64,000 nt of DNA from the NCBI RefSeq assembly GCF_026151205.1, contig NC_087074.1, positions 20,019,240 through 20,083,239 on the forward strand, in the 5' to 3' direction. A program made the position numbers and the translations under genes. Source of the stretch: Bolinopsis microptera (taxonomy: Eukaryota; Ctenophora; Tentaculata; Lobata; Bolinopsidae). A model generated the notes under the pieces. It was given only the letters and a program-made list of their open reading frames with translations. It ran no database searches and had not been told where the DNA came from. Shown one piece after another: positions 1 through 64,000 of this stretch (its first letter is position 1; each line of letters opens with the position of its first letter).

Positions 1-1320
1 TCTAAAATAAAGGTTTGAATGGAAGGAGGAAAGACGGAGAAATAGGTGAGTATTGTAAATTATGATATTGGATTTGGAATAGGGTTAGGCGTTTACTTTT
101 AAGATTCTTTCAGCATTTTATTTTTAAGGCGCGCAGAGCCGTGCTAGGGAGTAGGGTTAAATTTAAATAGGTTGTGCAGCGTAAGGCTGTTGGCGAATTT
201 TTAAAGGGTTTTAAATATTGGTGCCAGGGAGCACGGTTATTCTTCAGGATTACGGATACATACTCTTCAAAAAATTGGCCTTATATCATTAATAGTCATT
301 AAAAAAATTATCTCAAAACAGTTAAACCTACATTGATAAAACTGTCGGACGAAAACGGACAAATCAGCAAATCAGCACTCCGGCAGCAGTAGCAGAAAAA
401 ATTAATGATCACTTCTCAATTATCCCTCCAAACTTTTTGGTGGGACCCAGGGGACACTTCGCAGCCCTTCTCCAAACAGTATGAACTACATTAATATACA
501 CACGATATCTAATCTTGTGTGAGTTTTTGACTTTTAATAGATAATTCTTACTATACCTTTGTGTCACTGTTTAGGCCCGCTCTCTCTTTTTCAACCTTTC
601 TTGATTGATCACCCGGCGCGACCCGAGACAAAGAATGGACTGAGGCAGGCAGAAGCGGGAAACACCAGGCGCGACCCGAGACAAAGAATGGACTGAGGCA
701 GGCAGAAGCGGGAAACACCAGGCGGCTAAGGATACAAGAAAGTCGAATGAGAGGTTATCGGTTGCAGGATCCAGCAAGGATAGGAGTGCAAGTAGGGCAA
801 ACAGGGTTTCCTCTGGTCACGTTAATGTGATCAGAGGAACAGGCGGGAACTTGGTAATATATTTTTAAGTAAACATTGGCTGGTACATCGGGCGGGTCCC
901 CAATAAAAAAGTTTTGACGAATCTGATGTACTTAATATTTCAACTATTCCAGAACTCAAAAACATTAACGAAAGAATCAGATAAACGGAAAGTAAAGTTG
1001 ACTTGAATTTTGAAGATGTAAAAACGGCCTTAGGGAATTTTTTAATTATTGACTATGTAACCCTATTTCTCGTTGCATTTTTACTCATATGTTTATTGAA
1101 TATTGGTTGTATCCATAAAATTATGGAAGTGATGCCTTAGAGATGAGCGTGATCTCGACTCCGATAATGTATGCTAATTTTTACAGATATTGATTTTCCT
1201 TGAGAACAATGCATGAATGTATTATGTATTTTTATAATATCTATTATTAGAATAATTTTATTATTACAAATTGTTTGGACCTCTCAGAACAATATAGAGG
1301 ATAATTTGCTCTAAAACAGA
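1..1320. other. Gene-free 5' stretch
   Basis: I see no convincing coding frame here. The sequence is AT-rich with a short GC-richer patch around 600-730 holding a two-copy tandem duplication. Short reading frames overlapping that patch are by-products of the repeat. Confidence 0.5.
615..720. repeat. Two-copy 53-bp tandem duplication
   Basis: The 53 bases starting at 615 (beginning ggcgcgacccgagacaaag) are repeated head to tail from 668 with no visible change, which suggests a recent slippage or unequal-exchange event. Confidence 0.9.
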
Positions 1321-1327
1321 GCCACAG

Positions 1328-1335
1328 TGACGTCA
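1328..1335 (+). promoter_or_regulatory. CRE-like palindrome upstream of the 1544 gene
   Basis: A perfect TGACGTCA octamer lies about 210 bp before the start codon at 1544. This is the consensus CREB/ATF binding site. A single octamer can occur by chance, so a regulatory role is only an inference from its position. Confidence 0.3.
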
Positions 1336-1543
1336 TGATATATAACGGCCGCTACAAGGTTATGAGAATGATTATTAGTAGTAAACTAGTAATTATTGCT
1401 TAATCACTCTCCGTTATTTTAAAATAGGTAGTTCTGAAGTTCGCTAGCATTTGGTCAGCTCTGTCATCTTCTGTTATCTTTTATTAACAAATAGTTTTAT
1501 ATTATTTTATATTTTAATCGATCATCTTCAAATAGCAAAAGAT

Positions 1544-2257
1544 ATGAGCACTGTCATAAAGCCGATAAAGATTAGACAAATCAGTATGAAAACGTCAAAG
1601 AAGAACACTGAATATTTGTAAGTATTCACAAGTTTTAAAAAATATGTTAATGTATGTCTTGTTGATTTTACGGTAACAGATTGAGACCATTAATAGAGAT
1701 CTAAAAGAGGTTTTATTAAATAAGATTTACCTTATCACAGGATCATCAAAACCGATAAGGATACATACATGTGCTTTCAAGGGAGAGTTATAGAAAGAAT
1801 CAAAAATCTCGTAAGGTAATCTATTAATAAATAATCTCATTGTATGTGTTATATTCTTATAAAGAATTGATATATTTGATTGCGTACGTTATTAGAATAT
1901 ATATTATATATATATAGATATATCTATATTTACTGTCTCTTTTACAGATCAAGGAAACTGAACTGAACACCATTCAGTCAATGACGGTAAAATCTAACCA
2001 AAGCTATCCGTCGATTGTTGTGGTAAGTTTGATTGATGTTGTATTGTATTATTTACTCTTATTCGCTCTAATTCATCTTAATTGAATGGAATTTCTTCAA
2101 GGTTGTTTATAAACAATTGCATTCGTATTGGTCTGATATATGAATTATAAGTTGTACTCTCTAACAGGGCCTGAAGACTGTTAGCGATATGCTATGGACG
2201 CACGGTGGCGAGGAGCCAGCTGCAGACACGGGGATTCTATTCTCCAATATAGTTTAA
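1544..2257 (+). CDS. Four-exon gene of unknown function, isoform A
   Basis: Exons 1544-1617, 1741-1810, 1948-2022 and 2168-2257 join in frame (phases 2, 0, 0) to a protein of about 102 residues ending in TAA. Donors are GTAAGT, GTAAGG and GTAAGT; acceptors are CACAG, TACAG and AACAG after pyrimidine-rich tracts. The start is the first ATG in frame, 16 nt after ATAGCAAAA. The product is basic at the N terminus (MSTVIKPIKIRQISMKTSKK) and acidic at the C terminus; exon 3 has a YPSIVV motif and exon 4 a SDMLW motif. No signal peptide, membrane segment or known domain is visible and I do not recognise the family. The last two exons exist in a second diverged copy downstream. The model rests on splice signals, preserved frame and the conserved duplicate; no expression evidence is available. 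Confidence 0.65.
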
Positions 2258-2364
2258 TATTCAATATTTGACGCAGGTGCCTTCTATGACATGCATCAAG
2301 TTTAATATTGAAATCTAACCAAATAATATTATAGATATATCTATATTAACTGTCTCTTTTACAG

Positions 2365-2676
2365 ATCAAGGAAGAGGATCTAGGCTCTATAGAATCCTTA
2401 ACCCTCAAACAAAACGAGGGATATCCCTCGATTATTGTGGTAAGTTTGATTGATGGCATATTGTATTATTTACTCTTATTTGCTCTCGATCATCTTAATT
2501 GAATGAAATTTCTTCAAGGTTGTTTATAAACAATTGCATTCGTATTGGTCTGATATTATATGAATTATAAGTTTACTCTCTAACAGGGGCTCCAAACCAT
2601 ATCAGACATGCTATGGGCCGACGGGGAAGAACCCGTGCCCGATTCTCGGCAACCGGTTATACTATTCTCGCTGTAA
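2365..2676 (+). CDS. Duplicated terminal exon pair (alternative 3' cassette)
   Basis: Exons 2365-2439 and 2587-2676 duplicate exons 3 and 4 of the preceding gene. Lengths are identical (75 and 90 nt), phases are the same, the donor GTAAGTTTGATTGATG is the same, and the closing TAA is separate. The encoded peptide keeps YPSII and the SDMLW core but differs elsewhere, mostly by conservative or acidic changes (IKEEDLGSIESL against IKETELNTIQSM). The intron between the pair is also conserved. Either pair can follow exon 2 in frame, so the locus could make two proteins differing in the C-terminal half. Selection to keep both is suggested by intact frames despite many substitutions, but splicing choice is inferred. 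Confidence 0.6.
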
Positions 2677-2764
2677 TCCACTCGATAATATATATAACAA
2701 AGGGCAGACAAGTCAAGGATAGATATCAGTATTAGATTAATCCTGATCGAGCTTAGAAGAAAGG

Positions 2765-3216
2765 GATGTAACCGGATACTAATTATCTTATCAGAAGCTG
2801 GGGAAATGCTTGGAATTCCACTTTCAAAACTTATTCTCGAGGTATAAAGTTCCTCCCAAAATGTCTATACCAAAGAAATATCAAGCAAAGTTTCAAGAGA
2901 TGATATTACAGCTAATTTCAAGACCGATAACTATCTTGAAAATCCAGCCAACATGTACGCTAGCTATATGGAAATTGGAAAACTACCGGGGACTACTCAC
3001 TACATACAGCTGAAGCATCGTTCAAACCGAATATGGAGAGCCAATCCAGGAATATTATATCAACTAAAAGCGATTTGGAAAGAAAGATGTACTTTGTGTC
3101 GATATCAAAAAATAGATTTTAAAAACAACAGTAGGATCATTAGTGTGGAACATGGAGCTTTTTCAAGTTTTTCAATTAACTCAATAAATTTAGTAAAAAG
3201 CTGTAATCGATTTTGA
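2765..3216 (+). pseudogene. Possible coding remnant, unrecognised
   Basis: One frame reads through about 128 codons (2832-3216) with protein-like composition, including KLPGTTHYIQLKHRSNRIW and a CTLC pair. The same frame continues upstream to about 2770 across a single TAA at 2829. It may be an old exon or a transposon-derived fragment. I recognise no domain. Confidence 0.25.
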
Positions 3217-3474
3217 CATGTATAGGATAATAGAAAGAAACGGCTACAGATTCTCATTTAAAATATTTAATCTAATTAATTATAACTTTTTGTCTATGCT
3301 ATTTATAATTCATGATTCTAAAATATATATTGTATTATAACAAATGAGGATACAAATTTCAGCAATACCAAATAACCCTAACAGTTAACACTTTATGAAC
3401 CAGAGCAGATATATATTGATTACTTATAATATATTGATTACTTATGTATGGATTTTAATTCTAAATCTTTATAG

Positions 3475-3777
3475 GGGTTTTATACACACAATGAACGTTT
3501 TACTTCGATGATCGAACCTGACAACGTAATAAAGGACATATCTGAACCATTAAAAAGGGCTTACCTCATCGTTAAAAGCTTTTACAGGTTCTGGAAGGGA
3601 CCCCATCTCTCTTGTCATTCCTTGTCAGCTACAAAATACATGCTATCAAAGAGGATATGTGTTAAGTCTCAGATCAAAACAAATTTTAAGATTTATTTAT
3701 TAATGAAAAAAGAATTTTATGAACTGGATGTAGATCATGCACAATTGACATTTCAGTATATATACGTATATCTATAG
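3475..3777 (+). CDS. Weak exon candidate
   Basis: An open frame follows an acceptor-like ATAG at 3474. It starts GFYTHNERFTSM and carries EPDNVIKDISEPLKRAY. It runs to the edge of the poly-G tract. There is no recognised domain and no clear donor, so this could be chance in AT-rich DNA. Confidence 0.2.
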   Translation, partial: GFYTHNERFTSMIEPDNVIKDISEPLKRAYLIVKSFYRFWKGPHLSCHSLSATKYMLSKRICVKSQIKTNFKIYLLMKKEFYELDVDHAQLTFQYIYVYL

Positions 3778-4696
3778 GGGGGGGGGGGGGGGGGGGGGGG
3801 GGGTACCACAGTCCATTTTGTCCATTTTGTCTTTGTCTTTTTTTACATATTTTTGTGAAGGACAGTGTTTTGGGGACAAAATGGACAATACTAGGGACAA
3901 AAGGGACAAAAATTTTGGACAAATGAGACAAAAAATTAAACAAGCTCAAATGTAGAGAATGTATATATTCTACTCGACATCAACAATTTAGATTTTCATG
4001 TCAGTGTTTTGCTGTACTTAGAATCAACTGAAACCACTGAAGGGACTGAAATAAGCAGAATTCATCAACGGCATCACATAAATAAATGTGTACACGGTTC
4101 AGTCAATAATCAATATTTCATTAATTCCATTAATCAAGTGGTGATATCAAAAAAGTCATCATCTTTTAATATCATAACGCTCATAGCGGCCAGAAGCAGA
4201 TACCCAGACCCACACAATTACTTTTCCATTAACAATATGCCGACAATATCGAGCTAATGGGTGTTCGCTCAAACGTCAAATGTGAATCAGTGAGCAGGCA
4301 TATCGGACTAGACCAAGTTGTCTTGAACAGTGAGTACACTAAGGCTGATATATAATAACCAAGATTGACTTTACTGTTCTGTCTGAATTTACCCAACTTA
4401 TTAGCTTGTTGGAACTGTGCCTGAACTTATTTTTTGCATTTCAACGGATAATTGACCTTATTTTCTTTACTGTCCATTTTGTCCCTGTCTTTTTGTCCAT
4501 TTTGTCCTTTTTGTCCCCGTCTTTTTTGTCTTTTTTGTCTTTTTTGTCTTTTTTGTCTTTTTTGTCTTTTTTGTCCCTATTATCTTTTTTTGTCCCTTTT
4601 TTCCCCTCTTGTCCCTTTTGTCCCTTTTGTCTTTGTCTTTTTTCAGTTTTTTTGTGCAGGGATAAAATTGACAGTGGTACCCCCCCCCCCCCCCCC
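3777..4696. repeat. Fold-back repeat capped by poly-G and poly-C
   Basis: The left end is a 27-base G run (3777-3803) followed by TACCAC and a stretch rich in GTCCATTTTGTC. The right end (about 4460-4696) is the rough reverse complement, with TTTGTC/TTTTTGTC repeats, then GACAGTGGTAC and a 17-base C run. The arms are imperfect inverted repeats about 150-230 bp long around a unique centre. Reading frames through the arms only translate the short repeat. Confidence 0.6.
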
Positions 4697-4709
4697 GCCC
4701 CCTCAAACC

Positions 4710-6634
4710 CAGCAATAGCAGCAAATCTGGGGAAACTTTGAAATACACCACTTTGAAGCATTTGACCACCCCTTAAAAATCACAAATTATGAATTCTAGT
4801 AATCTGAATATTTACATAGGTCCAAAAATGTCATAGCTTCATGATAGTGCAACGAAATAAATCCCAGAACATTTTGGTGCTGAGTTAGGTGGTTAAGTAG
4901 TCGAAATATGACTGATTTGTTAGTGGACATTTTTTTGTACTTCTAACACTCAAACCCTTACTACACTGAAGATATGAGTGTTACAGTTAAAATTGATGGT
5001 TATTATTGAACAGAAACGGTTCATTGACACATAGTTGAAGAAAGAAATTAAAAAGGTTAATAAATGTGGTCTGTGGAGTGGTTTATATGTGTTTATGTTA
5101 CAGTGTATGCGTGCGCGCGCGCGCGCGTACTTAACCATCTGTAGGCCAACATATTTAGTTTATGCTTAATTTCTTTATATATTATGTCACCACTAGAGTG
5201 CCCAATACTTTTAGTGAAGGTGTAATGTAAAACAGTTAACCACCAACTGTGGTATATCAAAAAACCCCAAAAGTGTATGCGTGCGCGCGCGCGCGTACTT
5301 AACCACCTGGACTGGCACAGCATTGAGATATCACCATAATTCTAAAAGCAGAGTACACCATCCAGGTGCCCAAAACTTTTGGCTTAGGTCCCAATACCAT
5401 AAAACCTTAGATGTGGCCATAATGTGGTTAAAACATGTTGATTTTGGACCTTCGGTCAACAGAAGCCATCACAAATTAACCATTAATTAGCACAATCTGA
5501 CCTTTTGGTGCCTTATCTTGTTTTGATATTTGATTATGAGAGATAGCTGAAGGATAATAAGTGATTTTAAAGATAATGCAACAAAATGTGTGGCCGTATG
5601 GCGGTTAAAACGACCAAAAACATTGATTTTGGTCAATTTTAGACCTTTATTAACCATGAGGACGCAACATAGGACTCAGCAATGTTTCTGGTCATATAAA
5701 TGAGCAGGTAGTTATATCTAGATAATGTAGCATGGCCAGCTATAGCTTTACAAAGCTAATATGTGCTCTAAAAATGGTTAATTAGTGCAAATATAGGGTA
5801 TTTTCGAGACATTTTAACCACCTTAGCTGCACATTGATCGGAATGCATGAACTTGGGGTCAATTATGCATTTGCAAACAAATATACACTCATTTGGATAG
5901 CAAACCATTATCTGAAGTTCATATTGTGGTTAATTTTCACTTTAATAGATGCCTTGTTCAACAGCATAGCAAGTAATATAGCCCTTTTAACCACTTTTAT
6001 GACAACATTTCTTGATAACTTTTATCAAGACCCTTCGAATGTCCTTTGTTGACCATAAATTGTTGACTAAAATCATTAATAATGTTTTGATTGGTGGTTA
6101 ACAACAAATTTTGACATTTTAACCATCTTTTTAGCACTTTTCACGAATATTAACCACCTCAAATCAACCATACTATTAAATTGCACATTTGTGATAAAAA
6201 ATTATCATCCATGCACAAATGACCAACCACCACTATACATCTATAATCAGAGCAATATTTATAGCTCACCGTTCATCTTCAATTTAACCACCATTAGGAC
6301 CACAAAATGCCTCCCATGAGGTTTGAAAACTTTTGTGATAGTTGCACCATGATATGATCTCAATATAATGACTACTCAGTTCATAATATCATGTCTCAAA
6401 ATGGTGGTTAACCCTAAAACTGGTATTTTAACCACCATAGTGGCCACATAGATGACCCATTAACCACAATTATTCAACATAACCGTACTGCAGTGTTTTG
6501 TGCACCAGAAAAACATCACTCCAACATTGAGATTAACCACAATGAGCTGCAACATAATGTTGAAGTCAACATACTCAAATTGTGTGAAAAAAGTCAATGT
6601 CCACCAAGTTTCCCCAGATTTGCTGCTATTGCTG
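4710..6634. mobile_element. Non-autonomous DNA transposon with 29-bp TIRs
   Basis: Positions 4710-4738 and 6606-6634 are perfect inverted complements (left end begins cagcaatagcagcaaatc). The interior has no transposase frame. It holds about 20 copies of TAACCA or its complement on both strands, often as TTAACCACC, spaced 20-150 bp apart, plus two (GC)n blocks near 5108 and 5280 inside a shared stretch ending GTACTTAACCA. The host-side flanks share AACC, which may be a short target duplication. The superfamily is undecided. Confidence 0.65.
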
Positions 6635-6839
6635 AACCACATTTCTTGGATTTTCCAGGCCAAACTTGATATTTCTTTTGAGACTTGGTTGATATATCAA
6701 ATGATATTGGTAGGATGATGATTAATCACTCTACACTTGACTGTCACGTGACTTCTTCAACCCGTTCTCTAGCTGGTCCTGAACGACTATTCGAAACCCT
6801 AATCATCTAATCTGATCCCAACCCTAACCCAATCCTTAA

Positions 6840-6960
6840 CAAAAAGTATACAAAGAACTTTCACTTCAAAGATCCATGGATTACAGCATCCCTATTATTG
6901 GGATCGTCTGAAAACCCTGTCCCTCATGTCACATCAGAGGCGCAGAGCACGTTACATTGT
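6840..6960 (+). mobile_element. Possible LINE ORF2 scrap
   Basis: The frame around 6842-6890 reads NFHFKDPWITASL, which resembles the linker (PWIT motif) between endonuclease and reverse transcriptase in Jockey-superfamily LINEs. It lies just before the LINE B reverse transcriptase fragment but is too short to assign. Confidence 0.25.
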
Positions 6961-6984
6961 CATGCACATGTGGAAAATCCTACA

Positions 6985-7715
6985 TGGTTTCACATCCTTT
7001 GGTACCAACCCTTTGTAAAAAAGCTAGAGTAACTCCCATCCATAAGGCAGGAATGAAAGATGATCCTAATAATTACAGGCCAATATCCATCCTTCCACTT
7101 GTAGGAAAACTTATAGAATACTTTGTCGGCAAGCAACTCACTGATTACATGGAAGAGAACAAACTTTTCATCCGGCATCAATATGGCTTTCGGAAAAATC
7201 ACTCCACAACTTATTTGATGTACGATCTGATGGACGAAATATATATGAGTAAATCTAAGTCTTATAAACCAGGAATCATCTTTCTTGATCTTAAGAAGGC
7301 CTTTGACACAGTGAATCATGAAATATTGCTTCAAAAATTGGCATATTATGGAATTGGTGGCATTGCTTTAACCTGGTTTAAGAACTTCTTATCTTGTAGA
7401 TATCAATGCACTAGGATCAATGGCAAACTAAGTTCATTTTTAGAAGTTCTGAGTGGTGTACCACAAGGAAGCATCATTGGGCCTATATTATTTAGTATCT
7501 TCATAAATGACATCATTTATGCCTGTAACCTATCTAAGCCCTTTCTATTTGCAGATGATGGTGCACTATTCTTTGATCAAACCTGCAGAAGCACATTTAT
7601 AAACATGAAAATAGAACTTATGACAATCTTTAAATGGCTCAGTGTAAATAAATTATCACTCAATGAAACGAAGACTGAATTCCTATTGTTTGATTCTGTT
7701 GATCAACATGATAAA
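6985..7715 (+). mobile_element. LINE B, part 1: reverse transcriptase
   Basis: The frame encodes reverse transcriptase motifs in order: NYRPISILPLVGK, QYGFRKNHST, FLDLKKAFDTVNHEILL, SGVPQGSIIGPILFSIFIND and FADD. It is closely similar to ORF2 of LINE D. The copy is 5'-truncated near 6990-7005. It is broken after about 7715 by the LINE C insertion and resumes at 9563 and again at 15274. Family: Jockey/CR1-type non-LTR element. Confidence 0.85.
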
Positions 7716-9556
7716 GTAAGTAAGTAAGTAAAGATTATGACATTACATCATCACAAGTGTCTAAAAAAATATCATTGCACTAAATAGAAAAATAATTCAA
7801 ATAGATATATTCTTCCATCAACATTAATAATTTATTAAATTTAATTTTATTAATTAATAAAATCTAATGCATTATATATAAATAATTAATTAAAACTTCC
7901 CAGTGGAATAAAGATTTATAAAACGTTTCTTTGCCACAAAAGGATGAAACCAAAGATATTCATTATGTGTCTCCTTATTGCTTAAATAACTGGGTCCTTC
8001 AATTTTCCCTAAAACTTCGTTCGAAACATTCCAAAAATAAAAATCATTTAAACTGTTTTTAGAAATCATTTCTTTCTTAAATCCTTCCAACCTAACTTTA
8101 AAACTTAAAACTGTCAAGCAGTTCTTGACATCTGAAGGGAGTTTGTTCCAGTAAGGAATGACTCGCTCCGGAAGAAAAGAAGACTGGAGATTCTTAACTT
8201 TAGTTACACTCTTACTACACCTATTGGTTGAAACTAGATTAAGACCAGATCTGCTCATTCTGAACAAACCCGATCCATATTCAGTCAAACCACTAGTTAC
8301 TTTAAAAGCTTCAACAAGGTCCCCACGTATTCGCCGCACTGCCAGCGTTGTCAAATTGAGGATATCCAGTCTACGGCTGTATGGAAGAGTACCCACCTCA
8401 TCAATAAGACGGGTAAACCTCCTCTGGACGCTCTCCAGCTCCAAAACAGTCCCCCAACTTCCATGAGCCGCAACTGGATTCCACAATTGGACACAATACT
8501 CAAGATGAGGTCTTATCAAAGCTTTATAAATAGCTATCATTACAACCTTTTCTCTAATAACTAAGTTCCTTACAATCCAGCAGATCATACGATTTGCTTT
8601 AGAAATACATGCTTTTATCTGTTCATTCCAAAGCAAGGAGCTATGGGTAATAACCCCCAAATCTTTTTCCTGTGCAGATACTTCTAGTTCTACTCCATTT
8701 ACAATATAATTCGAGTTAGGATTATTATTCAGATTAATATGGACTACTTTACACTTGGCAGGGTTGAAGTTTAAGTGCCAAATACTCTCCCAAATTTCGA
8801 GTTCTAAAATATCATCAGATACACTTTTATGGTTAGCTGCATTACAAACTAACTTGAGATCATCTGCAAATAATTTAATCTTATTTTTAACATTGTCAGG
8901 TAAATCGTTTATATAAAGAATAAATAACAAAGGACCTAATACTGACCCCTGGGGAACACCAGATAATACGTGTTTCACCTCAGACCATTGTCCTTCTACA
9001 CAAACCCTCATGGTTCTGTCTGTCAGAAAGTCTTTTATAACATCTAAAACTTTTCCCTTGACCCCAAACCCCTCCAATTTAGATAGAAGTCTAAAGTGGG
9101 GGACTGTATCGAAAGCCTTACTAAAATCAAAATACAAAAGATCAACAGGAGCACCTTCGTCTAAAATATCAAGAATATTATCAAATGTCTCTAAGAGATT
9201 AGATAGACAAGATTTACCCTTCACAAATCCATGCTGATGCTTTGAAATTCGTTCTTCTAAAAATGTTAATAAATGTGCCCTCACCAACTTTTCATACACT
9301 TTGCACAAAATACAAGTTAATGAGACAGGTCTATAATTTAAGGGATCAGATTTAACACCCTTTTTGAATAATGCTACAACAGATGCTGTCTTCCAAATGT
9401 CAGGCAGGACTCCTGTTTCTGAACACTTAACAAATAATTTAGTTACAGCTTCAACAAACGTTTCATCGTATGCTAAGGATTTCAACAACTTTGGATGAAC
9501 GCCATCCGGACCAGAACTCTTAAAAACATTAAGCTTTAAAAGCTGCTTCTTGATAT
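7716..9556 (-). mobile_element. LINE C, 5'-truncated CR1-like element
   Basis: This - strand LINE is inserted in LINE B. Its 3' end is a short tandem tail on the + strand (TAAG)n at 7716-7733. The 3' untranslated part is 7734-7889, and the 5' end is cut near 9556 just upstream of the first reverse-transcriptase motif. About 345 bp of LINE B expected between the flanks (by comparison with LINE D) is missing, so the insertion was accompanied or followed by a deletion. A second copy of the same family is at 23250-24235. Confidence 0.8.
7890..9553 (-). CDS. LINE C ORF2 C-terminal part (reverse transcriptase)
   Basis: The open frame on the - strand runs from about 9553 to the stop at 7890. The first motif KSSGPDGVHPKLLKSL lies upstream of any ATG, so a start at 9488 (a TTG) is not meaningful and the protein is simply truncated. 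It then has YRPVSLTCILCKVYEK, QHGFVKGKSCL, YFDFSKAFDTVPH, SGVPQGSVLGPLLFILYIND and FADD, followed by the thumb and C-terminal region with NRMICWIVRNL and ERVIPYWNKLP. These match CR1-type reverse transcriptases of the Jockey superfamily. The endonuclease is absent. The reverse transcriptase frame has no stop, which suggests a fairly young insertion. Confidence 0.85.
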
Positions 9557-9562
9557 CAGAGC

Positions 9563-9762
9563 AGCCTTAATGTTTATAGAGACATGAAATGGTTACCACT
9601 CCATCTTAGACGACAACTCCATCTGTCAAATTATATGTTTAGAATCATCCATGACAATTGTCCTACAAACTTTATGAACAAATTTAGTTACATATCAGGA
9701 GGTAGTAGGAGCGGCGAAAGCTGCAACCTATATGTTAATAGATCAACATCACATAAAAACTT
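9563..9762 (+). mobile_element. LINE B, part 2
   Basis: The frame reads NVYRDMKWLPLHLRRQLHL and FSYISGGSRSGESCNLYV, matching the C-terminal region of LINE D ORF2 (NVYRNMKWLPLHLRRQLHL). It stops at HKN where LINE A is inserted. The last five bases AACTT (9758-9762) are repeated at 15274-15278. Confidence 0.85.
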
Positions 9763-9929
9763 AATAATAATAATAATAATAACGCTTTATTTGTATACCG
9801 CTTAGGCCGTATAAGCGACCAAAGTCCAAAAAATGGAGTTGATACTGGCCAACAAAGCGGTGCAGATAAATTTACCTTAGTAGTCCCTTTTCTAATCAAA
9901 AATTCAAATTTATAAATTGTAGATTGATC

Positions 9930-11970
9930 TTAAAGTCCTGTGTCCATGACTACTGAATCACCAAAAATACTGTTCGCACATACAGGATAGGCTTGATGAA
10001 ATAGATGGGTCTTGAGAGCCTTCTTGAAAACATCTAGTCGAGAGATGGAGCGTAGTGAGTAGGGAAGTGTATTCCAGATTTTAGGAGCAGTGTGAGAGAA
10101 AGCACCAGCTGTAGCCCTCAGCCTTGATAAAGGAGGGCGTTCTAGTAGGAAGAAGTCATGGTCCATTCTGACATGATGTTTACTAGTGTCCCTAATTTTG
10201 ACCATTGTCCTTAGATATTCAGGAGCACAATCGTTTAGGCACTTGAAAACCAGTAACGCTATCTTGAATTTGATTCGCATTGCTACAGGTAAGAAGTGTA
10301 ATTCAATCATATAGGGTGTGATGGGCTCCTGTCTCAACTTCCCATGAAGTCCGAATATGAATCTCACAGCAGTATTCTGCACTTTTTGAAGTTTCTGGAG
10401 AAGTCGTTCAGAAAGGGCACCATAAGTAGCATTTCCATTGTCCAGAATGGAATGAATTGAAGCATGTACCATTTGGATTTTGAGCTCCTTACTCAGTTTG
10501 GAACCTATTCTGCCAAGATTTCGCTGATTTACATAACAAACTCTGACAACGTTGTTGATCTGTGCCTCTAAATTGAGATGGTTGTCAAAAATGAATCCCA
10601 GATTCTTTGCTGACTTGGTAGGTTTAATGGAGCATATGCTGTCAAGATTGAATTCAACTTGTTTTGGAGCTTTGGAGTTTGTAGAGATCTCGATTATCTC
10701 ACTTTTATTGTCGTTGAGTTTCAGGTAGTTCTCACTCATCCATGATTTGATGTGCTCGAAACATTCTTTCAATTTGCTCTTCATAGATTCAATGTCCATG
10801 TCTTTCTTAGGATCAAATGAGAAGTATATCTGAGTATCATCAGCATATAGATGGATTTGGAGACCATGCATACTTGCAATATCTTGTAGCTGTTTAGTGT
10901 AAAGGATGAAAAATATAGGACCAAGAATTGAGCCCTGAGGAACTCCAATCTCGAGGTCACAGAGAGAGGAATATTCACCCTTAACACCAACGATAAAGGA
11001 TCGATTTGACAGGTAGCTTGCAACCCATTGAAGAATAATACCACTAAATCCATAGCTATGTTCGAGTCGTCTCAAAAGTCTTTTGTGATTGATGGTATCA
11101 AATGCAGCTGACAAGTCAAGAAGAAGAAGAACAGTATGACTCTTCTTGTCAACTTGGAGGAGTATATCATTATGTACCTTGAGCACTGCAGTTTCACAGC
11201 TCATGTTTTTCCGGTAACCTGATTGATTTGCTGCGAAAAGATTGTTCTTATTTAGGTACTCGGAAAACTGTGAGTGGGCACACTTTTCTATAACCTTGGA
11301 AATAAAACTGAGGTTACTCACAGGTCTATAGCTTTTCAAGTCGTCTGCATCTAGAGAGGCTTTCTTTAGGACTGGTCGTACTATAGCAGACTTCAGAGCA
11401 TGTGGAAAATAGCCCTCTTGGAGGGATAGGTTAACTATGAGGGTGATATGAGGGAGCAATTCATCGAGACAGTGCTTGAGGAGCCATGTTGGAAGAGGAT
11501 CGAGTTCACACGACTTATTATTCATCGTCCTAGTAATCAGGGAAAGAACCTCTGATCGAGTAACTAATCTGAAAGCTGTAGCAGAGCATGGTAGAGAACT
11601 ATGTGTATCATTAGGCATCTCTAACTCTTTTACACAAGGTTTGTCGTCAGATTGACTATCAGCACTGGACAGGCTTTCCTCTGAGATAGACCCATAAATC
11701 TTCTTTACTTTATCGTCAAAGTAGTTTTTGAGACTTTCTGCAACTGCTTGATGCGTGGGCCCAGAAGGGGACTTCTGAGAAAGATCTTTATCCAGAAGGT
11801 TATTTATAATTCTGTATGTAGCTTTTGGATCTCCTTTAGCATCTGTAAGTCGTTTCTCATAATAGCGATTCCGTTCTCTAGAGATGATTAAGGTAGTATC
11901 TACACAAGCTTCCCTGTAGATTTCTCTATAATCTTGAGCATCAGCCATACTTTTATGCTTCTTCCAGAGT
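9930..11970 (-). CDS. LINE A ORF2, reverse transcriptase half
   Basis: This encodes the reverse transcriptase of LINE A: motifs CELDPLPTWLLKHCL, YRPVSNLSFISKVIEK, QSGYRKNMSCETAVL, LLDLSAAFDTINHKRLL, IGVPQGSILGPIFFILY and YADDTQIYF. It ends with a long C-terminal region containing PKIWNTLPYSLR, typical of CR1/L2-type elements. An ATG at 11981 lies inside the MITE, so the apparent N terminus is an artefact; the true coding sequence resumes at 11970 and continues from the endonuclease half at 12654-13617. There is no stop in the half, so the LINE was probably intact when the MITE landed. Confidence 0.85.
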
Positions 11971-12653
11971 CCCAGTGACATAAATTTAAAAAGGGACTAG
12001 GAATCCAGTCTGGAAAGAAAAAACGGCTACCATATATTTTTAAAACGACTACCATAAATTTTTCGGCCGCTCCGCGGCCGGATAACGATTTCATTTTACT
12101 TTGCTAGTTATATTACAGAGGTTTAGTTATTCATTAGTATAGTTATTAATTCATTAGTATAGTTATTCATAATTGCCAAAAGATTGTGAAAGAATTCCTT
12201 ACCGGGTCTCGAACTCGCGATCTGCTAATGTAGTAACGATGGATTAACCAACTAAGCTACGATTTCATGTACGCTTTTGTAATATTTACATATAGATCTT
12301 CGCGCGTTCCTGCAACTACCATACTACCATACTACCAAACAGTCCATACTACCATACTGGTAGTAGGAAAATCTTGGATCCTGACAGAAATATCTTGGAT
12401 TATTTGGTAACGCGCAAGTTAAGCGCAAGAACTAGGATCCTGACAGGAATCTGGCATTTGCGCTCGATTCGAACATCTTCTCGGATAAATATAGAATTAA
12501 AGTACAGTGCGCGGCGTTACAGTGTGTAACAACCGAGAGCGGCTATTTTAAAGTTGATTTAATAATTTTGTTGACAAAAATTAGTCGGCGTGGCTATGGA
12601 AATTAATATGGCTAGGAATTAGATTCTTAGATTCCTCACTTTATGTCACTGGG
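11971..12653. mobile_element. hAT-type MITE inside LINE A ORF2
   Basis: The 683-bp element has perfect 14-bp terminal inverted repeats (CCCAGTGACATAAA at 11971-11984, complement at 12640-12653). It is flanked by 8-bp duplications TCCAGAGT at 11963-11970 and 12654-12661. An 8-bp duplication and TIRs starting C-C-C-A-G-T-G are typical of hAT elements. It has no transposase and is therefore non-autonomous. A tRNA-like segment sits inside at 12191-12262, and there are repeated ACTACCATACTACC motifs around 12314-12365. Confidence 0.9.
12191..12262 (-). repeat. tRNA-like (SINE-type) segment
   Basis: On the - strand the sequence has an A box TAGCTTAGTTGG (12248-12259) and a B box AGTTCGAGACC (12205-12215) at tRNA spacing. 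Acceptor and anticodon stems do not fold convincingly, so I take it as a tRNA-derived polymerase III promoter, not a working tRNA gene. It lies inside the hAT-type MITE. Confidence 0.6.
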
Positions 12654-13617
12654 TCCAGAGTCTTTCAGCAGCTCTGCGCTTTTTACGGGCATCATTGCAG
12701 TTTTCATTCCACCAGTCACTACGACCAGGTACAAAATAGATGTTCTTAGCTGGTGCATGCTTATTAAGAACTGAGGATATAACAGAATCGTATTTGTCGA
12801 CTGCGTCATCTAAACTAGTTAGCTGGGATGGAGATGGCATGTGGAGTACAATGTCAGCTTTGAAAGCATCAATATCAATTTTGCTAAACTCACGAACTGT
12901 TTTTTGTTCCTTACTTGGCTGCTTTGATGACACATCAATCTCGGGTGCACTAAACTTAACCAGGAAGTGATCTGACGTTGTGCCCGTGTCTTCCACAATT
13001 TCAAGCTCTGTGATGTTTAAGTTGTCAGCCGGTGATTCCAATGTTAGCACTAGGTCCAGTGTGCCGCCAGAGATGTGTGTTGGTGAGGAAACATGCTGCT
13101 TCAAGCCTTTTGAATGACAGAGTGCCATGAATTGTTTAGCCCAATAGTCTGGATCCTCTACATGAAAGTTGAAATCCCCTGCTAATATAGGAATACCAGA
13201 TTTAGTTATCAAGGTATCCATGTAATCAGAAAACTGTTCAAGAAACAATTTCTTTCGGGTTTCTTGATATTTCTTATGAGAAGAAACTTGAGTTGATCGA
13301 TAAAGGACACAAAATCTGATCAAGTGAGATTTTGCTCTGAAGACAGTTTCCAAAACCTCAAAGGAACTAAACTTCACACTGTTTCTTGTCAGAGAGACAA
13401 CCTTTGGGTCATAGATGAAGGCAACACCGCCACCTCTCCCACGTCTTGGAGCACTAATAATATCATATTTGTGGTCTTTCACCTCAGCGATTTTGGCCTT
13501 ATCATCAACTCTCAGCCAAGTCTCTGTCAAGAAGCATATATCCACGTTCTCTTCTCTCAGTAGCTCTAGTACAGATACCGTTTTGTTGCAAATGGATCTT
13601 GCATTAAAGGTTGCCAT
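12654..13617 (-). CDS. LINE A ORF2, endonuclease half
   Basis: This is an APE-type endonuclease domain. The start is taken at the ATG at 13617 (MATFNARSICNKT). A frame opening at 13659 uses GTG and is less likely. Motifs in order are ATFNARS, DICFLTETW, RRGRGGGVAFIY, LAGDFNFHVED, LDLVLT and TSDHFLVKF, giving the catalytic Asn, Glu, Asp/Asn and His expected of the fold. The ATG is about 40 nt downstream of the ORF1 stop. The frame runs to RAAERLW, then enters the MITE and stops at 12646. Before that insertion it continued directly into KKHKSMADAQDYREI of the reverse transcriptase half. Confidence 0.85.
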
Positions 13618-13655
13618 TTTCAGAGCATGGGGTGGACTGTGATGGTGTCCTGGTG

Positions 13656-15110
13656 TCACATCATGTTTTTTGAGTCATATTCTGTATTCATCACTAGCCT
13701 CTGCATCTCTCTGGCAATGATTGGACACTCCATTGATGCTGCATTATGAGACTTGTGCTGTGCTTTATCACTGGGATTCTTCGAGTTTTTGCACCTGGCA
13801 CAGCACTTTGCTTCACTTTTGGACTTGTTACTGCAATCTTTAGACAGGTGGTTTCCTGAGCAGCGGAAGCAAGTTGGATCATCAACCTTGGTAGGACAGT
13901 TTGTAGAAGTGTGACCAATTCCTTGACAATGGTAACAAGAAACAACATGAACTCGATCGGACACAGGATGGCAGGTATTTCCAAAATAAAGAGCTCTTCC
14001 TTGGTCATTCATGATGCAAGATCGGATAGCAGGAGAGACTTTAAGTGCAAATGTGAAATACTTGCTATTTTCAGTAAAACGTGACATGTACACAACCTCC
14101 AATTTGTGACCAGCATCCACAAGCTTGCGTACTCCGTCATTTTTGGCCAAGATGGACGGTTTCAGTAGCGATCTGCACTTATCTCTTAGTTTATCATCAT
14201 CGTCTGCTGTAAGTCGGCGGAAGGCATCGTCCCTATGGACGTTCTCTATTGTTAACTTTGGATACATCTTCTTTGCTTCACGCAAAGTATATCCCTTTGA
14301 AGAATCTTCATCAATCAACTGAGTAGCATTTTGCCTTGCCTCTGAATCAGGAAAACCAATAGCGATAGAGTTATTGGATTTGTTAACCTTTACAAAGTCC
14401 GTTTGTACTGATGACAATTTCTCACATACATTATTGCAAACGGACTCAGCGGACTCAGCTGTGACATCTTCAGGGGGAGATAATATAAGCACTGAACTCT
14501 TGGACTGGATCCTAGGACGAGGTGCCAATTGCTGCATCTGTGGAGTACTGCCCATGGTAGATGCCTGGAATACCTCCTGCTGTCTTTCCTGCGACTTGTT
14601 AGTAAATAGATCGGACATAAGGAATTTTTGAGAGTTAGAACTTTGGGGCCCTGATGGACCAAGCTTAGCATCAATAGCATCATGAACACTTTTAAGAATA
14701 TCCACTTTGAAATCTTTCATTTCACTTCTGAACTGATCACTGTCCATACCACCCGATCCAACCTGTTCAGAGTCTGCGTCATTACCCGTCTCAAAGGAGA
14801 TCTTCTTGTTGTCGGTCAGATTACCCGTAGTTATGCAGTTGGGACAGAACCACCAGGTACAGGGGTTCTTCTCCATAGCTGCAAGGACGTCACTGGAGAG
14901 GGGAATTGTTAAACAGAGGTTGTGGTACTTGGATTTACATTTCATGCATTCCAAAAGCTGGTCACCCGGCTGAGCATTGCAGGATTTGCAAGCGCCACTT
15001 GAAGCAATATGACCTAATCCAGGGTCAAAATCTTGGGTTTTGGACCACGTGATTAGAAGCTTCCCTCGCGGGGTTCGCCCGTCAATCTTTAATTTTAAGC
15101 AATCAGTCAT
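13656..15110 (-). CDS. LINE A ORF1: PHD finger and CCHC zinc-knuckle protein
   Basis: A 484-residue protein with a genuine ATG. An N-terminal PHD finger (about residues 38-92) has the Cys4-His-Cys3 pattern: ACKSCNAQ, LLECMKCKSKYHNLC and WWFCPNC. A low-complexity linker follows, then a region resembling an RNA-binding ORF1 core, then C-terminal zinc knuckles CYHCQGIGHTSTNC, CFRCSGNHLSKDC and CARCKNSKN...H...C. PHD domains in ORF1 are established for CR1-like LINEs; the protein is presumed to bind LINE RNA in the ribonucleoprotein. The stop is close upstream of ORF2, suggesting reinitiation or coupled translation. The frame is intact. Confidence 0.85.
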   Translation of the reverse strand: MTDCLKLKIDGRTPRGKLLITWSKTQDFDPGLGHIASSGACKSCNAQPGDQLLECMKCKSKYHNLCLTIPLSSDVLAAMEKNPCTWWFCPNCITTGNLTDNKKISFETGNDADSEQVGSGGMDSDQFRSEMKDFKVDILKSVHDAIDAKLGPSGPQSSNSQKFLMSDLFTNKSQERQQEVFQASTMGSTPQMQQLAPRPRIQSKSSVLILSPPEDVTAESAESVCNNVCEKLSSVQTDFVKVNKSNNSIAIGFPDSEARQNATQLIDEDSSKGYTLREAKKMYPKLTIENVHRDDAFRRLTADDDDKLRDKCRSLLKPSILAKNDGVRKLVDAGHKLEVVYMSRFTENSKYFTFALKVSPAIRSCIMNDQGRALYFGNTCHPVSDRVHVVSCYHCQGIGHTSTNCPTKVDDPTCFRCSGNHLSKDCSNKSKSEAKCCARCKNSKNPSDKAQHKSHNAASMECPIIAREMQRLVMNTEYDSKNMM

Positions 15111-15117
15111 TGTAGTA

Positions 15118-15157
15118 CTTGTATAGTACTTGTATAGTACTTGTATAGTACCGTTAA
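15118..15157. repeat. Short tandem repeat in LINE A 5' UTR
   Basis: Three head-to-tail copies of a 14-base unit (TTGTATAGTACTTG type) lie directly upstream of the ORF1 start. Confidence 0.7.
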
Positions 15158-15273
15158 AGGCACAGCACCAACAATGTGCAGTAGCAGGGGCAACTGGCAG
15201 TTAAAAATTGCCGATATAACAGAGATAAGGGAGCTCTGTTTTCAACACGTAACAAAACTGCAAAAGTATTATT

Positions 15274-15462
15274 AACTTTCAATACTTGGGGGCAAAATGT
15301 TGGAATAATGTTCCAACAGATCTACGAAATCTGCCCGATGTTAAAAGCTTAAGTGATTCGTATAAGAAACAGCTACTCTCATCTATAACAACAGACCCTA
15401 ATTATACCGTCGACAATTCATATGACAAATTTTACACTGCAATCATAGTCGACGATAACTAA
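15274..15462 (+). mobile_element. LINE B, part 3: ORF2 C terminus
   Basis: After LINE A the + strand frame continues FQYLGAKCWNNVPTDLRNL and NSYDKFYTAIIVDDN to a TAA at 15460-15462. This matches the end of LINE D ORF2 (YLGAKCWNTIPENIR, NSFDYFYTLAK). It proves that the fragments at 6985, 9563 and 15274 were one element. Confidence 0.85.
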
Positions 15463-16510
15463 GTATCTTCTAATTCTTTCAAATCTGAGGCATATATAAT
15501 TGATGTATCGAAAGGATTTTCCCTTTTTTTACCACCTTACCATTTTGATTGATTTTGCACATGACTGACATGTTTTAACTGGAGGAAGGGTTCGCACAGT
15601 GGTAGTTTTATAAACCACTTTTAATTTATTGACCTATTATACCTAGTGGTAGTTTTATAGACCACATTTAATTTATTTACTTATTATACTTAGTATTTAT
15701 TTTTGGTGACTGTATCACCCAGTTTTAACATTTGATAATTGTACAGTTTATTGACGACACATTGACTGAATGTTATTTAGTAAAACAAAGTATTTTTTTA
15801 GTAAAACAAAGTATTTTATTTATTAGCAGTGCAATCAATTCATATGATATAATTATAAGAATATAATAGTATGTCACACCTATTTAACTGTTACTTTTGA
15901 GTAGTCGTGCCTTGGCTAAATCTAACTAGGACCAGTGGTGTCGATTAACATTTAATAGGTGAGTCTAAGTGACACAAATTGAAAATTTTAAGAAAAGACG
16001 GATCAAAACACAGATCCAAGGACAAGGAGACCCCACTGCAGGACCATACATGCTATTGGCTTGTGCATGGCCCAAAAAGGTTCCAGTTGTCCAGGAAACT
16101 GTACGTAGCTGGTCAACTAGTTTTGAATTCAGACTAGGCTTGATTTGTTCTGGGGTTTCTAGAGGTAAGATTTGATGGTGCCAGGTTTGTTCAGGCGGAC
16201 ATGGAAATTATGCGATGGATATATAGGTATATAAAAATCATATCAATATAAAAATAGATCCAAAAATAGATCCAAAGATTCACACGGCAGTCAGGGAACT
16301 TCCAGACAGGATGCTTTTGAAACAGGTATAATTAGCGCTTTTGTAATTAATTATATGCAAGGGATGGGATGCTGATCAACTAAGCTGGATCAATGCCCCA
16401 GCTATTTAGGGGGAGCCACTCAATTTCACGCCCAGGTGTTGTCAATTGCTGGGTTTCCAGTAACAGCTTTTTGATACGGCTCTTGATCATACGGCTCTTT
16501 ATATTCTAAT
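15463..16510. other. Gene-free; LINE B 3' UTR and repeats
   Basis: No gene is visible. A roughly 52-bp imperfect tandem duplication (GTGGTAGTTTTATA...) lies at 15600-15690. A 21-bp direct repeat with AGTAAAACAAAGTATTTT occurs around 15778-15820. The proximal part is probably the LINE B 3' untranslated region. Confidence 0.5.
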
Positions 16511-16965
16511 TTATATTAGAATTATTAGAATTAGAATCAAATTTACACAGCAATACAATAAGAATAAAAATAATTTAAGAAGCTTCAATCTGCTGTGCAG
16601 GACATTCAAGTCAGTCGAAAACTGTTAGCAGAACACCCTTCTAGGGACATAAGGATATAGTATGTAAACATAATGAGTAATAAAATAATGAGTGATAAAA
16701 TAAGATATGATTTAACAGTGAACTGTGGGCATGAAGGTAACAATTAAGATTACATAGATGCCCACTTTGGGATAACGTCAGTAATGTTATTTACAGTTAT
16801 ATACAGAGAAGTATAGAACAATAATAGATTGGCAATGATAAAAAATGGGAACGAATAAAGGAGATGTTTAAAGTTCTATACTTCTGGAAATACCTAGGTC
16901 ATATATAACACAGGGGGCCTTTCCACCCGACAAAAACTCCAGCCCCATAAAATTTGTTTCAGTTG

Positions 16966-19962
16966 TCACTTAGCTAGAGTGTAGAAATAGTCGAAACTAT
17001 TGTTTATTTCATAGGATGAGACTCCTTGAATTACATCTGACATAAATTTAGATTTCATACATTGTGAGAATTTTACACTACATTCTATAGTCCTTATGTT
17101 CTCGGGAATTGTATTCCAACATTTTGCACCTAAATATGTAAAGGTTTTGTGTGTTCTGGATTTGTGAATATAAAGGTTGCACCTCTCAGCATCACGTGAT
17201 CCTCCGGATACATAAGAAAATTTATCTGTGAATGATGATGGTGCAGCCTCATTAAGAATTTTATACATATACGTTGACAGATGGAGTTGTCTTCTTAAGT
17301 GTAAGGGTAACCACTTCATATTTCGATATACATTTACTGATGGTTCCTGCCAATGAACATCCAGAGCAATTTTTGCTACTTTCTTGTATAATATATCAAG
17401 AGAATTAAGTTTGGTTTTGGCAGCCCTGCACCATATTATATCCAGGTAGTCAAATTGGGGGAGCATAAGAGCATTTACAAACATTTTTCTATATTTCAGT
17501 GGAAGAAGATTTTTCGACCTGTATAGTGCCCCTATTCTTTTAGCAATTTTTGATTTCACATAATCAATATGGTCATGAAAGTTCAATAAATTGTCTATCA
17601 TGAGACCTAAATATTTTTGAGATTTAGTTTCTTCTATAAATAGGCATTCTTTTTCCAAATCCAGAGGGATTGACAACGTGTCCAGATTAGGTGATCTATC
17701 AAATACAATGAATGAAGATTTTGCAGCATTTAGTCTCAGCTTGTTGATTCTAAGCCATTCATACACAATTTTCATATCCTTAATTACATTCTCATATATG
17801 CCTCGGGAAATGTTATCAAAATATAGTGCACTGTCATCTGCAAATAAGTAAACAGTAGATTGTGTGCAATTTCTACTGAGATCATTTATGAATAAACTAA
17901 ATAGAATTGGTCCTAATATGCTACCCTGTGGCACACCTGTTTTAACAGGGAGTGATGTGCTTACATTACCACGTATTTTGGTGTGTTGCTTTCTGTCCCC
18001 CAGGTAGCTTTTGAACCACTTTATGACAAAGCCATCAACTCCATAATACTTAAGTTTTTTTAATAAAATATTATGGCTTACTGTGTCAAAGGCCTTTTTG
18101 ATATCTAAGAATACAATTGCAGGTTTCTTCTGTGATTCCTTAGACGTAAATATTTTATCAAACAGATTAAGCATTAAAAAAGTGGTGGAATGATCTTTTC
18201 TAAAACCATACTGATGGTTGGTAAGCAGTTTATTTGTTTCAACATAGTCTGTAAGCTGTTGGTTAACAAAATATTCTATGCATTTTCCAAGTAGGGGGAG
18301 TATGGATATTGGCCGGTAGTTATTTGGATCATTAGGGTCACCAGTTTTAAGAATTGGAGTGACTGATGCAATTTTACATGCCAACGGCATTGTTCCACTT
18401 TTCATACTAAGGTTTATAATATGAGCTACTGGATCGATGATTTGGGGAATAATATACTTATATATTTTAATGGGCATGATATCGTTAATCGATTTATCTG
18501 ATGGTATACTGAGTATATATTCTTTTACTTGTTCAACAGTCACCTCTTCGAATACAGAGAGTTTACACTCTGTTGGAGGCGGCATATATTCTAGGAAGTC
18601 GTCTGAATCCTTTTCCTTAATCGATTCTTGTATTATTGTACCAACTGTGGCAAAATGCAGGTTAACTCCGTTAACATTTAAGTTGCTTGGGGAAGAGCTA
18701 CTTATTTTTCCAGGTAAGTTTGAAGCATGTTTGATAGTTTTCCAAATGCCTTTTAAATCGTTTTTTGCACTTTTCACAGTAAGGTCCTGAACAATATTTG
18801 TACGTCTGTTTTCTTTGGATAATTTTGTCACATAGTTTCTTTGGGGACGATAGTTATCCCACGAAGTAGAGCATTTCTTATGTAGTTCACTTTTTCTGCA
18901 TTTACATATTCCATTAATACAATTACACTTGAATTTGTTTAATTGTCCTAAACACTTTTTATACTTTCTGAAGAGCATCTTCTTCTTCCGTATTTCTGCC
19001 AACAGTTCTTTAGAGGGATTACAGAGAAAGTTACTATTACATTTTATCTGTTTAGGTGGACAGTAATTATCATACGATTCCTGGATGTGATGATTAAGTC
19101 CATCTAGGGCATGGTCTACATTAGTACAGCTTAGAATATTACTGTAGTTGCTGGAGGATCCCAGAAAATAGCTTAAGGCTTTCAGATTGTTTAAGGAGTG
19201 GTCTCTGATAAGAACCTTCTGGAATTTACTAGCTTTACTTACTTTAAAGTCGAGAACACATTTGAGAGCTTGGTGATCTCCTATTCTATCATCAAGTACT
19301 TTACACTCTATGAAATTAGAGTAACAGTTAGTCATGACAACATCTATTGTGCTCTGCGTTATCCTACCATCTAAGTTTGCAACTCTAGTAATTCCTGTAA
19401 CAGTCTGTATCATTCCAAAGAGCTTCATTGTTATATCTAACTTTTTATAATCTAGATCAGATAAAGAGTTTTGGTTAACATTAACATCGCCAATCCATAT
19501 TACTTTCTTACCTTGAAGTTTCATCATACATTCAGTCATATAATCAAGGAAAGTATCTAGGTGACAAAAGTTTTGTGATCTGTAGAAGCAGCAAATGTAC
19601 AGATTGGCATCCTTGAGTTGTATCCATATAGCTTCGATTTTAGAAATATCAGAGTAAGTTATATCTAAATTGAGTAATTTGTGGTTTACATTTTGGTTGA
19701 TCAATATACCACACCCTCCTCTTCCTCTATCGTTAGGTCTATCACACCTTATAAAATCAAAGTTTAAGGGGAAGTTAAGTGTACTAGTGTCTATATCAGA
19801 TTTAAGGTTTGTCTCATTAATTCCAATTATGTCAAGCTTTTCGCGAAATATTAGCTCCTGTAGTTCGAGAGTTTTTGCCAGATTAGTCAGGCCACCCTGT
19901 ATATTACATAGACCAAGAGAGAGATTATCGTTTATTGAGGTACGAATGTGGTAATAATAAAG
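16966..19962 (-). CDS. LINE D ORF2: endonuclease and reverse transcriptase
   Basis: The frame is open from 19962 (after a TAA at 19963-19965) to 16966, about 998 codons. An opening at 19704 is a TTG in the middle of the endonuclease. The APE-type endonuclease begins GLCNIQGGLTNLAK, then IIGINETNL, DRGRGGCGILIN, WIGDVNVN, TIDVVMTN and GDHQALK. The reverse transcriptase has NYRPISILPLLGK, QYGFRKDHST, FLDIKKAFDTVSHNILL, TGVPQGSILGPILFSLFIND and FADD. The C-terminal region has MKWLPLHLRRQLHL and a Cys-rich segment (FKCNCINGICKCRKSE) lies between the two domains. No ATG precedes the endonuclease motifs, so the start must be non-AUG, coupled to ORF1 or spliced. Jockey/CR1-type family. Confidence 0.85.
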   Translation of the reverse strand, partial: LYYYHIRTSINDNLSLGLCNIQGGLTNLAKTLELQELIFREKLDIIGINETNLKSDIDTSTLNFPLNFDFIRCDRPNDRGRGGCGILINQNVNHKLLNLDITYSDISKIEAIWIQLKDANLYICCFYRSQNFCHLDTFLDYMTECMMKLQGKKVIWIGDVNVNQNSLSDLDYKKLDITMKLFGMIQTVTGITRVANLDGRITQSTIDVVMTNCYSNFIECKVLDDRIGDHQALKCVLDFKVSKASKFQKVLIRDHSLNNLKALSYFLGSSSNYSNILSCTNVDHALDGLNHHIQESYDNYCPPKQIKCNSNFLCNPSKELLAEIRKKKMLFRKYKKCLGQLNKFKCNCINGICKCRKSELHKKCSTSWDNYRPQRNYVTKLSKENRRTNIVQDLTVKSAKNDLKGIWKTIKHASNLPGKISSSSPSNLNVNGVNLHFATVGTIIQESIKEKDSDDFLEYMPPPTECKLSVFEEVTVEQVKEYILSIPSDKSINDIMPIKIYKYIIPQIIDPVAHIINLSMKSGTMPLACKIASVTPILKTGDPNDPNNYRPISILPLLGKCIEYFVNQQLTDYVETNKLLTNHQYGFRKDHSTTFLMLNLFDKIFTSKESQKKPAIVFLDIKKAFDTVSHNILLKKLKYYGVDGFVIKWFKSYLGDRKQHTKIRGNVSTSLPVKTGVPQGSILGPILFSLFINDLSRNCTQSTVYLFADDSALYFDNISRGIYENVIKDMKIVYEWLRINKLRLNAAKSSFIVFDRSPNLDTLSIPLDLEKECLFIEETKSQKYLGLMIDNLLNFHDHIDYVKSKIAKRIGALYRSKNLLPLKYRKMFVNALMLPQFDYLDIIWCRAAKTKLNSLDILYKKVAKIALDVHWQEPSVNVYRNMKWLPLHLRRQLHLSTYMYKILNEAAPSSFTDKFSYVSGGSRDAERCNLYIHKSRTHKTFTYLGAKCWNTIPENIRTIECSVKFSQCMKSKFMSDVIQGVSSYEINNSFDYFYTLAK

Positions 19963-20138
19963 TTAAAAGGAGGACAAATCTATACGTTTCTTCTTCAAGC
20001 AATTTAAATAAAATTCATGACATTTAGTTTTATGTCATGCTGATTTATTTGTGACTTAATAATTTAAAATGTGATTCTTTGATAAAAGTATCAAATACTC
20101 ATTTAACTACAGAACTTTCTACAATCTGAATGGAAAGA

Positions 20139-21875
20139 CTAAGTTTGCTCATTGTGGGATAAATATTTTAAATGTTTCGCCAACCTGGCGATTCCCTTGA
20201 TATTAAGGTGAACATTATCTATTCCCTTTTTGAAAAATACCTGTTTCCTTACTCCAGTAACTCGGCTGGTAAATAGTCTATTATTACGTTCTAAATCTAT
20301 ATAATTTAACCCATGGCTAGAGCAGGTGTTAGAAATAAACCTATTTAATTCGTTGATAACTTCATTTTTGTTATAACTGCTCCTAGGTAAAATATTTATA
20401 ACTGAAATTCTTGCTCCAATAAACATTCCCCAAAGTATACTAAGTATTTGATCAATTCCTTCTGTTGCATTTTTCATAGAAATATAATTGTTACAGACAG
20501 AATCTACGTAGTTTGTACCTGTTAGTATGAAAACACGCTTTACATCCTTTTTATCCAGTTTTTTGAACTCCTCATCATGTAACAGCCTATTTAACATTTG
20601 AGCAGAGTTCGCTCCAGGGTAGAAGAACACCTTAGCTTTCTGCTTCCTCGAACTTAGTAGAGTTCCGTTGAGGTCCCTGAACATACTGCTGCTGATGTAG
20701 ATGGTATCAATTGGCAGGTCACTTGGGATCTGTTCAGGTGAAGGAGGCGCTGCAGTTGACTTGGCTGAACTCTTAACTCTGGAATGGTGGACTTCAAATT
20801 CACGTTCGTTGTAGGGTACATATCCACTAGCTGTAGAAGGTGATTTTCTTGGTTGACTGCAGACAACTGATTTGATAAGTCTAAAAGTTAAACTGATCCT
20901 TTTGTCTGTGCATAGTGGATCGGGACATAGTTCATGGTTGAATTGATGTTGGGACTTTTTGGACATAAGACATACATCTCCATGTTCTAAAATTAGGGAA
21001 GTCACCACTTGTCCTGTTTTGATTTCAGTCAACTGCATCATCCTGGAAGCACCAAGGGACACTGTTACAATGTACGAATTTTCTTCAATAAATTCTTCAT
21101 TGTCACTATGAGCAGGCATATGTTCCTCTCCAGATTCATAGAGATTGACCAGAACACTGTTGTAGTTGTATTCTGGGAATAGCTCATCTAGAAAGGAACA
21201 TATACTTGCCATGTAAGATCCCTGGGGGATCTTCTTTGGGTCATGCATTCCTCCACTGTACACGTAAGGATGTTTCCCAAAGTAGACTGATTTCCTGTTA
21301 TGGAAGTGGTGGCTGAACTTTAATTCCTCAAATAAGATTTCAACAGAAAATTTGCTGAATGGTGCCTGTTCAATAAGTTCAACAGGTGTGATGGCGATAT
21401 CAGGGATTTCATAGTCTGTAGTAAGGTCTGAACTTGACACAGGTGTTAAATCTAATCCTGCATAATATTCACCACTTCTTGGAATAACTGAGCCAGTGTC
21501 TGTAATCTCGCTGGTTGAAATGTCTATGTTGTTAGAAATAATTGATAGAGGTGCTTCTACATAGCCATCATCATCAATCAACAAAAATGATTCTGGTACC
21601 TCACATTCATTGTCATACTGAATGTTATTGTTGCTGGAGTCCGTTTGCGCTGATACATCGAAACACTTGTATTGAGCAATAGATTGGTTTCCACTTTGAG
21701 GCGAAATAGTTTCATTAATCTCTGCTATTGTTTGTGAGGTTTGAACAATCTCCTCTAAAATGAACACTTTACGCTCCAGAAACTTCACGCGAGTTTCAAG
21801 ATCTGAACAGTTTGTACATTTTGTATCACATTCCATCAATAATTTGCCGAAAAATGTTTCCAATGAATCGTTCAT
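20139..21875 (-). CDS. LINE D ORF1: coiled coil, AlkB dioxygenase, SGNH esterase
   Basis: A 578-residue intact protein. Residues 20-50 form a likely coiled coil next to a Cys pair. Residues 175-335 match the AlkB/ALKBH2-type Fe(II)/2-oxoglutarate dioxygenase fold: NLYESG (244-249, the N-x-Y-x-x-G 2OG-contact motif), HSD at 256-258 (iron), IVTVSLGASR, LEHGDVCLM, QFNHEL with H314 (third iron ligand) and RISLTFR (326-332, R-x5-R binding 2OG). Every catalytic position I know for the family is present. Residues 388-572 look like an SGNH hydrolase: IYISSSMFRDL (nucleophile Ser block), G421, GTN at 453-455, and DNVH with D553 and H556. Esterase ORF1 domains are known in CR1-like LINEs; the AlkB fusion is not one I recall. 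It might demethylate or repair element RNA or cDNA, which is inference. Confidence 0.85.
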   Translation of the reverse strand: MNDSLETFFGKLLMECDTKCTNCSDLETRVKFLERKVFILEEIVQTSQTIAEINETISPQSGNQSIAQYKCFDVSAQTDSSNNNIQYDNECEVPESFLLIDDDGYVEAPLSIISNNIDISTSEITDTGSVIPRSGEYYAGLDLTPVSSSDLTTDYEIPDIAITPVELIEQAPFSKFSVEILFEELKFSHHFHNRKSVYFGKHPYVYSGGMHDPKKIPQGSYMASICSFLDELFPEYNYNSVLVNLYESGEEHMPAHSDNEEFIEENSYIVTVSLGASRMMQLTEIKTGQVVTSLILEHGDVCLMSKKSQHQFNHELCPDPLCTDKRISLTFRLIKSVVCSQPRKSPSTASGYVPYNEREFEVHHSRVKSSAKSTAAPPSPEQIPSDLPIDTIYISSSMFRDLNGTLLSSRKQKAKVFFYPGANSAQMLNRLLHDEEFKKLDKKDVKRVFILTGTNYVDSVCNNYISMKNATEGIDQILSILWGMFIGARISVINILPRSSYNKNEVINELNRFISNTCSSHGLNYIDLERNNRLFTSRVTGVRKQVFFKKGIDNVHLNIKGIARLAKHLKYLSHNEQT

Positions 21876-21960
21876 GATGTTGAGTTGGTTGAGTTGGTTG
21901 TAGATAAATAGATTGATTGAAGTCGATTGAAGTTGATTGAAGTTGATTGAATAGATTTGA

Positions 21961-23250
21961 TACCTCCAATTACATTACATTTTTGTCATGTTGGTCATTT
22001 TGGTCATACCTCAAATTATTTGTTATATAGTAGTGTTGAAAGTATTAAAACTATTAAAACTTAGGGTTATATTCTAGATATTTTATTTATTTTTCAACAG
22101 GCGACAACTTCCTGTTCACCCTGGATTCATAAAAAAATTTTAACTTTAAGCAATTGTCTAGAAACTTCCATTAACTTGATAAAATTGAGAACGAAAGCAC
22201 TATTAATACAATCACAGGCTGCTGACTTAAAAGAGACTTGGACTCCAAACAATTTTAAGTTACAGTAATTTAATCTAATTGCAGCAGCACATAACATAAT
22301 TTAAACTATTGCTATCATTATTGTACTACAGACTGAAAATATCTCAGATCTATTTTGGGCGTTTTTAACAACTTGTAGTTGTAATTCTTAAATATTAGAT
22401 ATCCTAATTTATAACTTTTTAATCAGAGTGAATTAATAATTGATATTTGATAATTTATTTATTTGATAGTTTAGTCTGATATTGATATTAATATTGATTA
22501 TATTGATATTGTTATTATTGAATGAAGCTAATTCCAGACATAAATAATACTACTTCTATTAACAAAGGGACTTGGAGTATAAACGACCAATTTTGCATAA
22601 TTGTCTTTCCAACCACGAATTCAGGAGGCAAGGGTGGGTGCGTAAACTTTATGGTCTGCACTCTCAGATCCTGTATCACCCTGGATTCATTTCGACGTAT
22701 TTTTGGTAAAAGTATACTGTATATACTTTCTGGTCACTCTCTTGCTACTCCAAGTCCCCTAAGATATATGGTCTAAAGTTTGCACTAGTTATATATATAA
22801 AATATGTTTTTGTCTGCTTTAACTGATACTAAATAAAATTGTTGTTTTCTTGAAATTGTTGTTTTCTTGTTTTTTCTTCTATATTAGTTACTCATATCTC
22901 TTTTACAGACTTTTTTACAAGGACATTGACAGATGATACTCACATTAGGCATTCATTATTGCATCTAAATTATTTCACTTGCATTAGGTTTAGAAATTTA
23001 TTCTCTGGTTAACAGATTTCAAATGTTTAATTAATTTGTAGTATGACAGTAAGGTATATAAGAAGTTATTTAATTTTGCTTGGGCTATTATATTGACTAT
23101 TGAGGTTTAATGATGATATGGAATTTGAATTCTATATAAATTTACACTATGTGGTTGGGGCATTTTGCATAGTAAATATGGTTACTACTCCTATATATCA
23201 TATTATTTGATTGGTATTCGATTTCTGATTATTTCTCTAGGAATATGATT
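21961..23250. other. Gene-free AT-rich interval
   Basis: No supported gene. A phrase CACCCTGGATTCAT occurs twice (about 22119 and 22678), suggesting remnants of one dispersed repeat. An 84-codon frame at 22522 has no recognisable feature. Confidence 0.4.
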
Positions 23251-24235
23251 ATTATATCTCAATTTTAACTTCTTCAGATTTGAAATGGTCGAAACATATT
23301 AAAAGTTGTATTAGTAAAGCAAACAGTATGATTGCATGGGTTACAAGGAATCTCATTATAAGAGAAATTAATGTTATGAGAAATGTTTATAAAACTATAA
23401 TAAGACCCCACTTGGAGTATTGTGCTCAGTTGTGGTCTCCACCTGCCTGCCATGGGAATTGGGCTACTATCATTGAACTGGAAAATGTCCAGAGAAGGTT
23501 CACACGCCTTATTGATGATATTGGAACACTTCCTTACAGTGAAAGGTTGGATGCCTTACAGATTACAACACTCGCAGAGAGACGGGTTAGAGGAGATTTG
23601 ATTGAAGCCTACAAAATTGTAAATGGATTGGTTGAGTATGGAAAAGATATTTTCAATTTAAGTAGATCGGGAGATAAAATTGTTAGCACTACATCTAACA
23701 ATATTGATAGAAATATTAAAACCTTGTCTAATAATTTTTTATCAGAGCGTGTTATCAGCTTTTGGAATAAATTACCATCTTTTGTTAGAAATTCAGTGTC
23801 TGTTATTGATTTTAAAATTAATCTAGAAGAATTTAAAAAGACTAATAATTTAGTAGACACAGGCAACTTTTGGGAAGTGTCAAATATAGTTTTAGCAAAA
23901 ATAGAGGGTGTAAATTATATTGAAAAGAAGAAGCAACAAGTCCAATATTTATATAAAAATCCGTGTGTTGCCAAGAGAAAGGGAATAAATATCTCATGAA
24001 TTTGTTTTTATTTATTTATTTTTTAAATTAACGGTTTTTAACTTTTTAAACTTTTTTATATGTAAATAAATTATGACAATTATGTTAGTTATAGAATTTG
24101 TTTGTTTTTTTTTAATGACGAAGGCTGTGAAATGTTCACAGTTCTGATAATGAGGAAATCAGAAAGAATGTTTAAAACTAGTGATGATGTTTATGTCATT
24201 ATTCTTAATCTAATCTATCTAATCTAATCTTGGCT
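23250..24235 (+). mobile_element. Second LINE C copy, strongly 5'-truncated
   Basis: Only the C-terminal part of ORF2, the 3' untranslated region and a tail of TCTAATCTATC-type repeats remain. Near the 3' end GTGATGATGT...ATGTCAT is shared with LINE C at about 7736-7760, but the terminal repeat differs: TCTAA units here, TAAG units there. Confidence 0.8.
23256..23999 (+). CDS. LINE C-family ORF2 C-terminal fragment
   Basis: The open frame reads SSDLKWSKHIKSCISKAN, then RPHLEYCAQLWSP, ENVQRRFTRLIDDIGTLPY and ERVISFWNKLP. It aligns along its length with the C-terminal half of the LINE C protein at 7890-9553. It contains no catalytic reverse transcriptase motifs and cannot be active alone. Confidence 0.8.
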   Translation: MSILTSSDLKWSKHIKSCISKANSMIAWVTRNLIIREINVMRNVYKTIIRPHLEYCAQLWSPPACHGNWATIIELENVQRRFTRLIDDIGTLPYSERLDALQITTLAERRVRGDLIEAYKIVNGLVEYGKDIFNLSRSGDKIVSTTSNNIDRNIKTLSNNFLSERVISFWNKLPSFVRNSVSVIDFKINLEEFKKTNNLVDTGNFWEVSNIVLAKIEGVNYIEKKKQQVQYLYKNPCVAKRKGINIS

Positions 24236-24324
24236 TTAGGTAGGGTGCCCCGCTAAAAGAACTGGATTCTTCCAGGAAGCATCCCGTGCACAGACCTTGG
24301 TCTACATATATATTAAATTATTAA

Positions 24325-24750
24325 CCATTCATTCTGTATGTGCACGAAAATTTATTTCAATCAAAAACATCCAACAACATTGAAGTACACTTCACAGTAA
24401 ATCCACGATTGGGTACCCTGGCTAAGGTTCCAGCTGTCCGTACAAAAAGCTCAGCTGCTCATCAGACTCTAAATGAAACATCATTTAGCGTAATGGGTCC
24501 CAGACTCTGGAACTGTATACCTAGGCACATATGTGCAGTCTCCAAGCATGCTGGCTTCAAGCATCATATGACGGCATTCATGCTTTCTTTGCCGGATAAA
24601 CCGCCAATCCGGGGCTTCTATTCACATCACCGAACTCCAATTCTATAATGGACTGGCGTAACGATCGAGAGGCATCTGGTCTCTGGGGTGGTCAGCAACT
24701 CTGATGGCCTGTCGAGTTTCGACGAAGCAGATCAAAGGTATCAAAGGTAA
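24325..24750 (+). mobile_element. LINE 3'-end fragment, another family
   Basis: The frame 24340-24648 reads FSVMGPRLWNCIPRHI and FMLSLPDKPPIRGFY, the typical C terminus of an RT-encoding LINE distinct from A-E. A 3' region ending in ATCAAAGGTATCAAAGGTAAGGT repeats follows. Roughly 100 codons of ORF2 remain. Confidence 0.6.
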
Positions 24751-26040
24751 GGTAAAAGCATATGTATGCTGAAACCCTAACCCTAACGAGAAATTATACT
24801 AACTATCTTAAACGGTCATATTATCTTATCATGTACTTTTATTTACTTAAAAATTTTGTTTTACTTATCACGTGTTCGAGACAGTTTTTCGCCAATATCT
24901 CGTCAGGGGAGCATTTTAACCTTATTTATGGGGATGATTCGGAATCAGCGTCCGATAATACATCGATTGAAGTTGGTTTCAACTGTCGCATGTCGGGGGC
25001 CCTTCTACTCTTTCAGAACAATCTCAAAGATTGACTGTATAGTAGAATGAGTTAGCACGCTCGATATTGGTGGCAATGTGCAATGGACCGTTTCGGTTAA
25101 CTATGCATTCTGCTCTGCCAACTGCAACACTCGATTTCATTGAATGTATATAACGTTTAAAGGACCCGTTAGTATTTAAGGAATTTCTTCATAGAAAGTC
25201 TCTTTCTTCAAGAGCTTATGTAAAATGGAGGGTCCATTTAATAGGCCTGCAGTCTTTTTATTTAGTCCCCCTTTATATACGGTAAGGGCTTTACCGCTTC
25301 TCTACAAATGATTTTCCACGAAGCCCCAAAAGGATAAATGTCTAGAAACAGCACGTTTAATGGGTTGTATTATGTTTAATATTCAAGTAATTAAGTAAGA
25401 TCAAACGCCAATAATTTTTATCTTGGCACTAACAAATAAAAGTTTACAAAACAACTGTAGGCGAAGCGCTCAATTAAAAATGAACAGACAATAAACATAT
25501 GCGCGGGGTGAATCTATTTTTGTGTTTTATAATTCAAATTTACATTGTATTACATCGTAACACCCATTGTCGTTTTACTTACAATATAGGGGAGCCGCGC
25601 ACTCGTGCGCGGCGGGCCATACAACGTATGACAAAATTGACCGACTGGTGCTCAGCCCTGTCACTCAATTTAACGGGTGATACTCGTAAAATGATATCTG
25701 TTCCACCGTCGACGAGTCCAACTTGGCGCGCGTCCTGGTAGGTTGTAAACCTACAATCTGAATCACTCAATCCACTTTGCAAAAAAATTGTTATGAAGGT
25801 GTTATTGTTTTTAAAAGTGTTCCGAGTGATTTGTATAAATGCATATATTTATTTTAAATACATTATATACTATATTTTATACCTGGAGACCCAGTCATAA
25901 TAAATACATACGTGGCAAAAACATTTAACCTTGATCATTGATTCAAATTATATAAAGTTGAAAAAATGATTTCGTTGCGTGTGCAATTTAGTGATGATGT
26001 GTTTGTAAATGTGTCCATTGTTAAATATATACTGACCCAG
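24751..26040. other. Gene-free interval with palindrome repeat
   Basis: No gene is supported. A short AACCCTAACCCTAAC stretch lies near 24773. A GC palindrome repeat occupies 25540-25660. Confidence 0.4.
25540..25660. repeat. Palindrome-bearing repeat, copy 1
   Basis: Contains the 20-bp hairpin GCCGCGCACTCGTGCGCGGC at 25594-25613, then CATACAACGTATGACAA. The same hairpin and flanks recur at 26690-26709 in a diverged second copy (about 26610-26750). The short frames spanning it are by-products. Confidence 0.75.
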
Positions 26041-26394
26041 TGCGCGCTACTTCGTAGCAACTGCCTTGAAAAGAAAGCGAAACGCACGTGCTTCTTTTAA
26101 AAAAAATCTCAACACTTATTTTACTTCGGACATTCCAACAGCCACATTGTTACACAAGTGTGTAACCAGCCAATTACAGGAAGCCGAAGGACTCAATTAT
26201 CAATTATACATTAGGCCAGTGACTGTTATGGTAGTGTGTACCATACTTTCTTCTCCCGAGACTTTGCTGCAATGGGCAGCTCCTCATTTAACCCTCACAC
26301 CCGATTTCTCGAGTATTTGGCTGAGTGGACCGGGCCGGGGGCTGCATAGACCACTCAGGATCCTTAGCTGAGCGTCGACGACGCTCACCCCACG

Positions 26395-26475
26395 GCTAGT
26401 GACAGAGTCGGGAATCGAACCTGGTACCTCAAGCAATACCAGGCGGATTAACCAACTGAGCCACTAAGCCGTTAA
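26395..26475 (-). repeat. tRNA-derived SINE head
   Basis: On the - strand: A box TGGCTCAGTTGG (26452-26463) and B box GGTTCGATTCC (26411-26421) at tRNA spacing, starting near GGCTTAGTGGC. The acceptor ends do not pair, so it is a tRNA-like SINE head. The body probably continues to lower coordinates (about 26180). It resembles the tRNA-like segment at 12191-12262 around the A box. Confidence 0.65.
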
Positions 26476-26609
26476 GAAAAATTTATAAAAATATCATCCG
26501 TTAAATGTAAATGTAAACAAGCATTTTATTAACAATAAATATTAGAGGTCTTCGCCGCCTCGATGCAATCTTGCTTCGCATCGACAATATGCTTTGTTAA
26601 TTCGCAAAG

Positions 26610-26750
26610 TAACGATCTGGAAGTGTTGACTTGTATCACGTCGTGACCCCACAGTCGTTTCCCCTTTATCGTTCTTACGATACAGTGGAGCCGCGCACTC
26701 GTGCGCGGCGCGGTGGGTCATACAACGTATGACAAGGGTTGACATCATCA
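26610..26750. repeat. Palindrome-bearing repeat, copy 2
   Basis: The hairpin at 26690-26709 is identical to that at 25594-25613. It is followed by GTCATACAACGTATGAC, itself a small inverted repeat. The two copies bracket the SINE head. Confidence 0.75.
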
Positions 26751-27029
26751 ATCAATAATAAATAGTTTAGATCAAAAACTTTACTTTTCAACATACTAAT
26801 TTTAAATTTTAAATGTGAAATGCCTATTTAACACATTATACCCCGTTAAAACGTTATGAAACCGCAACACACAATAATTTACAATTAATATAAAATTAAA
26901 AAGTTTTAATACATAAAATGAAAGTTTTAATACTTTCGGCGCTGCTATATAACAAATAATTTGAGTTTAGGGATCAAAATATGTCGTAATTCCCACAAAG
27001 GGGCGCTGTGAGTTTACACGTTGCTTTAG

Positions 27030-28984
27030 CAACTGTTTGTTCTGACTTTTACTGGATGTGAGCGACATTAACAAAAATAGCAAGAGATCCTTATCTACAG
27101 CTCAGGAATTCCTTCTCCTGTGGACAAAAAGATTAAGTCTCAAGGGAGACACTCCAGGACCAGATTCGAAGGTGAAGGATGGATATTGTGATAGTCAACT
27201 ATTGTTGTAGTCAGTGATGTAGCACTCACAAAGTTTGACAGTTCACACAGGGACAAGACAAAATGTCCATGTAATAAGTCAGTACCGTCATGGATAATTG
27301 AATGTTTAAAGTGCAAGCAATATTTGATATGGGCACATAGATTGTTTAACTATGAACGGACTCAATCAGCAAAGCATCAACAGCATGACCGATTGGCACT
27401 GCCCTCTTTGTTTGGTTTCACCAGTTTCCACACTCGAAACTGCTGCTTATTAGATGTGTGTTATGTGTGTAGGATCACTGACGCTTCAAAAATCTAACAT
27501 TCAATGTGAGACTGCTATTGCCGCAGAGAAGCTTGATTCCATCTCAGCTTTTGGTGAACAAATTGCCAAGGTTAACTTTGACAGTCTGAATGACAGCATT
27601 GCTACCATCCAGAACCTTGACCTTCATATCTAGCACCTATTGGTCAGTGATAAGGGCACTGAAGAAGCCCCAGCATGGGTTGCAAAGATGGAAGGAAATC
27701 TGAACCAGCTGATAACTTCAGTTGACTCCAGACTTGGGAAGGTTTCTGTGGCAGATAATAGTAGTAGAGGCTCTTACGGGCAAAAAGACGTGTTTTCTGC
27801 TACGAGTTTAGAAACCTAACCGCTAATTGGACACAATAGTATGATGTCTAAGGATCGATAATATGTTAAGAAGTATAAATTTGGCCTTATTAGTCACGTG
27901 CTATACCAATGCGCGTTTTAAACTTTGACAGTCTATTACTCTAAGGCAAATAGAGTAATTATATTCATATTTTGTCAGCAATAAGATCACATTATTTTCT
28001 ATTTAGTGTGAAAATATGAGCTAGAACGGACATAATCTCGCTGAGTTATAGCTGTTTGAAATTTATGATGAACGCGCGGGTGCCAATTGATAACAACTAA
28101 ATGCTGTTGCGCGTAGTGCGCGTCGAAAATTTGGCAAAAACGCTTGCGGAGTGACAATATTCAAACTTCGATAAAGTATATGAAGTGGGTACTTCTCGGA
28201 AAGGAAAAATTTAGGCAAACACGATGTGACTATTTTTGGGTTGATTTAATACAACTGCAAAAAATTATTCAAACTTCAAGCAAAAAAGTCAACATTTTTA
28301 CCACTTTTTTGGATTTTTACCCGCGTTAAAACAGAGGGATTTTTAAAATTTTTAAACCATCTTGTGCGGCTGTGTTTTAGCTATTTCCATGCAAGTTTTG
28401 CCGACATGCCAACAAAATTAACTTGTTCAAAATATCAAAAAACATGGTTTTTTGGCCTATTTTTTGCCCAAAAATCGGTTTTTTTGCGATTTTACCCGCG
28501 TAAACTCAGTCCAATCATCTCGAAACCACTTTTAATCGATTCTACGGTCAAAAATACGTCTAGAAAGGTGTATCTGGGGTCCCTAGCGTATCGAGCAGAC
28601 AATGCCCGTAAGAGCCTCTACTATAGTGGCCTAACAGAACAAATCAAACTAAGGAATAAGCACTCAGAACCAGTTCCTCACAGCCCCAACCAAGGCACCC
28701 AAGGTAAGGTACCGGAGCCTACCCATGAAGAAGAGATTCCCTCTGATCCAAACAAATCTCCAGTTCATAGAGCCACAGAAGAGCTCATCTCAGACGAAGA
28801 ACAGGAAGTACTCCTCTTAGCCTGCCAGTGTCTTGAATTTACTGAGGAGGGGGCCACGCTGTATGTTCTCTGGGAGAGCATACAGTATCTGGTTCAAGTA
28901 AGAGCCTGTCTCCAAAAACTCATCTGGACTAATATTTCTGTGTGTGCAAAAGCTTTCAGGCCTGCACATTCCTTGCCCCGTTAG
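27030..28984 (+). mobile_element. Degraded LINE ORF1 (PHD type), split by a DNA element
   Basis: Fragments in shifting frames recall the PHD-bearing ORF1 of LINE A: KCPCNKS, WIIECLKCKQY and WHCPLC (27260-27420), then a helical stretch with EKLDSISAFGEQIAKV and MEGNLNQLITSVDSRLGKV up to 27757. The downstream part SGLTEQIKLRNKHSEPVPH continues from 28628 to the stop at 28984. The PHD part carries several frame changes and at least one stop, so it is an old pseudogene. The 860-bp insertion at 27763 separates the two parts. Confidence 0.55.
27763..28622. mobile_element. 860-bp TIR element inside LINE ORF1 remnant
   Basis: 20-bp perfect terminal inverted repeats AGTAGAGGCTCTTACGGGCA (27763-27782 and complement at 28603-28622) are flanked by ATAGT on both sides (27758-27762 and 28623-28627). 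A three-base TAG duplication with slightly longer TIRs is an equally possible reading. No transposase is inside, so it is non-autonomous. The superfamily is uncertain. Confidence 0.75.
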
Positions 28985-29290
28985 TTGCCTATCCGTTTTA
29001 ACCTAATTAGCAGTTAAGGACAGAAAGTCATACACTAAATGAGCATTATATTTGTATTGTTATAAATTTGTTGATTCTGTAAAATGTGCTAAAATTAAAT
29101 TTCTTGTTTCATTGAATTTCTTGTTTCATTGATTTATATTTTGCATACTACTTTTTAAAATAATTAAAACTTATTTACCATATTAGAATATGCCTCAGTT
29201 TTACTAGAAGCATTGAAAAATTAGTAGAAAGCTACTTTACAATACCTTTAAATAAATAACTTTGGTTTTACGTATGCACTTCATCTATAG

Positions 29291-29352
29291 GATATAATGA
29301 AATTGACCAGACATCCCTTTGTCATGAATTGCTTGAGCTTGCTAAATTAAAC
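29291..29352 (+). CDS. Candidate upstream exon
   Basis: After an acceptor-like CTATAG at 29290 an open frame reads GYNEIDQTSLCHELLELAK with a possible GTGAAC donor at 29353. It could be a 5' exon of the sirtuin gene or belong elsewhere; no phase match has been established. Confidence 0.25.
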
Positions 29353-29494
29353 CAGGAAAAAGGTGAACTGGTCGACATGTACCGCTCAAATTGTTTTAAT
29401 CATTGTATATTATACTCTACATCTTCTTTCAATTGATGTATTAAAAATATTATGATTAATGGATATTATCTTCAATTTTGATTTCATCACAGGA

Positions 29495-30412
29495 ATGGGT
29501 GGTTATTTCACAAGGCCTAGTTCCAATGTAGGAGGAGCTTTAACTAAAGACTTGTTAGTGCAAAATTTGAAAAATGGGGTTTACAAAAATATCATTATCA
29601 TGTGTGGTGCTGGGATATCTACTGCTGCTGGAATCCCTGATTTTCGCTCACCATCAGCAGGATTGTATTTTAAATTGAAAAAATACGACCTACCTTATCC
29701 AGAAGCAGTTTTTGATGGAGATTATTTCAGACAAAATCCTTTGCCATTCTACAGCTTGTGTAGAGAGCTGTATCCGGAGGTACTCACTCCAACAACTACA
29801 CACAAGTTCTTTACATTGTTGAGGGATAAACATCTTCTTCGTCGTGTCTACACACAAAATATTGATGCTCTTGAAATTCTTGGTGGACTGAACAAGAAAG
29901 AGGTTATAGAAGCTCATGGCAGTTTTCAAAGGAGTTATTGTACAAGTCAAAAGTGTGGAAAGGAATACGACCTTCAGTGGTTGAAAAAGGAGATGTTTAC
30001 CCCGGAGAAGAATGATGGCGTACCAAAATGTGAAGACTGTCAGTCCGTAGTCAGGCCGGATATTGTGCTATTTGGAGAACAACTTCCCAGTAGATTTCAC
30101 AGCAGCATATCATCTGACTTTTCTGCATGTGATTTACTGATTGTACTTGGAACTTCTCTAGCGGTCAGTCCATTTAATACACTAGTTGGTAGGACGAAAC
30201 CTGGAGTTCCGAGGGTCTATATCAACAAGACAAAGCCTGGTAAAGTCGAAGGTATAGTTGGGTGGATGCTAGCATTATCTGCAAATGTCGACTTTTCTCG
30301 CGATGAGGACCTATTCTTGCAAGGTTTTTGTGATGATATTGTTGCAGATATCTGCTCTGCAGCAGGTATGAGTGAAGAACTCGAGAACATCCAGGTTCAG
30401 TCGATGAAGTAG
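29495..30412 (+). CDS. SIRT2-like NAD+-dependent protein deacylase
   Basis: A class I sirtuin that removes acyl groups from lysines using NAD+, with the same motif order as animal SIRT2. From the ATG at 29495 (305 residues): Rossmann GAGIST at 38-43, AGIPDFRSP, LPYPEA, TQNIDALE with N122 and D124, catalytic H141 in EAHGSF, structural zinc Cys at 149, 154, 179 and 182 (YCTSQKC, KCEDC), PDIVLFGEQLP, LGTSLAVSPF and INK. All catalytic residues are present. The ATG follows an acceptor (TTTCATCACAG, exon start 29493), so an upstream exon may exist; a start at 29459 would lie in intron. The catalytic core is in one exon. SIRT2, closest by motif, is mainly cytosolic; the location here is inferred. 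Confidence 0.9.
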   Translation: MGGYFTRPSSNVGGALTKDLLVQNLKNGVYKNIIIMCGAGISTAAGIPDFRSPSAGLYFKLKKYDLPYPEAVFDGDYFRQNPLPFYSLCRELYPEVLTPTTTHKFFTLLRDKHLLRRVYTQNIDALEILGGLNKKEVIEAHGSFQRSYCTSQKCGKEYDLQWLKKEMFTPEKNDGVPKCEDCQSVVRPDIVLFGEQLPSRFHSSISSDFSACDLLIVLGTSLAVSPFNTLVGRTKPGVPRVYINKTKPGKVEGIVGWMLALSANVDFSRDEDLFLQGFCDDIVADICSAAGMSEELENIQVQSMK

Positions 30413-31750
30413 TGTCTTCATCGCGTAAATAGCATTGTTTTAGGTTTATTAATATAATCAAGTTTACATTTTTGCAAAAGTAAGTTTTGTTGTTAAATTG
30501 AGAATGGTATATTGAGATGATTTATTTTGTTACTCACTTTTTTAAAGATTGAAAATGTATATTTCCTGCTTTGTGGAATTGTATTCCTGTAATAAGATGT
30601 TTGCATGATTTTCGACTGAGGAATCTTAGTAGGGCCTATCTGAATCACATATATTAAATACTAGCCCCTTATTCAGGTATATTTCTTCTGATTATAATTT
30701 GAGCCCTTGGATCAGATCTTAATAATATATGTACTTAATGCTGAATAACCATGAAACTGCTGCTCTTTATCGAAATTCAAAAATGTGATCCCTGGAAAAC
30801 TCAATTTTGTGTCAGACTACAGTGCATGAACCGCCAATATAACAAACAATTAGGTCGATTTGGCAACAATTGACATCCCATTTGATAAGTTGCGTTGTGA
30901 GGCAAAATATTGAGACTATTCTTAACCCATCAATATCTTGCAGACGAGATAAGTGTAATTGTAAAGGCAGTTATTTGGAGAACAATGTGGTCAGTCAAGT
31001 GACTAACCCGTAGGTTGCTGCCAAATATCCGTTCACCGAAGGTCAATGATAGGCACGTCATTTGTCATGACATTATCTTCCTCATTACCGCATACCACAT
31101 GACATTATCTTCCTCACTACTGCATACCACATGACATTATCTTCCTCACTACTGCATACCATGTATGACAATGATAGGCACGTCATTTGTCATGATATTA
31201 TCTTCCTCCTTACTGCATACCACATGAAAATAACATTTTTGACACGTGTTGCAGCCAGGCTTTCAAAATGAGCTGTTATTTACCTTCTATACGTTCTGAC
31301 AATCAACTATAACAGGCCACATTGTCTAGCCACATTTTTTCAGAACTCCCGTTCTGTAGAATATCTGAGAATTCTACAGAAAAAGTTTTAGGCGGACATT
31401 GGCGGACATGTCACCCTCTTTATTGCATTATAACTAGATTCTATAATTTCATAGGATACAAGAATACAAGGATATAAGGATATAAGGATAGAAAAGTGGG
31501 AATTACTTTATCGAATACACAATAATAGTAATCCTGAGATAATTTAAGTTAAAAACAATTCCAATTATTTAAGTCTCAAAATGCTGATATTCTACGAATC
31601 TAACTCTTATCTTAGCCAACTTATCGGAATATACTACATCATAGTCTAAAAAGTTTAAGAACCTTGAACGTTAGAATGGCAAGTTTAAGTTTAAAAAGTT
31701 TAAATATCCCAACTGTAATAAAATCGTTATAAATTCTCCCTGCTACGTTT
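30413..31750. other. Gene-free spacer between convergent host genes
   Basis: The 3' ends of the sirtuin (+) and MARCH (-) genes face each other here. No coding frame is visible. A tandem repeat lies at about 31040-31225. Confidence 0.5.
31040..31225. repeat. Tandem repeat, about 36-bp units
   Basis: Units with CATGACATTATCTTCCTC followed by an ACTGCATACCA phrase recur at about 31067, 31101 and 31133. A further copy with the larger phrase AGGCACGTCATTTGTCATGA lies at about 31165-31225. Confidence 0.75.
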
Positions 31751-32389
31751 TTAAACTAAACTTTCTTGGCTGTCTGTCGGCCCAACTTGGGGGACAACGT
31801 CAACAACTGGACAATTATATATATACATTTTATGGTACACTATGGCACATCTTGAATAAATAGCTATCATACCGGCTGTATACATTGCAAACAGAACAAG
31901 AATGACAGTCACTCTCAATGGAATGGGCAGCGTAGTCAGCCATACCAACCAGATGACGATACCGTCCAGGATCCCGATAATAATTGCCACAAGGATGGCA
32001 CTGCAATATTGGCCCATCATCCTGTCCGTGGAGGGGCTGGTTTTCCACTCTCCCACTGGGGTTACTTTGTGGATACAGTTGTAGGTAGCACTACAGTCAG
32101 GACACCTGTTAGTCAGATTAGTGTGAATCCATTGGATTAGGCATGGCATGTGTGCGAATCTGTAATGTCTTCTTAAACAGTGACACGGCTCTGTCAATAT
32201 GGATGAAGCTGGACCAGACTGCATCATTCTGGCGGCCATACTTGTAGCTTCACTTCCATTTCCGCCCAACGTCATCCTTTGTAGCTTGCCAAGATAGATG
32301 CCAGATCGCCCACAGAAACGGCAGTATTCCACGTCCATTAAAGATATAAACTTCTCAACCTCAGACCGTTCCGCATCCTCGGTAGTCAT
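31751..32389 (-). CDS. MARCH-type membrane RING-CH E3 ubiquitin ligase
   Basis: A 212-residue single-exon protein. The start is chosen at the ATG at 32389 (MTTEDAERS, A at -3); the frame upstream only offers a TTG. RING-CH zinc ligands: C23 and C26 (YCRFC), C69 and C71 (PCHC), H80 and C83 (HMPC), C96 and C99 (RCPDC), i.e. the C4HC3 order of MARCH proteins. The loop between the first two pairs is long, with an extra KLQRMTLGGNGSEATSM stretch. Two hydrophobic segments, about 129-153 and 158-178, give a hairpin membrane anchor. The tail ends DSQESLV. MARCH proteins ubiquitinate membrane cargo in the endosomal or secretory system; which paralogue this is cannot be told. Confidence 0.85.
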   Translation of the reverse strand: MTTEDAERSEVEKFISLMDVEYCRFCGRSGIYLGKLQRMTLGGNGSEATSMAARMMQSGPASSILTEPCHCLRRHYRFAHMPCLIQWIHTNLTNRCPDCSATYNCIHKVTPVGEWKTSPSTDRMMGQYCSAILVAIIIGILDGIVIWLVWLTTLPIPLRVTVILVLFAMYTAGMIAIYSRCAIVYHKMYIYNCPVVDVVPQVGPTDSQESLV

Positions 32390-34054
32390 CTTTACTGCTA
32401 GACTTGTCTGAGAAACGGAGAACAAATTTAAACCACGTCTAAGTCGGATTTACAAGTATCTACGTTTTACGGTATAGAAATTTAATTAAAAGCATCGTCG
32501 AAGCGGCTTCTTGGCTCATTAGATTGATTGTATTACAGATTGTATTACAGATTAACTTTTAAGTGGAAAAGCAAGAAAATTATCAAAGAAAGGCATTCTT
32601 TTGTGCACAAAATTAGTCGTATCGTGAAAAAAATAAAGGCAGGTATTGACAGTCTGAATCTACCGAAGTCGTAGTCAGCAAGGAATAAACTGTGCACAAC
32701 GACGAATTATAAATCAAGTCATCCGTGGCCAGGGAGCGACATAGCATCGGCATAGTGACAATTTGTGATACAATTGTCAGGTTTATTCTTTTGTGCGAGC
32801 TATTGTTCTGTGAAATAAGAAGAATGTAGACAGGAATCCAGAAGTTTGACATACCCGGAACGTGGAACTATTCCAGTATAACTACGGATTTATAATAATG
32901 AATAAAAAACACACTTTATGATTGACGGACTGAGTATACGATGGTAGTTAGTGCCGGAAGTTTTGAGAATGATAATACTCGTGGGTTGGGTGTGTAGCTC
33001 AACCCTTAAAAGACCTATTCTAGTTGTTGGATTTAAAGGCAAAGCACAAGTATTATTCATTGTTGAAAGTAATAATTGGAGCACTATTAATGACACAAAC
33101 ACATACATTGCTTCATCTGTCCAATAGTGATTTTAACTAGAAATGACACTGCTCGAAGCTCCTTATTGAACCAACTCTATTCTAGGACCGTACTTTCTTA
33201 ACCTGCTAATATTGTGATCAGAATGACGATTCCGTTCACTGAGGGATGAACTACTCAAGAACAAAGAGCTACTCAAGAACAAAGAGCTACTCATTCAGCT
33301 ATCACTTTATACATCATTAACTTCATAACATTGACTTTGTTGATGTTTGTATGTATGTATGTATGTATGTTTGTATGTTTGTATGTTTGTATGTTTGTAT
33401 GTTTGTATGTTTGTATGTAGTTCCAACGTCTATATTACAGATTCAGTACAATACGATGTACGTCACATTACTTTAGACAATCTGACGCTCCTCATCATCA
33501 CAACATATTGTGGCCTCATTACATAGAATTAAGCTATAATTATGGAATAAATGTCACAAATACTTAACATACCATTCGTATACCTTTTGCATTCGAGTAT
33601 TTTCATACTAATCCCATCTTACTAATGACGTAACTATCATAATTGGTAATTTTTCAGATTGAATAACCACATAGACACTACATGTATAATTAAATTAACA
33701 TTCGCTGTGGGGCTAGCCTATTTTTCGTCGACAAATGAACTATGAAAGGTACCGGTAATGTATTATTACGATGTTGAATGAACTAATGTATCACTACGAG
33801 TATTGCCTTTCTACACAATTACTATTCTCAACATGTAATGTATTGACGGGTGTTGTTATTATTGTAGACGGTGTGTAAACAGCATACCTTCCGATATTAC
33901 ACATAAAATTCGATCTGACAACCGAAGGAAGAAGAATTATTTGTGAGCATTTCCCGTCGAGTTTGTTTGTTCATACAGAATATAGCCAATCTATACATTG
34001 TATTTAGTTGCTGCTGAGTTTTTGTGCTTTTGAAAGCTACCTTTTTCTCATACC
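32390..34054. other. Gene-free interval; shared promoter region of divergent genes
   Basis: The MARCH gene (-) and the proline-rich gene (+) are transcribed away from this stretch. I see no coding frame. A TGTA/TGTTTGTA microsatellite lies at about 33341-33418. Confidence 0.45.
33341..33418. repeat. (GTAT)n / (GTATGTTT)n microsatellite
   Basis: An uninterrupted run of GTAT units followed by about six copies of the 8-base GTTTGTAT unit. Confidence 0.9.
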
Positions 34055-35908
34055 ATGTCAAATATCCGTGCTCTTCGGGCCAAATTTGAGTCGGACAAAC
34101 ACGATATTGAACCTAAGCAGAGATTTCCTAAAAGTCCTCGAAGTAGTCGAAAAAAGATTGCCAGCTCAGAGGACACAGATGCACCAAAATCTAAAAACCC
34201 CTCCAGATCAACATTAAGTCCTTCTCAAAGTAACCCACCACCTCGAGCCCCATCCCCAGCTCGACCTCCAAAGAAAACAACCGAACAACCAGCCGAACCA
34301 GTCAGGTCAAATTCTGGGCCCTCTAAAATTAACACGCCGAAAGGAAGACCCCTCAAGGGCAATGATGTAGGAAAACCTGCGCCTCTTCCACCTAGATCCA
34401 AGTCTCCTGCTACAACTCCTGTGCCACCTCTTCCACCCAGAACTGACGGTCTACCACCACGAAATGGCACCGCAGAGCAACCTCCAGCTCCCTCTCCAAC
34501 GAAAAATCAACAAAATGATTATTTAGCCCCTAGTAGAACTGCAAGAGAACCCTCTGTAAGTGATATTGATGACATTTCAGAGGACATATCAGAAGCTGTT
34601 TCAGATGTTCCTGATAAGCAGTCAGATAATGAAGAAGCAGGCAAGTCCTCTATGAATAAGAGAACAGCAAAACGGAGGACAACACGTAAAATGAAGAAGA
34701 AGAATCCCCGTCCTGAAAAAGTGCCCCCTCCATCTTCTGTCCCCCCTCGAAAGTTAACCTACACTAAAAGAGACGAAGTTGTCATGAGATCAAAAAACAA
34801 AGCCCGAGATCTTCACAATCCTACCCCTGTAAAAAACCCCTCCCGTCCAAACTCAGTGTCTGAGGAAGCAGCCCCGCCATTGCCAGCTAGAACTGATATC
34901 CAGACTACTGGAGACTCTTCCCACGTGCGACCTCGGGCTAAATCTACTGCTGGACACATCAGGAAGAAAAACCTTGCTCCGAAGCAAGATGCCAAGGTGT
35001 TGCACCGAAGATCTACTGCAGATACCGATGTAATCTCCCCAAAACCTTCAGCTCCACCACCAATAACTTCAGCTCCCCCACCAATAACTTCAGCTCCCCC
35101 ACCAATAACTTCAGCTCCCCCACCAATAACTTCAGCTCCCCCTCCCATATCCTCAGCTCCTCCCAAGTTGCCCACCTCACCTCCTCCTCCTTCCGGAGAC
35201 ACCACTTTTTCCAGCAAATCTACTACCCTAGCTCCTAAAGGTAAGCTTCACCACAGTTCGAATAATTAGTTACTTTAAGGGATTCTTACTTAGCAAGTGG
35301 CTAGTTCCTAACGTATTATCTGTATCACATAATCTGTGTTATAGGATACTCAATACTGCAGTATTGTAATATGTTTAGAGTCGTGTGTTTTGGGTTGGTC
35401 AATGTTTCACTTATACGAGCAATCACTAAACTTCATCATTTAAATTAAGCACTGAAACTTTAAAAAAATAATTAAACATGGATTAAACTTACTTAACACC
35501 AAGGTACAATACAAGGGCACAAACAAAATATAGTGATATACGAGCTCACGAACTGGGCAAGGATAAGCACTTTAATTGTTGTTTATTGTTTCACATTTAC
35601 GTCAATATAATAGACATATAATATGTCCACGATTCATGCCTTCACTGGATTATCTGCCAGTGTCACAATTATTTAATAAAGGCAAAAACACTACACAGAG
35701 TAACTGTATATATCTGATTATGTATTTATGCTAAATACACTGTATTTAAACATAAAATCGAGGGTTTAGCTGAAAACTACATTTCCCCTGGTCTCATAAG
35801 CACAAATATTTTTTTACATCACCACCAGTTATCCCAATCGATGAAGATCATTTTCCAGATGTCTTGAAAAAATACAGACCAGTGTCAACCTTGGGAAAAC
35901 TTAATTAA
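34055..35908 (+). CDS. Proline-rich SH3-ligand-type protein, two exons
   Basis: Exon 1 34055-35240 (donor GTAAGC) and exon 2 35829-35908 (acceptor CACCAG) join in phase 1 to a 421-residue protein. The N terminus is NIRALRAKFESDKHD, followed by very Pro-, Ser- and Lys-rich sequence. Several class I/II SH3-ligand motifs occur (PLPPRSKSP, VPPLPPRTDG, APPLPARTD), with an acidic patch (ISDIDDISEDISEAVSD type, about 165-190) and a basic KRRTTRKMKKK. Near the end, five APPPITS heptads come from a 21-bp minisatellite at about 35047-35150. Exon 2 adds VIPIDEDHFPDVLKKYRPV. The style resembles actin or signalling scaffolds such as WIP or FYB, but no WH2 or SH3-like fold is visible, so the role is inferred. 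Confidence 0.7.
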
Positions 35909-36130
35909 AAGAGGAAGGCTACAGGAAGCAATGAGCATGAAATGATAACTTCAATTGTCCTGGCCAATATGCTACTAACAAAAGGCGAGATCATATTTCA
36001 TTGTTATTAAGGCTAGTGTAATGATATCTTATAGCAGCTGATGAAATATGAAACATATATTCTGTTCATCAGATTAAGTCAACCCCTTCGTCAACCAACG
36101 AGAAATTGTTTCTTGCGGACAAGAACTGGA
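35909..36130. other. 3' flank of proline-rich gene
   Basis: No coding signal; probably the 3' untranslated region and flank before the telomere-like element. Confidence 0.4.
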
Positions 36131-36140
36131 CGTTTAAATA

Positions 36141-36726
36141 GGTTACCGCGACAATTGACCCCCTTGACACATTGACCCCTATGTTAATTAACACTGGGGT
36201 CAATTGTAACGAATCTAGGTCTTTGCTACGACAATTGACCGCCCGCACATTGGACCCCCCAAACAATTGACCGACGACACATTGACCCCCCGACAAGTGA
36301 CCCCCTGCCAATTGACCCCCATGTATTACCACTGGTATCAATTGATCGGGTTAGGGGTCAGGGTCAGGGGTCCAGGGTCACGGGTCATGGTCAGGGTTCA
36401 GGGTCAGGGTCGGGTCAGGGTCAGGGTCAGGGTCAGGGTTCCTGGGTCAGGGTCAGGGTTCTCAGGGTCAGGGTCCCGGGTCAGGGTCGGGTCAGGGTCA
36501 GGGTCAGGGTCAGGGTCGGGTCAGGGTCCAGGGTCAGGGTCAGGGTCAGTATAGGGTTAGGGTTAGGGTTAGGTTAGTGTTAGGGTTAGGGTTAGGGTTA
36601 GGGTTAGGGTTAGGGTTAGGGTTAGGGGTTAGGGTTTTAGGGTTAGGGTTAGGGTTGGGGGGTGGGTCAATTGTCGGGGGGGAAATTGTCGGGGGTCATT
36701 TTTCGGGGGGTCAATTGTTGACCACC
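36141..36726. mobile_element. Element with telomere-like core and 10-bp target duplication
   Basis: The element is flanked by CGTTTAAATA at 36131-36140 and 36727-36736. Both ends carry inverted CAATTGACCCCC-type repeats (several copies each side). Inside are a degenerate (GGGTCA)n array (36346-36550) and a (TTAGGG)n array (36552-36657). No protein is encoded. Duplication length fits Mutator-type elements, but TIR similarity is loose. Confidence 0.7.
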
Positions 36727-37104
36727 CGTTTAAATACTATCTGCAGCTAATTACATGATGCTAAAACTAATATAAATAATTCTACCCACTCAAATTAAAG
36801 TCTTTCGGTCTAATTATAGTATTGCTCAATGAGATGGTGTGGGTCAAGGGGCAAGGGTCAGGAGATCAAATCCAAGCCAAACTCGCTATTATTAGGTGTT
36901 GTTGTTTACACGTGAAATTCACGTGATTAGTCATTTGTAAACCACGTGACAAGAGTAGAGGTGCTGCAGAATTTAATTAACATTGAAATTTCTCCGACAG
37001 TACCACATGCTCGATGCCTGAGCCATACTCTTACCCCAACCAACGTTCAACACCCATATCTTCTAAATATGGACCTAAATAACTTACCTTATATTTACTT
37101 TCAG

Positions 37105-37227
37105 TTACCATACCTTCCCGTCTAAGAAAGCCTTGGATGTTGCAGAACATCTGTACGCTGCATACAAAGTGATGAGAAACCGTGGCTATAATGAAGTTTT
37201 AACCGTGGCTATAATGAAGTTTTATTA
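37105..37227 (+). CDS. Candidate exon, unknown
   Basis: After a pyrimidine-rich acceptor (TTACTTTCAG) the frame reads YHTFPSKKALDVAEHLYAAY and VMRNRGYNEVL, then stops. The last part contains a 23-bp tandem duplication (CCGTGGCTATAATGAAGTTT type), whose second copy extends the frame. No domain is recognised. Confidence 0.35.
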
Positions 37228-37464
37228 ATATACTAATATTGTGTTATACTTTGTTCTAGATTACCAGTATTTTATTGAAATATCTTTATGGTAAATATCT
37301 ACATTGGTTTAGACTCTTTCTTTTATAAAATAAAACTATGCTGTGCCAAGGGGGCGGGGGTAACAATCAAATGAATAAAATCATCGACAAAGATAATCGA
37401 AAGACAAAAGAAGCGAAGTCTGAAGGGGAAGAGAAACTTGTATATTAGAGTGAGTATAACCGAG

Positions 37465-37640
37465 GCCGAGGGGTGAATTTTTAAATTTTACCGAGGCCGA
37501 GGGGTGCTTTTTTGGCCTCGGTCAAATGGTGAAAAATGGTGAAAAGTTGTGAACATTTTTTATGACCGTGAATTGGCAAAATAAAAGGAAAATTCACCAT
37601 TTTTCACCATCGCCCCCCCCCCCCCCCCCCCCCCCCCCCG
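37465..37640. repeat. Small fold-back ending in a 27-base C run
   Basis: ACCGAGGCCGAGGGGTG appears twice near 37459-37507. AAATGGTGAAAAATGGTGAA (37524-37543) is inverted at about 37591-37610 (TTCACCATTTTTCACCAT), directly followed by the C run 37613-37639. Confidence 0.7.
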
Positions 37641-37843
37641 TGAGTATACTGTAAGTAAATTACTACAAGCTATTACATAAGTAATTTTAACATTCATATC
37701 TACAATGACTAATGAGACTAATAATCTACTAATGTCAATGAGTCTCAATCATGATAATTATAAAAATAGACGATTAAATATTAAGTTTTAAATGCTTAAA
37801 TTTCCAGAGTTTAAAAGTCCAATGTGGCTTGTCAGAAAGAAAT

Positions 37844-38125
37844 ATGGCAGCGCTTGGTAAATTTATGAAGTCTAACTTCAACACCTTCTTGACGCCAAGA
37901 AGAGTTTTACGAAAATACAAGTTGAGTCGATGCCAACCGGTTCATGATATATGCCTAGATTACGCTCGGAGTGTTTGCTGTAACAAATCTATGCGTTATG
38001 ACATGTATGAGCGTCATCTAGTACAATCCTGCAAAGGGATATTGTATATTATAGTTTATAATTGTATGAGCCCGGAGTTAAAGGAGGGGCAGGGCGACAT
38101 CAAGTTTAGGCGGGTGACATTGTAA
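37844..38125 (+). CDS. Small candidate gene with Cys/His finger-like motif
   Basis: A 93-residue frame starts MAALGKFMKSNFNTFLTPRR after an acceptor-like TTCCAG at 37806. It holds CCNKSMRYDMYERHLVQSC, which could bind zinc as C2HC. The same motif recurs at 38480-38555 (CVRCNKSMRYN) with a seven-base insertion that breaks the frame, so the segment was duplicated. Function unknown. Confidence 0.35.
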   Translation: MAALGKFMKSNFNTFLTPRRVLRKYKLSRCQPVHDICLDYARSVCCNKSMRYDMYERHLVQSCKGILYIIVYNCMSPELKEGQGDIKFRRVTL

Positions 38126-38126
38126 G

Positions 38127-38308
38127 TGAAGGGAGGAGAGAAGTCACACGGAGGAGAAGACGGAAGAGCAGAGGAGGATGCAGGATACGCTGTGTTTTAG
38201 GTGCAATCGCAGAGGTCATAGGTCGACAGATTGCACAAGGGAAAGACATACCCTTTCTTTTACCATAGTTATTTATCTCGTTTTCATTGTTCAAACACGT
38301 TTAATTAA
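38127..38308 (+). CDS. CCHC zinc-knuckle frame
   Basis: The frame contains a canonical zinc knuckle CFRCNRRGHRSTDC preceded by a Glu/Arg-rich helix-like stretch. It resembles the knuckle proteins at 45975 and 46904, so all three probably derive from one repeated gene or a transposon-borne nucleic-acid-binding protein. Confidence 0.35.
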
Positions 38309-38580
38309 ATAACTACGAACTAAGAAGTGTCCACTGCTTACAAATTACTACAAGCTATTACATAAGTGTATCTTTAAATTGTGTTTAAATAGGAGCTGAT
38401 ATTTCCGTTTCTTTAGTTCTCTACGTTTTCTCTCTAATTTGTTACTTTTCCTGTAAACCATGCATCAGCCAATTGCCTGTGTTCGCTGTAATAAATCTAT
38501 GCGTTATAACTATAAACATGTATGAGCGTCATCTAGTACAATTCTGCAAAGGAACAGGACGTAACTTGCATTAAGGGGCA

Positions 38581-38916
38581 GTGATGATCACCAGTGCTCA
38601 ACCTCGACAACGAAACAAAGTTAAGGTCAGGCATGGCCCTAAGAGAAGGGATGTCATGGACGATCATCGGGAATATTTCAGAATTCTTGTTACTAACATC
38701 AGAATTAAGGAAACAGCCGGATTTAAACCTGTGCTTCTTGTGTCGAAGCCGGATGTCGGTATTTCCTTCATCTTTAAAGAAAATGATATAATCCCTATAG
38801 TCAATAAAAACTTTGTCGAGATTGAACTGGAGGGCATGGCTTTAACTGAGCATCTCATTGATTTTCAAAGAAAATGGTTTGTAATTCTTTTGATATTTTA
38901 CTTGAATAGACATTAA
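38581..38916 (+). CDS. Candidate coding exon, unknown
   Basis: A 111-codon frame with protein-like composition (HGPKRRDVMDDHREYFRIL, FKPVLLVSKPDVGISFIF, VEIELEGMALTEHLIDF). It lies directly after the second finger-like copy. No family recognised. Confidence 0.35.
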   Translation: MMITSAQPRQRNKVKVRHGPKRRDVMDDHREYFRILVTNIRIKETAGFKPVLLVSKPDVGISFIFKENDIIPIVNKNFVEIELEGMALTEHLIDFQRKWFVILLIFYLNRH

Positions 38917-39154
38917 ACATTCTGTTTTTGTAAACAATAAACTATGGATTTGGATCTAGCTTTTGCTGGTTTTCAATCGAATTATTTCTGTTAATGATTT
39001 GCTATTATAATCATAGGTAACTATCCCCGTTCCAATTGTGAACAGAAGTTCACCACTGGGCGGGCAAGAGACCAGCACCGTCCTCAATATGGTCGCCAAC
39101 AGCCTCCTGCTAAACGACGGAGAACAGACGAGGCAGGACCCTTAGTGTCACTAA

Positions 39155-39300
39155 AGTTTCCTTTCAATCTAGTATCTTCTTTACTTATTTCTTTTATCAT
39201 TTCCTATTCTTTTTTATAGTTCATAACTTTTCTTTTTTCTTTCATAACCTTTCTTTTTTCTTTTGTTAACATAAATTTTCTTTTTTCTTTTGTTAACATA
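39155..39300. repeat. Dispersed CTTTTCTTTT-rich repeat (three copies)
   Basis: A block beginning TTTCCTTTCAATCTAGTATC and continuing with CTTTTCTTTTTTC units occurs at about 39156-39300, 39597-39705 and 44026-44135. It is a recurring AT/pyrimidine repeat, perhaps the tail of an element. Confidence 0.7.
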
Positions 39301-39305
39301 ACTTT

Positions 39306-39452
39306 AGATCAATCCAGTTTGGAGTACCCCAGGGGTCGATTTTGGGACCCTTACTCTTTGTGATTTATATCAACGACCTTCCAAACATCACAAATTTAAC
39401 TAAGTTTATACTGTACGCAGACGACGCGAATATCATAGTTACTGGTTACACC
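39306..39452 (+). mobile_element. LINE reverse transcriptase scrap
   Basis: One frame reads IQFGVPQGSILGPLLFVIY, INDLPNITNLTKF and LYADDANII: the core reverse transcriptase motifs of a Jockey-superfamily LINE. It is only about 48 codons, flanked on both sides by the pyrimidine repeat. Confidence 0.7.
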
Positions 39453-39699
39453 TACCAAACCTACCGAACAGACGGAGAACAGAGGAGGCAGACCCTGGCC
39501 CATTCACCAGGAGTCTGAAGGGCTCTCTGCATGGACTGTTCCTAAACTTAACATGGACTTCCTAAACATAAGATCATAAAGATGGAAGTGTCACTAAAGT
39601 TTCCTTTCAATCTAGTATCTTCTTTATACTTATTTCTTTTATCATTTCTTATTCTTTTTTATAATTCATAACTTTTCTTTTTTCTTTCATAACTTTTCT

Positions 39700-39703
<4 letters not shown>

Positions 39704-39744
<41 letters not shown>
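39704..39744. repeat. (CT)n microsatellite
   Basis: About 20 CT units in a row. Confidence 0.95.
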
Positions 39745-39750
<6 letters not shown>

Positions 39751-40191
39751 TGCTTATCCGTGATCAATCGCCAGCAAATATGATAAATAATTAAATCTTT
39801 CATATCTATATATCTTGGTTTTTTCCAACAAAGGGAAGAAGATTCTTGATGCGTCCAAGAATTTAGCGATGGGTAGAGAAGTGAAGGGTATAGCGGAGAG
39901 AGTTTGTCCCAATGACATACGAAAGTCACTTGTAACAGGTAAGCTAATTTTCGGCTCTTGCAGCTTTTTTATAGTACAGAATCAGTATGCAAATTATCTA
40001 TGCTCGCTTTTTGACTAAGCTCTACTATATCGGAAGTTTGGACTCGTAATATTTATTCGATTTCAAAGTGTAATTAGAAGCTTAAATTTCCAACAACTGT
40101 AGATTATAAGTACAAGTTGGCCTCTATTAAAGCAAAATTTACTCACGACATCAGCAGTATTGTATTGTACTAACTTATTAACTTCAGGGGT

Positions 40192-40446
40192 TCAGCTTTG
40201 AGCTATATGTTTAGTTTCTGTGAGTCCTATAGAAGATACATTATTGGCGACGAGGATGGGATTATCACTTCCCCTCCTGTACCGTACCACAAACCTGTAC
40301 GGCAACAACCGTATATACCATCTGAGTATCCGGGCTGCAGGCTTGCCTTTAGGTGAGTACAATATTTCTAATGGTTTATGATCTGAATAAATGACAAAAT
40401 TTATCCCAACCGATGGCGGTCTTGGGCGGCAAGTCGTCCTGAGCAA
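40192..40446 (-). mobile_element. Ty3/Gypsy-type LTR retroelement fossil (RNase H part)
   Basis: A short - strand stretch with IYSDHKPLE and RYRRGSDNP, the phrases typical of the RNase H region of Ty3/Gypsy polyproteins. Only this scrap is seen, with no LTRs nearby. It is an old, broken fragment. Confidence 0.6.
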
Positions 40447-40581
40447 CTGGGGGTTGATGTATGTCCTGGAGAGTTGGCGGATGTTCCACTTGACGATCTA
40501 ATACCTACTCTGACCCGCTTCTTCACTGAGATTCTAGACTGTTCCGGCAACTCTTAGTCTGGGAAGACTTTTCATACTCTG

Positions 40582-42780
40582 ATGATGGCTGTAAACAGAA
40601 CATGTGTATCTATACACGGTGAAGATGGTAACTTCATGGGTAAAAAGAGTAAATTCTCCTTTTTGCGGAGACTGCTGAATGGACGGATGAAAGAGTTGCA
40701 AAGTGTGCGTCGTCAAAAGATGAGCAACAAGTCCAGTCTCATCACAGATGAGCAAGATAATGCTGCTAATTTTACTGACAAACGTAGGAGAGTTAAACAC
40801 GTAATACGACTAGCTCAACGCCACTACACGTGCAACAAAATTGAGGAGTGTCAGGGTGACAGTAAAAAAACCTGGCAGTTAATTAATAAAGTGCGAGGAA
40901 AGCAAAATAAGCAAATGAAACCGTCATTCATGATAAACAATGAGCGTGTTATTTGTCGACGAGTTATTGCTCATGAATTTAACAAGTACTTTGTGTCAAT
41001 CGCCTCCAATCTGAACGAGGTCTATGAGAGGAGGATTGATGAAGATCCTATAATTGCTAAATCATTCACTGACTACTTGCCACAGTCCTGTCCGTCAAGT
41101 ATTTATCTCGCTGAATGTACAAGCTCTGAAATAATACAAATTATAAGTGAATTTAATAACGGTAAAGCTAGCGACATACCGGCACATGTAATGAAGCAGT
41201 GTAGTCAAACTATATCAGAACATCTTGCCAGAATTTATAACAACTGCATGAATGAAGGTGTCTTCCCTGATCAACTGAAAACGGGTAAGATAACCCCGAT
41301 ATATAAAAAAGAAGATGAGGAATTACTCGAGAATTACAGGCCAGTATCAACATTACCAGTATTTGGCAAAATATTCGAAAAAATTATTTACAGTAGATTA
41401 TACAACTTTTTCTTATCTCGAGGAATAATATTCGAAAATCAGTTCGGCTTTCGAAAAAACCACTCGACAAGTCATGCTCTTAATTACTCCGTAAATCATG
41501 TCGAAGAAAAACGGAATAATAAAAACCACGTATTAGGAATATTTATCGATCTCTCTAAAGCATTTGATACCTTACCATTTGATATGCTACTTAAGAAACT
41601 TAGTAATTACGGAGTTAGAGGAAACGCACTAAAGCTGCTCTCCAGCTATCTAAATAATAGATACCAGTATGTTAGTGTACTTGGTGAAGAATCAGAGCCT
41701 CTCCCAGTTAAACTAGGCGTACCACAAGGATCCGTTTTGGGCCCCTTGCTCTTTCTTATCTATATAAATGACATCTATAGATGTAGTACATTAGGAAAGT
41801 TTGTACTATTTGCAGATGACACAAACATCTTTGTAGCTGCTGAAACTAAGGAACTAGCATACAAAATAGCGAATGAAATTCTTGACTCTGTGTGCCAATA
41901 TATGCGCCATAATCTACTGCACATTAATGTTAAAAAATCTTGTTACATGTACTTCTCGCCTACTAAACGTAAGACCATTGATAATACTGAAAATGACTTG
42001 AATCTAGAAATTGATGGAATCCCGATCAAACAGGTTACTGAAACGAAATTTCTAGGTGTTATTATAGATGACAAACTGAGTTGGACACCTCATATCGAGA
42101 AACTAACTAAGAAATTAAACAGTATATGTGGCCGTATTTATCGAATAAAAAACTCCCTCCCCAGCCAGCTGTACAAACAGATATACCACACTCTTTTTGA
42201 ATCTCATCTAGGATACGGTATAACTGTATGGGGTGGTGTATCAATTAATAAGCTTTCACCGCTATTCCTTGCACAGAAGAAATGTGTCCGAATCTTATTT
42301 GGGGACTCGGAAGCATTTAGCGACAAGTTTAAAACTTGTTCTCGTAGCAGGCCAATCCAGTGCAGTATAAACAAGAAAGGTCAAATATCCAATGAATCAA
42401 CTATACCTCACATTAAACCGTGTTCTATATGTATCAGCTTGAGGAAGACTGGTGATAGACAAATAAGGCCACATCGCTGCCAAATACTTGGGGCAGAATT
42501 CCACTCTAGAGAATCAACAAAACCGATTTTCCAATCTAAGGAACTAATGACAGTACATAACATATATAGATACAGATGCATTACTGAAACAATGAAGATA
42601 GTGAAGAGTCATCAGCCCATATCCATGTATTCTCTATTTAAGAAGTCTGAGCTCAGAGATGACAGATTTGTGACACCACACTCATCTCACAATTTCGCAT
42701 ATAAAGGGGCAAATCTATGGAATACGTTTCTTGAACAGTCAAATGCACGTGGTAAAATAGGTTCTCTAGGCTCAATTTAA
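40582..42780 (+). CDS. LINE E ORF2, reverse transcriptase part
   Basis: A 732-residue frame with a genuine ATG but no endonuclease, so the element is 5'-truncated or the upstream part is replaced. Motifs: NYRPVSTLPVFGKIFEK, QFGFRKNHSTSHAL, FIDLSKAFDTLPFDMLLKKL, LGVPQGSVLGPLLFLIYIND, FADDTNIF and TKFLGVIIDDKLSWTPHI. The C-terminal region has RILFGDSEAFSDKFKTCSRS, LGAEFHSRESTKPIF and MTVHNIYRYRC. It differs from families A-D. Between RSRP and CQILGAEF there are about 40 residues with an extra Cys pair (KPCSICISL), which related LINEs generally lack as I recall them. The frame has no stop, so it looks young. Confidence 0.85.
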   Translation: MMAVNRTCVSIHGEDGNFMGKKSKFSFLRRLLNGRMKELQSVRRQKMSNKSSLITDEQDNAANFTDKRRRVKHVIRLAQRHYTCNKIEECQGDSKKTWQLINKVRGKQNKQMKPSFMINNERVICRRVIAHEFNKYFVSIASNLNEVYERRIDEDPIIAKSFTDYLPQSCPSSIYLAECTSSEIIQIISEFNNGKASDIPAHVMKQCSQTISEHLARIYNNCMNEGVFPDQLKTGKITPIYKKEDEELLENYRPVSTLPVFGKIFEKIIYSRLYNFFLSRGIIFENQFGFRKNHSTSHALNYSVNHVEEKRNNKNHVLGIFIDLSKAFDTLPFDMLLKKLSNYGVRGNALKLLSSYLNNRYQYVSVLGEESEPLPVKLGVPQGSVLGPLLFLIYINDIYRCSTLGKFVLFADDTNIFVAAETKELAYKIANEILDSVCQYMRHNLLHINVKKSCYMYFSPTKRKTIDNTENDLNLEIDGIPIKQVTETKFLGVIIDDKLSWTPHIEKLTKKLNSICGRIYRIKNSLPSQLYKQIYHTLFESHLGYGITVWGGVSINKLSPLFLAQKKCVRILFGDSEAFSDKFKTCSRSRPIQCSINKKGQISNESTIPHIKPCSICISLRKTGDRQIRPHRCQILGAEFHSRESTKPIFQSKELMTVHNIYRYRCITETMKIVKSHQPISMYSLFKKSELRDDRFVTPHSSHNFAYKGANLWNTFLEQSNARGKIGSLGSI

Positions 42781-44675
42781 TCCCAATTGAAGTATTCTAT
42801 CATGAAGGCTCAACACCAACCTAACAATATTAACTGGCAGGACTTAAACTTCAACACTTTCCTATGAAAAGACCCCCATTTATATTTACATCTTTTACAT
42901 TTTACACCTGTCACTCACATCATATATACACCACAAAAGAAAAAGATTCATTCAATCATTACATTATACACTCACTCCACCAAACACGCACACAACCCAT
43001 TAAAGAAGGTTACACGCGGGTGTACCGTTCGCTTTATCCGAAGGGAAAAATGATACTTTACGTAACGCGCGATTTACGTCTTGGTAGCTAAATTATTCAA
43101 GCGCTATTTGTCAGAGCGACACAAATGCGAGCGGCGCGAGCGCTTGCGCGGCTCTCTTATCCACCACTCATGTTTACATCGTACCGGGCAATGGTTCAGT
43201 TTAATTATGGTAAGGGCACAGCCTGTCAAAAACCCTTTTCGGATGATCCGTCGACACCGCCTGAAGGTGACTGCATAATAACGGATCATCGTGGAATCAA
43301 AGGTTAATAAGCTTGCAGCTTCCGATGTCAATGTATTCATCCTGGTGTCGCATGCTTGAACTGGTTTTGGACCTCTTCATGCTTTTAATTTATTTATTAT
43401 TGTTATTTAGTATTATGAGCTGATGTGTACATATACATACGGTATCTAAAAATTAAGCGTATAGCGAGCATATTTAAACAATTTTCAAGCAATAATGTTG
43501 AATGTATTGCAAGCAGCTTCAACTTAAATATCGCATAAAAATCATTTAACTCAAAACCAAAATTTTATTGGAATATAGGGAAAACTAAAATAAAATTAAT
43601 GTCAGACCCGTCGCCACTCTCAGCAGTCAACCAGGGCTCATAAAAGCTTAACAGCGCCTGGGTCCGTTCACCAACTGTGCTAATGTGAGTGGCGGTGTGG
43701 TAAGACCCATTTTTAACAGCGTGAATATTTATTAAATACAAGCGCGCTAGCTGCTAGCATACTTGTTTCATTTAATTTTAAATCAAATTTATTCGGATAT
43801 ATATTTATTGATTATGTATTGAATTGGTGATAAATAATAAAATTGTCTTTTCTCAAAAAATTGTCTTTTCTCAATACAAGATAATACTCTCTCACTCTAT
43901 CAGGCCGCGCAAACACCCTCACTACGTTCGGGCGTTATCATGCGCAGCCCTCAGAGCGCGAGAGTATTATTGCGTTATAAGTATTCCAACACGTTGAAAA
44001 CATGTTCAATGTTCACAATGGGGAAATTTTCCTTTCGATCTAGTATCTTCTTTACTTAATTCTTTTATTACTACTTATTCTTTTTTATAGTTCATAATGG
44101 TCTTTTTTCTTTTGTTAACACTACCTTTCTTTTTTTCAATACATTTTGTTAGACTTAACCGGTTGATAGATGTTTGTAGAAAGAGGATTCTGATTGTTAT
44201 CGTAGAGTATCAACCGGTACGTATAACTATATATTTACAATGATCAATGATGGATAATTGATATAACTATTTGAGTTTATATTATTGGTGTAGTAAATTC
44301 TATTTATTACAGGTTCTGTTTCTATTTCTATAGTACAACCAAATCCAGCGAGTTTCTCTTCTCAACACTCAAGTCTATCGTATCCCGTGAACACACATAT
44401 TAACACATTTAACATTGATATATTATTGTATTCTGATACATTTTACCAATGCGGAGAGTAGATGTCATTCAATATTGACTTATATGATCGGTTTCAAGGC
44501 CAGAAGTTACCAATCGGTATGAAAGCCACTAAATCTTTTAATAAAATTAATCTCATTTGACTCAGGATTTGACAGGACAGGAATTGTTGTTATAATTATG
44601 AAATTTGTTATAATTATGATGTATTAGAACATCTCGTAAATTTAAATGTTAAAAACAACGATTATTTATTTACAG
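42781..44675. other. LINE E 3' region and gene-poor interval
   Basis: The first few hundred bases are probably the LINE E 3' untranslated region. A third pyrimidine-repeat copy lies at 44026-44135. An open stretch at 44313-44460 (SVSISIVQPNPASFSSQHSS) after an ATTACAG acceptor may be an exon. Nothing else is supported. Confidence 0.4.
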
Positions 44676-44968
44676 ATAAAAGAGAAGGTGAAGCGATATT
44701 CACAACACGTCCTCTTCTGAGGAATGTTCAGAACCACGCAGTGAGCAGACATGCTGAAATAAAGTCTTTGAAATCTAAAATAGTACCCCTCTGTGCAAAT
44801 AACATGTCACTAAAGAGTGAAATCAAGACCCACGGAATTAATAGTGCTCTCAGTATTTATATTCCGAAGAGTGTATATCTTATGACGAATGGACAAACGA
44901 GGAAACTCGTGTACAATAAAAATCCTGCCAAATATGGTAGCCTAGCTACGTGTACAAGTTCGAGTTAA
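44676..44968 (+). CDS. Candidate terminal exon, unknown
   Basis: After a TTTACAG acceptor at 44675 the frame (phase needing one upstream base) reads KREGEAIFTTRPLLRNV, then IKSLKSKIVPLCANNMSLKS, SIYIPKSVYLMTNGQTRKL and a stop. Protein-like composition over 96 codons. No domain recognised; it may belong with exons near 44160 or 44313. Confidence 0.4.
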
Positions 44969-45974
44969 AAATGAAAAAACAGAAACAAAATGTTAAATCC
45001 TTAAGTCTATTTGACGTACAAAGCCCTTCGGTTCGGAACAAACAAATTGTACCACAATTTGCTATTTTATGGGATTTACTAGAAAGATGCTAAATGAGCT
45101 TTGATAAGCTTCACTAGGCTTCGACCCAGTATCGTACTTAGCTATAATATATAATAGTATTTCAAGAAAACAGTTTGATAATAGAAGACGGTAACTTAAT
45201 AATTTGATAATTTACTATTTTACTTCGCTTCGACTCAGTATTGTACGCACTGTAAAACGAGTTAAACACAGAACTGTTAATTGTTAAAAAGATGATAGTA
45301 AATAAGTTTAAAATAAAAGAAGGACAATGCAAACTGTTTCCATCAATATAATGGCAATATCAATTATCAATAGCCACAGCTGATTGTCACCCCTAGTAGA
45401 TTATTCGCAGATAAGTGTCCAGAGTAATACAGCACTTTTCCTATTTCTAATTGGCTTAAAGTTTGAGCTGACTTCGGTAGAAAACATGGAATTTGTTAGT
45501 AACAGCAGTCTATTAGCAGACAACAAATTAATGATTATTGGAGTATATTGGATCTGTCTATGGCATACTTTCAAATATCGTAAGAGAAGGGAAGAAGAGT
45601 AACTACGTGAAAGCCGGGATGAAGCAGCAAGGGAATGGGATAGGACGAGAATAATAGGGTGGCAAAAATGGTTACATTCCATTAACCCCACCTTTCCTCT
45701 ATATGAATATTATATGATAATGGGATACAGATTGTTAACCTGATCCATCAACTACATCTCGGTGAGTTTAGTTATAAGCTAGTTAAGTATAACTTTGTTT
45801 GATAAGTTGTTTCTAATTGTCTCGTAATAGGTTAGAGATTATCTAATAATGAATTGTTTGCATTGAACTATTATATTGATTAGTGCTATTTATTGATATA
45901 CATTATTTCAGCTTGTTTAGACATCAACTGTTGTTCCATTGCTAAAAGAGATCAATTTACATAGATAAACAAAA

Positions 45975-46157
45975 ATGGAAGAAGAGGAAAAGAGGGTGAA
46001 AGCAGACAAAAGAAAGGGAGAATGGAAGACAGGAAGGAGGGTGTGGTGTTTGAGATGTGAAAGGTACGGACACTCATCCAGAGAGTGTAGGGAAGAAAAA
46101 AGGTGCTACAATTGTAAGACCACAGGACATGAGGCGAGGGACTGTTACATGCGGTAA
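45975..46157 (+). CDS. Small protein with two CCHC zinc knuckles
   Basis: A 60-residue frame from a genuine ATG: a Glu/Lys-rich N terminus, then CLRCERYGHSSREC and CYNCKTTGHEARDC. Both are canonical C-x2-C-x4-H-x4-C knuckles that bind single-stranded nucleic acid. Origin may be a host gene or a gag-like source. The duplicate near 46904 is degraded. A 5' untranslated exon probably begins at 45912. Confidence 0.5.
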   Translation: MEEEEKRVKADKRKGEWKTGRRVWCLRCERYGHSSRECREEKRCYNCKTTGHEARDCYMR

Positions 46158-46160
46158 GGT

Positions 46161-46496
46161 GTGAAGGGGCAATTTTATGTAGGCAAAAATTGGAATCCCA
46201 ATTTAACTGGAGGCCTTAGAATCCCGAGTCACCTTTGGGAGAACTTTGAGTTTGATGAACTCACTATAAATCAACGGCAACATGGAGATGCTAACGAAAA
46301 ATGGAGTGGTATGCTTGGCAGGATTCGTATTGGCCGTCAGAGTCTAGAAGACATTAACATTCTGCAAGAGCGGCTTATCCCAGTCAGACCATGCGAACTG
46401 CCTAGCCAACACTTGGATCAAATCGTTGATTACTACCTCAGTTTACAGAAACACATTCCATCAATCCCACCTTTCCTTTATATGAATATTATATGA
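46161..46496 (+). mobile_element. PIF1/Helitron-type helicase scrap
   Basis: The frame contains LTGGLRIPSHLWENFEFDEL, TINQRQHGDANEKWSGMLGR and RIRIGRQSLEDINILQERL, which resemble the middle of PIF1-family helicases as found in Helitrons (LW..F...ELT.N.RQ..D). Only about 80 codons remain. It directly follows the zinc-knuckle frame after one stop codon. Confidence 0.5.
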
Positions 46497-47233
46497 TAGT
46501 ACTGGGAGATAACAATAACTTAAAATAAATTATGATGTAACAAGCGAGATGATTTAGTTGTTTACCTCTGGGTAGTTTATAACTTTATTTCTTTAGGTGG
46601 GAATTTGTTACATTCCATTAACCCCACCTTCCTGGATATTATATGATAATGGGATACAGATTGTTAACCTGATCCATCAACTACATCTCGGTGAGTTTAG
46701 TTAAAGGCTAGTTAGGTATAACTTTGTTTGATAAGTTGTCTCTAATTGTCTCGTAATAGGTTAGAGATTATCTAATAATTAATTATTTGCATTGAACTAT
46801 TATATTGATTAGTGCTATTTATTGATATACATTATTTCAGCTTGTTTAGACATCAACTGTTGTTTCATTGCTAAGAGAGATCAACTTACATAGATCAACA
46901 AAAATGAAAGAAGAGGAAAAGAGGGTGAAAGCAGAGAAAAGAAAGGGAGAATGGAAGACAGAAACAAAGGTGTGGTGTTTTAGATGCGAGAAAGGTACGG
47001 ACACATATCAAGAGATTGTACATATATAATATATATATACAAAATATTGCCTGCGTACATATAATTGGCAATTTTTACTTTATCTTATTTAGAATATAAT
47101 TCTGTTTAAGGGTGGAGAACCACTTTAATATGAGATATATATAATATATACTTTAACATATATATATATATACTTTAACATGTTTAATATGAGATAGAAT
47201 AGATGATATAAATGTTAGATTATCTCATGTAAT

Positions 47234-47710
47234 ATGAAAGCAAGGAAAGCAGTTCCTGCTAGTATGGCTCCTGATAGTTTAATGGGTTCATCACTTTCAC
47301 CAAATCTGAGAGTGAGTGATAGATATTTGTTTACATTCCACATATGTACTCGTTACGAGGGACAGAGTTATGACATATCTGAGGGATGTACAACCCGAAG
47401 CTGTAAGGGCCAGGATGCCCGCTTTCAAGGAAAAGAGACCTAAAAGGCCCTTTACGGCTAATGGGCCAAACTAGCTATACTCCGCTGATGGGCATGACAA
47501 GCTATGCGGATACCAGAACTCGACCTTTCCGCTATAGATTTATGGGTATAACATTGTTAGAGATCTCTCTTTATAACTACATTACACCCTTTAATAAGTA
47601 GTAATAATAATAATCTGTACTATTTGCAGGGTGTTGAGTTTGAGGGTGCGGGTTACAACGATGTCCACGTTACAACCAACAGCAAAAAAGTAATATACAA
47701 TGCAGAGTAG
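47234..47710 (+). CDS. Tiny two-exon candidate gene
   Basis: Exons 47234-47311 (donor GTGAGT) and 47630-47710 (acceptor TATTTGCAG) join in phase 0 to 52 residues: MKARKAVPASMAPDSLMGS at the start and GVEFEGAGYNDVHVTTNSKK near the end. Function unknown. Supported only by clean splice signals and frame. Confidence 0.35.
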
Positions 47711-48870
47711 GAAAAAAAGAAACTCTATTTCGCTGTAAAATATCAGCGTTACAGTTTAATTTTAGCTGAGTTATAACTAACAAGAGTATATAACTAAACC
47801 TGGAGTTTATTTAGTTATACTCAGAGGTTAATATATAGGAGGTTAATATATATTACTGATACATCATCGTAGATAGGGTGTATAGGATTAGCATCGTGGC
47901 CGATATTTGGATTTGACCAAGAGATGCTAAATGTCAGAGTGCTCGAAAAACGCAGTGAGTAATTTTTGTAAACAATTGAAAGTCACTCTCTGAAGAATGA
48001 TTTTACAGGTGAGGGGCCGAGGGCTAGATGAAGAAGAACACGCCTGAATCAATTGTTTATTTTTAGTAGATTTGTATTCTTGATACGGCATCTAGGTGTT
48101 TAATTTCTTTACATTTTCATCGTGTGCTTAAAAAAAGCTAAATGCTAGAGATATATTACATCTCTACACAAAAAAAGAAATACAAAATTAAATAAAAGAA
48201 AAAGAAGAATACTAAGGAGGAGGAGACTGTTTGAAATTAAATTTGTAGTAAGTTTAGCTCTGTACAATTCTAATAATCTAGAATGTAAGATATTTTAAAA
48301 ATTTCTAAGACTAGACCTAAAAATTAATGTGTAGTTATTTTAATAGAATTCTGCTTAGGCTATTCCACACTATCCCCCCCCCCCCCCCCAGAATAATCCC
48401 AGGAGAAGAGGTATTCCTTTGTGACAACAGGCAAGATATCATGTAATTATACTTGAAAGTCGACTAGAAACGGTTTACTAAGGAGGTAATCTGGAAATAT
48501 TTTCGGTGTCGGCTCATCTGATTTCTTCAACATGGAATTAACCAACTAGTAAAACGAAATGCAACAGAACAGCAGTCTGTGTTTGTGAAGCGACGAACAT
48601 TTCAATTTGAAATCTCCAACTGCTAGACATACAGAAAAAGAAACAATTATCTTAATGCTATCCCAGTTTGGATCTAAACCAATTCCTTGATATCATCGTA
48701 AAAACATTCCTGGCTGATGGACTCTATCCAAGTTACTCAGGAATTCAAGTTATGATGAATTCGTTAGTTGCGTTTCAAAAAATTTGACCAATACTTACGG
48801 AAGAAGAAACAATTATCCTAATGCTACCCAAGTTTGGACATAAACCAATTCCTAGAGATCGACGTAATAA
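47711..48870. other. Gene-free interval
   Basis: No coding frame is supported. A 16-base C run lies at 48374-48389. The first of the dispersed CTAATGCTATCCCAG-type repeats is at about 48655. Confidence 0.4.
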
Positions 48871-49320
48871 ACATTGTAAGGAGCGCAACTCTCCAATCAA
48901 TTACAATACAGCTTAAACGGATTATACGGTTAGTAATTCTAATTTACAATAATAGTTAATTTTACGTCAGATCCATCCATGTTTTTAAAGTTTTTTTAAT
49001 CTACTATAACTAAATAACTACAGCATTATCATATATCATAGTAATATGTACACATTCAATTTGTAGGTGAAATCAAAGGGGAAACAACTGCCGCCTCAAC
49101 CTGACTTTGTAGACTGGTCTGCTCTGTTAGATGACGTATTTAGTTTAAGGAGCGCAACTCTCCAGTCAATTACAATACAGTTACGGATTATACGGTTAGT
49201 AATTCTAATTTACAATAATAGTTAATTTTACGTCAGATCCATCCATGTTTTTAAAGTTTTTATCTACTATAACTAAATAACTACAGCATTATCATATCAT
49301 AGTAGTATAATAATAAGCAA
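48828..49320. repeat. Dispersed repeat with GGAGCGCAACTCTCCA core (three copies)
   Basis: The core and following GGATTATACGGTTAGTAATT recur at about 48880, 49150 and 51197. The 48828 and 51147 copies also share the upstream phrase with CCAAGTTTGGACATAAACCA. In the 49150 copy the repeat directly follows a coding-like exon (VKSKGKQLPPQPDFVDWSAL, 49067-49145) and supplies its end. Confidence 0.75.
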
Positions 49321-49619
49321 AATATTTTCGTCTATCCTGAAACAGACTTAGGGGATACAAAAGTCACTACACCAGTCGGAAAATGGTTTCATTACTGTCG
49401 TCAAAGACATAACTCCGAATCTATACAACAAATTCTGTTGTGTTTGAGTTTTACCTTGAATCAACTTGATACATATTTTCATTTTAACAAAAAACACTGT
49501 TTAATATACAAAGAATTGTAAACTTGGTTAAAACTTAAACATAACCTTTCATTACAGATACGGGAGACTGAATATATGTTTGGTACCCAGAGGAACTAAA
49601 ATTAAATATGAGGGTTGTA

Positions 49620-49962
49620 CGAGGCGATTTTGGCCGCCACTAAAGCAGTGCTCGACGCAACATTTGGCCAAATGGAGCGCCGAACGTTGGCCACGGACAC
49701 ATGTGGTCCAGCTACGTGCAAACGATCGTGATCAACGCGGCCCGCGCGGTCATCTACGACCCGAAGAAACGCTGGGAACCAATGAGGGCGCTGCTGACGA
49801 TCGTCCAGAAGATACCTTTAATGAGTCTGGACAGGGTTGAAATAGCCACCCAGACCGAGCAAGAACGCCCGGACAACAGCGCGGACGCCGACGACGCAAG
49901 CGACCGCAAAAGCGATCACCAGGAGGACGAGAACCTGGTTGTCCTTGACCACTGGTGGTAAG
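49620..49962 (+). CDS. GC-rich exon-like patch, unknown protein
   Basis: A sharply GC-richer stretch in AT-rich DNA. One frame reads MWSSYVQTIVINAARAVIY, DPKKRWEPMRALLTIVQ, then an acidic, Glu/Asp/Ser-rich tail ending VVLDHWW. A GTAAGC donor overlaps the stop. An acceptor ATTACAG at 49557 opens the region. A second frame is also open, so the reading frame is not certain. Base composition suggests a separate origin. Confidence 0.35.
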
Positions 49963-50274
49963 CACGCTCCACGAAACAGTGTTTTTCAACACTTAAACGT
50001 ATCCTTTCGAACATATCCGCATATATCATTTCATCATTTCTCTTCCGTGCAGGACTAGTCTTCGGGAAACCTGCACGTTAAACGTTTTTCTTCATTGCTT
50101 GCCTTCCGCTCCCTCACCTTTTATGAAAGAGAGGGGAACATTTGTTTAAAGATCTGCTTATGCTATTTTCTCTTTAGCAAATAGCAGGATAGTGGCAGAC
50201 ACTGCCTCAGTTCGGCAGAAAAAAAAGGAACCAAAAACCCCAGCAGCTCCTCTCGTTGGAATTTTAATTCCAGT

Positions 50275-50858
50275 TTATTGGGTATTATAGTAATATAATA
50301 ATAAGCAAAATATAGTGTCTAATATTCTCAGCGGCCACGGGTTATTATATATATTGATTAATCGGATACAACAATTCCGGAATTCGTGTTCGATAGCTAC
50401 GATAGCCACAATCTGGGCCCTGGGGGGCAAAAAGGAGCTGATGTCTTTCACCAGCTTGCTGAAATCATCGGCTCCGAAGGGCATGGAAAAGGCAAAGCCG
50501 AAGATGGTATCATTGGGGGCCTCGCAACTCACAGCCCCACAAACTACATCGGCATCCTTTTCTCCACCTCGCCGAGCAAGAGAGGTTTGGGGACCCCAAC
50601 TAAGAACTATCCTGGCCCAAGTATAGGAACCCCCTTCAGTTGTTCAGGTCACGAAAGAAGGAAGAGCCCTCTCCTAACAAAAACTCAAGTCTGGACATAC
50701 CAGCATTCCGACTTGATAACGAGATTGACATGACAGTTAAGATCGTCAACAAGAACGTGAAGAAACCGAAACCAGGTTTCACCCCGTTCTTTTGGAAGAA
50801 CCGAACATATCCTTTTCCATGCAGAAAGTGGTCACCTTTACATGTGTGGAAAGTTTGA
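50275..50858. CDS. GC-rich patch with competing frames
   Basis: The - strand frame (about 50275-50570) reads FGFAFSMPFGADDFSKLV and DISSFLPPRAQIVAIVAIEH, quite protein-like. The + strand offers overlapping frames and then a separate one (50600-50858) with RLDNEIDMTVKIVNKNVKK and PGFTPFFWKNRTYPFP. I cannot decide which is real; both strands may carry fragments of different genes. Confidence 0.25.
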
Positions 50859-51021
50859 ATAAGATGTGTACATCATATATTAAGAAAAGTAATTAATGTC
50901 CCACCTTGCTCCTACCCAAACTTGCCCAAAAGCTGATACACTTTAAAGTATCTCTTAAACTGACGAGTTTTATCAGCTGATTTATAATTTCATAACATTA
51001 TTATTGTTTATTTCTCCAGAC

Positions 51022-51138
51022 ATGGACGTTTTAAATAGTGTAAAGAGTCGAGGGGAAAGAGCATGGAGGGAGAACAGGAGCTTTGATGAAGCGGTGGTGA
51101 ATCCTAGTGAGAAGAAAAGAACTGCTAAACTTACCTAA
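51022..51138 (+). CDS. Small exon candidate repeated downstream
   Basis: After TTTCTCCAG the frame starts MDVLNSVKSRGERAWRENRS and ends 38 codons later. The acceptor and first codons recur at about 51390 (ATGGACGTTTTAAATG) and, modified, in each unit of the tandem array, so this exon seeded the array. Confidence 0.35.
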   Translation: MDVLNSVKSRGERAWRENRSFDEAVVNPSEKKRTAKLT

Positions 51139-51586
51139 TGCTATCCAAGTTTGGACATAAACCAGGTTTCCTCGATATTGACGTAATAAACATTGTAAGG
51201 AGCGCAACTCTCCAGTCAATTACAATACAGTTTAAACGGATTATACGGTTAGTAATTCTAATTTACAATAATAGTTAATTATTAATTAATTGCCCAAAAG
51301 CTGATACACTTTAATAAAGTGTCTCTTAAACTAACGAGTTTAATCAGCTGCTTTATAATTTCATTACATTATTATTGTTTATTTCTCCAGACATGGACGT
51401 TTTAAATGTTAGCTCTACACTATGTAGGAAAAAGAAGTCATCGGAATCGAAAGATATTATAGAAAGGTAATGTATACAAATTAATTGATTAAAAATTAGA
51501 TGAACTTAAATGAAATTCCCGCCGTTTTATTTAAAAGATTATTATTGCAAACGGTGAGTTGATAAAACAAGCCATGTTATAATAGC

Positions 51587-54300
51587 AGATGCTTGCTGAG
51601 AGCACGTATTAGCAAGCATCTGGTAGAGTGAGAGGGAAGAGTTCGGGTCTTGAGCCCTTTCGAGTACTCAGTCATTCCGAAAACGTTGCAGGTATGTCAT
51701 TTTAGAAGAGATAGGAAGATGGTGATATCCTTGACAGAACTCTCAGCCAGGACGTACACGAAGAATAGGGTGGTCTCTCCATTGAACTGTATGATGGGAC
51801 TGTTCCACATTCTATCAAACCAATAAATTTTGTATCCTTAATTTCTTGTTTTCTTTAGAATAATGGCAAGAGGTGTTAGAGAGGAAGAGATACTTTAAAG
51901 TATCTCTTAAACTGACTAGTTCAATCAGCTGATTTATAATTTCATTACATTATTATTGCTTATTTCTCCAGATGTGGAAGTTTTAAATGTTAGCCCTACA
52001 CTATGAAGGAAAAAGAAGTCATCGGAATCGAAAGATATTGAATTTAAATGAAATTCCCGCCGTTTTATCAACAGATTATTATTTCAAACGGTGAGTTGAT
52101 GAAACAAGCCACGTTATAACACCAGATGCTTGCTGAGAGCACGTATTAGCAAGCATCTGGTAGAGTGAGAGGGAAGAGTTCGGGTCTTGAGCCCTTTCGA
52201 GTACTCAGTCATTCCGAAAACGTTGCAGGTATGTCATTTTAGAAGAGATAGGAAGATGGTGATATCCTTGGCAGAACTCTCAGCCAGGACGTACTCAAAG
52301 AATAGGGTAGTCTCTCCATTGAACTGTATGATGGGACTGTTCCACATTCCGAAAACGTTGCAGGTATATCATTTTAGAAGAGATAGGAAGATGGTGATAT
52401 CCTTGGCAGAACTCTCAGCCAGGACGTACTCAAAGAATAGGGTAGTCTCTCCATTGAACTGTATGATGGGACTGTTCCACATTCTATCAAACCAATAAAT
52501 TTTGTCTCCTTAATTTCTTGTTTTCTTTAGAATAATATGGCAAGAGGTGTGAGAGAGGAAGAGATACTTTAAAGTATCTCTTAAACTGACTAGTTCAATC
52601 AGCTGATTTATAAGTTCATTACATTATTATTGCTTATTTCTCCAGATGTGGAAGTTTTAAATGTTAGCCCTACACTATGAAGGAAAAAGAAGTCATCGGA
52701 ATCGAAAGATATTGAATTTAAATGAAATTCCCGCCGTTTTATCAACAGATTATTATTTCAAACGGTGAGTTGATGAAACAAGCCACGTTATAACACCAGA
52801 TGCTTGCTGAGAGCACGTATTAGCAAGCATCTGGTAGAGTGAGAGGGAAGACTTAGGGTCTTGAGCCCTGTCGAGTAGGTCATTCCGAAAACATTGCAGG
52901 TATGTCATTTTAGAAGAGATAGGAAGATGGTGATATCCTTGACAGAACTCTCAGCCAGGACGTACACGAAGAATAGGGTGGTCTCTCCATTGAACTGTAT
53001 GATGGGACTGTTCCACATTCTATCAAACCAATAAATTTTGTATCCTTAATTTCTTGTTTTCTTTAGAATAATGGCATGAGGTGTTAGAGAGGAAGAGATA
53101 CTTTAAAGTATCTCTTAAACTGACTAGTGCAATCAGCTGATTTATAATTTCATTACATTATTATTGCTTATTTCTCCAGATGTGGAAGTTTTAAATGTTA
53201 GCCCTACACTATGAAGGAAAAAGAAGTCATCGGAATCGAAAGATATTGAATTTAAATGAAATTCCCGCCGTTTTATCAACAGATTATTATTTCAAACGGT
53301 GAGTTGATGAAACAAGCCACGTTATAACACCAGATGCTTGCTGAGAGCACGTATTAGCAAGCATCTGGTAGAGTGAGAGGGAAGAGTTCGGGTCTTGAGC
53401 CCTTTCGAGTACTCAGTCATTCCGAAAACGTTGCAGGTATGTCATTTTAGAAGAGATAGGAAGATGGTGATATCCTTGGCAGAACTCTCAGCCAGGACGT
53501 ACTCAAAGAATAGGGTAGTCTCTCCATTGAACTGTATGATGGGACTGTTCCACATTCCGAAAACGTTGCAGGTATATCATTTTAGAAGAGATAGGAAGAT
53601 GGTGATATCCTTGGCAGAACTCTCAGCCAGGACGTACTCAAAGAATAGGGTAGTCTCTCCATTGAACTGTATGATGGGACTGTTCCACATTCTATCAAAC
53701 CAATAAATTTTGTCTCCTTAATTTCTTGTTTTCTTTAGAATAATATGGCAAGAGGTGTTAGAGAGGAAGAGATACTTTAAAGTATCTCTTAAACTGACTA
53801 GTTCAATCAGCTGATTTATAAGTTCATTACATTATTATTGCTTATTTCTCCAGATGTGGAAGTTTTAAATGTTAGCCCTACACTATGAAGGAAAAAGAAG
53901 TCATCGGAATCGAAAGATATTGAATTTAAATGAAATTTCCGCCGTTTTATCAACAGATTATTATTTCAAACGGTGAGTTGATGAAACAAGCCACGTTATA
54001 ACACCAGATGCTTGCTGAGAGCACGTATTAGCAAGCATCTGGTAGAGTGAGAGGGAAGAGTTCGGGTCTTGAGCCCTTTCGAGTACTCAGTCATTCCGAA
54101 AACGTTGCAGGTATGTCATTTTAGAAGAGATAGGAAGATGGTGATATCCTTGAAAGAACTCTCAGCCAGGACGTACACGAAGAATAGGGTGGTCTCTCCA
54201 TTGAACTGTATGATGGGACTGTTCCACATTCTATCAAACCAATAAATTTTGTCTCCTTGATTTTTGTTTTCTTTAGAATAATGGCAAGAGGTGTCCGGGC
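51587..54300. repeat. Higher-order tandem array, five units
   Basis: Five copies of a unit alternate between about 535 bp and 674 bp (hairpin starts near 51587, 52125, 52797, 53333, 54007). The longer form has an internal direct duplication of about 141-149 bp (e.g. 52210-52505). Each unit has an 11-bp-stem hairpin (AGATGCTTGCT / AGCAAGCATCT), an acceptor-like TTTCTCCAG, a donor-like CGGTGAGTTGATGA, and an ATGGCAAGAGGTGT start after CTTTAGAATA. The 103-codon frames at 52187 and 53395 are repeat translations, 1208 bp apart. Confidence 0.9.
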
Positions 54301-54358
54301 AAGAGGAGGAAGAAATCCATCTAAGAAGATTTATGAGGACAACCCATTAATGAAATAA
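54281..54358 (+). CDS. Short RG-rich peptide at the end of the array
   Basis: After TTTTCTTTAG the frame MARGVRARGGRNPSKKIYED runs 25 codons to TAA. The array units carry the same ATG and first codons but stop early, so this is the only copy with the longer frame. Another NPSKKIYED-like piece appears at about 56410-56450. Unknown function; RG-rich sequence suggests RNA binding. Confidence 0.3.
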   Translation: MARGVRARGGRNPSKKIYEDNPLMK

Positions 54359-54723
54359 GTCAATATTAGGCCGGTTCATTTCACCATATTTAGTTGTTCA
54401 AATAATTAGAGATCATATATTATTAGTTCGAGATGAGATGAAAGTATTTCTGCTTTTACCTAGTCATCGCTGCAGCCCTCTTATAAGCAGCCGCAGCAGA
54501 ACGAAATAAAATATTCAATATTCATCATAGATGTTTTATACAATTGGAATTGATTTGTAAAGTAAAATATAATTTAATTCAGCTCACTATAATGACTATA
54601 AACTCAATTAAGACGACCTTGGGTACAGGAGCTCCACAACTCTGTTATATGTATTGTATCATATGCATCAGACTTTGTAATAAAATCCGCCAACGCGTAT
54701 TATATTCACACAATTGATTTCAG

Positions 54724-54846
54724 GACATTGAGCCAGATCTAGAAGATTTCTATGAACAAAAAACAGACCCTGACAACATTGTCAGGTTTATCATGTCCTA
54801 CCACTATCCAGACTATTTTCTTATGAACGAAGGCTTGAGCCAGTAA
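54724..54846 (+). CDS. Acidic terminal exon candidate
   Basis: After a TTTCAG acceptor the frame DIEPDLEDFYEQKTDPDNIV continues to RFIMSYHYPDYFLMNEGLSQ and stops, 40 codons. The strong protein-like bias suggests a real last exon of a gene whose earlier exons I cannot place. Confidence 0.4.
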   Translation, partial: DIEPDLEDFYEQKTDPDNIVRFIMSYHYPDYFLMNEGLSQ

Positions 54847-55895
54847 AATGTTTCATAGAATTTCAAATGATGGTTGTTCAAAATGCAATTTCATGGTTGA
54901 TATTAGTTACAAACGTAATGTGTAAATAAAATATGAGATTTAGTACATTATATCATAGGAATCATAAAGTTGTTAGCTCTGCTAGCTACCAGCCAAGCTC
55001 TACCACCAGAGAAACTGGGGCCAATCCCGATCCGTAATCAGCCGAGTCGGCAACCGATATTGAACTGATCGTACACAACTAGACAGGGACGATAGATTCA
55101 TTATTCAGGCGATTGTCGCCGAAATAGCTCTTGTTCGAGTTAACAAGACTGAAGACACATATTCCCCGAGTCGGCGACCAACTCACAAGGCACTCAGATC
55201 AGACTGGTTCCTCCCCCTCTAATTCTGCCCCTACACCCCGGAAGCGTAAACCCCGATTTCCTTCTAGTCAATTGCCTCAAAGACTGCAGCCAGACGCTCC
55301 TTTTACTAAAAAAATTTATCATCTTGTCGACTCCCAGTGCAAAGGCCGCATTTTGTCAGATTCCTTTTGTTTGCTCCTACTCCATCAGAGTGTATTAACC
55401 CCCGTATGGTTGACGTGGAATGTGTTCGGGAGAAGGTTCGTCGCCGCCTACGTTCCCTGAGTCGGTTGAAACGACTGCCTACTAACATCAGTAGTAACGT
55501 GAACACTGGTACTACCGTTTTCACCTACCCCAGTGTTTCTCCATTAGTTTTCTGTAATGCAAACTTAGCGACTCCTCCCCCTGGTAATGACAACGCTATT
55601 GCTTTGTGGTGAAAATTCGATATCAATGTACGGGATGTAAAAAGAAGAAAGCAATATAAACTTTACGTTTTTATTTTAATTGTAAAGTTTGTTTTTTATT
55701 TTACACCTTAATAGTGTATAATATAGTTTTATTAACCCTGTAAGAGTACAACTCATTTTAATGTCACCTAGAAATTATAGAGTATCCTTTTTTACCCATT
55801 ATAATACCTGTACCTGGTAGTGATGCTTACTTGAATATTTTGATATACGGTATATTAAGATATTAATATCAACAATTCCATTTCAGCAAATATAC

Positions 55896-56068
55896 ATGGC
55901 TGAAGAACACAGCATCATCCCTGTACCACCACCACCTGCACCACCAAGCAACAAGGAACAATTGAAATGTTCTCACAGCCTTGTTAATCGCACTCTGTAC
56001 CAGGAGAAGATTACAAACCGGCAAGAGCAAATAATTAGTCGAGTTAGTTTCAGGAAAGCACCTTGAGT
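55896..56068 (+). CDS. Truncated copy of the 57536 gene start
   Basis: Same first exon as the gene at 57536 (MAEEHSIIPVPPPPAPPSNK, then LYQEKITNRQEQII), but the duplicate ends near 56035 and the frame soon stops. Confidence 0.45.
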
Positions 56069-56424
56069 GTCATGGTCAGAGTACCAATATCAATGTATCC
56101 AGTCAGATTCTATCTGAAACTTCAATAGAAACTATCAATGATGCTCAAATCAAGCTGCCCCAAACTTTTAAAAGACTTCTTGAAAAATTGCCTGCAATAA
56201 ACCGTATGGATTATCAGCGATTAAAATATAGCTTTCAAGTTAGATGTTTAGCCAAAATATATAACGACGGTGAGCTGATAATATTCGATAGAGTTGTCGG
56301 GTCAATGGTCAGTATGAGAAAACAGTATTCTACACCTGCCCAATTGAGTGAAAGTGCAATTTACTATGAGGCACTGTATGTGAATGTTATGTTAAAATAC
56401 CTGCAGATCCAGAAATCCATCTAA
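56054..56424 (+). CDS. Candidate exon, unknown
   Basis: After TAGTTTCAG an open frame of 123 codons reads KHLECHGQSTNINVSSQIL, FKRLLEKLPAINRMDYQRL, VRCLAKIYNDGELIIFDRV and YEALYVNVMLKYLQIQKSI. It is well-formed and lies between the two duplication copies. No known domain; mixed alpha/beta character. It might be the second exon downstream of the frame starting at 55896. Confidence 0.45.
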
Positions 56425-57535
56425 GAAGATTTATGAGGATTTATCTAAGAAGATTTATGAGGCTACAAGTACTCCTCTATTTACAAGTGCTATGTCTCAA
56501 CAAACCGGACCTGGTGCCTTCTATTCGAGTTAACAATACTGAAGACACATATTCCCCGAGTCGGCGACTAACTCACAAGTAACTCAGACTGGTTCCTCCC
56601 ACTCTAATTCTGCCCCTACACCCCGGAAGCGTAAACCCCGATTTCCTTCTAGTCAATTGACTCAAAGACTGCAGCCAGACGCTCCTTTTACTAAAAAAAT
56701 TTATCATCTTGTCGACTCCCAGTGCAAAGGCCGCATTTTGTCAGATTCCTTTTGTTTGCTCCTACTCCATCAGAGTGTATTAACCCCCGTATGGTTGACG
56801 TGGAATGTGTTCGGGAGAGGGTTCGTCGCCGCCTACGTTCCTTGAGTCGGTTGAAACGACTGCCTACTAACATCAGTAGTAACACTGGTACTACCGTTTC
56901 CACCTACCCCAGTGTTTCTCCATTAGTTTTCCGTAATGGAAACTTAGCGACTCCTCCCCCTGGTAATGACAACGCTATTGCTTTGAGGTGAAAATTCGAT
57001 ATCAATGTACGGGATGTAACAAGAAGAAAGCAATATAAACTTTACGTTTTTATTTTAATTGTAAAGTTTGTTTTTTATTTTATACCTTAATAGTGTATTT
57101 ATTATTTACCCAGAATACATTAATAGTGTATAATATAGTTTTATTAACCCTGTAAGAGTACAACTCATTTTAATGTCACCTAGAAATTATAGAGTATCCT
57201 TTTTTACCCATTATAATACCTGTACCTGGTAGTGATGCTTACATGGAGAATGGATCGCGTAATTTAGATTTTATTTGATTTTTGAACAAAATCTTTATTT
57301 AATTAGATTTCACATCTTTTTTTGACCAGTGGCTTACAAGCTTCTGGGTCCTGTTTCGAGGTTTTTGAGTGGATTTTTAGGGCCCTGGCATTTGCCGACA
57401 AAGCGGTTTTTATATTTCCGTTTTATAATCCTGTTGATTTGTATATACCGTTTTGAAAATTTTTCAAATCTAAAAATCTAATCTATACGGTATATTAAGA
57501 TATTAACATCAACACTTCCATTTCAGCAAATATAC

Positions 57536-58422
57536 ATGGCTGAAGAACACAGCATCATCCCTGTACCACCACCACCTGCACCACCAAGCAACAAGGAACG
57601 ATTGAAATGTTCTCACAGCCTTGTTCGTCGCACTATGTACCAGGAAAAGATTACAAACCGGCAAGAGCAAATAATTGCAGCTGTGGACTTCTGCAGGAGT
57701 AACAACTGCAGGGGTTGGAAGGCACTTGAAACCGCCCCTGGACCCTCACAGAAAAAAAAGAGAGCCTCTAGACCCCCTACCTCCGCAAGCAAAGGGAAGA
57801 CACTATTGAGGTGTGTTCATATTTCCCGGACGAAGAAGACCGGTTTGTGGTAAGTCTTAGCGGATATTATATTTTTAATACATGATTCACAAATGACTTT
57901 ATTTATAATAATAATTAATCCTTAAATAAATATAAGATACTTTAATGAATAAACAAATCTTCATCTTAGTCAGAAAAATGTTATCTATGTTGTATCCAAC
58001 TGAGAGAAAAGAACATGTTTTCTCATGAGTAAAAAAATTTCAGAACGGGGACATGATCGAGGGTATTGCTGCCACAACAAACGGCTACGTAACTCTAAAA
58101 GTTTACGAAAAGCAACCTGCCCATGTCACTAGTGCCCCGGCTATAAAGAAAAAACGAGCACCCCGAGTACCCGCAGCAACCACTAGCAAGGGAAAGTCCC
58201 TTGTGAGTAACTAATTGTTTTCTTTCTAAACTAGTTTTTATCATGACTTTCATTGTAACAATGCGCATATTTATATACACAAGTAATACTATTATATTGA
58301 CTTTTATTCAGAATGAGTCGAAGTTATTATAATTCAACTATGGTATACCTATTTCAAATAATAATCTTAAACACAGTTATATATTTCAGGACATGTCGTT
58401 TCTCGACAACATCGATTTCTGA
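57536..58422 (+). CDS. Three-exon Lys-rich nuclear-type protein, unknown
   Basis: Exons 57536-57849 (donor GTAAGT), 58044-58202 (acceptor TTTCAG, donor GTGAGT) and 58390-58422 (acceptor TTTCAG). The start reads MAEEHSIIPVPPPPAPPSNK, then RQEQIIAAVDFCRSNNCRGW, which could be a helix-turn-helix. A basic motif (QKKKRASRPPTSASKGK) recurs in exon 2 as IKKKRAPRVPAATTSKGK. The end of exon 1 reads best in a second frame (SYFPDEEDRFV), which joins exon 2 (NGDMIEGIAATTNGYVTLKV) in phase 0; exon 3 ends DMSFLDNIDF. A small unrecognised intron or a frameshift must therefore lie at about 57770-57820. Basic motifs look like nuclear localisation or AT-hook-like signals; function unknown. Confidence 0.5.
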
Positions 58423-59410
58423 ATCGTGAAAAATCCAAATAACACTGTATCCTGCTGAAGTGTATAGTGTAAAAAATCATTTCTACATTCATTTAAATTT
58501 AAAAAGAAAGAAAGCAGTAAACCTTTTCGACCACCAGCGTACTAAAGGAAATGCTGCTTATCGATCAATACTGAGTGTGACAGCCCTCTAGAGTCTAGGG
58601 GTTGTACACTCTACAGTACTTGGGATGATAGGACACTTACATTTGCACTTCTTTGAGTGCATATAATATAACCATTTAAATTGCTCACAAAAGTTGTTTA
58701 GGCATCATATATTGTATTTAAATCTTGTGTTATCTATTCTTATTCTTCAATATTTTTTATTTTTCAATATTTTACAAGTAACAAGTGTAAGAGATTGCAC
58801 CATGAAATAATGATGTCAGAACTCCAACCACTTTGGCTAATCAAACTGAAAAGAAGTGGCTCACCTCTACTGGAGAGGAATATGTCTGGTTTTCTTCAAA
58901 ACCCAAAATGGCAAGTAAACTTCCAGTACCAGTACCAAAGAGCCCTTTGATACCTAATATTTCCAATATATAAGTTATAAATTACAATATTGTTAAGAAT
59001 GAGAGTTTTCCTCCTCATACATTTTCTAAATTTCTTTATCAGGTTGTTACGGTAGTGTTCTATAAAGTTTAGGTTGCTGAATACCTATCCTACTGCGGTC
59101 AGAACAGCAAACTGTTGGTAAAAGATGAATGGAAACAATTAAGGACCGAGAAGTCTGACATGTTCTAGTATTGGTCCTGGACCTTTGTACGTTGTACGCA
59201 CTTCAGGTTTTGGCTACCCTCCGGAACATAAAGAGATTGATATATTAACTATTATAGTAACATTAATTACAATTAATTACAATTAAATCCTCGATGCTCA
59301 CTTTTTAGTTTGTTTCTTTATTCCTAAACATTCCTCTACTATTTGTTGTAGCCAACCTACGAGCCAAGTTAAAAGAATGGACATCCAGTTGTCAATACTA
59401 CATTATATAG
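58423..59410. other. Gene-free interval
   Basis: AT-rich flank with no supported frame. Confidence 0.4.
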
Positions 59411-60012
59411 GTTTCAGAAGGGGTCGGATAGGGTTAGTATGGATGGTCCACTAGCGAGGAGGACAGCAGAAGACAGGGTGAGGAGCGTGGTCGTAGTACC
59501 ACGCTCCCAGGAAAGAACGGTAAAAATGGCGTCACCACCCCCGCTACCACCCCCAAGATCCAGATCCAGAACGCCGTCACCTCCCCCGCCCAGGTACTTT
59601 TCGAAGGAGGACACAAGGAGGGTAGAGAGGGGTGACTGGGGGCTCCAGGGTGCCGAAAGGAGGATCGGACCCTGGATGCGTTGGGATGTAGCTGAAAGAG
59701 ATAGGACAACCCTGGCGTTGGAGGATAGATGGAAGGGCTTCACGGATGAAGAGGATGGAGGAGGCCAGGACCACGGAGGATGCTGTGGACATCTGGGGGG
59801 TAGTAGAAAAGGAAGCAGAGGACATTAAGGATGTGTTCATGGATTTGGAGGAGCTTAGGGATGCTGGCAAGCTGGAGACTAGCAGGAAGGCTGGGAGTTT
59901 TCAAACGCTAAAGGGGGGTTTCAAGTACCTGATTAAAGGGATGCTGGAGGATGTGATGCGGGGTGTTAGGGTTCAGAAGGGGTAGGATAGGGTTAGTATG
60001 GATGGTCCACTA
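59411..60012 (+). repeat. Direct repeats flanking a GC-rich ORF pair
   Basis: About 40 bp (TTTCAGAAGGGGTCGGATAG...) at 59411-59450 recur with small changes at about 59969-60011. The enclosed 520 bp is GC-rich. The arrangement looks like one unit and the start of the next in a tandem array, or an element with short direct terminal repeats. Confidence 0.6.
59439..59985 (+). CDS. Unrecognised ORF pair, Pro/Arg-rich then helical
   Basis: The first frame (59439-59828) has a Pro/Ser/Arg-rich segment PPPLPPPRSRSRTPSPPPP and WMRWDVAERDRTTLALEDRW. A second frame (59746-59985) continues with an acidic helical part, EARTTEDAVDIWGVVEKEAE and LKGGFKYLIKGML. The natural protein probably passes from one frame to the other within the overlap. 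No family recognised. Confidence 0.35.
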
Positions 60013-61360
60013 GGATGGTTGGGACTTGTAAGGAGGCTGGTGGACTTAAGAAAGAGGCGGGAGTGCTTAAGTGCTTCTTGTTTCAGACAGAGTGCCATCT
60101 ACATTCTACTGCAGACAACAGAAAAGAATTTCTATAATTTGACCAGCATTGAAAATTCGGAATGATGAGATACAGATTAACCTTGTAGAGATTAAGAGTA
60201 ATATGATAATATCGATAGTTTAAAGTTGAGATACCCCCGCCCCCCCCCCCCCCCCCCCTCCGGAGGTACCCCCGCCCCTCTTGACCACCCTATAGGCCCA
60301 GTTTTATAACTACTAAAAACTTTTACCGAGATGAATAGGTGTGTTTAATTTGTTCACAGAGCTAAATTATAGAGACAGACTTCATTAAACAATTACTTAA
60401 TAAGTTAATAAGAAATAATCAAGTATCAAGGCAAACCCTTAGATAACATCTGTATTGATCAAAGCAGATCTTAACTCTAAATTACAACCAGTCTCCTGAC
60501 AGAAAATCAAATTAGTTTAAAATTAAGAAAGTATAAAGAAGAGCCTCGCTATTACTTTTGTTGGTCAACTTTCATTAAACTAATGTCTGCATAATTCATT
60601 TCTGACATTAGAATATGCTCGGTGAAATACGTGTTGACAATAATTTCTACAAGTAAGGAGAAAGATGGTACGTGCGCGCGCATAAGATGTGTAAAGGGAG
60701 GAACTTTTTACAGTGCATTGGACATTATCAGCTAGTTCGACTGGTTAGTTTTGTGTTCATGGCCCAATTCAAAGCTGCAGGCGAAATAAAAGTTCAAAGG
60801 TGTAAGTAAGGGGAACATTTTGCGCTTAAGAAATAATGTATACGGTAAAGTATACATGGTATACTAGAAACCTTGGTATATATTCAGTACACGGAGATTC
60901 TAAGCAGTTGAAATTGCTCAACCAATGCTTATTGTCCCCCAGTAACATTTACACGATGTAGCTCAGTGCAATAAGAGTTATGCAGTTCTCAGAACCTCAC
61001 GGCTCAATCAGGAATGAGGACATTCATGTATCCAGACGACCAGTTTATCGGAGTAAGGAACTTCTTGAAGAAAGTTATAATAGGCTACACAGAGATGAGC
61101 GATGACGAGGAATGAAGAGACATCAGCTGAGCTTGACTATCATTTCAAGTAGATCCCATTCCATAAGACCAATGAATGGCTAATCATTTTAGCATTATGA
61201 ATATGACTATTGCTACAAACAGAAAAAAACTATTTTCTCCTCAACGTTATTGGTTTAAGACATTGGATCATTCAGGAACATTGAGTAGATAAATAATCTG
61301 TCAGATCTAAAAACGATTATTAGAGAATGCTGTCAAATAGTATTCCCAGACGTTGTTAAT
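60013..61360. other. Gene-poor interval with poly-C tract
   Basis: A 19-base C run at 60240-60258 is followed by TCCGGAGGTACCCCCGCCCC. Short overlapping frames near 60980-61120 (e.g. MYPDDQFIGVRNFLKKVII) are not decidable. No gene is supported. Confidence 0.4.
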
Positions 61361-61363
61361 TTT

Positions 61364-61541
61364 AGGCTTGGAGAAAGTGGATTTATAAGAGTGACAACAA
61401 CGTTCACCCTAATCAGCGAGAAGCAGATCTCGACCTACTTCGAGATATCCTGTATGCCAAAGATTGGTTAGAAATACAAAGAAAGGTCGATGAGCTGAAG
61501 AATAAAGCATCACCACAAGTAAAGTGTCAACCTACGATCTA
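61364..61541 (+). CDS. Exon candidate, helical, unknown
   Basis: After GTTAATTTTAG the frame reads AWRKWIYKSDNNVHPNQREA, DLDLLRDILYAKDWLEIQRK and VDELKNKASPQVKCQPTI, then stops. The second half is a likely coiled coil. Confidence 0.35.
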
Positions 61542-61699
61542 AAGTTGCGATATAAACCAGACAATATTGAAGATTTAGATTTAAATATTGAGCCCTTTGG
61601 CTAGAGAATACTTTCTTGAATATTTTCGATAGTTTTTAATATTGGTAATGTTAATGAATTGTAATTGATTGATATGTAATATTTAGGCCCGTGGCCAGT

Positions 61700-61925
61700 T
61701 TTCAACCTACGATCTATCTGTGTAGAATGGGAGTAGGAGTATAGAAATCTTCCTTTTTCCTTGTTGTTAACTACGTTAACAAGCATGTGGAGTCTATTAA
61801 TTTTAGGAAGATATTTAAATATCGTCTATTACTTGTTAAAGACCTTGCGTGGTTCTATCTGTGTAGAATGGGAGTAGGAGTGAAGAAGACTAAATCTTCC
61901 TTTTTCCTTGTTGTTAACTACGTTA
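61700..61925. repeat. Direct duplication upstream of the Penelope-like fragment
   Basis: CTATCTGTGTAGAATGGGAG and the following CTTCCTTTTTCCTTGTTG phrase occur at about 61713-61780 and again at 61857-61925, roughly 143 bp apart. Confidence 0.7.
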
Positions 61926-62725
61926 ACTATTTCAAATCATTATCCTAGAACTATAAGATCGAGAGTATTAAATTATAAAGAGGCTTATGATGATTGTTCT
62001 GACCCTAACACGATGTCATGTGATTGTTCGTCTAGTACCTTTAGGGATAATCACTTTAAACATGTTATTACAGGAGACCTCAGTTTAATTAAAGATGATA
62101 AGTTACGAACTGTTTTATCTAAAGGACTTAATTATCGTGATCAAGCACCCCCTTCGACTGATCTAGCTTTTAAAGCTGCTAAAAAAGCGATTAATGATTA
62201 TTGTAGTAAAATGTCGGAGCGATATAAAAAACCTATAGAAATGTTTGCTGAATGGAAAGCACTTATATTAGAACAAGTAAAGAGACAGTTAGAGAATTGT
62301 AAACCTTTTCCTTATAATACTACTCTTTCTGATGAGAACGTGAAACACGAACTTGATATTTTGCATGATGGATATGTGTTAGTACCTACTGATAACGCTG
62401 CTAATAATATTACTATTGTATGTAAGAAGTTTTACATTTCGAAGATTCATGAAGAATAAGCTTCAGATAATTTCGAGATGATTGACAGGTCAGTTGAGGA
62501 CACTGTCCAAGAACATGAAAAGTTTATGTTAAAATATGGGATTAAATTATTACCTGAAAATCGTAAATTACCTATTTATATATTACCCCTAAACAGCATA
62601 AATCGCCAGTGGGTTTTAGATTTATTACTTCAGGTGCTGCATGTAGCTTACAGCAACTTTCTAAATATATGGGAATTTAGCTTAAATCTTTATTACATTC
62701 AGCTAAAGATAGGTCACTTTATGAT
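61908..62725 (+). mobile_element. Penelope-like retroelement fragment
   Basis: Phrases such as HVITGDLSLIKDDKLRTVL, KGLNYRDQAPPS and DGYVLVPTDNAANNITIVC resemble the N-terminal part of Penelope-like reverse transcriptases. Fragmentary remains of the next conserved block follow. The copy is partial and broken. A short second piece of the same sequence lies at 63495-63633. Confidence 0.55.
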
Positions 62726-62730
62726 AATAA

Positions 62731-63447
62731 ATGTCGGAGTTTATAGATAAAGTGGATCCTATCTATATTTGTGCCCATTGTTCTGCCCGGATAATGAACT
62801 TATCCCAAATAACGAACTTATCCCAAATAACGAAGCACTATCAATTGGCTCACAAGGGAAAAGAGTTGCAACGAAGGTTAACTACATTTGAGTTTAAAAA
62901 CTTCGTGTCAATAAAGAATACTCAGTTCTACAATGTCATTGGCCTGCTACCAGAAAAAGTATCAGAGAAAACTTCACCAGAAAATCTTCTTACAGAGTAT
63001 CAACAGTTTAAGGAGACTTTTCATCAAGCCACCTTAATGGTGAAAGGACAGAACTTGAAACCGAAATTGCAAAACGTGATAAAGTGCTTCTTCTCGACGG
63101 ATTATTTTAAAAAGGTTCCAAAAACTATTTCCATGCTTATTCTTCGTCTGGTAACGATTCCTGTAAGTGAAGCTGTGTGTGAATCTTTTGGTAGTGTCAT
63201 GGAGAGATATCACCAAAGATTCACACACAGTGATGTTGACGATAAGCAAGTACAGAAGGAAATGTTCCTGTATCTCGTTGGACCCCCACCCAACACTCCT
63301 GCTGGGGAATCCTTGGTGCTTAGAACTGTGTCAAAGCAAAACAACAAGCATGTTCTATCCGAGTATGCCCGTTTTTACAAATTGGGTGGAAAAGTGATCA
63401 ATAGGCTGGAGAACCAGAAATATAATTTTCCTTTCAAATTTTCTTAA
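62731..63447 (+). CDS. hAT-like transposase remnant with zinc finger
   Basis: A 238-codon frame. At the start CAHCSARIMNLSQIT and KHYQLAHKG form a C2H2 finger, with NLSQIT duplicated in tandem (18 bp repeated). The C-terminal part has TISMLILRLVTIPVSEAVCE followed by SFGSVMERYHQRFTHSDVD, which resembles the dimerisation region of hAT transposases. The catalytic core is largely missing. It sits between two Penelope-like pieces. It may instead be a host gene of hAT origin; assignment is moderate. Confidence 0.5.
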   Translation: MSEFIDKVDPIYICAHCSARIMNLSQITNLSQITKHYQLAHKGKELQRRLTTFEFKNFVSIKNTQFYNVIGLLPEKVSEKTSPENLLTEYQQFKETFHQATLMVKGQNLKPKLQNVIKCFFSTDYFKKVPKTISMLILRLVTIPVSEAVCESFGSVMERYHQRFTHSDVDDKQVQKEMFLYLVGPPPNTPAGESLVLRTVSKQNNKHVLSEYARFYKLGGKVINRLENQKYNFPFKFS

Positions 63448-63494
63448 GTGATTACAGATACTTTGATTATTGATTTCAACATTCTAGTTTTACT

Positions 63495-63633
63495 AATAGG
63501 TATATTAGAACAAGTAAAGAGACAGTTAGAGAATTTTAAACCTTTTCCTTATAATACTACTCTTTCTGATGAGAACGTGAAACACGAACTTGATATTTTG
63601 CATGATAAATATGTGTTAGTACCTACTGAATAC
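63495..63633 (+). mobile_element. Second Penelope-like piece
   Basis: Nearly identical to about 62271-62395 (LEQVKRQLENFKPFPYNT, DILHDKYVLVPT), same orientation. Head-to-tail partial copies are a known habit of Penelope-like elements. Confidence 0.6.
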
Positions 63634-63655
63634 TGATCCGTTTGTCTAACCTTCT

Positions 63656-63945
63656 ATCCCTATTTTAGTTACTCTATTCATTATGTCAAGAGATCTGCTC
63701 AAGGCGGTCGCCTCCCTTATATTAGCAGTGCTTACACAGACGATCTGCGGGAGCTTGATGAGCTAAGGAAACGATTGAGACGAGCAGAAAGAACTATACG
63801 AGATCTGCGAGTAGAAATCGAGTATATGGCCGAACAGGCGGCTAATGCGGAGGTGAGGATGGACACGCAGCCCCCTCCGTATTATAACAGCCCCTCCTCC
63901 CCTAGTACTGAACCGAACTCGTCACCTAACCCACAGAGGGCGTGA
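63656..63945 (+). CDS. Coiled-coil terminal exon, unknown
   Basis: The frame following a TATTTTAG acceptor (about 63667) reads AQGGRLPYISSAYTDDLREL, DELRKRLRRAERTIRDLRVE, IEYMAEQAANAEV, then a Pro/Ser-rich tail and TGA at 63943-63945. The Leu/Arg/Glu heptads indicate a coiled coil. A competing ATG frame (63684) stops after 27 codons. No earlier exon can be placed. Confidence 0.45.
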
Positions 63946-64000
63946 GCCCCAGTCTCAAGAAGTTGTCTTCATTTGTCATTGTGCATTTCATTTTTATTTT

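Follow-up and report, generated by a model that had tools for sequence, protein, structure and literature searches.

The locus described here, on the minus strand of a 64,000-nucleotide stretch of the genome of the ctenophore Bolinopsis microptera (the whole of this stretch is hereafter called the window), raises the question of whether a LINE can carry, and make use of, a nucleic-acid demethylase of its own. Judged from its sequence, the element is an APE-type non-LTR retrotransposon (LINE), and its ORF1 protein is of the esterase type with an AlkB dioxygenase inserted after the N-terminal helix and ahead of the SGNH domain (Table 1). This fusion of two enzymes, proposed in the initial annotation of the window, is borne out by the sequence, by homologues, and by structural models. 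A survey of the Jockey superfamily lists, as components of ORF1 proteins, the coiled coil, RRM, CTD, CCHC, PHD, zinc finger/leucine zipper, and esterase, and finds esterase ORF1 confined to vertebrate groups within L2 and CR1 (PMC4120745, from the available part of the paper); the accessible text of PMC3905857, by contrast, reports esterase ORF1 from numerous animal phyla, with RTEX and Penelope-like elements also among its carriers. The word AlkB occurs 0 times in the text of these two papers as available to us.

Table 1. Features of the element, numbered from the first base of the window.
Feature	Positions	Strand	Basis
ORF1, 578 aa: N-terminal helix, AlkB, linker, SGNH esterase	20139..21875	-	open frame, 139 homologues, Pfam, AlphaFold2 model
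Predicted N-terminal helix, residues 21-57	21705..21815	-	DSSP on model, block pLDDT 73-91
AlkB-type Fe(II)/2OG dioxygenase domain, residues 160-336	20868..21398	-	
SGNH esterase domain, residues 387-578, basic (pI 9.8)	20142..20717	-	
Iron ligands H256-x-D258	21102..21110	-	conserved 66/66
N259, aligned with the Asp after HxD of ALKBH3/ALKBH2	21099..21101	-	HMMER alignments; column N33 S18 D11 T2 C1 L1
Distal iron ligand H314	20934..20936	-	66/66
R326-x5-R332, 2OG-binding Arg and AlkB-specific Arg	20880..20900	-	66/66 each; motif as defined in the available part of PMC544882
S397, probable SGNH nucleophile in S395-S-S397-M	20685..20687	-	66/66; role inferred from place after first strand (model)
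Spacer, 176 bases, ORF1 stop to ORF2 open frame	19963..20138	-	ORF coordinates
ORF2, 998 codons stop to stop, APE-type endonuclease and reverse transcriptase	16966..19962	-	Pfam, PDB matches
Probable 3' UTR	16498..16965	-	tandem repeats; 3' end approximate

The frame of ORF1, reported as intact from the outset, is open without interruption over its 578 residues, and Pfam recognizes in it an AlkB-type domain (PF13532, 9e-21) and a GDSL lipase domain (2.1e-5, which lies under its own cut-off). The model of the protein has the AlkB fold, with ALKBH2 on dsDNA as its nearest structural neighbours, so the structural match to AlkB, on whose absence the proposal was to have fallen, is strong. When solved structures are searched with ORF1 by phmmer, human ALKBH3 (1.4e-7) and ALKBH2 (2e-6) are found, and the profile of the 66-member family reaches ALKBH3 at 1.5e-26, ALKBH2 at 1.2e-23, E. 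coli AlkB at 2.4e-6, and ALKBH5 at 0.081. The early remark on a likeness to ALKBH2 is upheld by these comparisons, ALKBH3/ALKBH2 being the closest AlkB subfamily among solved structures by both sequence and fold, an assignment drawn from profile E-values and fold against such structures. An ALKBH5-like AlkB of the orchid type was rejected on the ALKBH5 and ALKBH3 values of the family profile. The domain is acidic, with a pI of 5.5 in the window copy and a family median of 6.0 (115 of 121 parsed), and this speaks against the AlkB domain by itself binding RNA strongly and without specificity.

The SGNH fold of esterase-type LINE ORF1 proteins was found as well, and its Ser, Gly, Asn, and His blocks are all present. 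Among the aligned family ORF1s, PF13472 is detected in 40 of 66 and PF13532 in all 66. The family profile matches 2hsj, a chain annotated as "putative platelet activating factor", at 1e-6 and, only weakly (0.032), the esterase of the ZfL2-1 LINE ORF1, 4c1b; the latter is absent among the best 50 matches listed by Foldseek and by VIA-align, which is no argument against kinship. From its length in the model and from the ORF1 proteins described in the available part of PMC3905857, we infer that the predicted N-terminal helix is a coiled coil.

The search with ORF1 returned 139 proteins at E <=1e-3 among 7307 candidates. Identities to the query range from 28 to 51% in the 120 matches listed, many of which align over 96-99% of it; 118 of the 120 have a precomputed PF13532 (the exceptions are P0054 and P0076), and all seven named homologues among them come from the ctenophore Mnemiopsis leidyi, which lends no support to a cnidarian host. 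This set was built from an AlkB-bearing query, and members without AlkB would escape it. The ORF1 alignment comprises the window protein and 65 of the 120 listed homologues, hand-picked to thin fragments and near duplicates, while a second alignment (A2) holds 60 of the 120, also picked by hand with no fixed rule. Mean pairwise identity is 0.43 in both the AlkB and the SGNH domains, 0.17 and 0.18 in the linkers, and 0.28 in the N-terminal helix, and the distances in the AlkB and SGNH domains agree strongly (r 0.595, with 999 permutations reaching <=0.107). On this sequence evidence, the fusion of enzymes in the ORF1 of a LINE family is real and conserved, and it is a new form of esterase-type ORF1. 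At the nucleotide level, two viral contig scans and one genome contig scan gave no relatives of the element, these collections being viral and prokaryotic and of little bearing on animals. One listed protein, P0120 (756 aa, on a contig of 2848 bases), appears by eye to contain two AlkB-like domains, the first with HxE instead of HxD, together with an SGNH domain bearing the classic GDS motif, and is possibly a second AlkB ORF1 lineage.

The ABH family is defined by an HxD motif, a distal His, and RxxxxxR (PMC544882, in the part available). These landmarks, first pointed out in the window protein, are found in all 66 family members, the residues unvaried in the 66 aligned ORF1s being H256, D258, E260, H314, R326, T330, R332, S395, and S397; in the 121 sequences, the pattern HxDxE occurs in 117 and R-x5-R in 118. 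On a FastTree phylogeny of both domains, the iron ligands and both arginines changed 0 times, while positions 244, 259, and 262 changed 15, 18, and 17 times, respectively; of relaxed selection on the iron-binding residues, which had been put forward as a way for the proposal to fail, there is no sign in the 66 aligned members, whose ligands are unchanged. A collection of predicted proteins found through a query that itself bears AlkB leans toward intact AlkB, but such biased sampling would not explain ligands that are fixed beside pocket positions that vary. The same contrast bears on the possibility that the AlkB fold is a nucleic-acid-binding module only, filling the RNA-binding gap of esterase ORF1 proteins with catalysis being dispensable. 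This idea draws on the 2013 content of Repbase, whose esterase ORF1 proteins had no RRM or other structural RNA-binding domain (PMC3905857, available part), on the variability of position 259, and on the orchid mutant H448A, which keeps RNA binding and loses demethylase activity (PMC9289625, available part); a pure binding role is nevertheless not expected to hold the iron ligands and arginines, since these are fixed while 244, 259, and 262 vary, and we regard it as improbable. The preserved active sites in the relatives examined suggest that a demethylase of its own serves the element in its copying.

Less constant are the residues around the iron center. N244, which we take to correspond to an Asn that binds 2OG in AlkB, is kept in 29 of the 66 aligned members, and N259 is aligned with ALKBH3 D194 and ALKBH2 D174, at the selectivity position. 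Both ALKBH2 and ALKBH3 align ungapped with an Asp opposite N259 (seen in both PDB sequences), and this Asp directly after HxD, a feature of ALKBH2/3, is present in only 11/66 members, with Asn or Ser in 51/66 and Asn in the window copy. In a MAFFT alignment, the Asp after HxDK of E. coli AlkB stands opposite E260, not N259; the alignment with this enzyme is ambiguous there, and for this reason the statement on selectivity rests on ALKBH2/3. Engineered variants of E. coli AlkB with Asn or Ser at the selectivity residue act on methylguanines, and the frequency of Asn and Ser at this position suggests a shifted or broadened base preference. Given the counts at 259 and 244, details of substrate and even of cofactor may differ from those of ALKBH2/3.

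Downstream of ORF1, Pfam identifies PF03372 (6.5e-6, at 20-167) and PF00078 (2.4e-39, at 541-788) in ORF2, and its reverse transcriptase (RT) matches the PDB structures of R2 and LINE-1 ORF2p. The close relatives P0123-P0127 have a predicted Met shortly before the segment that matches INDNLSLGLCN of the window; an ATG is missing from the window copy at this point, and its ORF2 has none in frame until well inside the endonuclease. This is suggestive of a copy disabled in ORF2, with the proviso that gene callers assigned the starts in these relatives and that another start codon is possible. Near the end of the probable 3' UTR, a short A/T-rich repeat with a TATTAGAAT unit is found in place of a long poly(A), with tandem repeats at 16498-16523 and 16514-16533; the ORF1 type and the apparent absence of poly(A), the two features considered, hint at a possible place in the CR1/L2 clade within the Jockey superfamily.

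The AlkB domain and the RT are linked not only in the window element. P0116 (M. leidyi, 905 aa) joins part of AlkB, part of SGNH (by eye), and an RT 54.7% identical to the window ORF2 in one gene model without endonuclease; it is a decayed or wrongly joined copy that has kept the domain order. When the 120 ORF1 matches are set against 120 ORF2 matches, nine pairs have longest contigs of identical size, whereas 120 shifted offsets averaged 1.1 such pairs and never exceeded 5. Two of the nine are on contigs >500 kb, and at shifted offsets no contig larger than 20 kb was matched; equal size is no proof of the same contig, and at least one pair must be chance, since 3,850 bases (P0055/P0188) cannot accommodate both ORFs. 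Distances in ORF1 and ORF2 agree weakly, with an r of 0.50 for the window and seven of the nine pairs (reached by 1154 of 40,320 permutations, with P0055/P0188 omitted as too short and P0003/P0235 as discordant in distances) and of 0.23 with all nine pairs. Taken with the window element, P0116 and the contig pairs are repeated signs of linkage. That the whole is an artefact or a passenger, i.e., domains fused by chance in a single copy, or a host gene beside an unrelated LINE fragment, would agree with the single copy found at the DNA level, but it is largely contradicted by the 139 homologues, many of nearly full length, by these signs of RT linkage, and by the conserved active sites, and we give it almost no credence. 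Separately, a 972-aa relative of ORF2, P0154, is named as belonging to a Tenacibaculum sp. MAG and is probably animal DNA in a bacterial bin.

Other features surround the element in the window. A tblastn search with the 120 listed family ORF1s (E <=0.01) gave no second ORF1 relic, all matches elsewhere in the window coming from P0116 through its RT part. A relic of a related LINE ORF2, 97-98% identical to P0216, lies at 6999-7721 and 9557-9763 (+) and is split by an opposite-strand RT ORF at 7890-9488, an arrangement that looks like a nested insertion. Another LINE has an ORF1 at 13656-15110 (-) with PHD (3.8e-5), a sub-threshold CCHC knuckle, and no AlkB, accompanied by an endonuclease-like ORF (by eye) at 12646-13659 (-) and an RT-like ORF (by tblastn similarity to ORF2) at 9930-11981 (-). 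Host-like genes are found at 29459-30412 (+), for a SIR2 deacetylase (PF02146, 1.4e-55), and at 31751-32425 (-), for a RING-variant (MARCH-like) protein (PF12906, 6.4e-5). Finally, a 43-base repeat, 91% identical and in opposite orientation, occurs upstream of ORF1 (22010-22052) and about 5 kb away (26923-26965).

What the element might do with its AlkB can now be considered. The open frame, the preservation of both active sites, and the linkage to an endonuclease-RT ORF are directly supported, as are, in the models, both folds. The reading as a whole, that of a LINE ORF1 protein whose AlkB demethylates the RNA or cDNA of the element before ORF2p copies it, is one that we consider probable. 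ORF1p would multimerize on the element RNA through its coiled coil, and the basic SGNH domain may, in line with a proposal made for ZfL2-1 ORF1p, anchor the particle on a lipid or membrane surface. The AlkB domain would supply the nucleic-acid contact and the demethylation, gripping single-stranded nucleic acid and taking off N-linked methyls by oxidation, which would leave a clean RNA template (or new cDNA) for ORF2p to copy at the target site. With a domain of the ALKBH2/ALKBH3 type, the likeliest substrates are m1A and m3C, methylated on the base-pairing face; these bases stall reverse transcriptases, whereas m6A as a rule does not. An enzyme of this type fits a reverse-transcribing parasite because methylation of that face blocks reverse transcription. 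In its most specific form, which we put forward tentatively and at somewhat less than even chances, the proposal is that an animal LINE lineage kept, over deep divergence, a template-cleaning ALKBH2/3-like domain whose selectivity residue drifted to Asn/Ser, and that this domain strips RT-blocking methyls (m1A, m3C, and possibly methylguanines) from the RNA in a membrane-bound RNP before target-primed reverse transcription.

Two other roles for an active enzyme are both, in our estimate, unlikely, and about equally so. One is that AlkB erases m6A or another regulatory mark from element or host RNAs and thereby evades epitranscriptomic silencing. Such an escape has been proposed for Ty3/gypsy LTR elements of orchids, which contain an ALKBH5-like ORF with m6A demethylase activity in vitro (PMC9289625, available part), and the change from D to N/S at position 259 may admit other bases; with sequence and fold nearest to ALKBH3/ALKBH2 and ALKBH5 so distant in the profile search, m6A was set aside as the leading reading. 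The other is that AlkB acts on the DNA of the insertion site or on nascent cDNA, by m1A/m3C repair or 6mA removal, during target-primed reverse transcription, as the dsDNA-bound ALKBH2 among the best structural neighbours might imply, although the accepted view is that ORF1 proteins assemble into RNPs with the RNA of the element (PMC3905857, available part).

If template cleaning by the ORF1 protein is true, base methylation of the template RNA would be a real, previously unrecognised barrier to LINE replication. Whether methylated template bases set a limit to LINE replication becomes testable with the natural enzyme, an iron-ligand mutant, and the many natural 259 variants. Should the domains prove active and have a new base preference, they could also find use in clearing methyl groups ahead of RNA sequencing. 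Esterase-type ORF1 proteins, among which the Repbase survey of 2013 found none with a structural RNA-binding domain (PMC3905857, as far as available), are here represented by one that has gained and kept a nucleic-acid-modifying enzyme.

As for precedents, the initial annotation knew of no AlkB domain in the ORF1 of such LINEs. This stands, in that no LINE with an AlkB domain appeared among the listed titles and abstract starts from the open-licence PMC literature, Repbase being outside this scope and an earlier record possible; it has to be qualified by the orchid Ty3/gypsy elements, a retrotransposon precedent of another kind (PMC9289625, available part). As far as literature searches show, the present case is the second retrotransposon AlkB after the orchid one, in another element class and with another AlkB type.

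Set beside known systems, the element shares features with three of them. Among viral Foldseek matches of the ORF1 model, RNA-virus polyproteins are on top; the AlkB of plant RNA viruses is a domain of the viral replicase polyprotein, and we know of no RT or SGNH in these proteins. Viruses of the Alphaflexi-, Betaflexi-, and Closteroviridae are likewise mobile RNA genomes encoding AlkB (PMC9289625, available part), the likeness to the window protein being one of fold; their AlkB domains have long been known, and the accessible text of PMC544882 describes them with no mention of "transposon" or "retrotranspos". Esterase-type (Type IV) ORF1 proteins, e.g., that of zebrafish ZfL2-1, have the same poorly conserved linker and the same basic C-terminal SGNH domain, its active site conserved, are likewise followed by an APE-RT ORF2 (PMC3905857 and PMC4120745, available parts), and have an N-terminal coiled coil where the window ORF1 has its predicted long helix; for the ZfL2-1 esterase, binding is reported to negatively charged phospholipids but not to oligo(A) RNA (PMC3905857, same part), and the window protein differs from this type in the AlkB dioxygenase between helix and esterase. 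The orchid element Gypsy_Pa_2799 is also a retrotransposon that encodes an AlkB-family dioxygenase whose iron and 2OG ligands are intact, but in a plant LTR element, as a separate extra ORF, ALKBH5-like and recently acquired in Phalaenopsis (PMC9289625, available part), whereas here a LINE with members 30-51% identical to the window copy has an ALKBH2/3-like AlkB fused to SGNH in ORF1. From human ALKBH2 and ALKBH3 themselves, the domain differs in the Asn or Ser that mostly replaces the Asp after HxD, and in being embedded in a retrotransposon protein.
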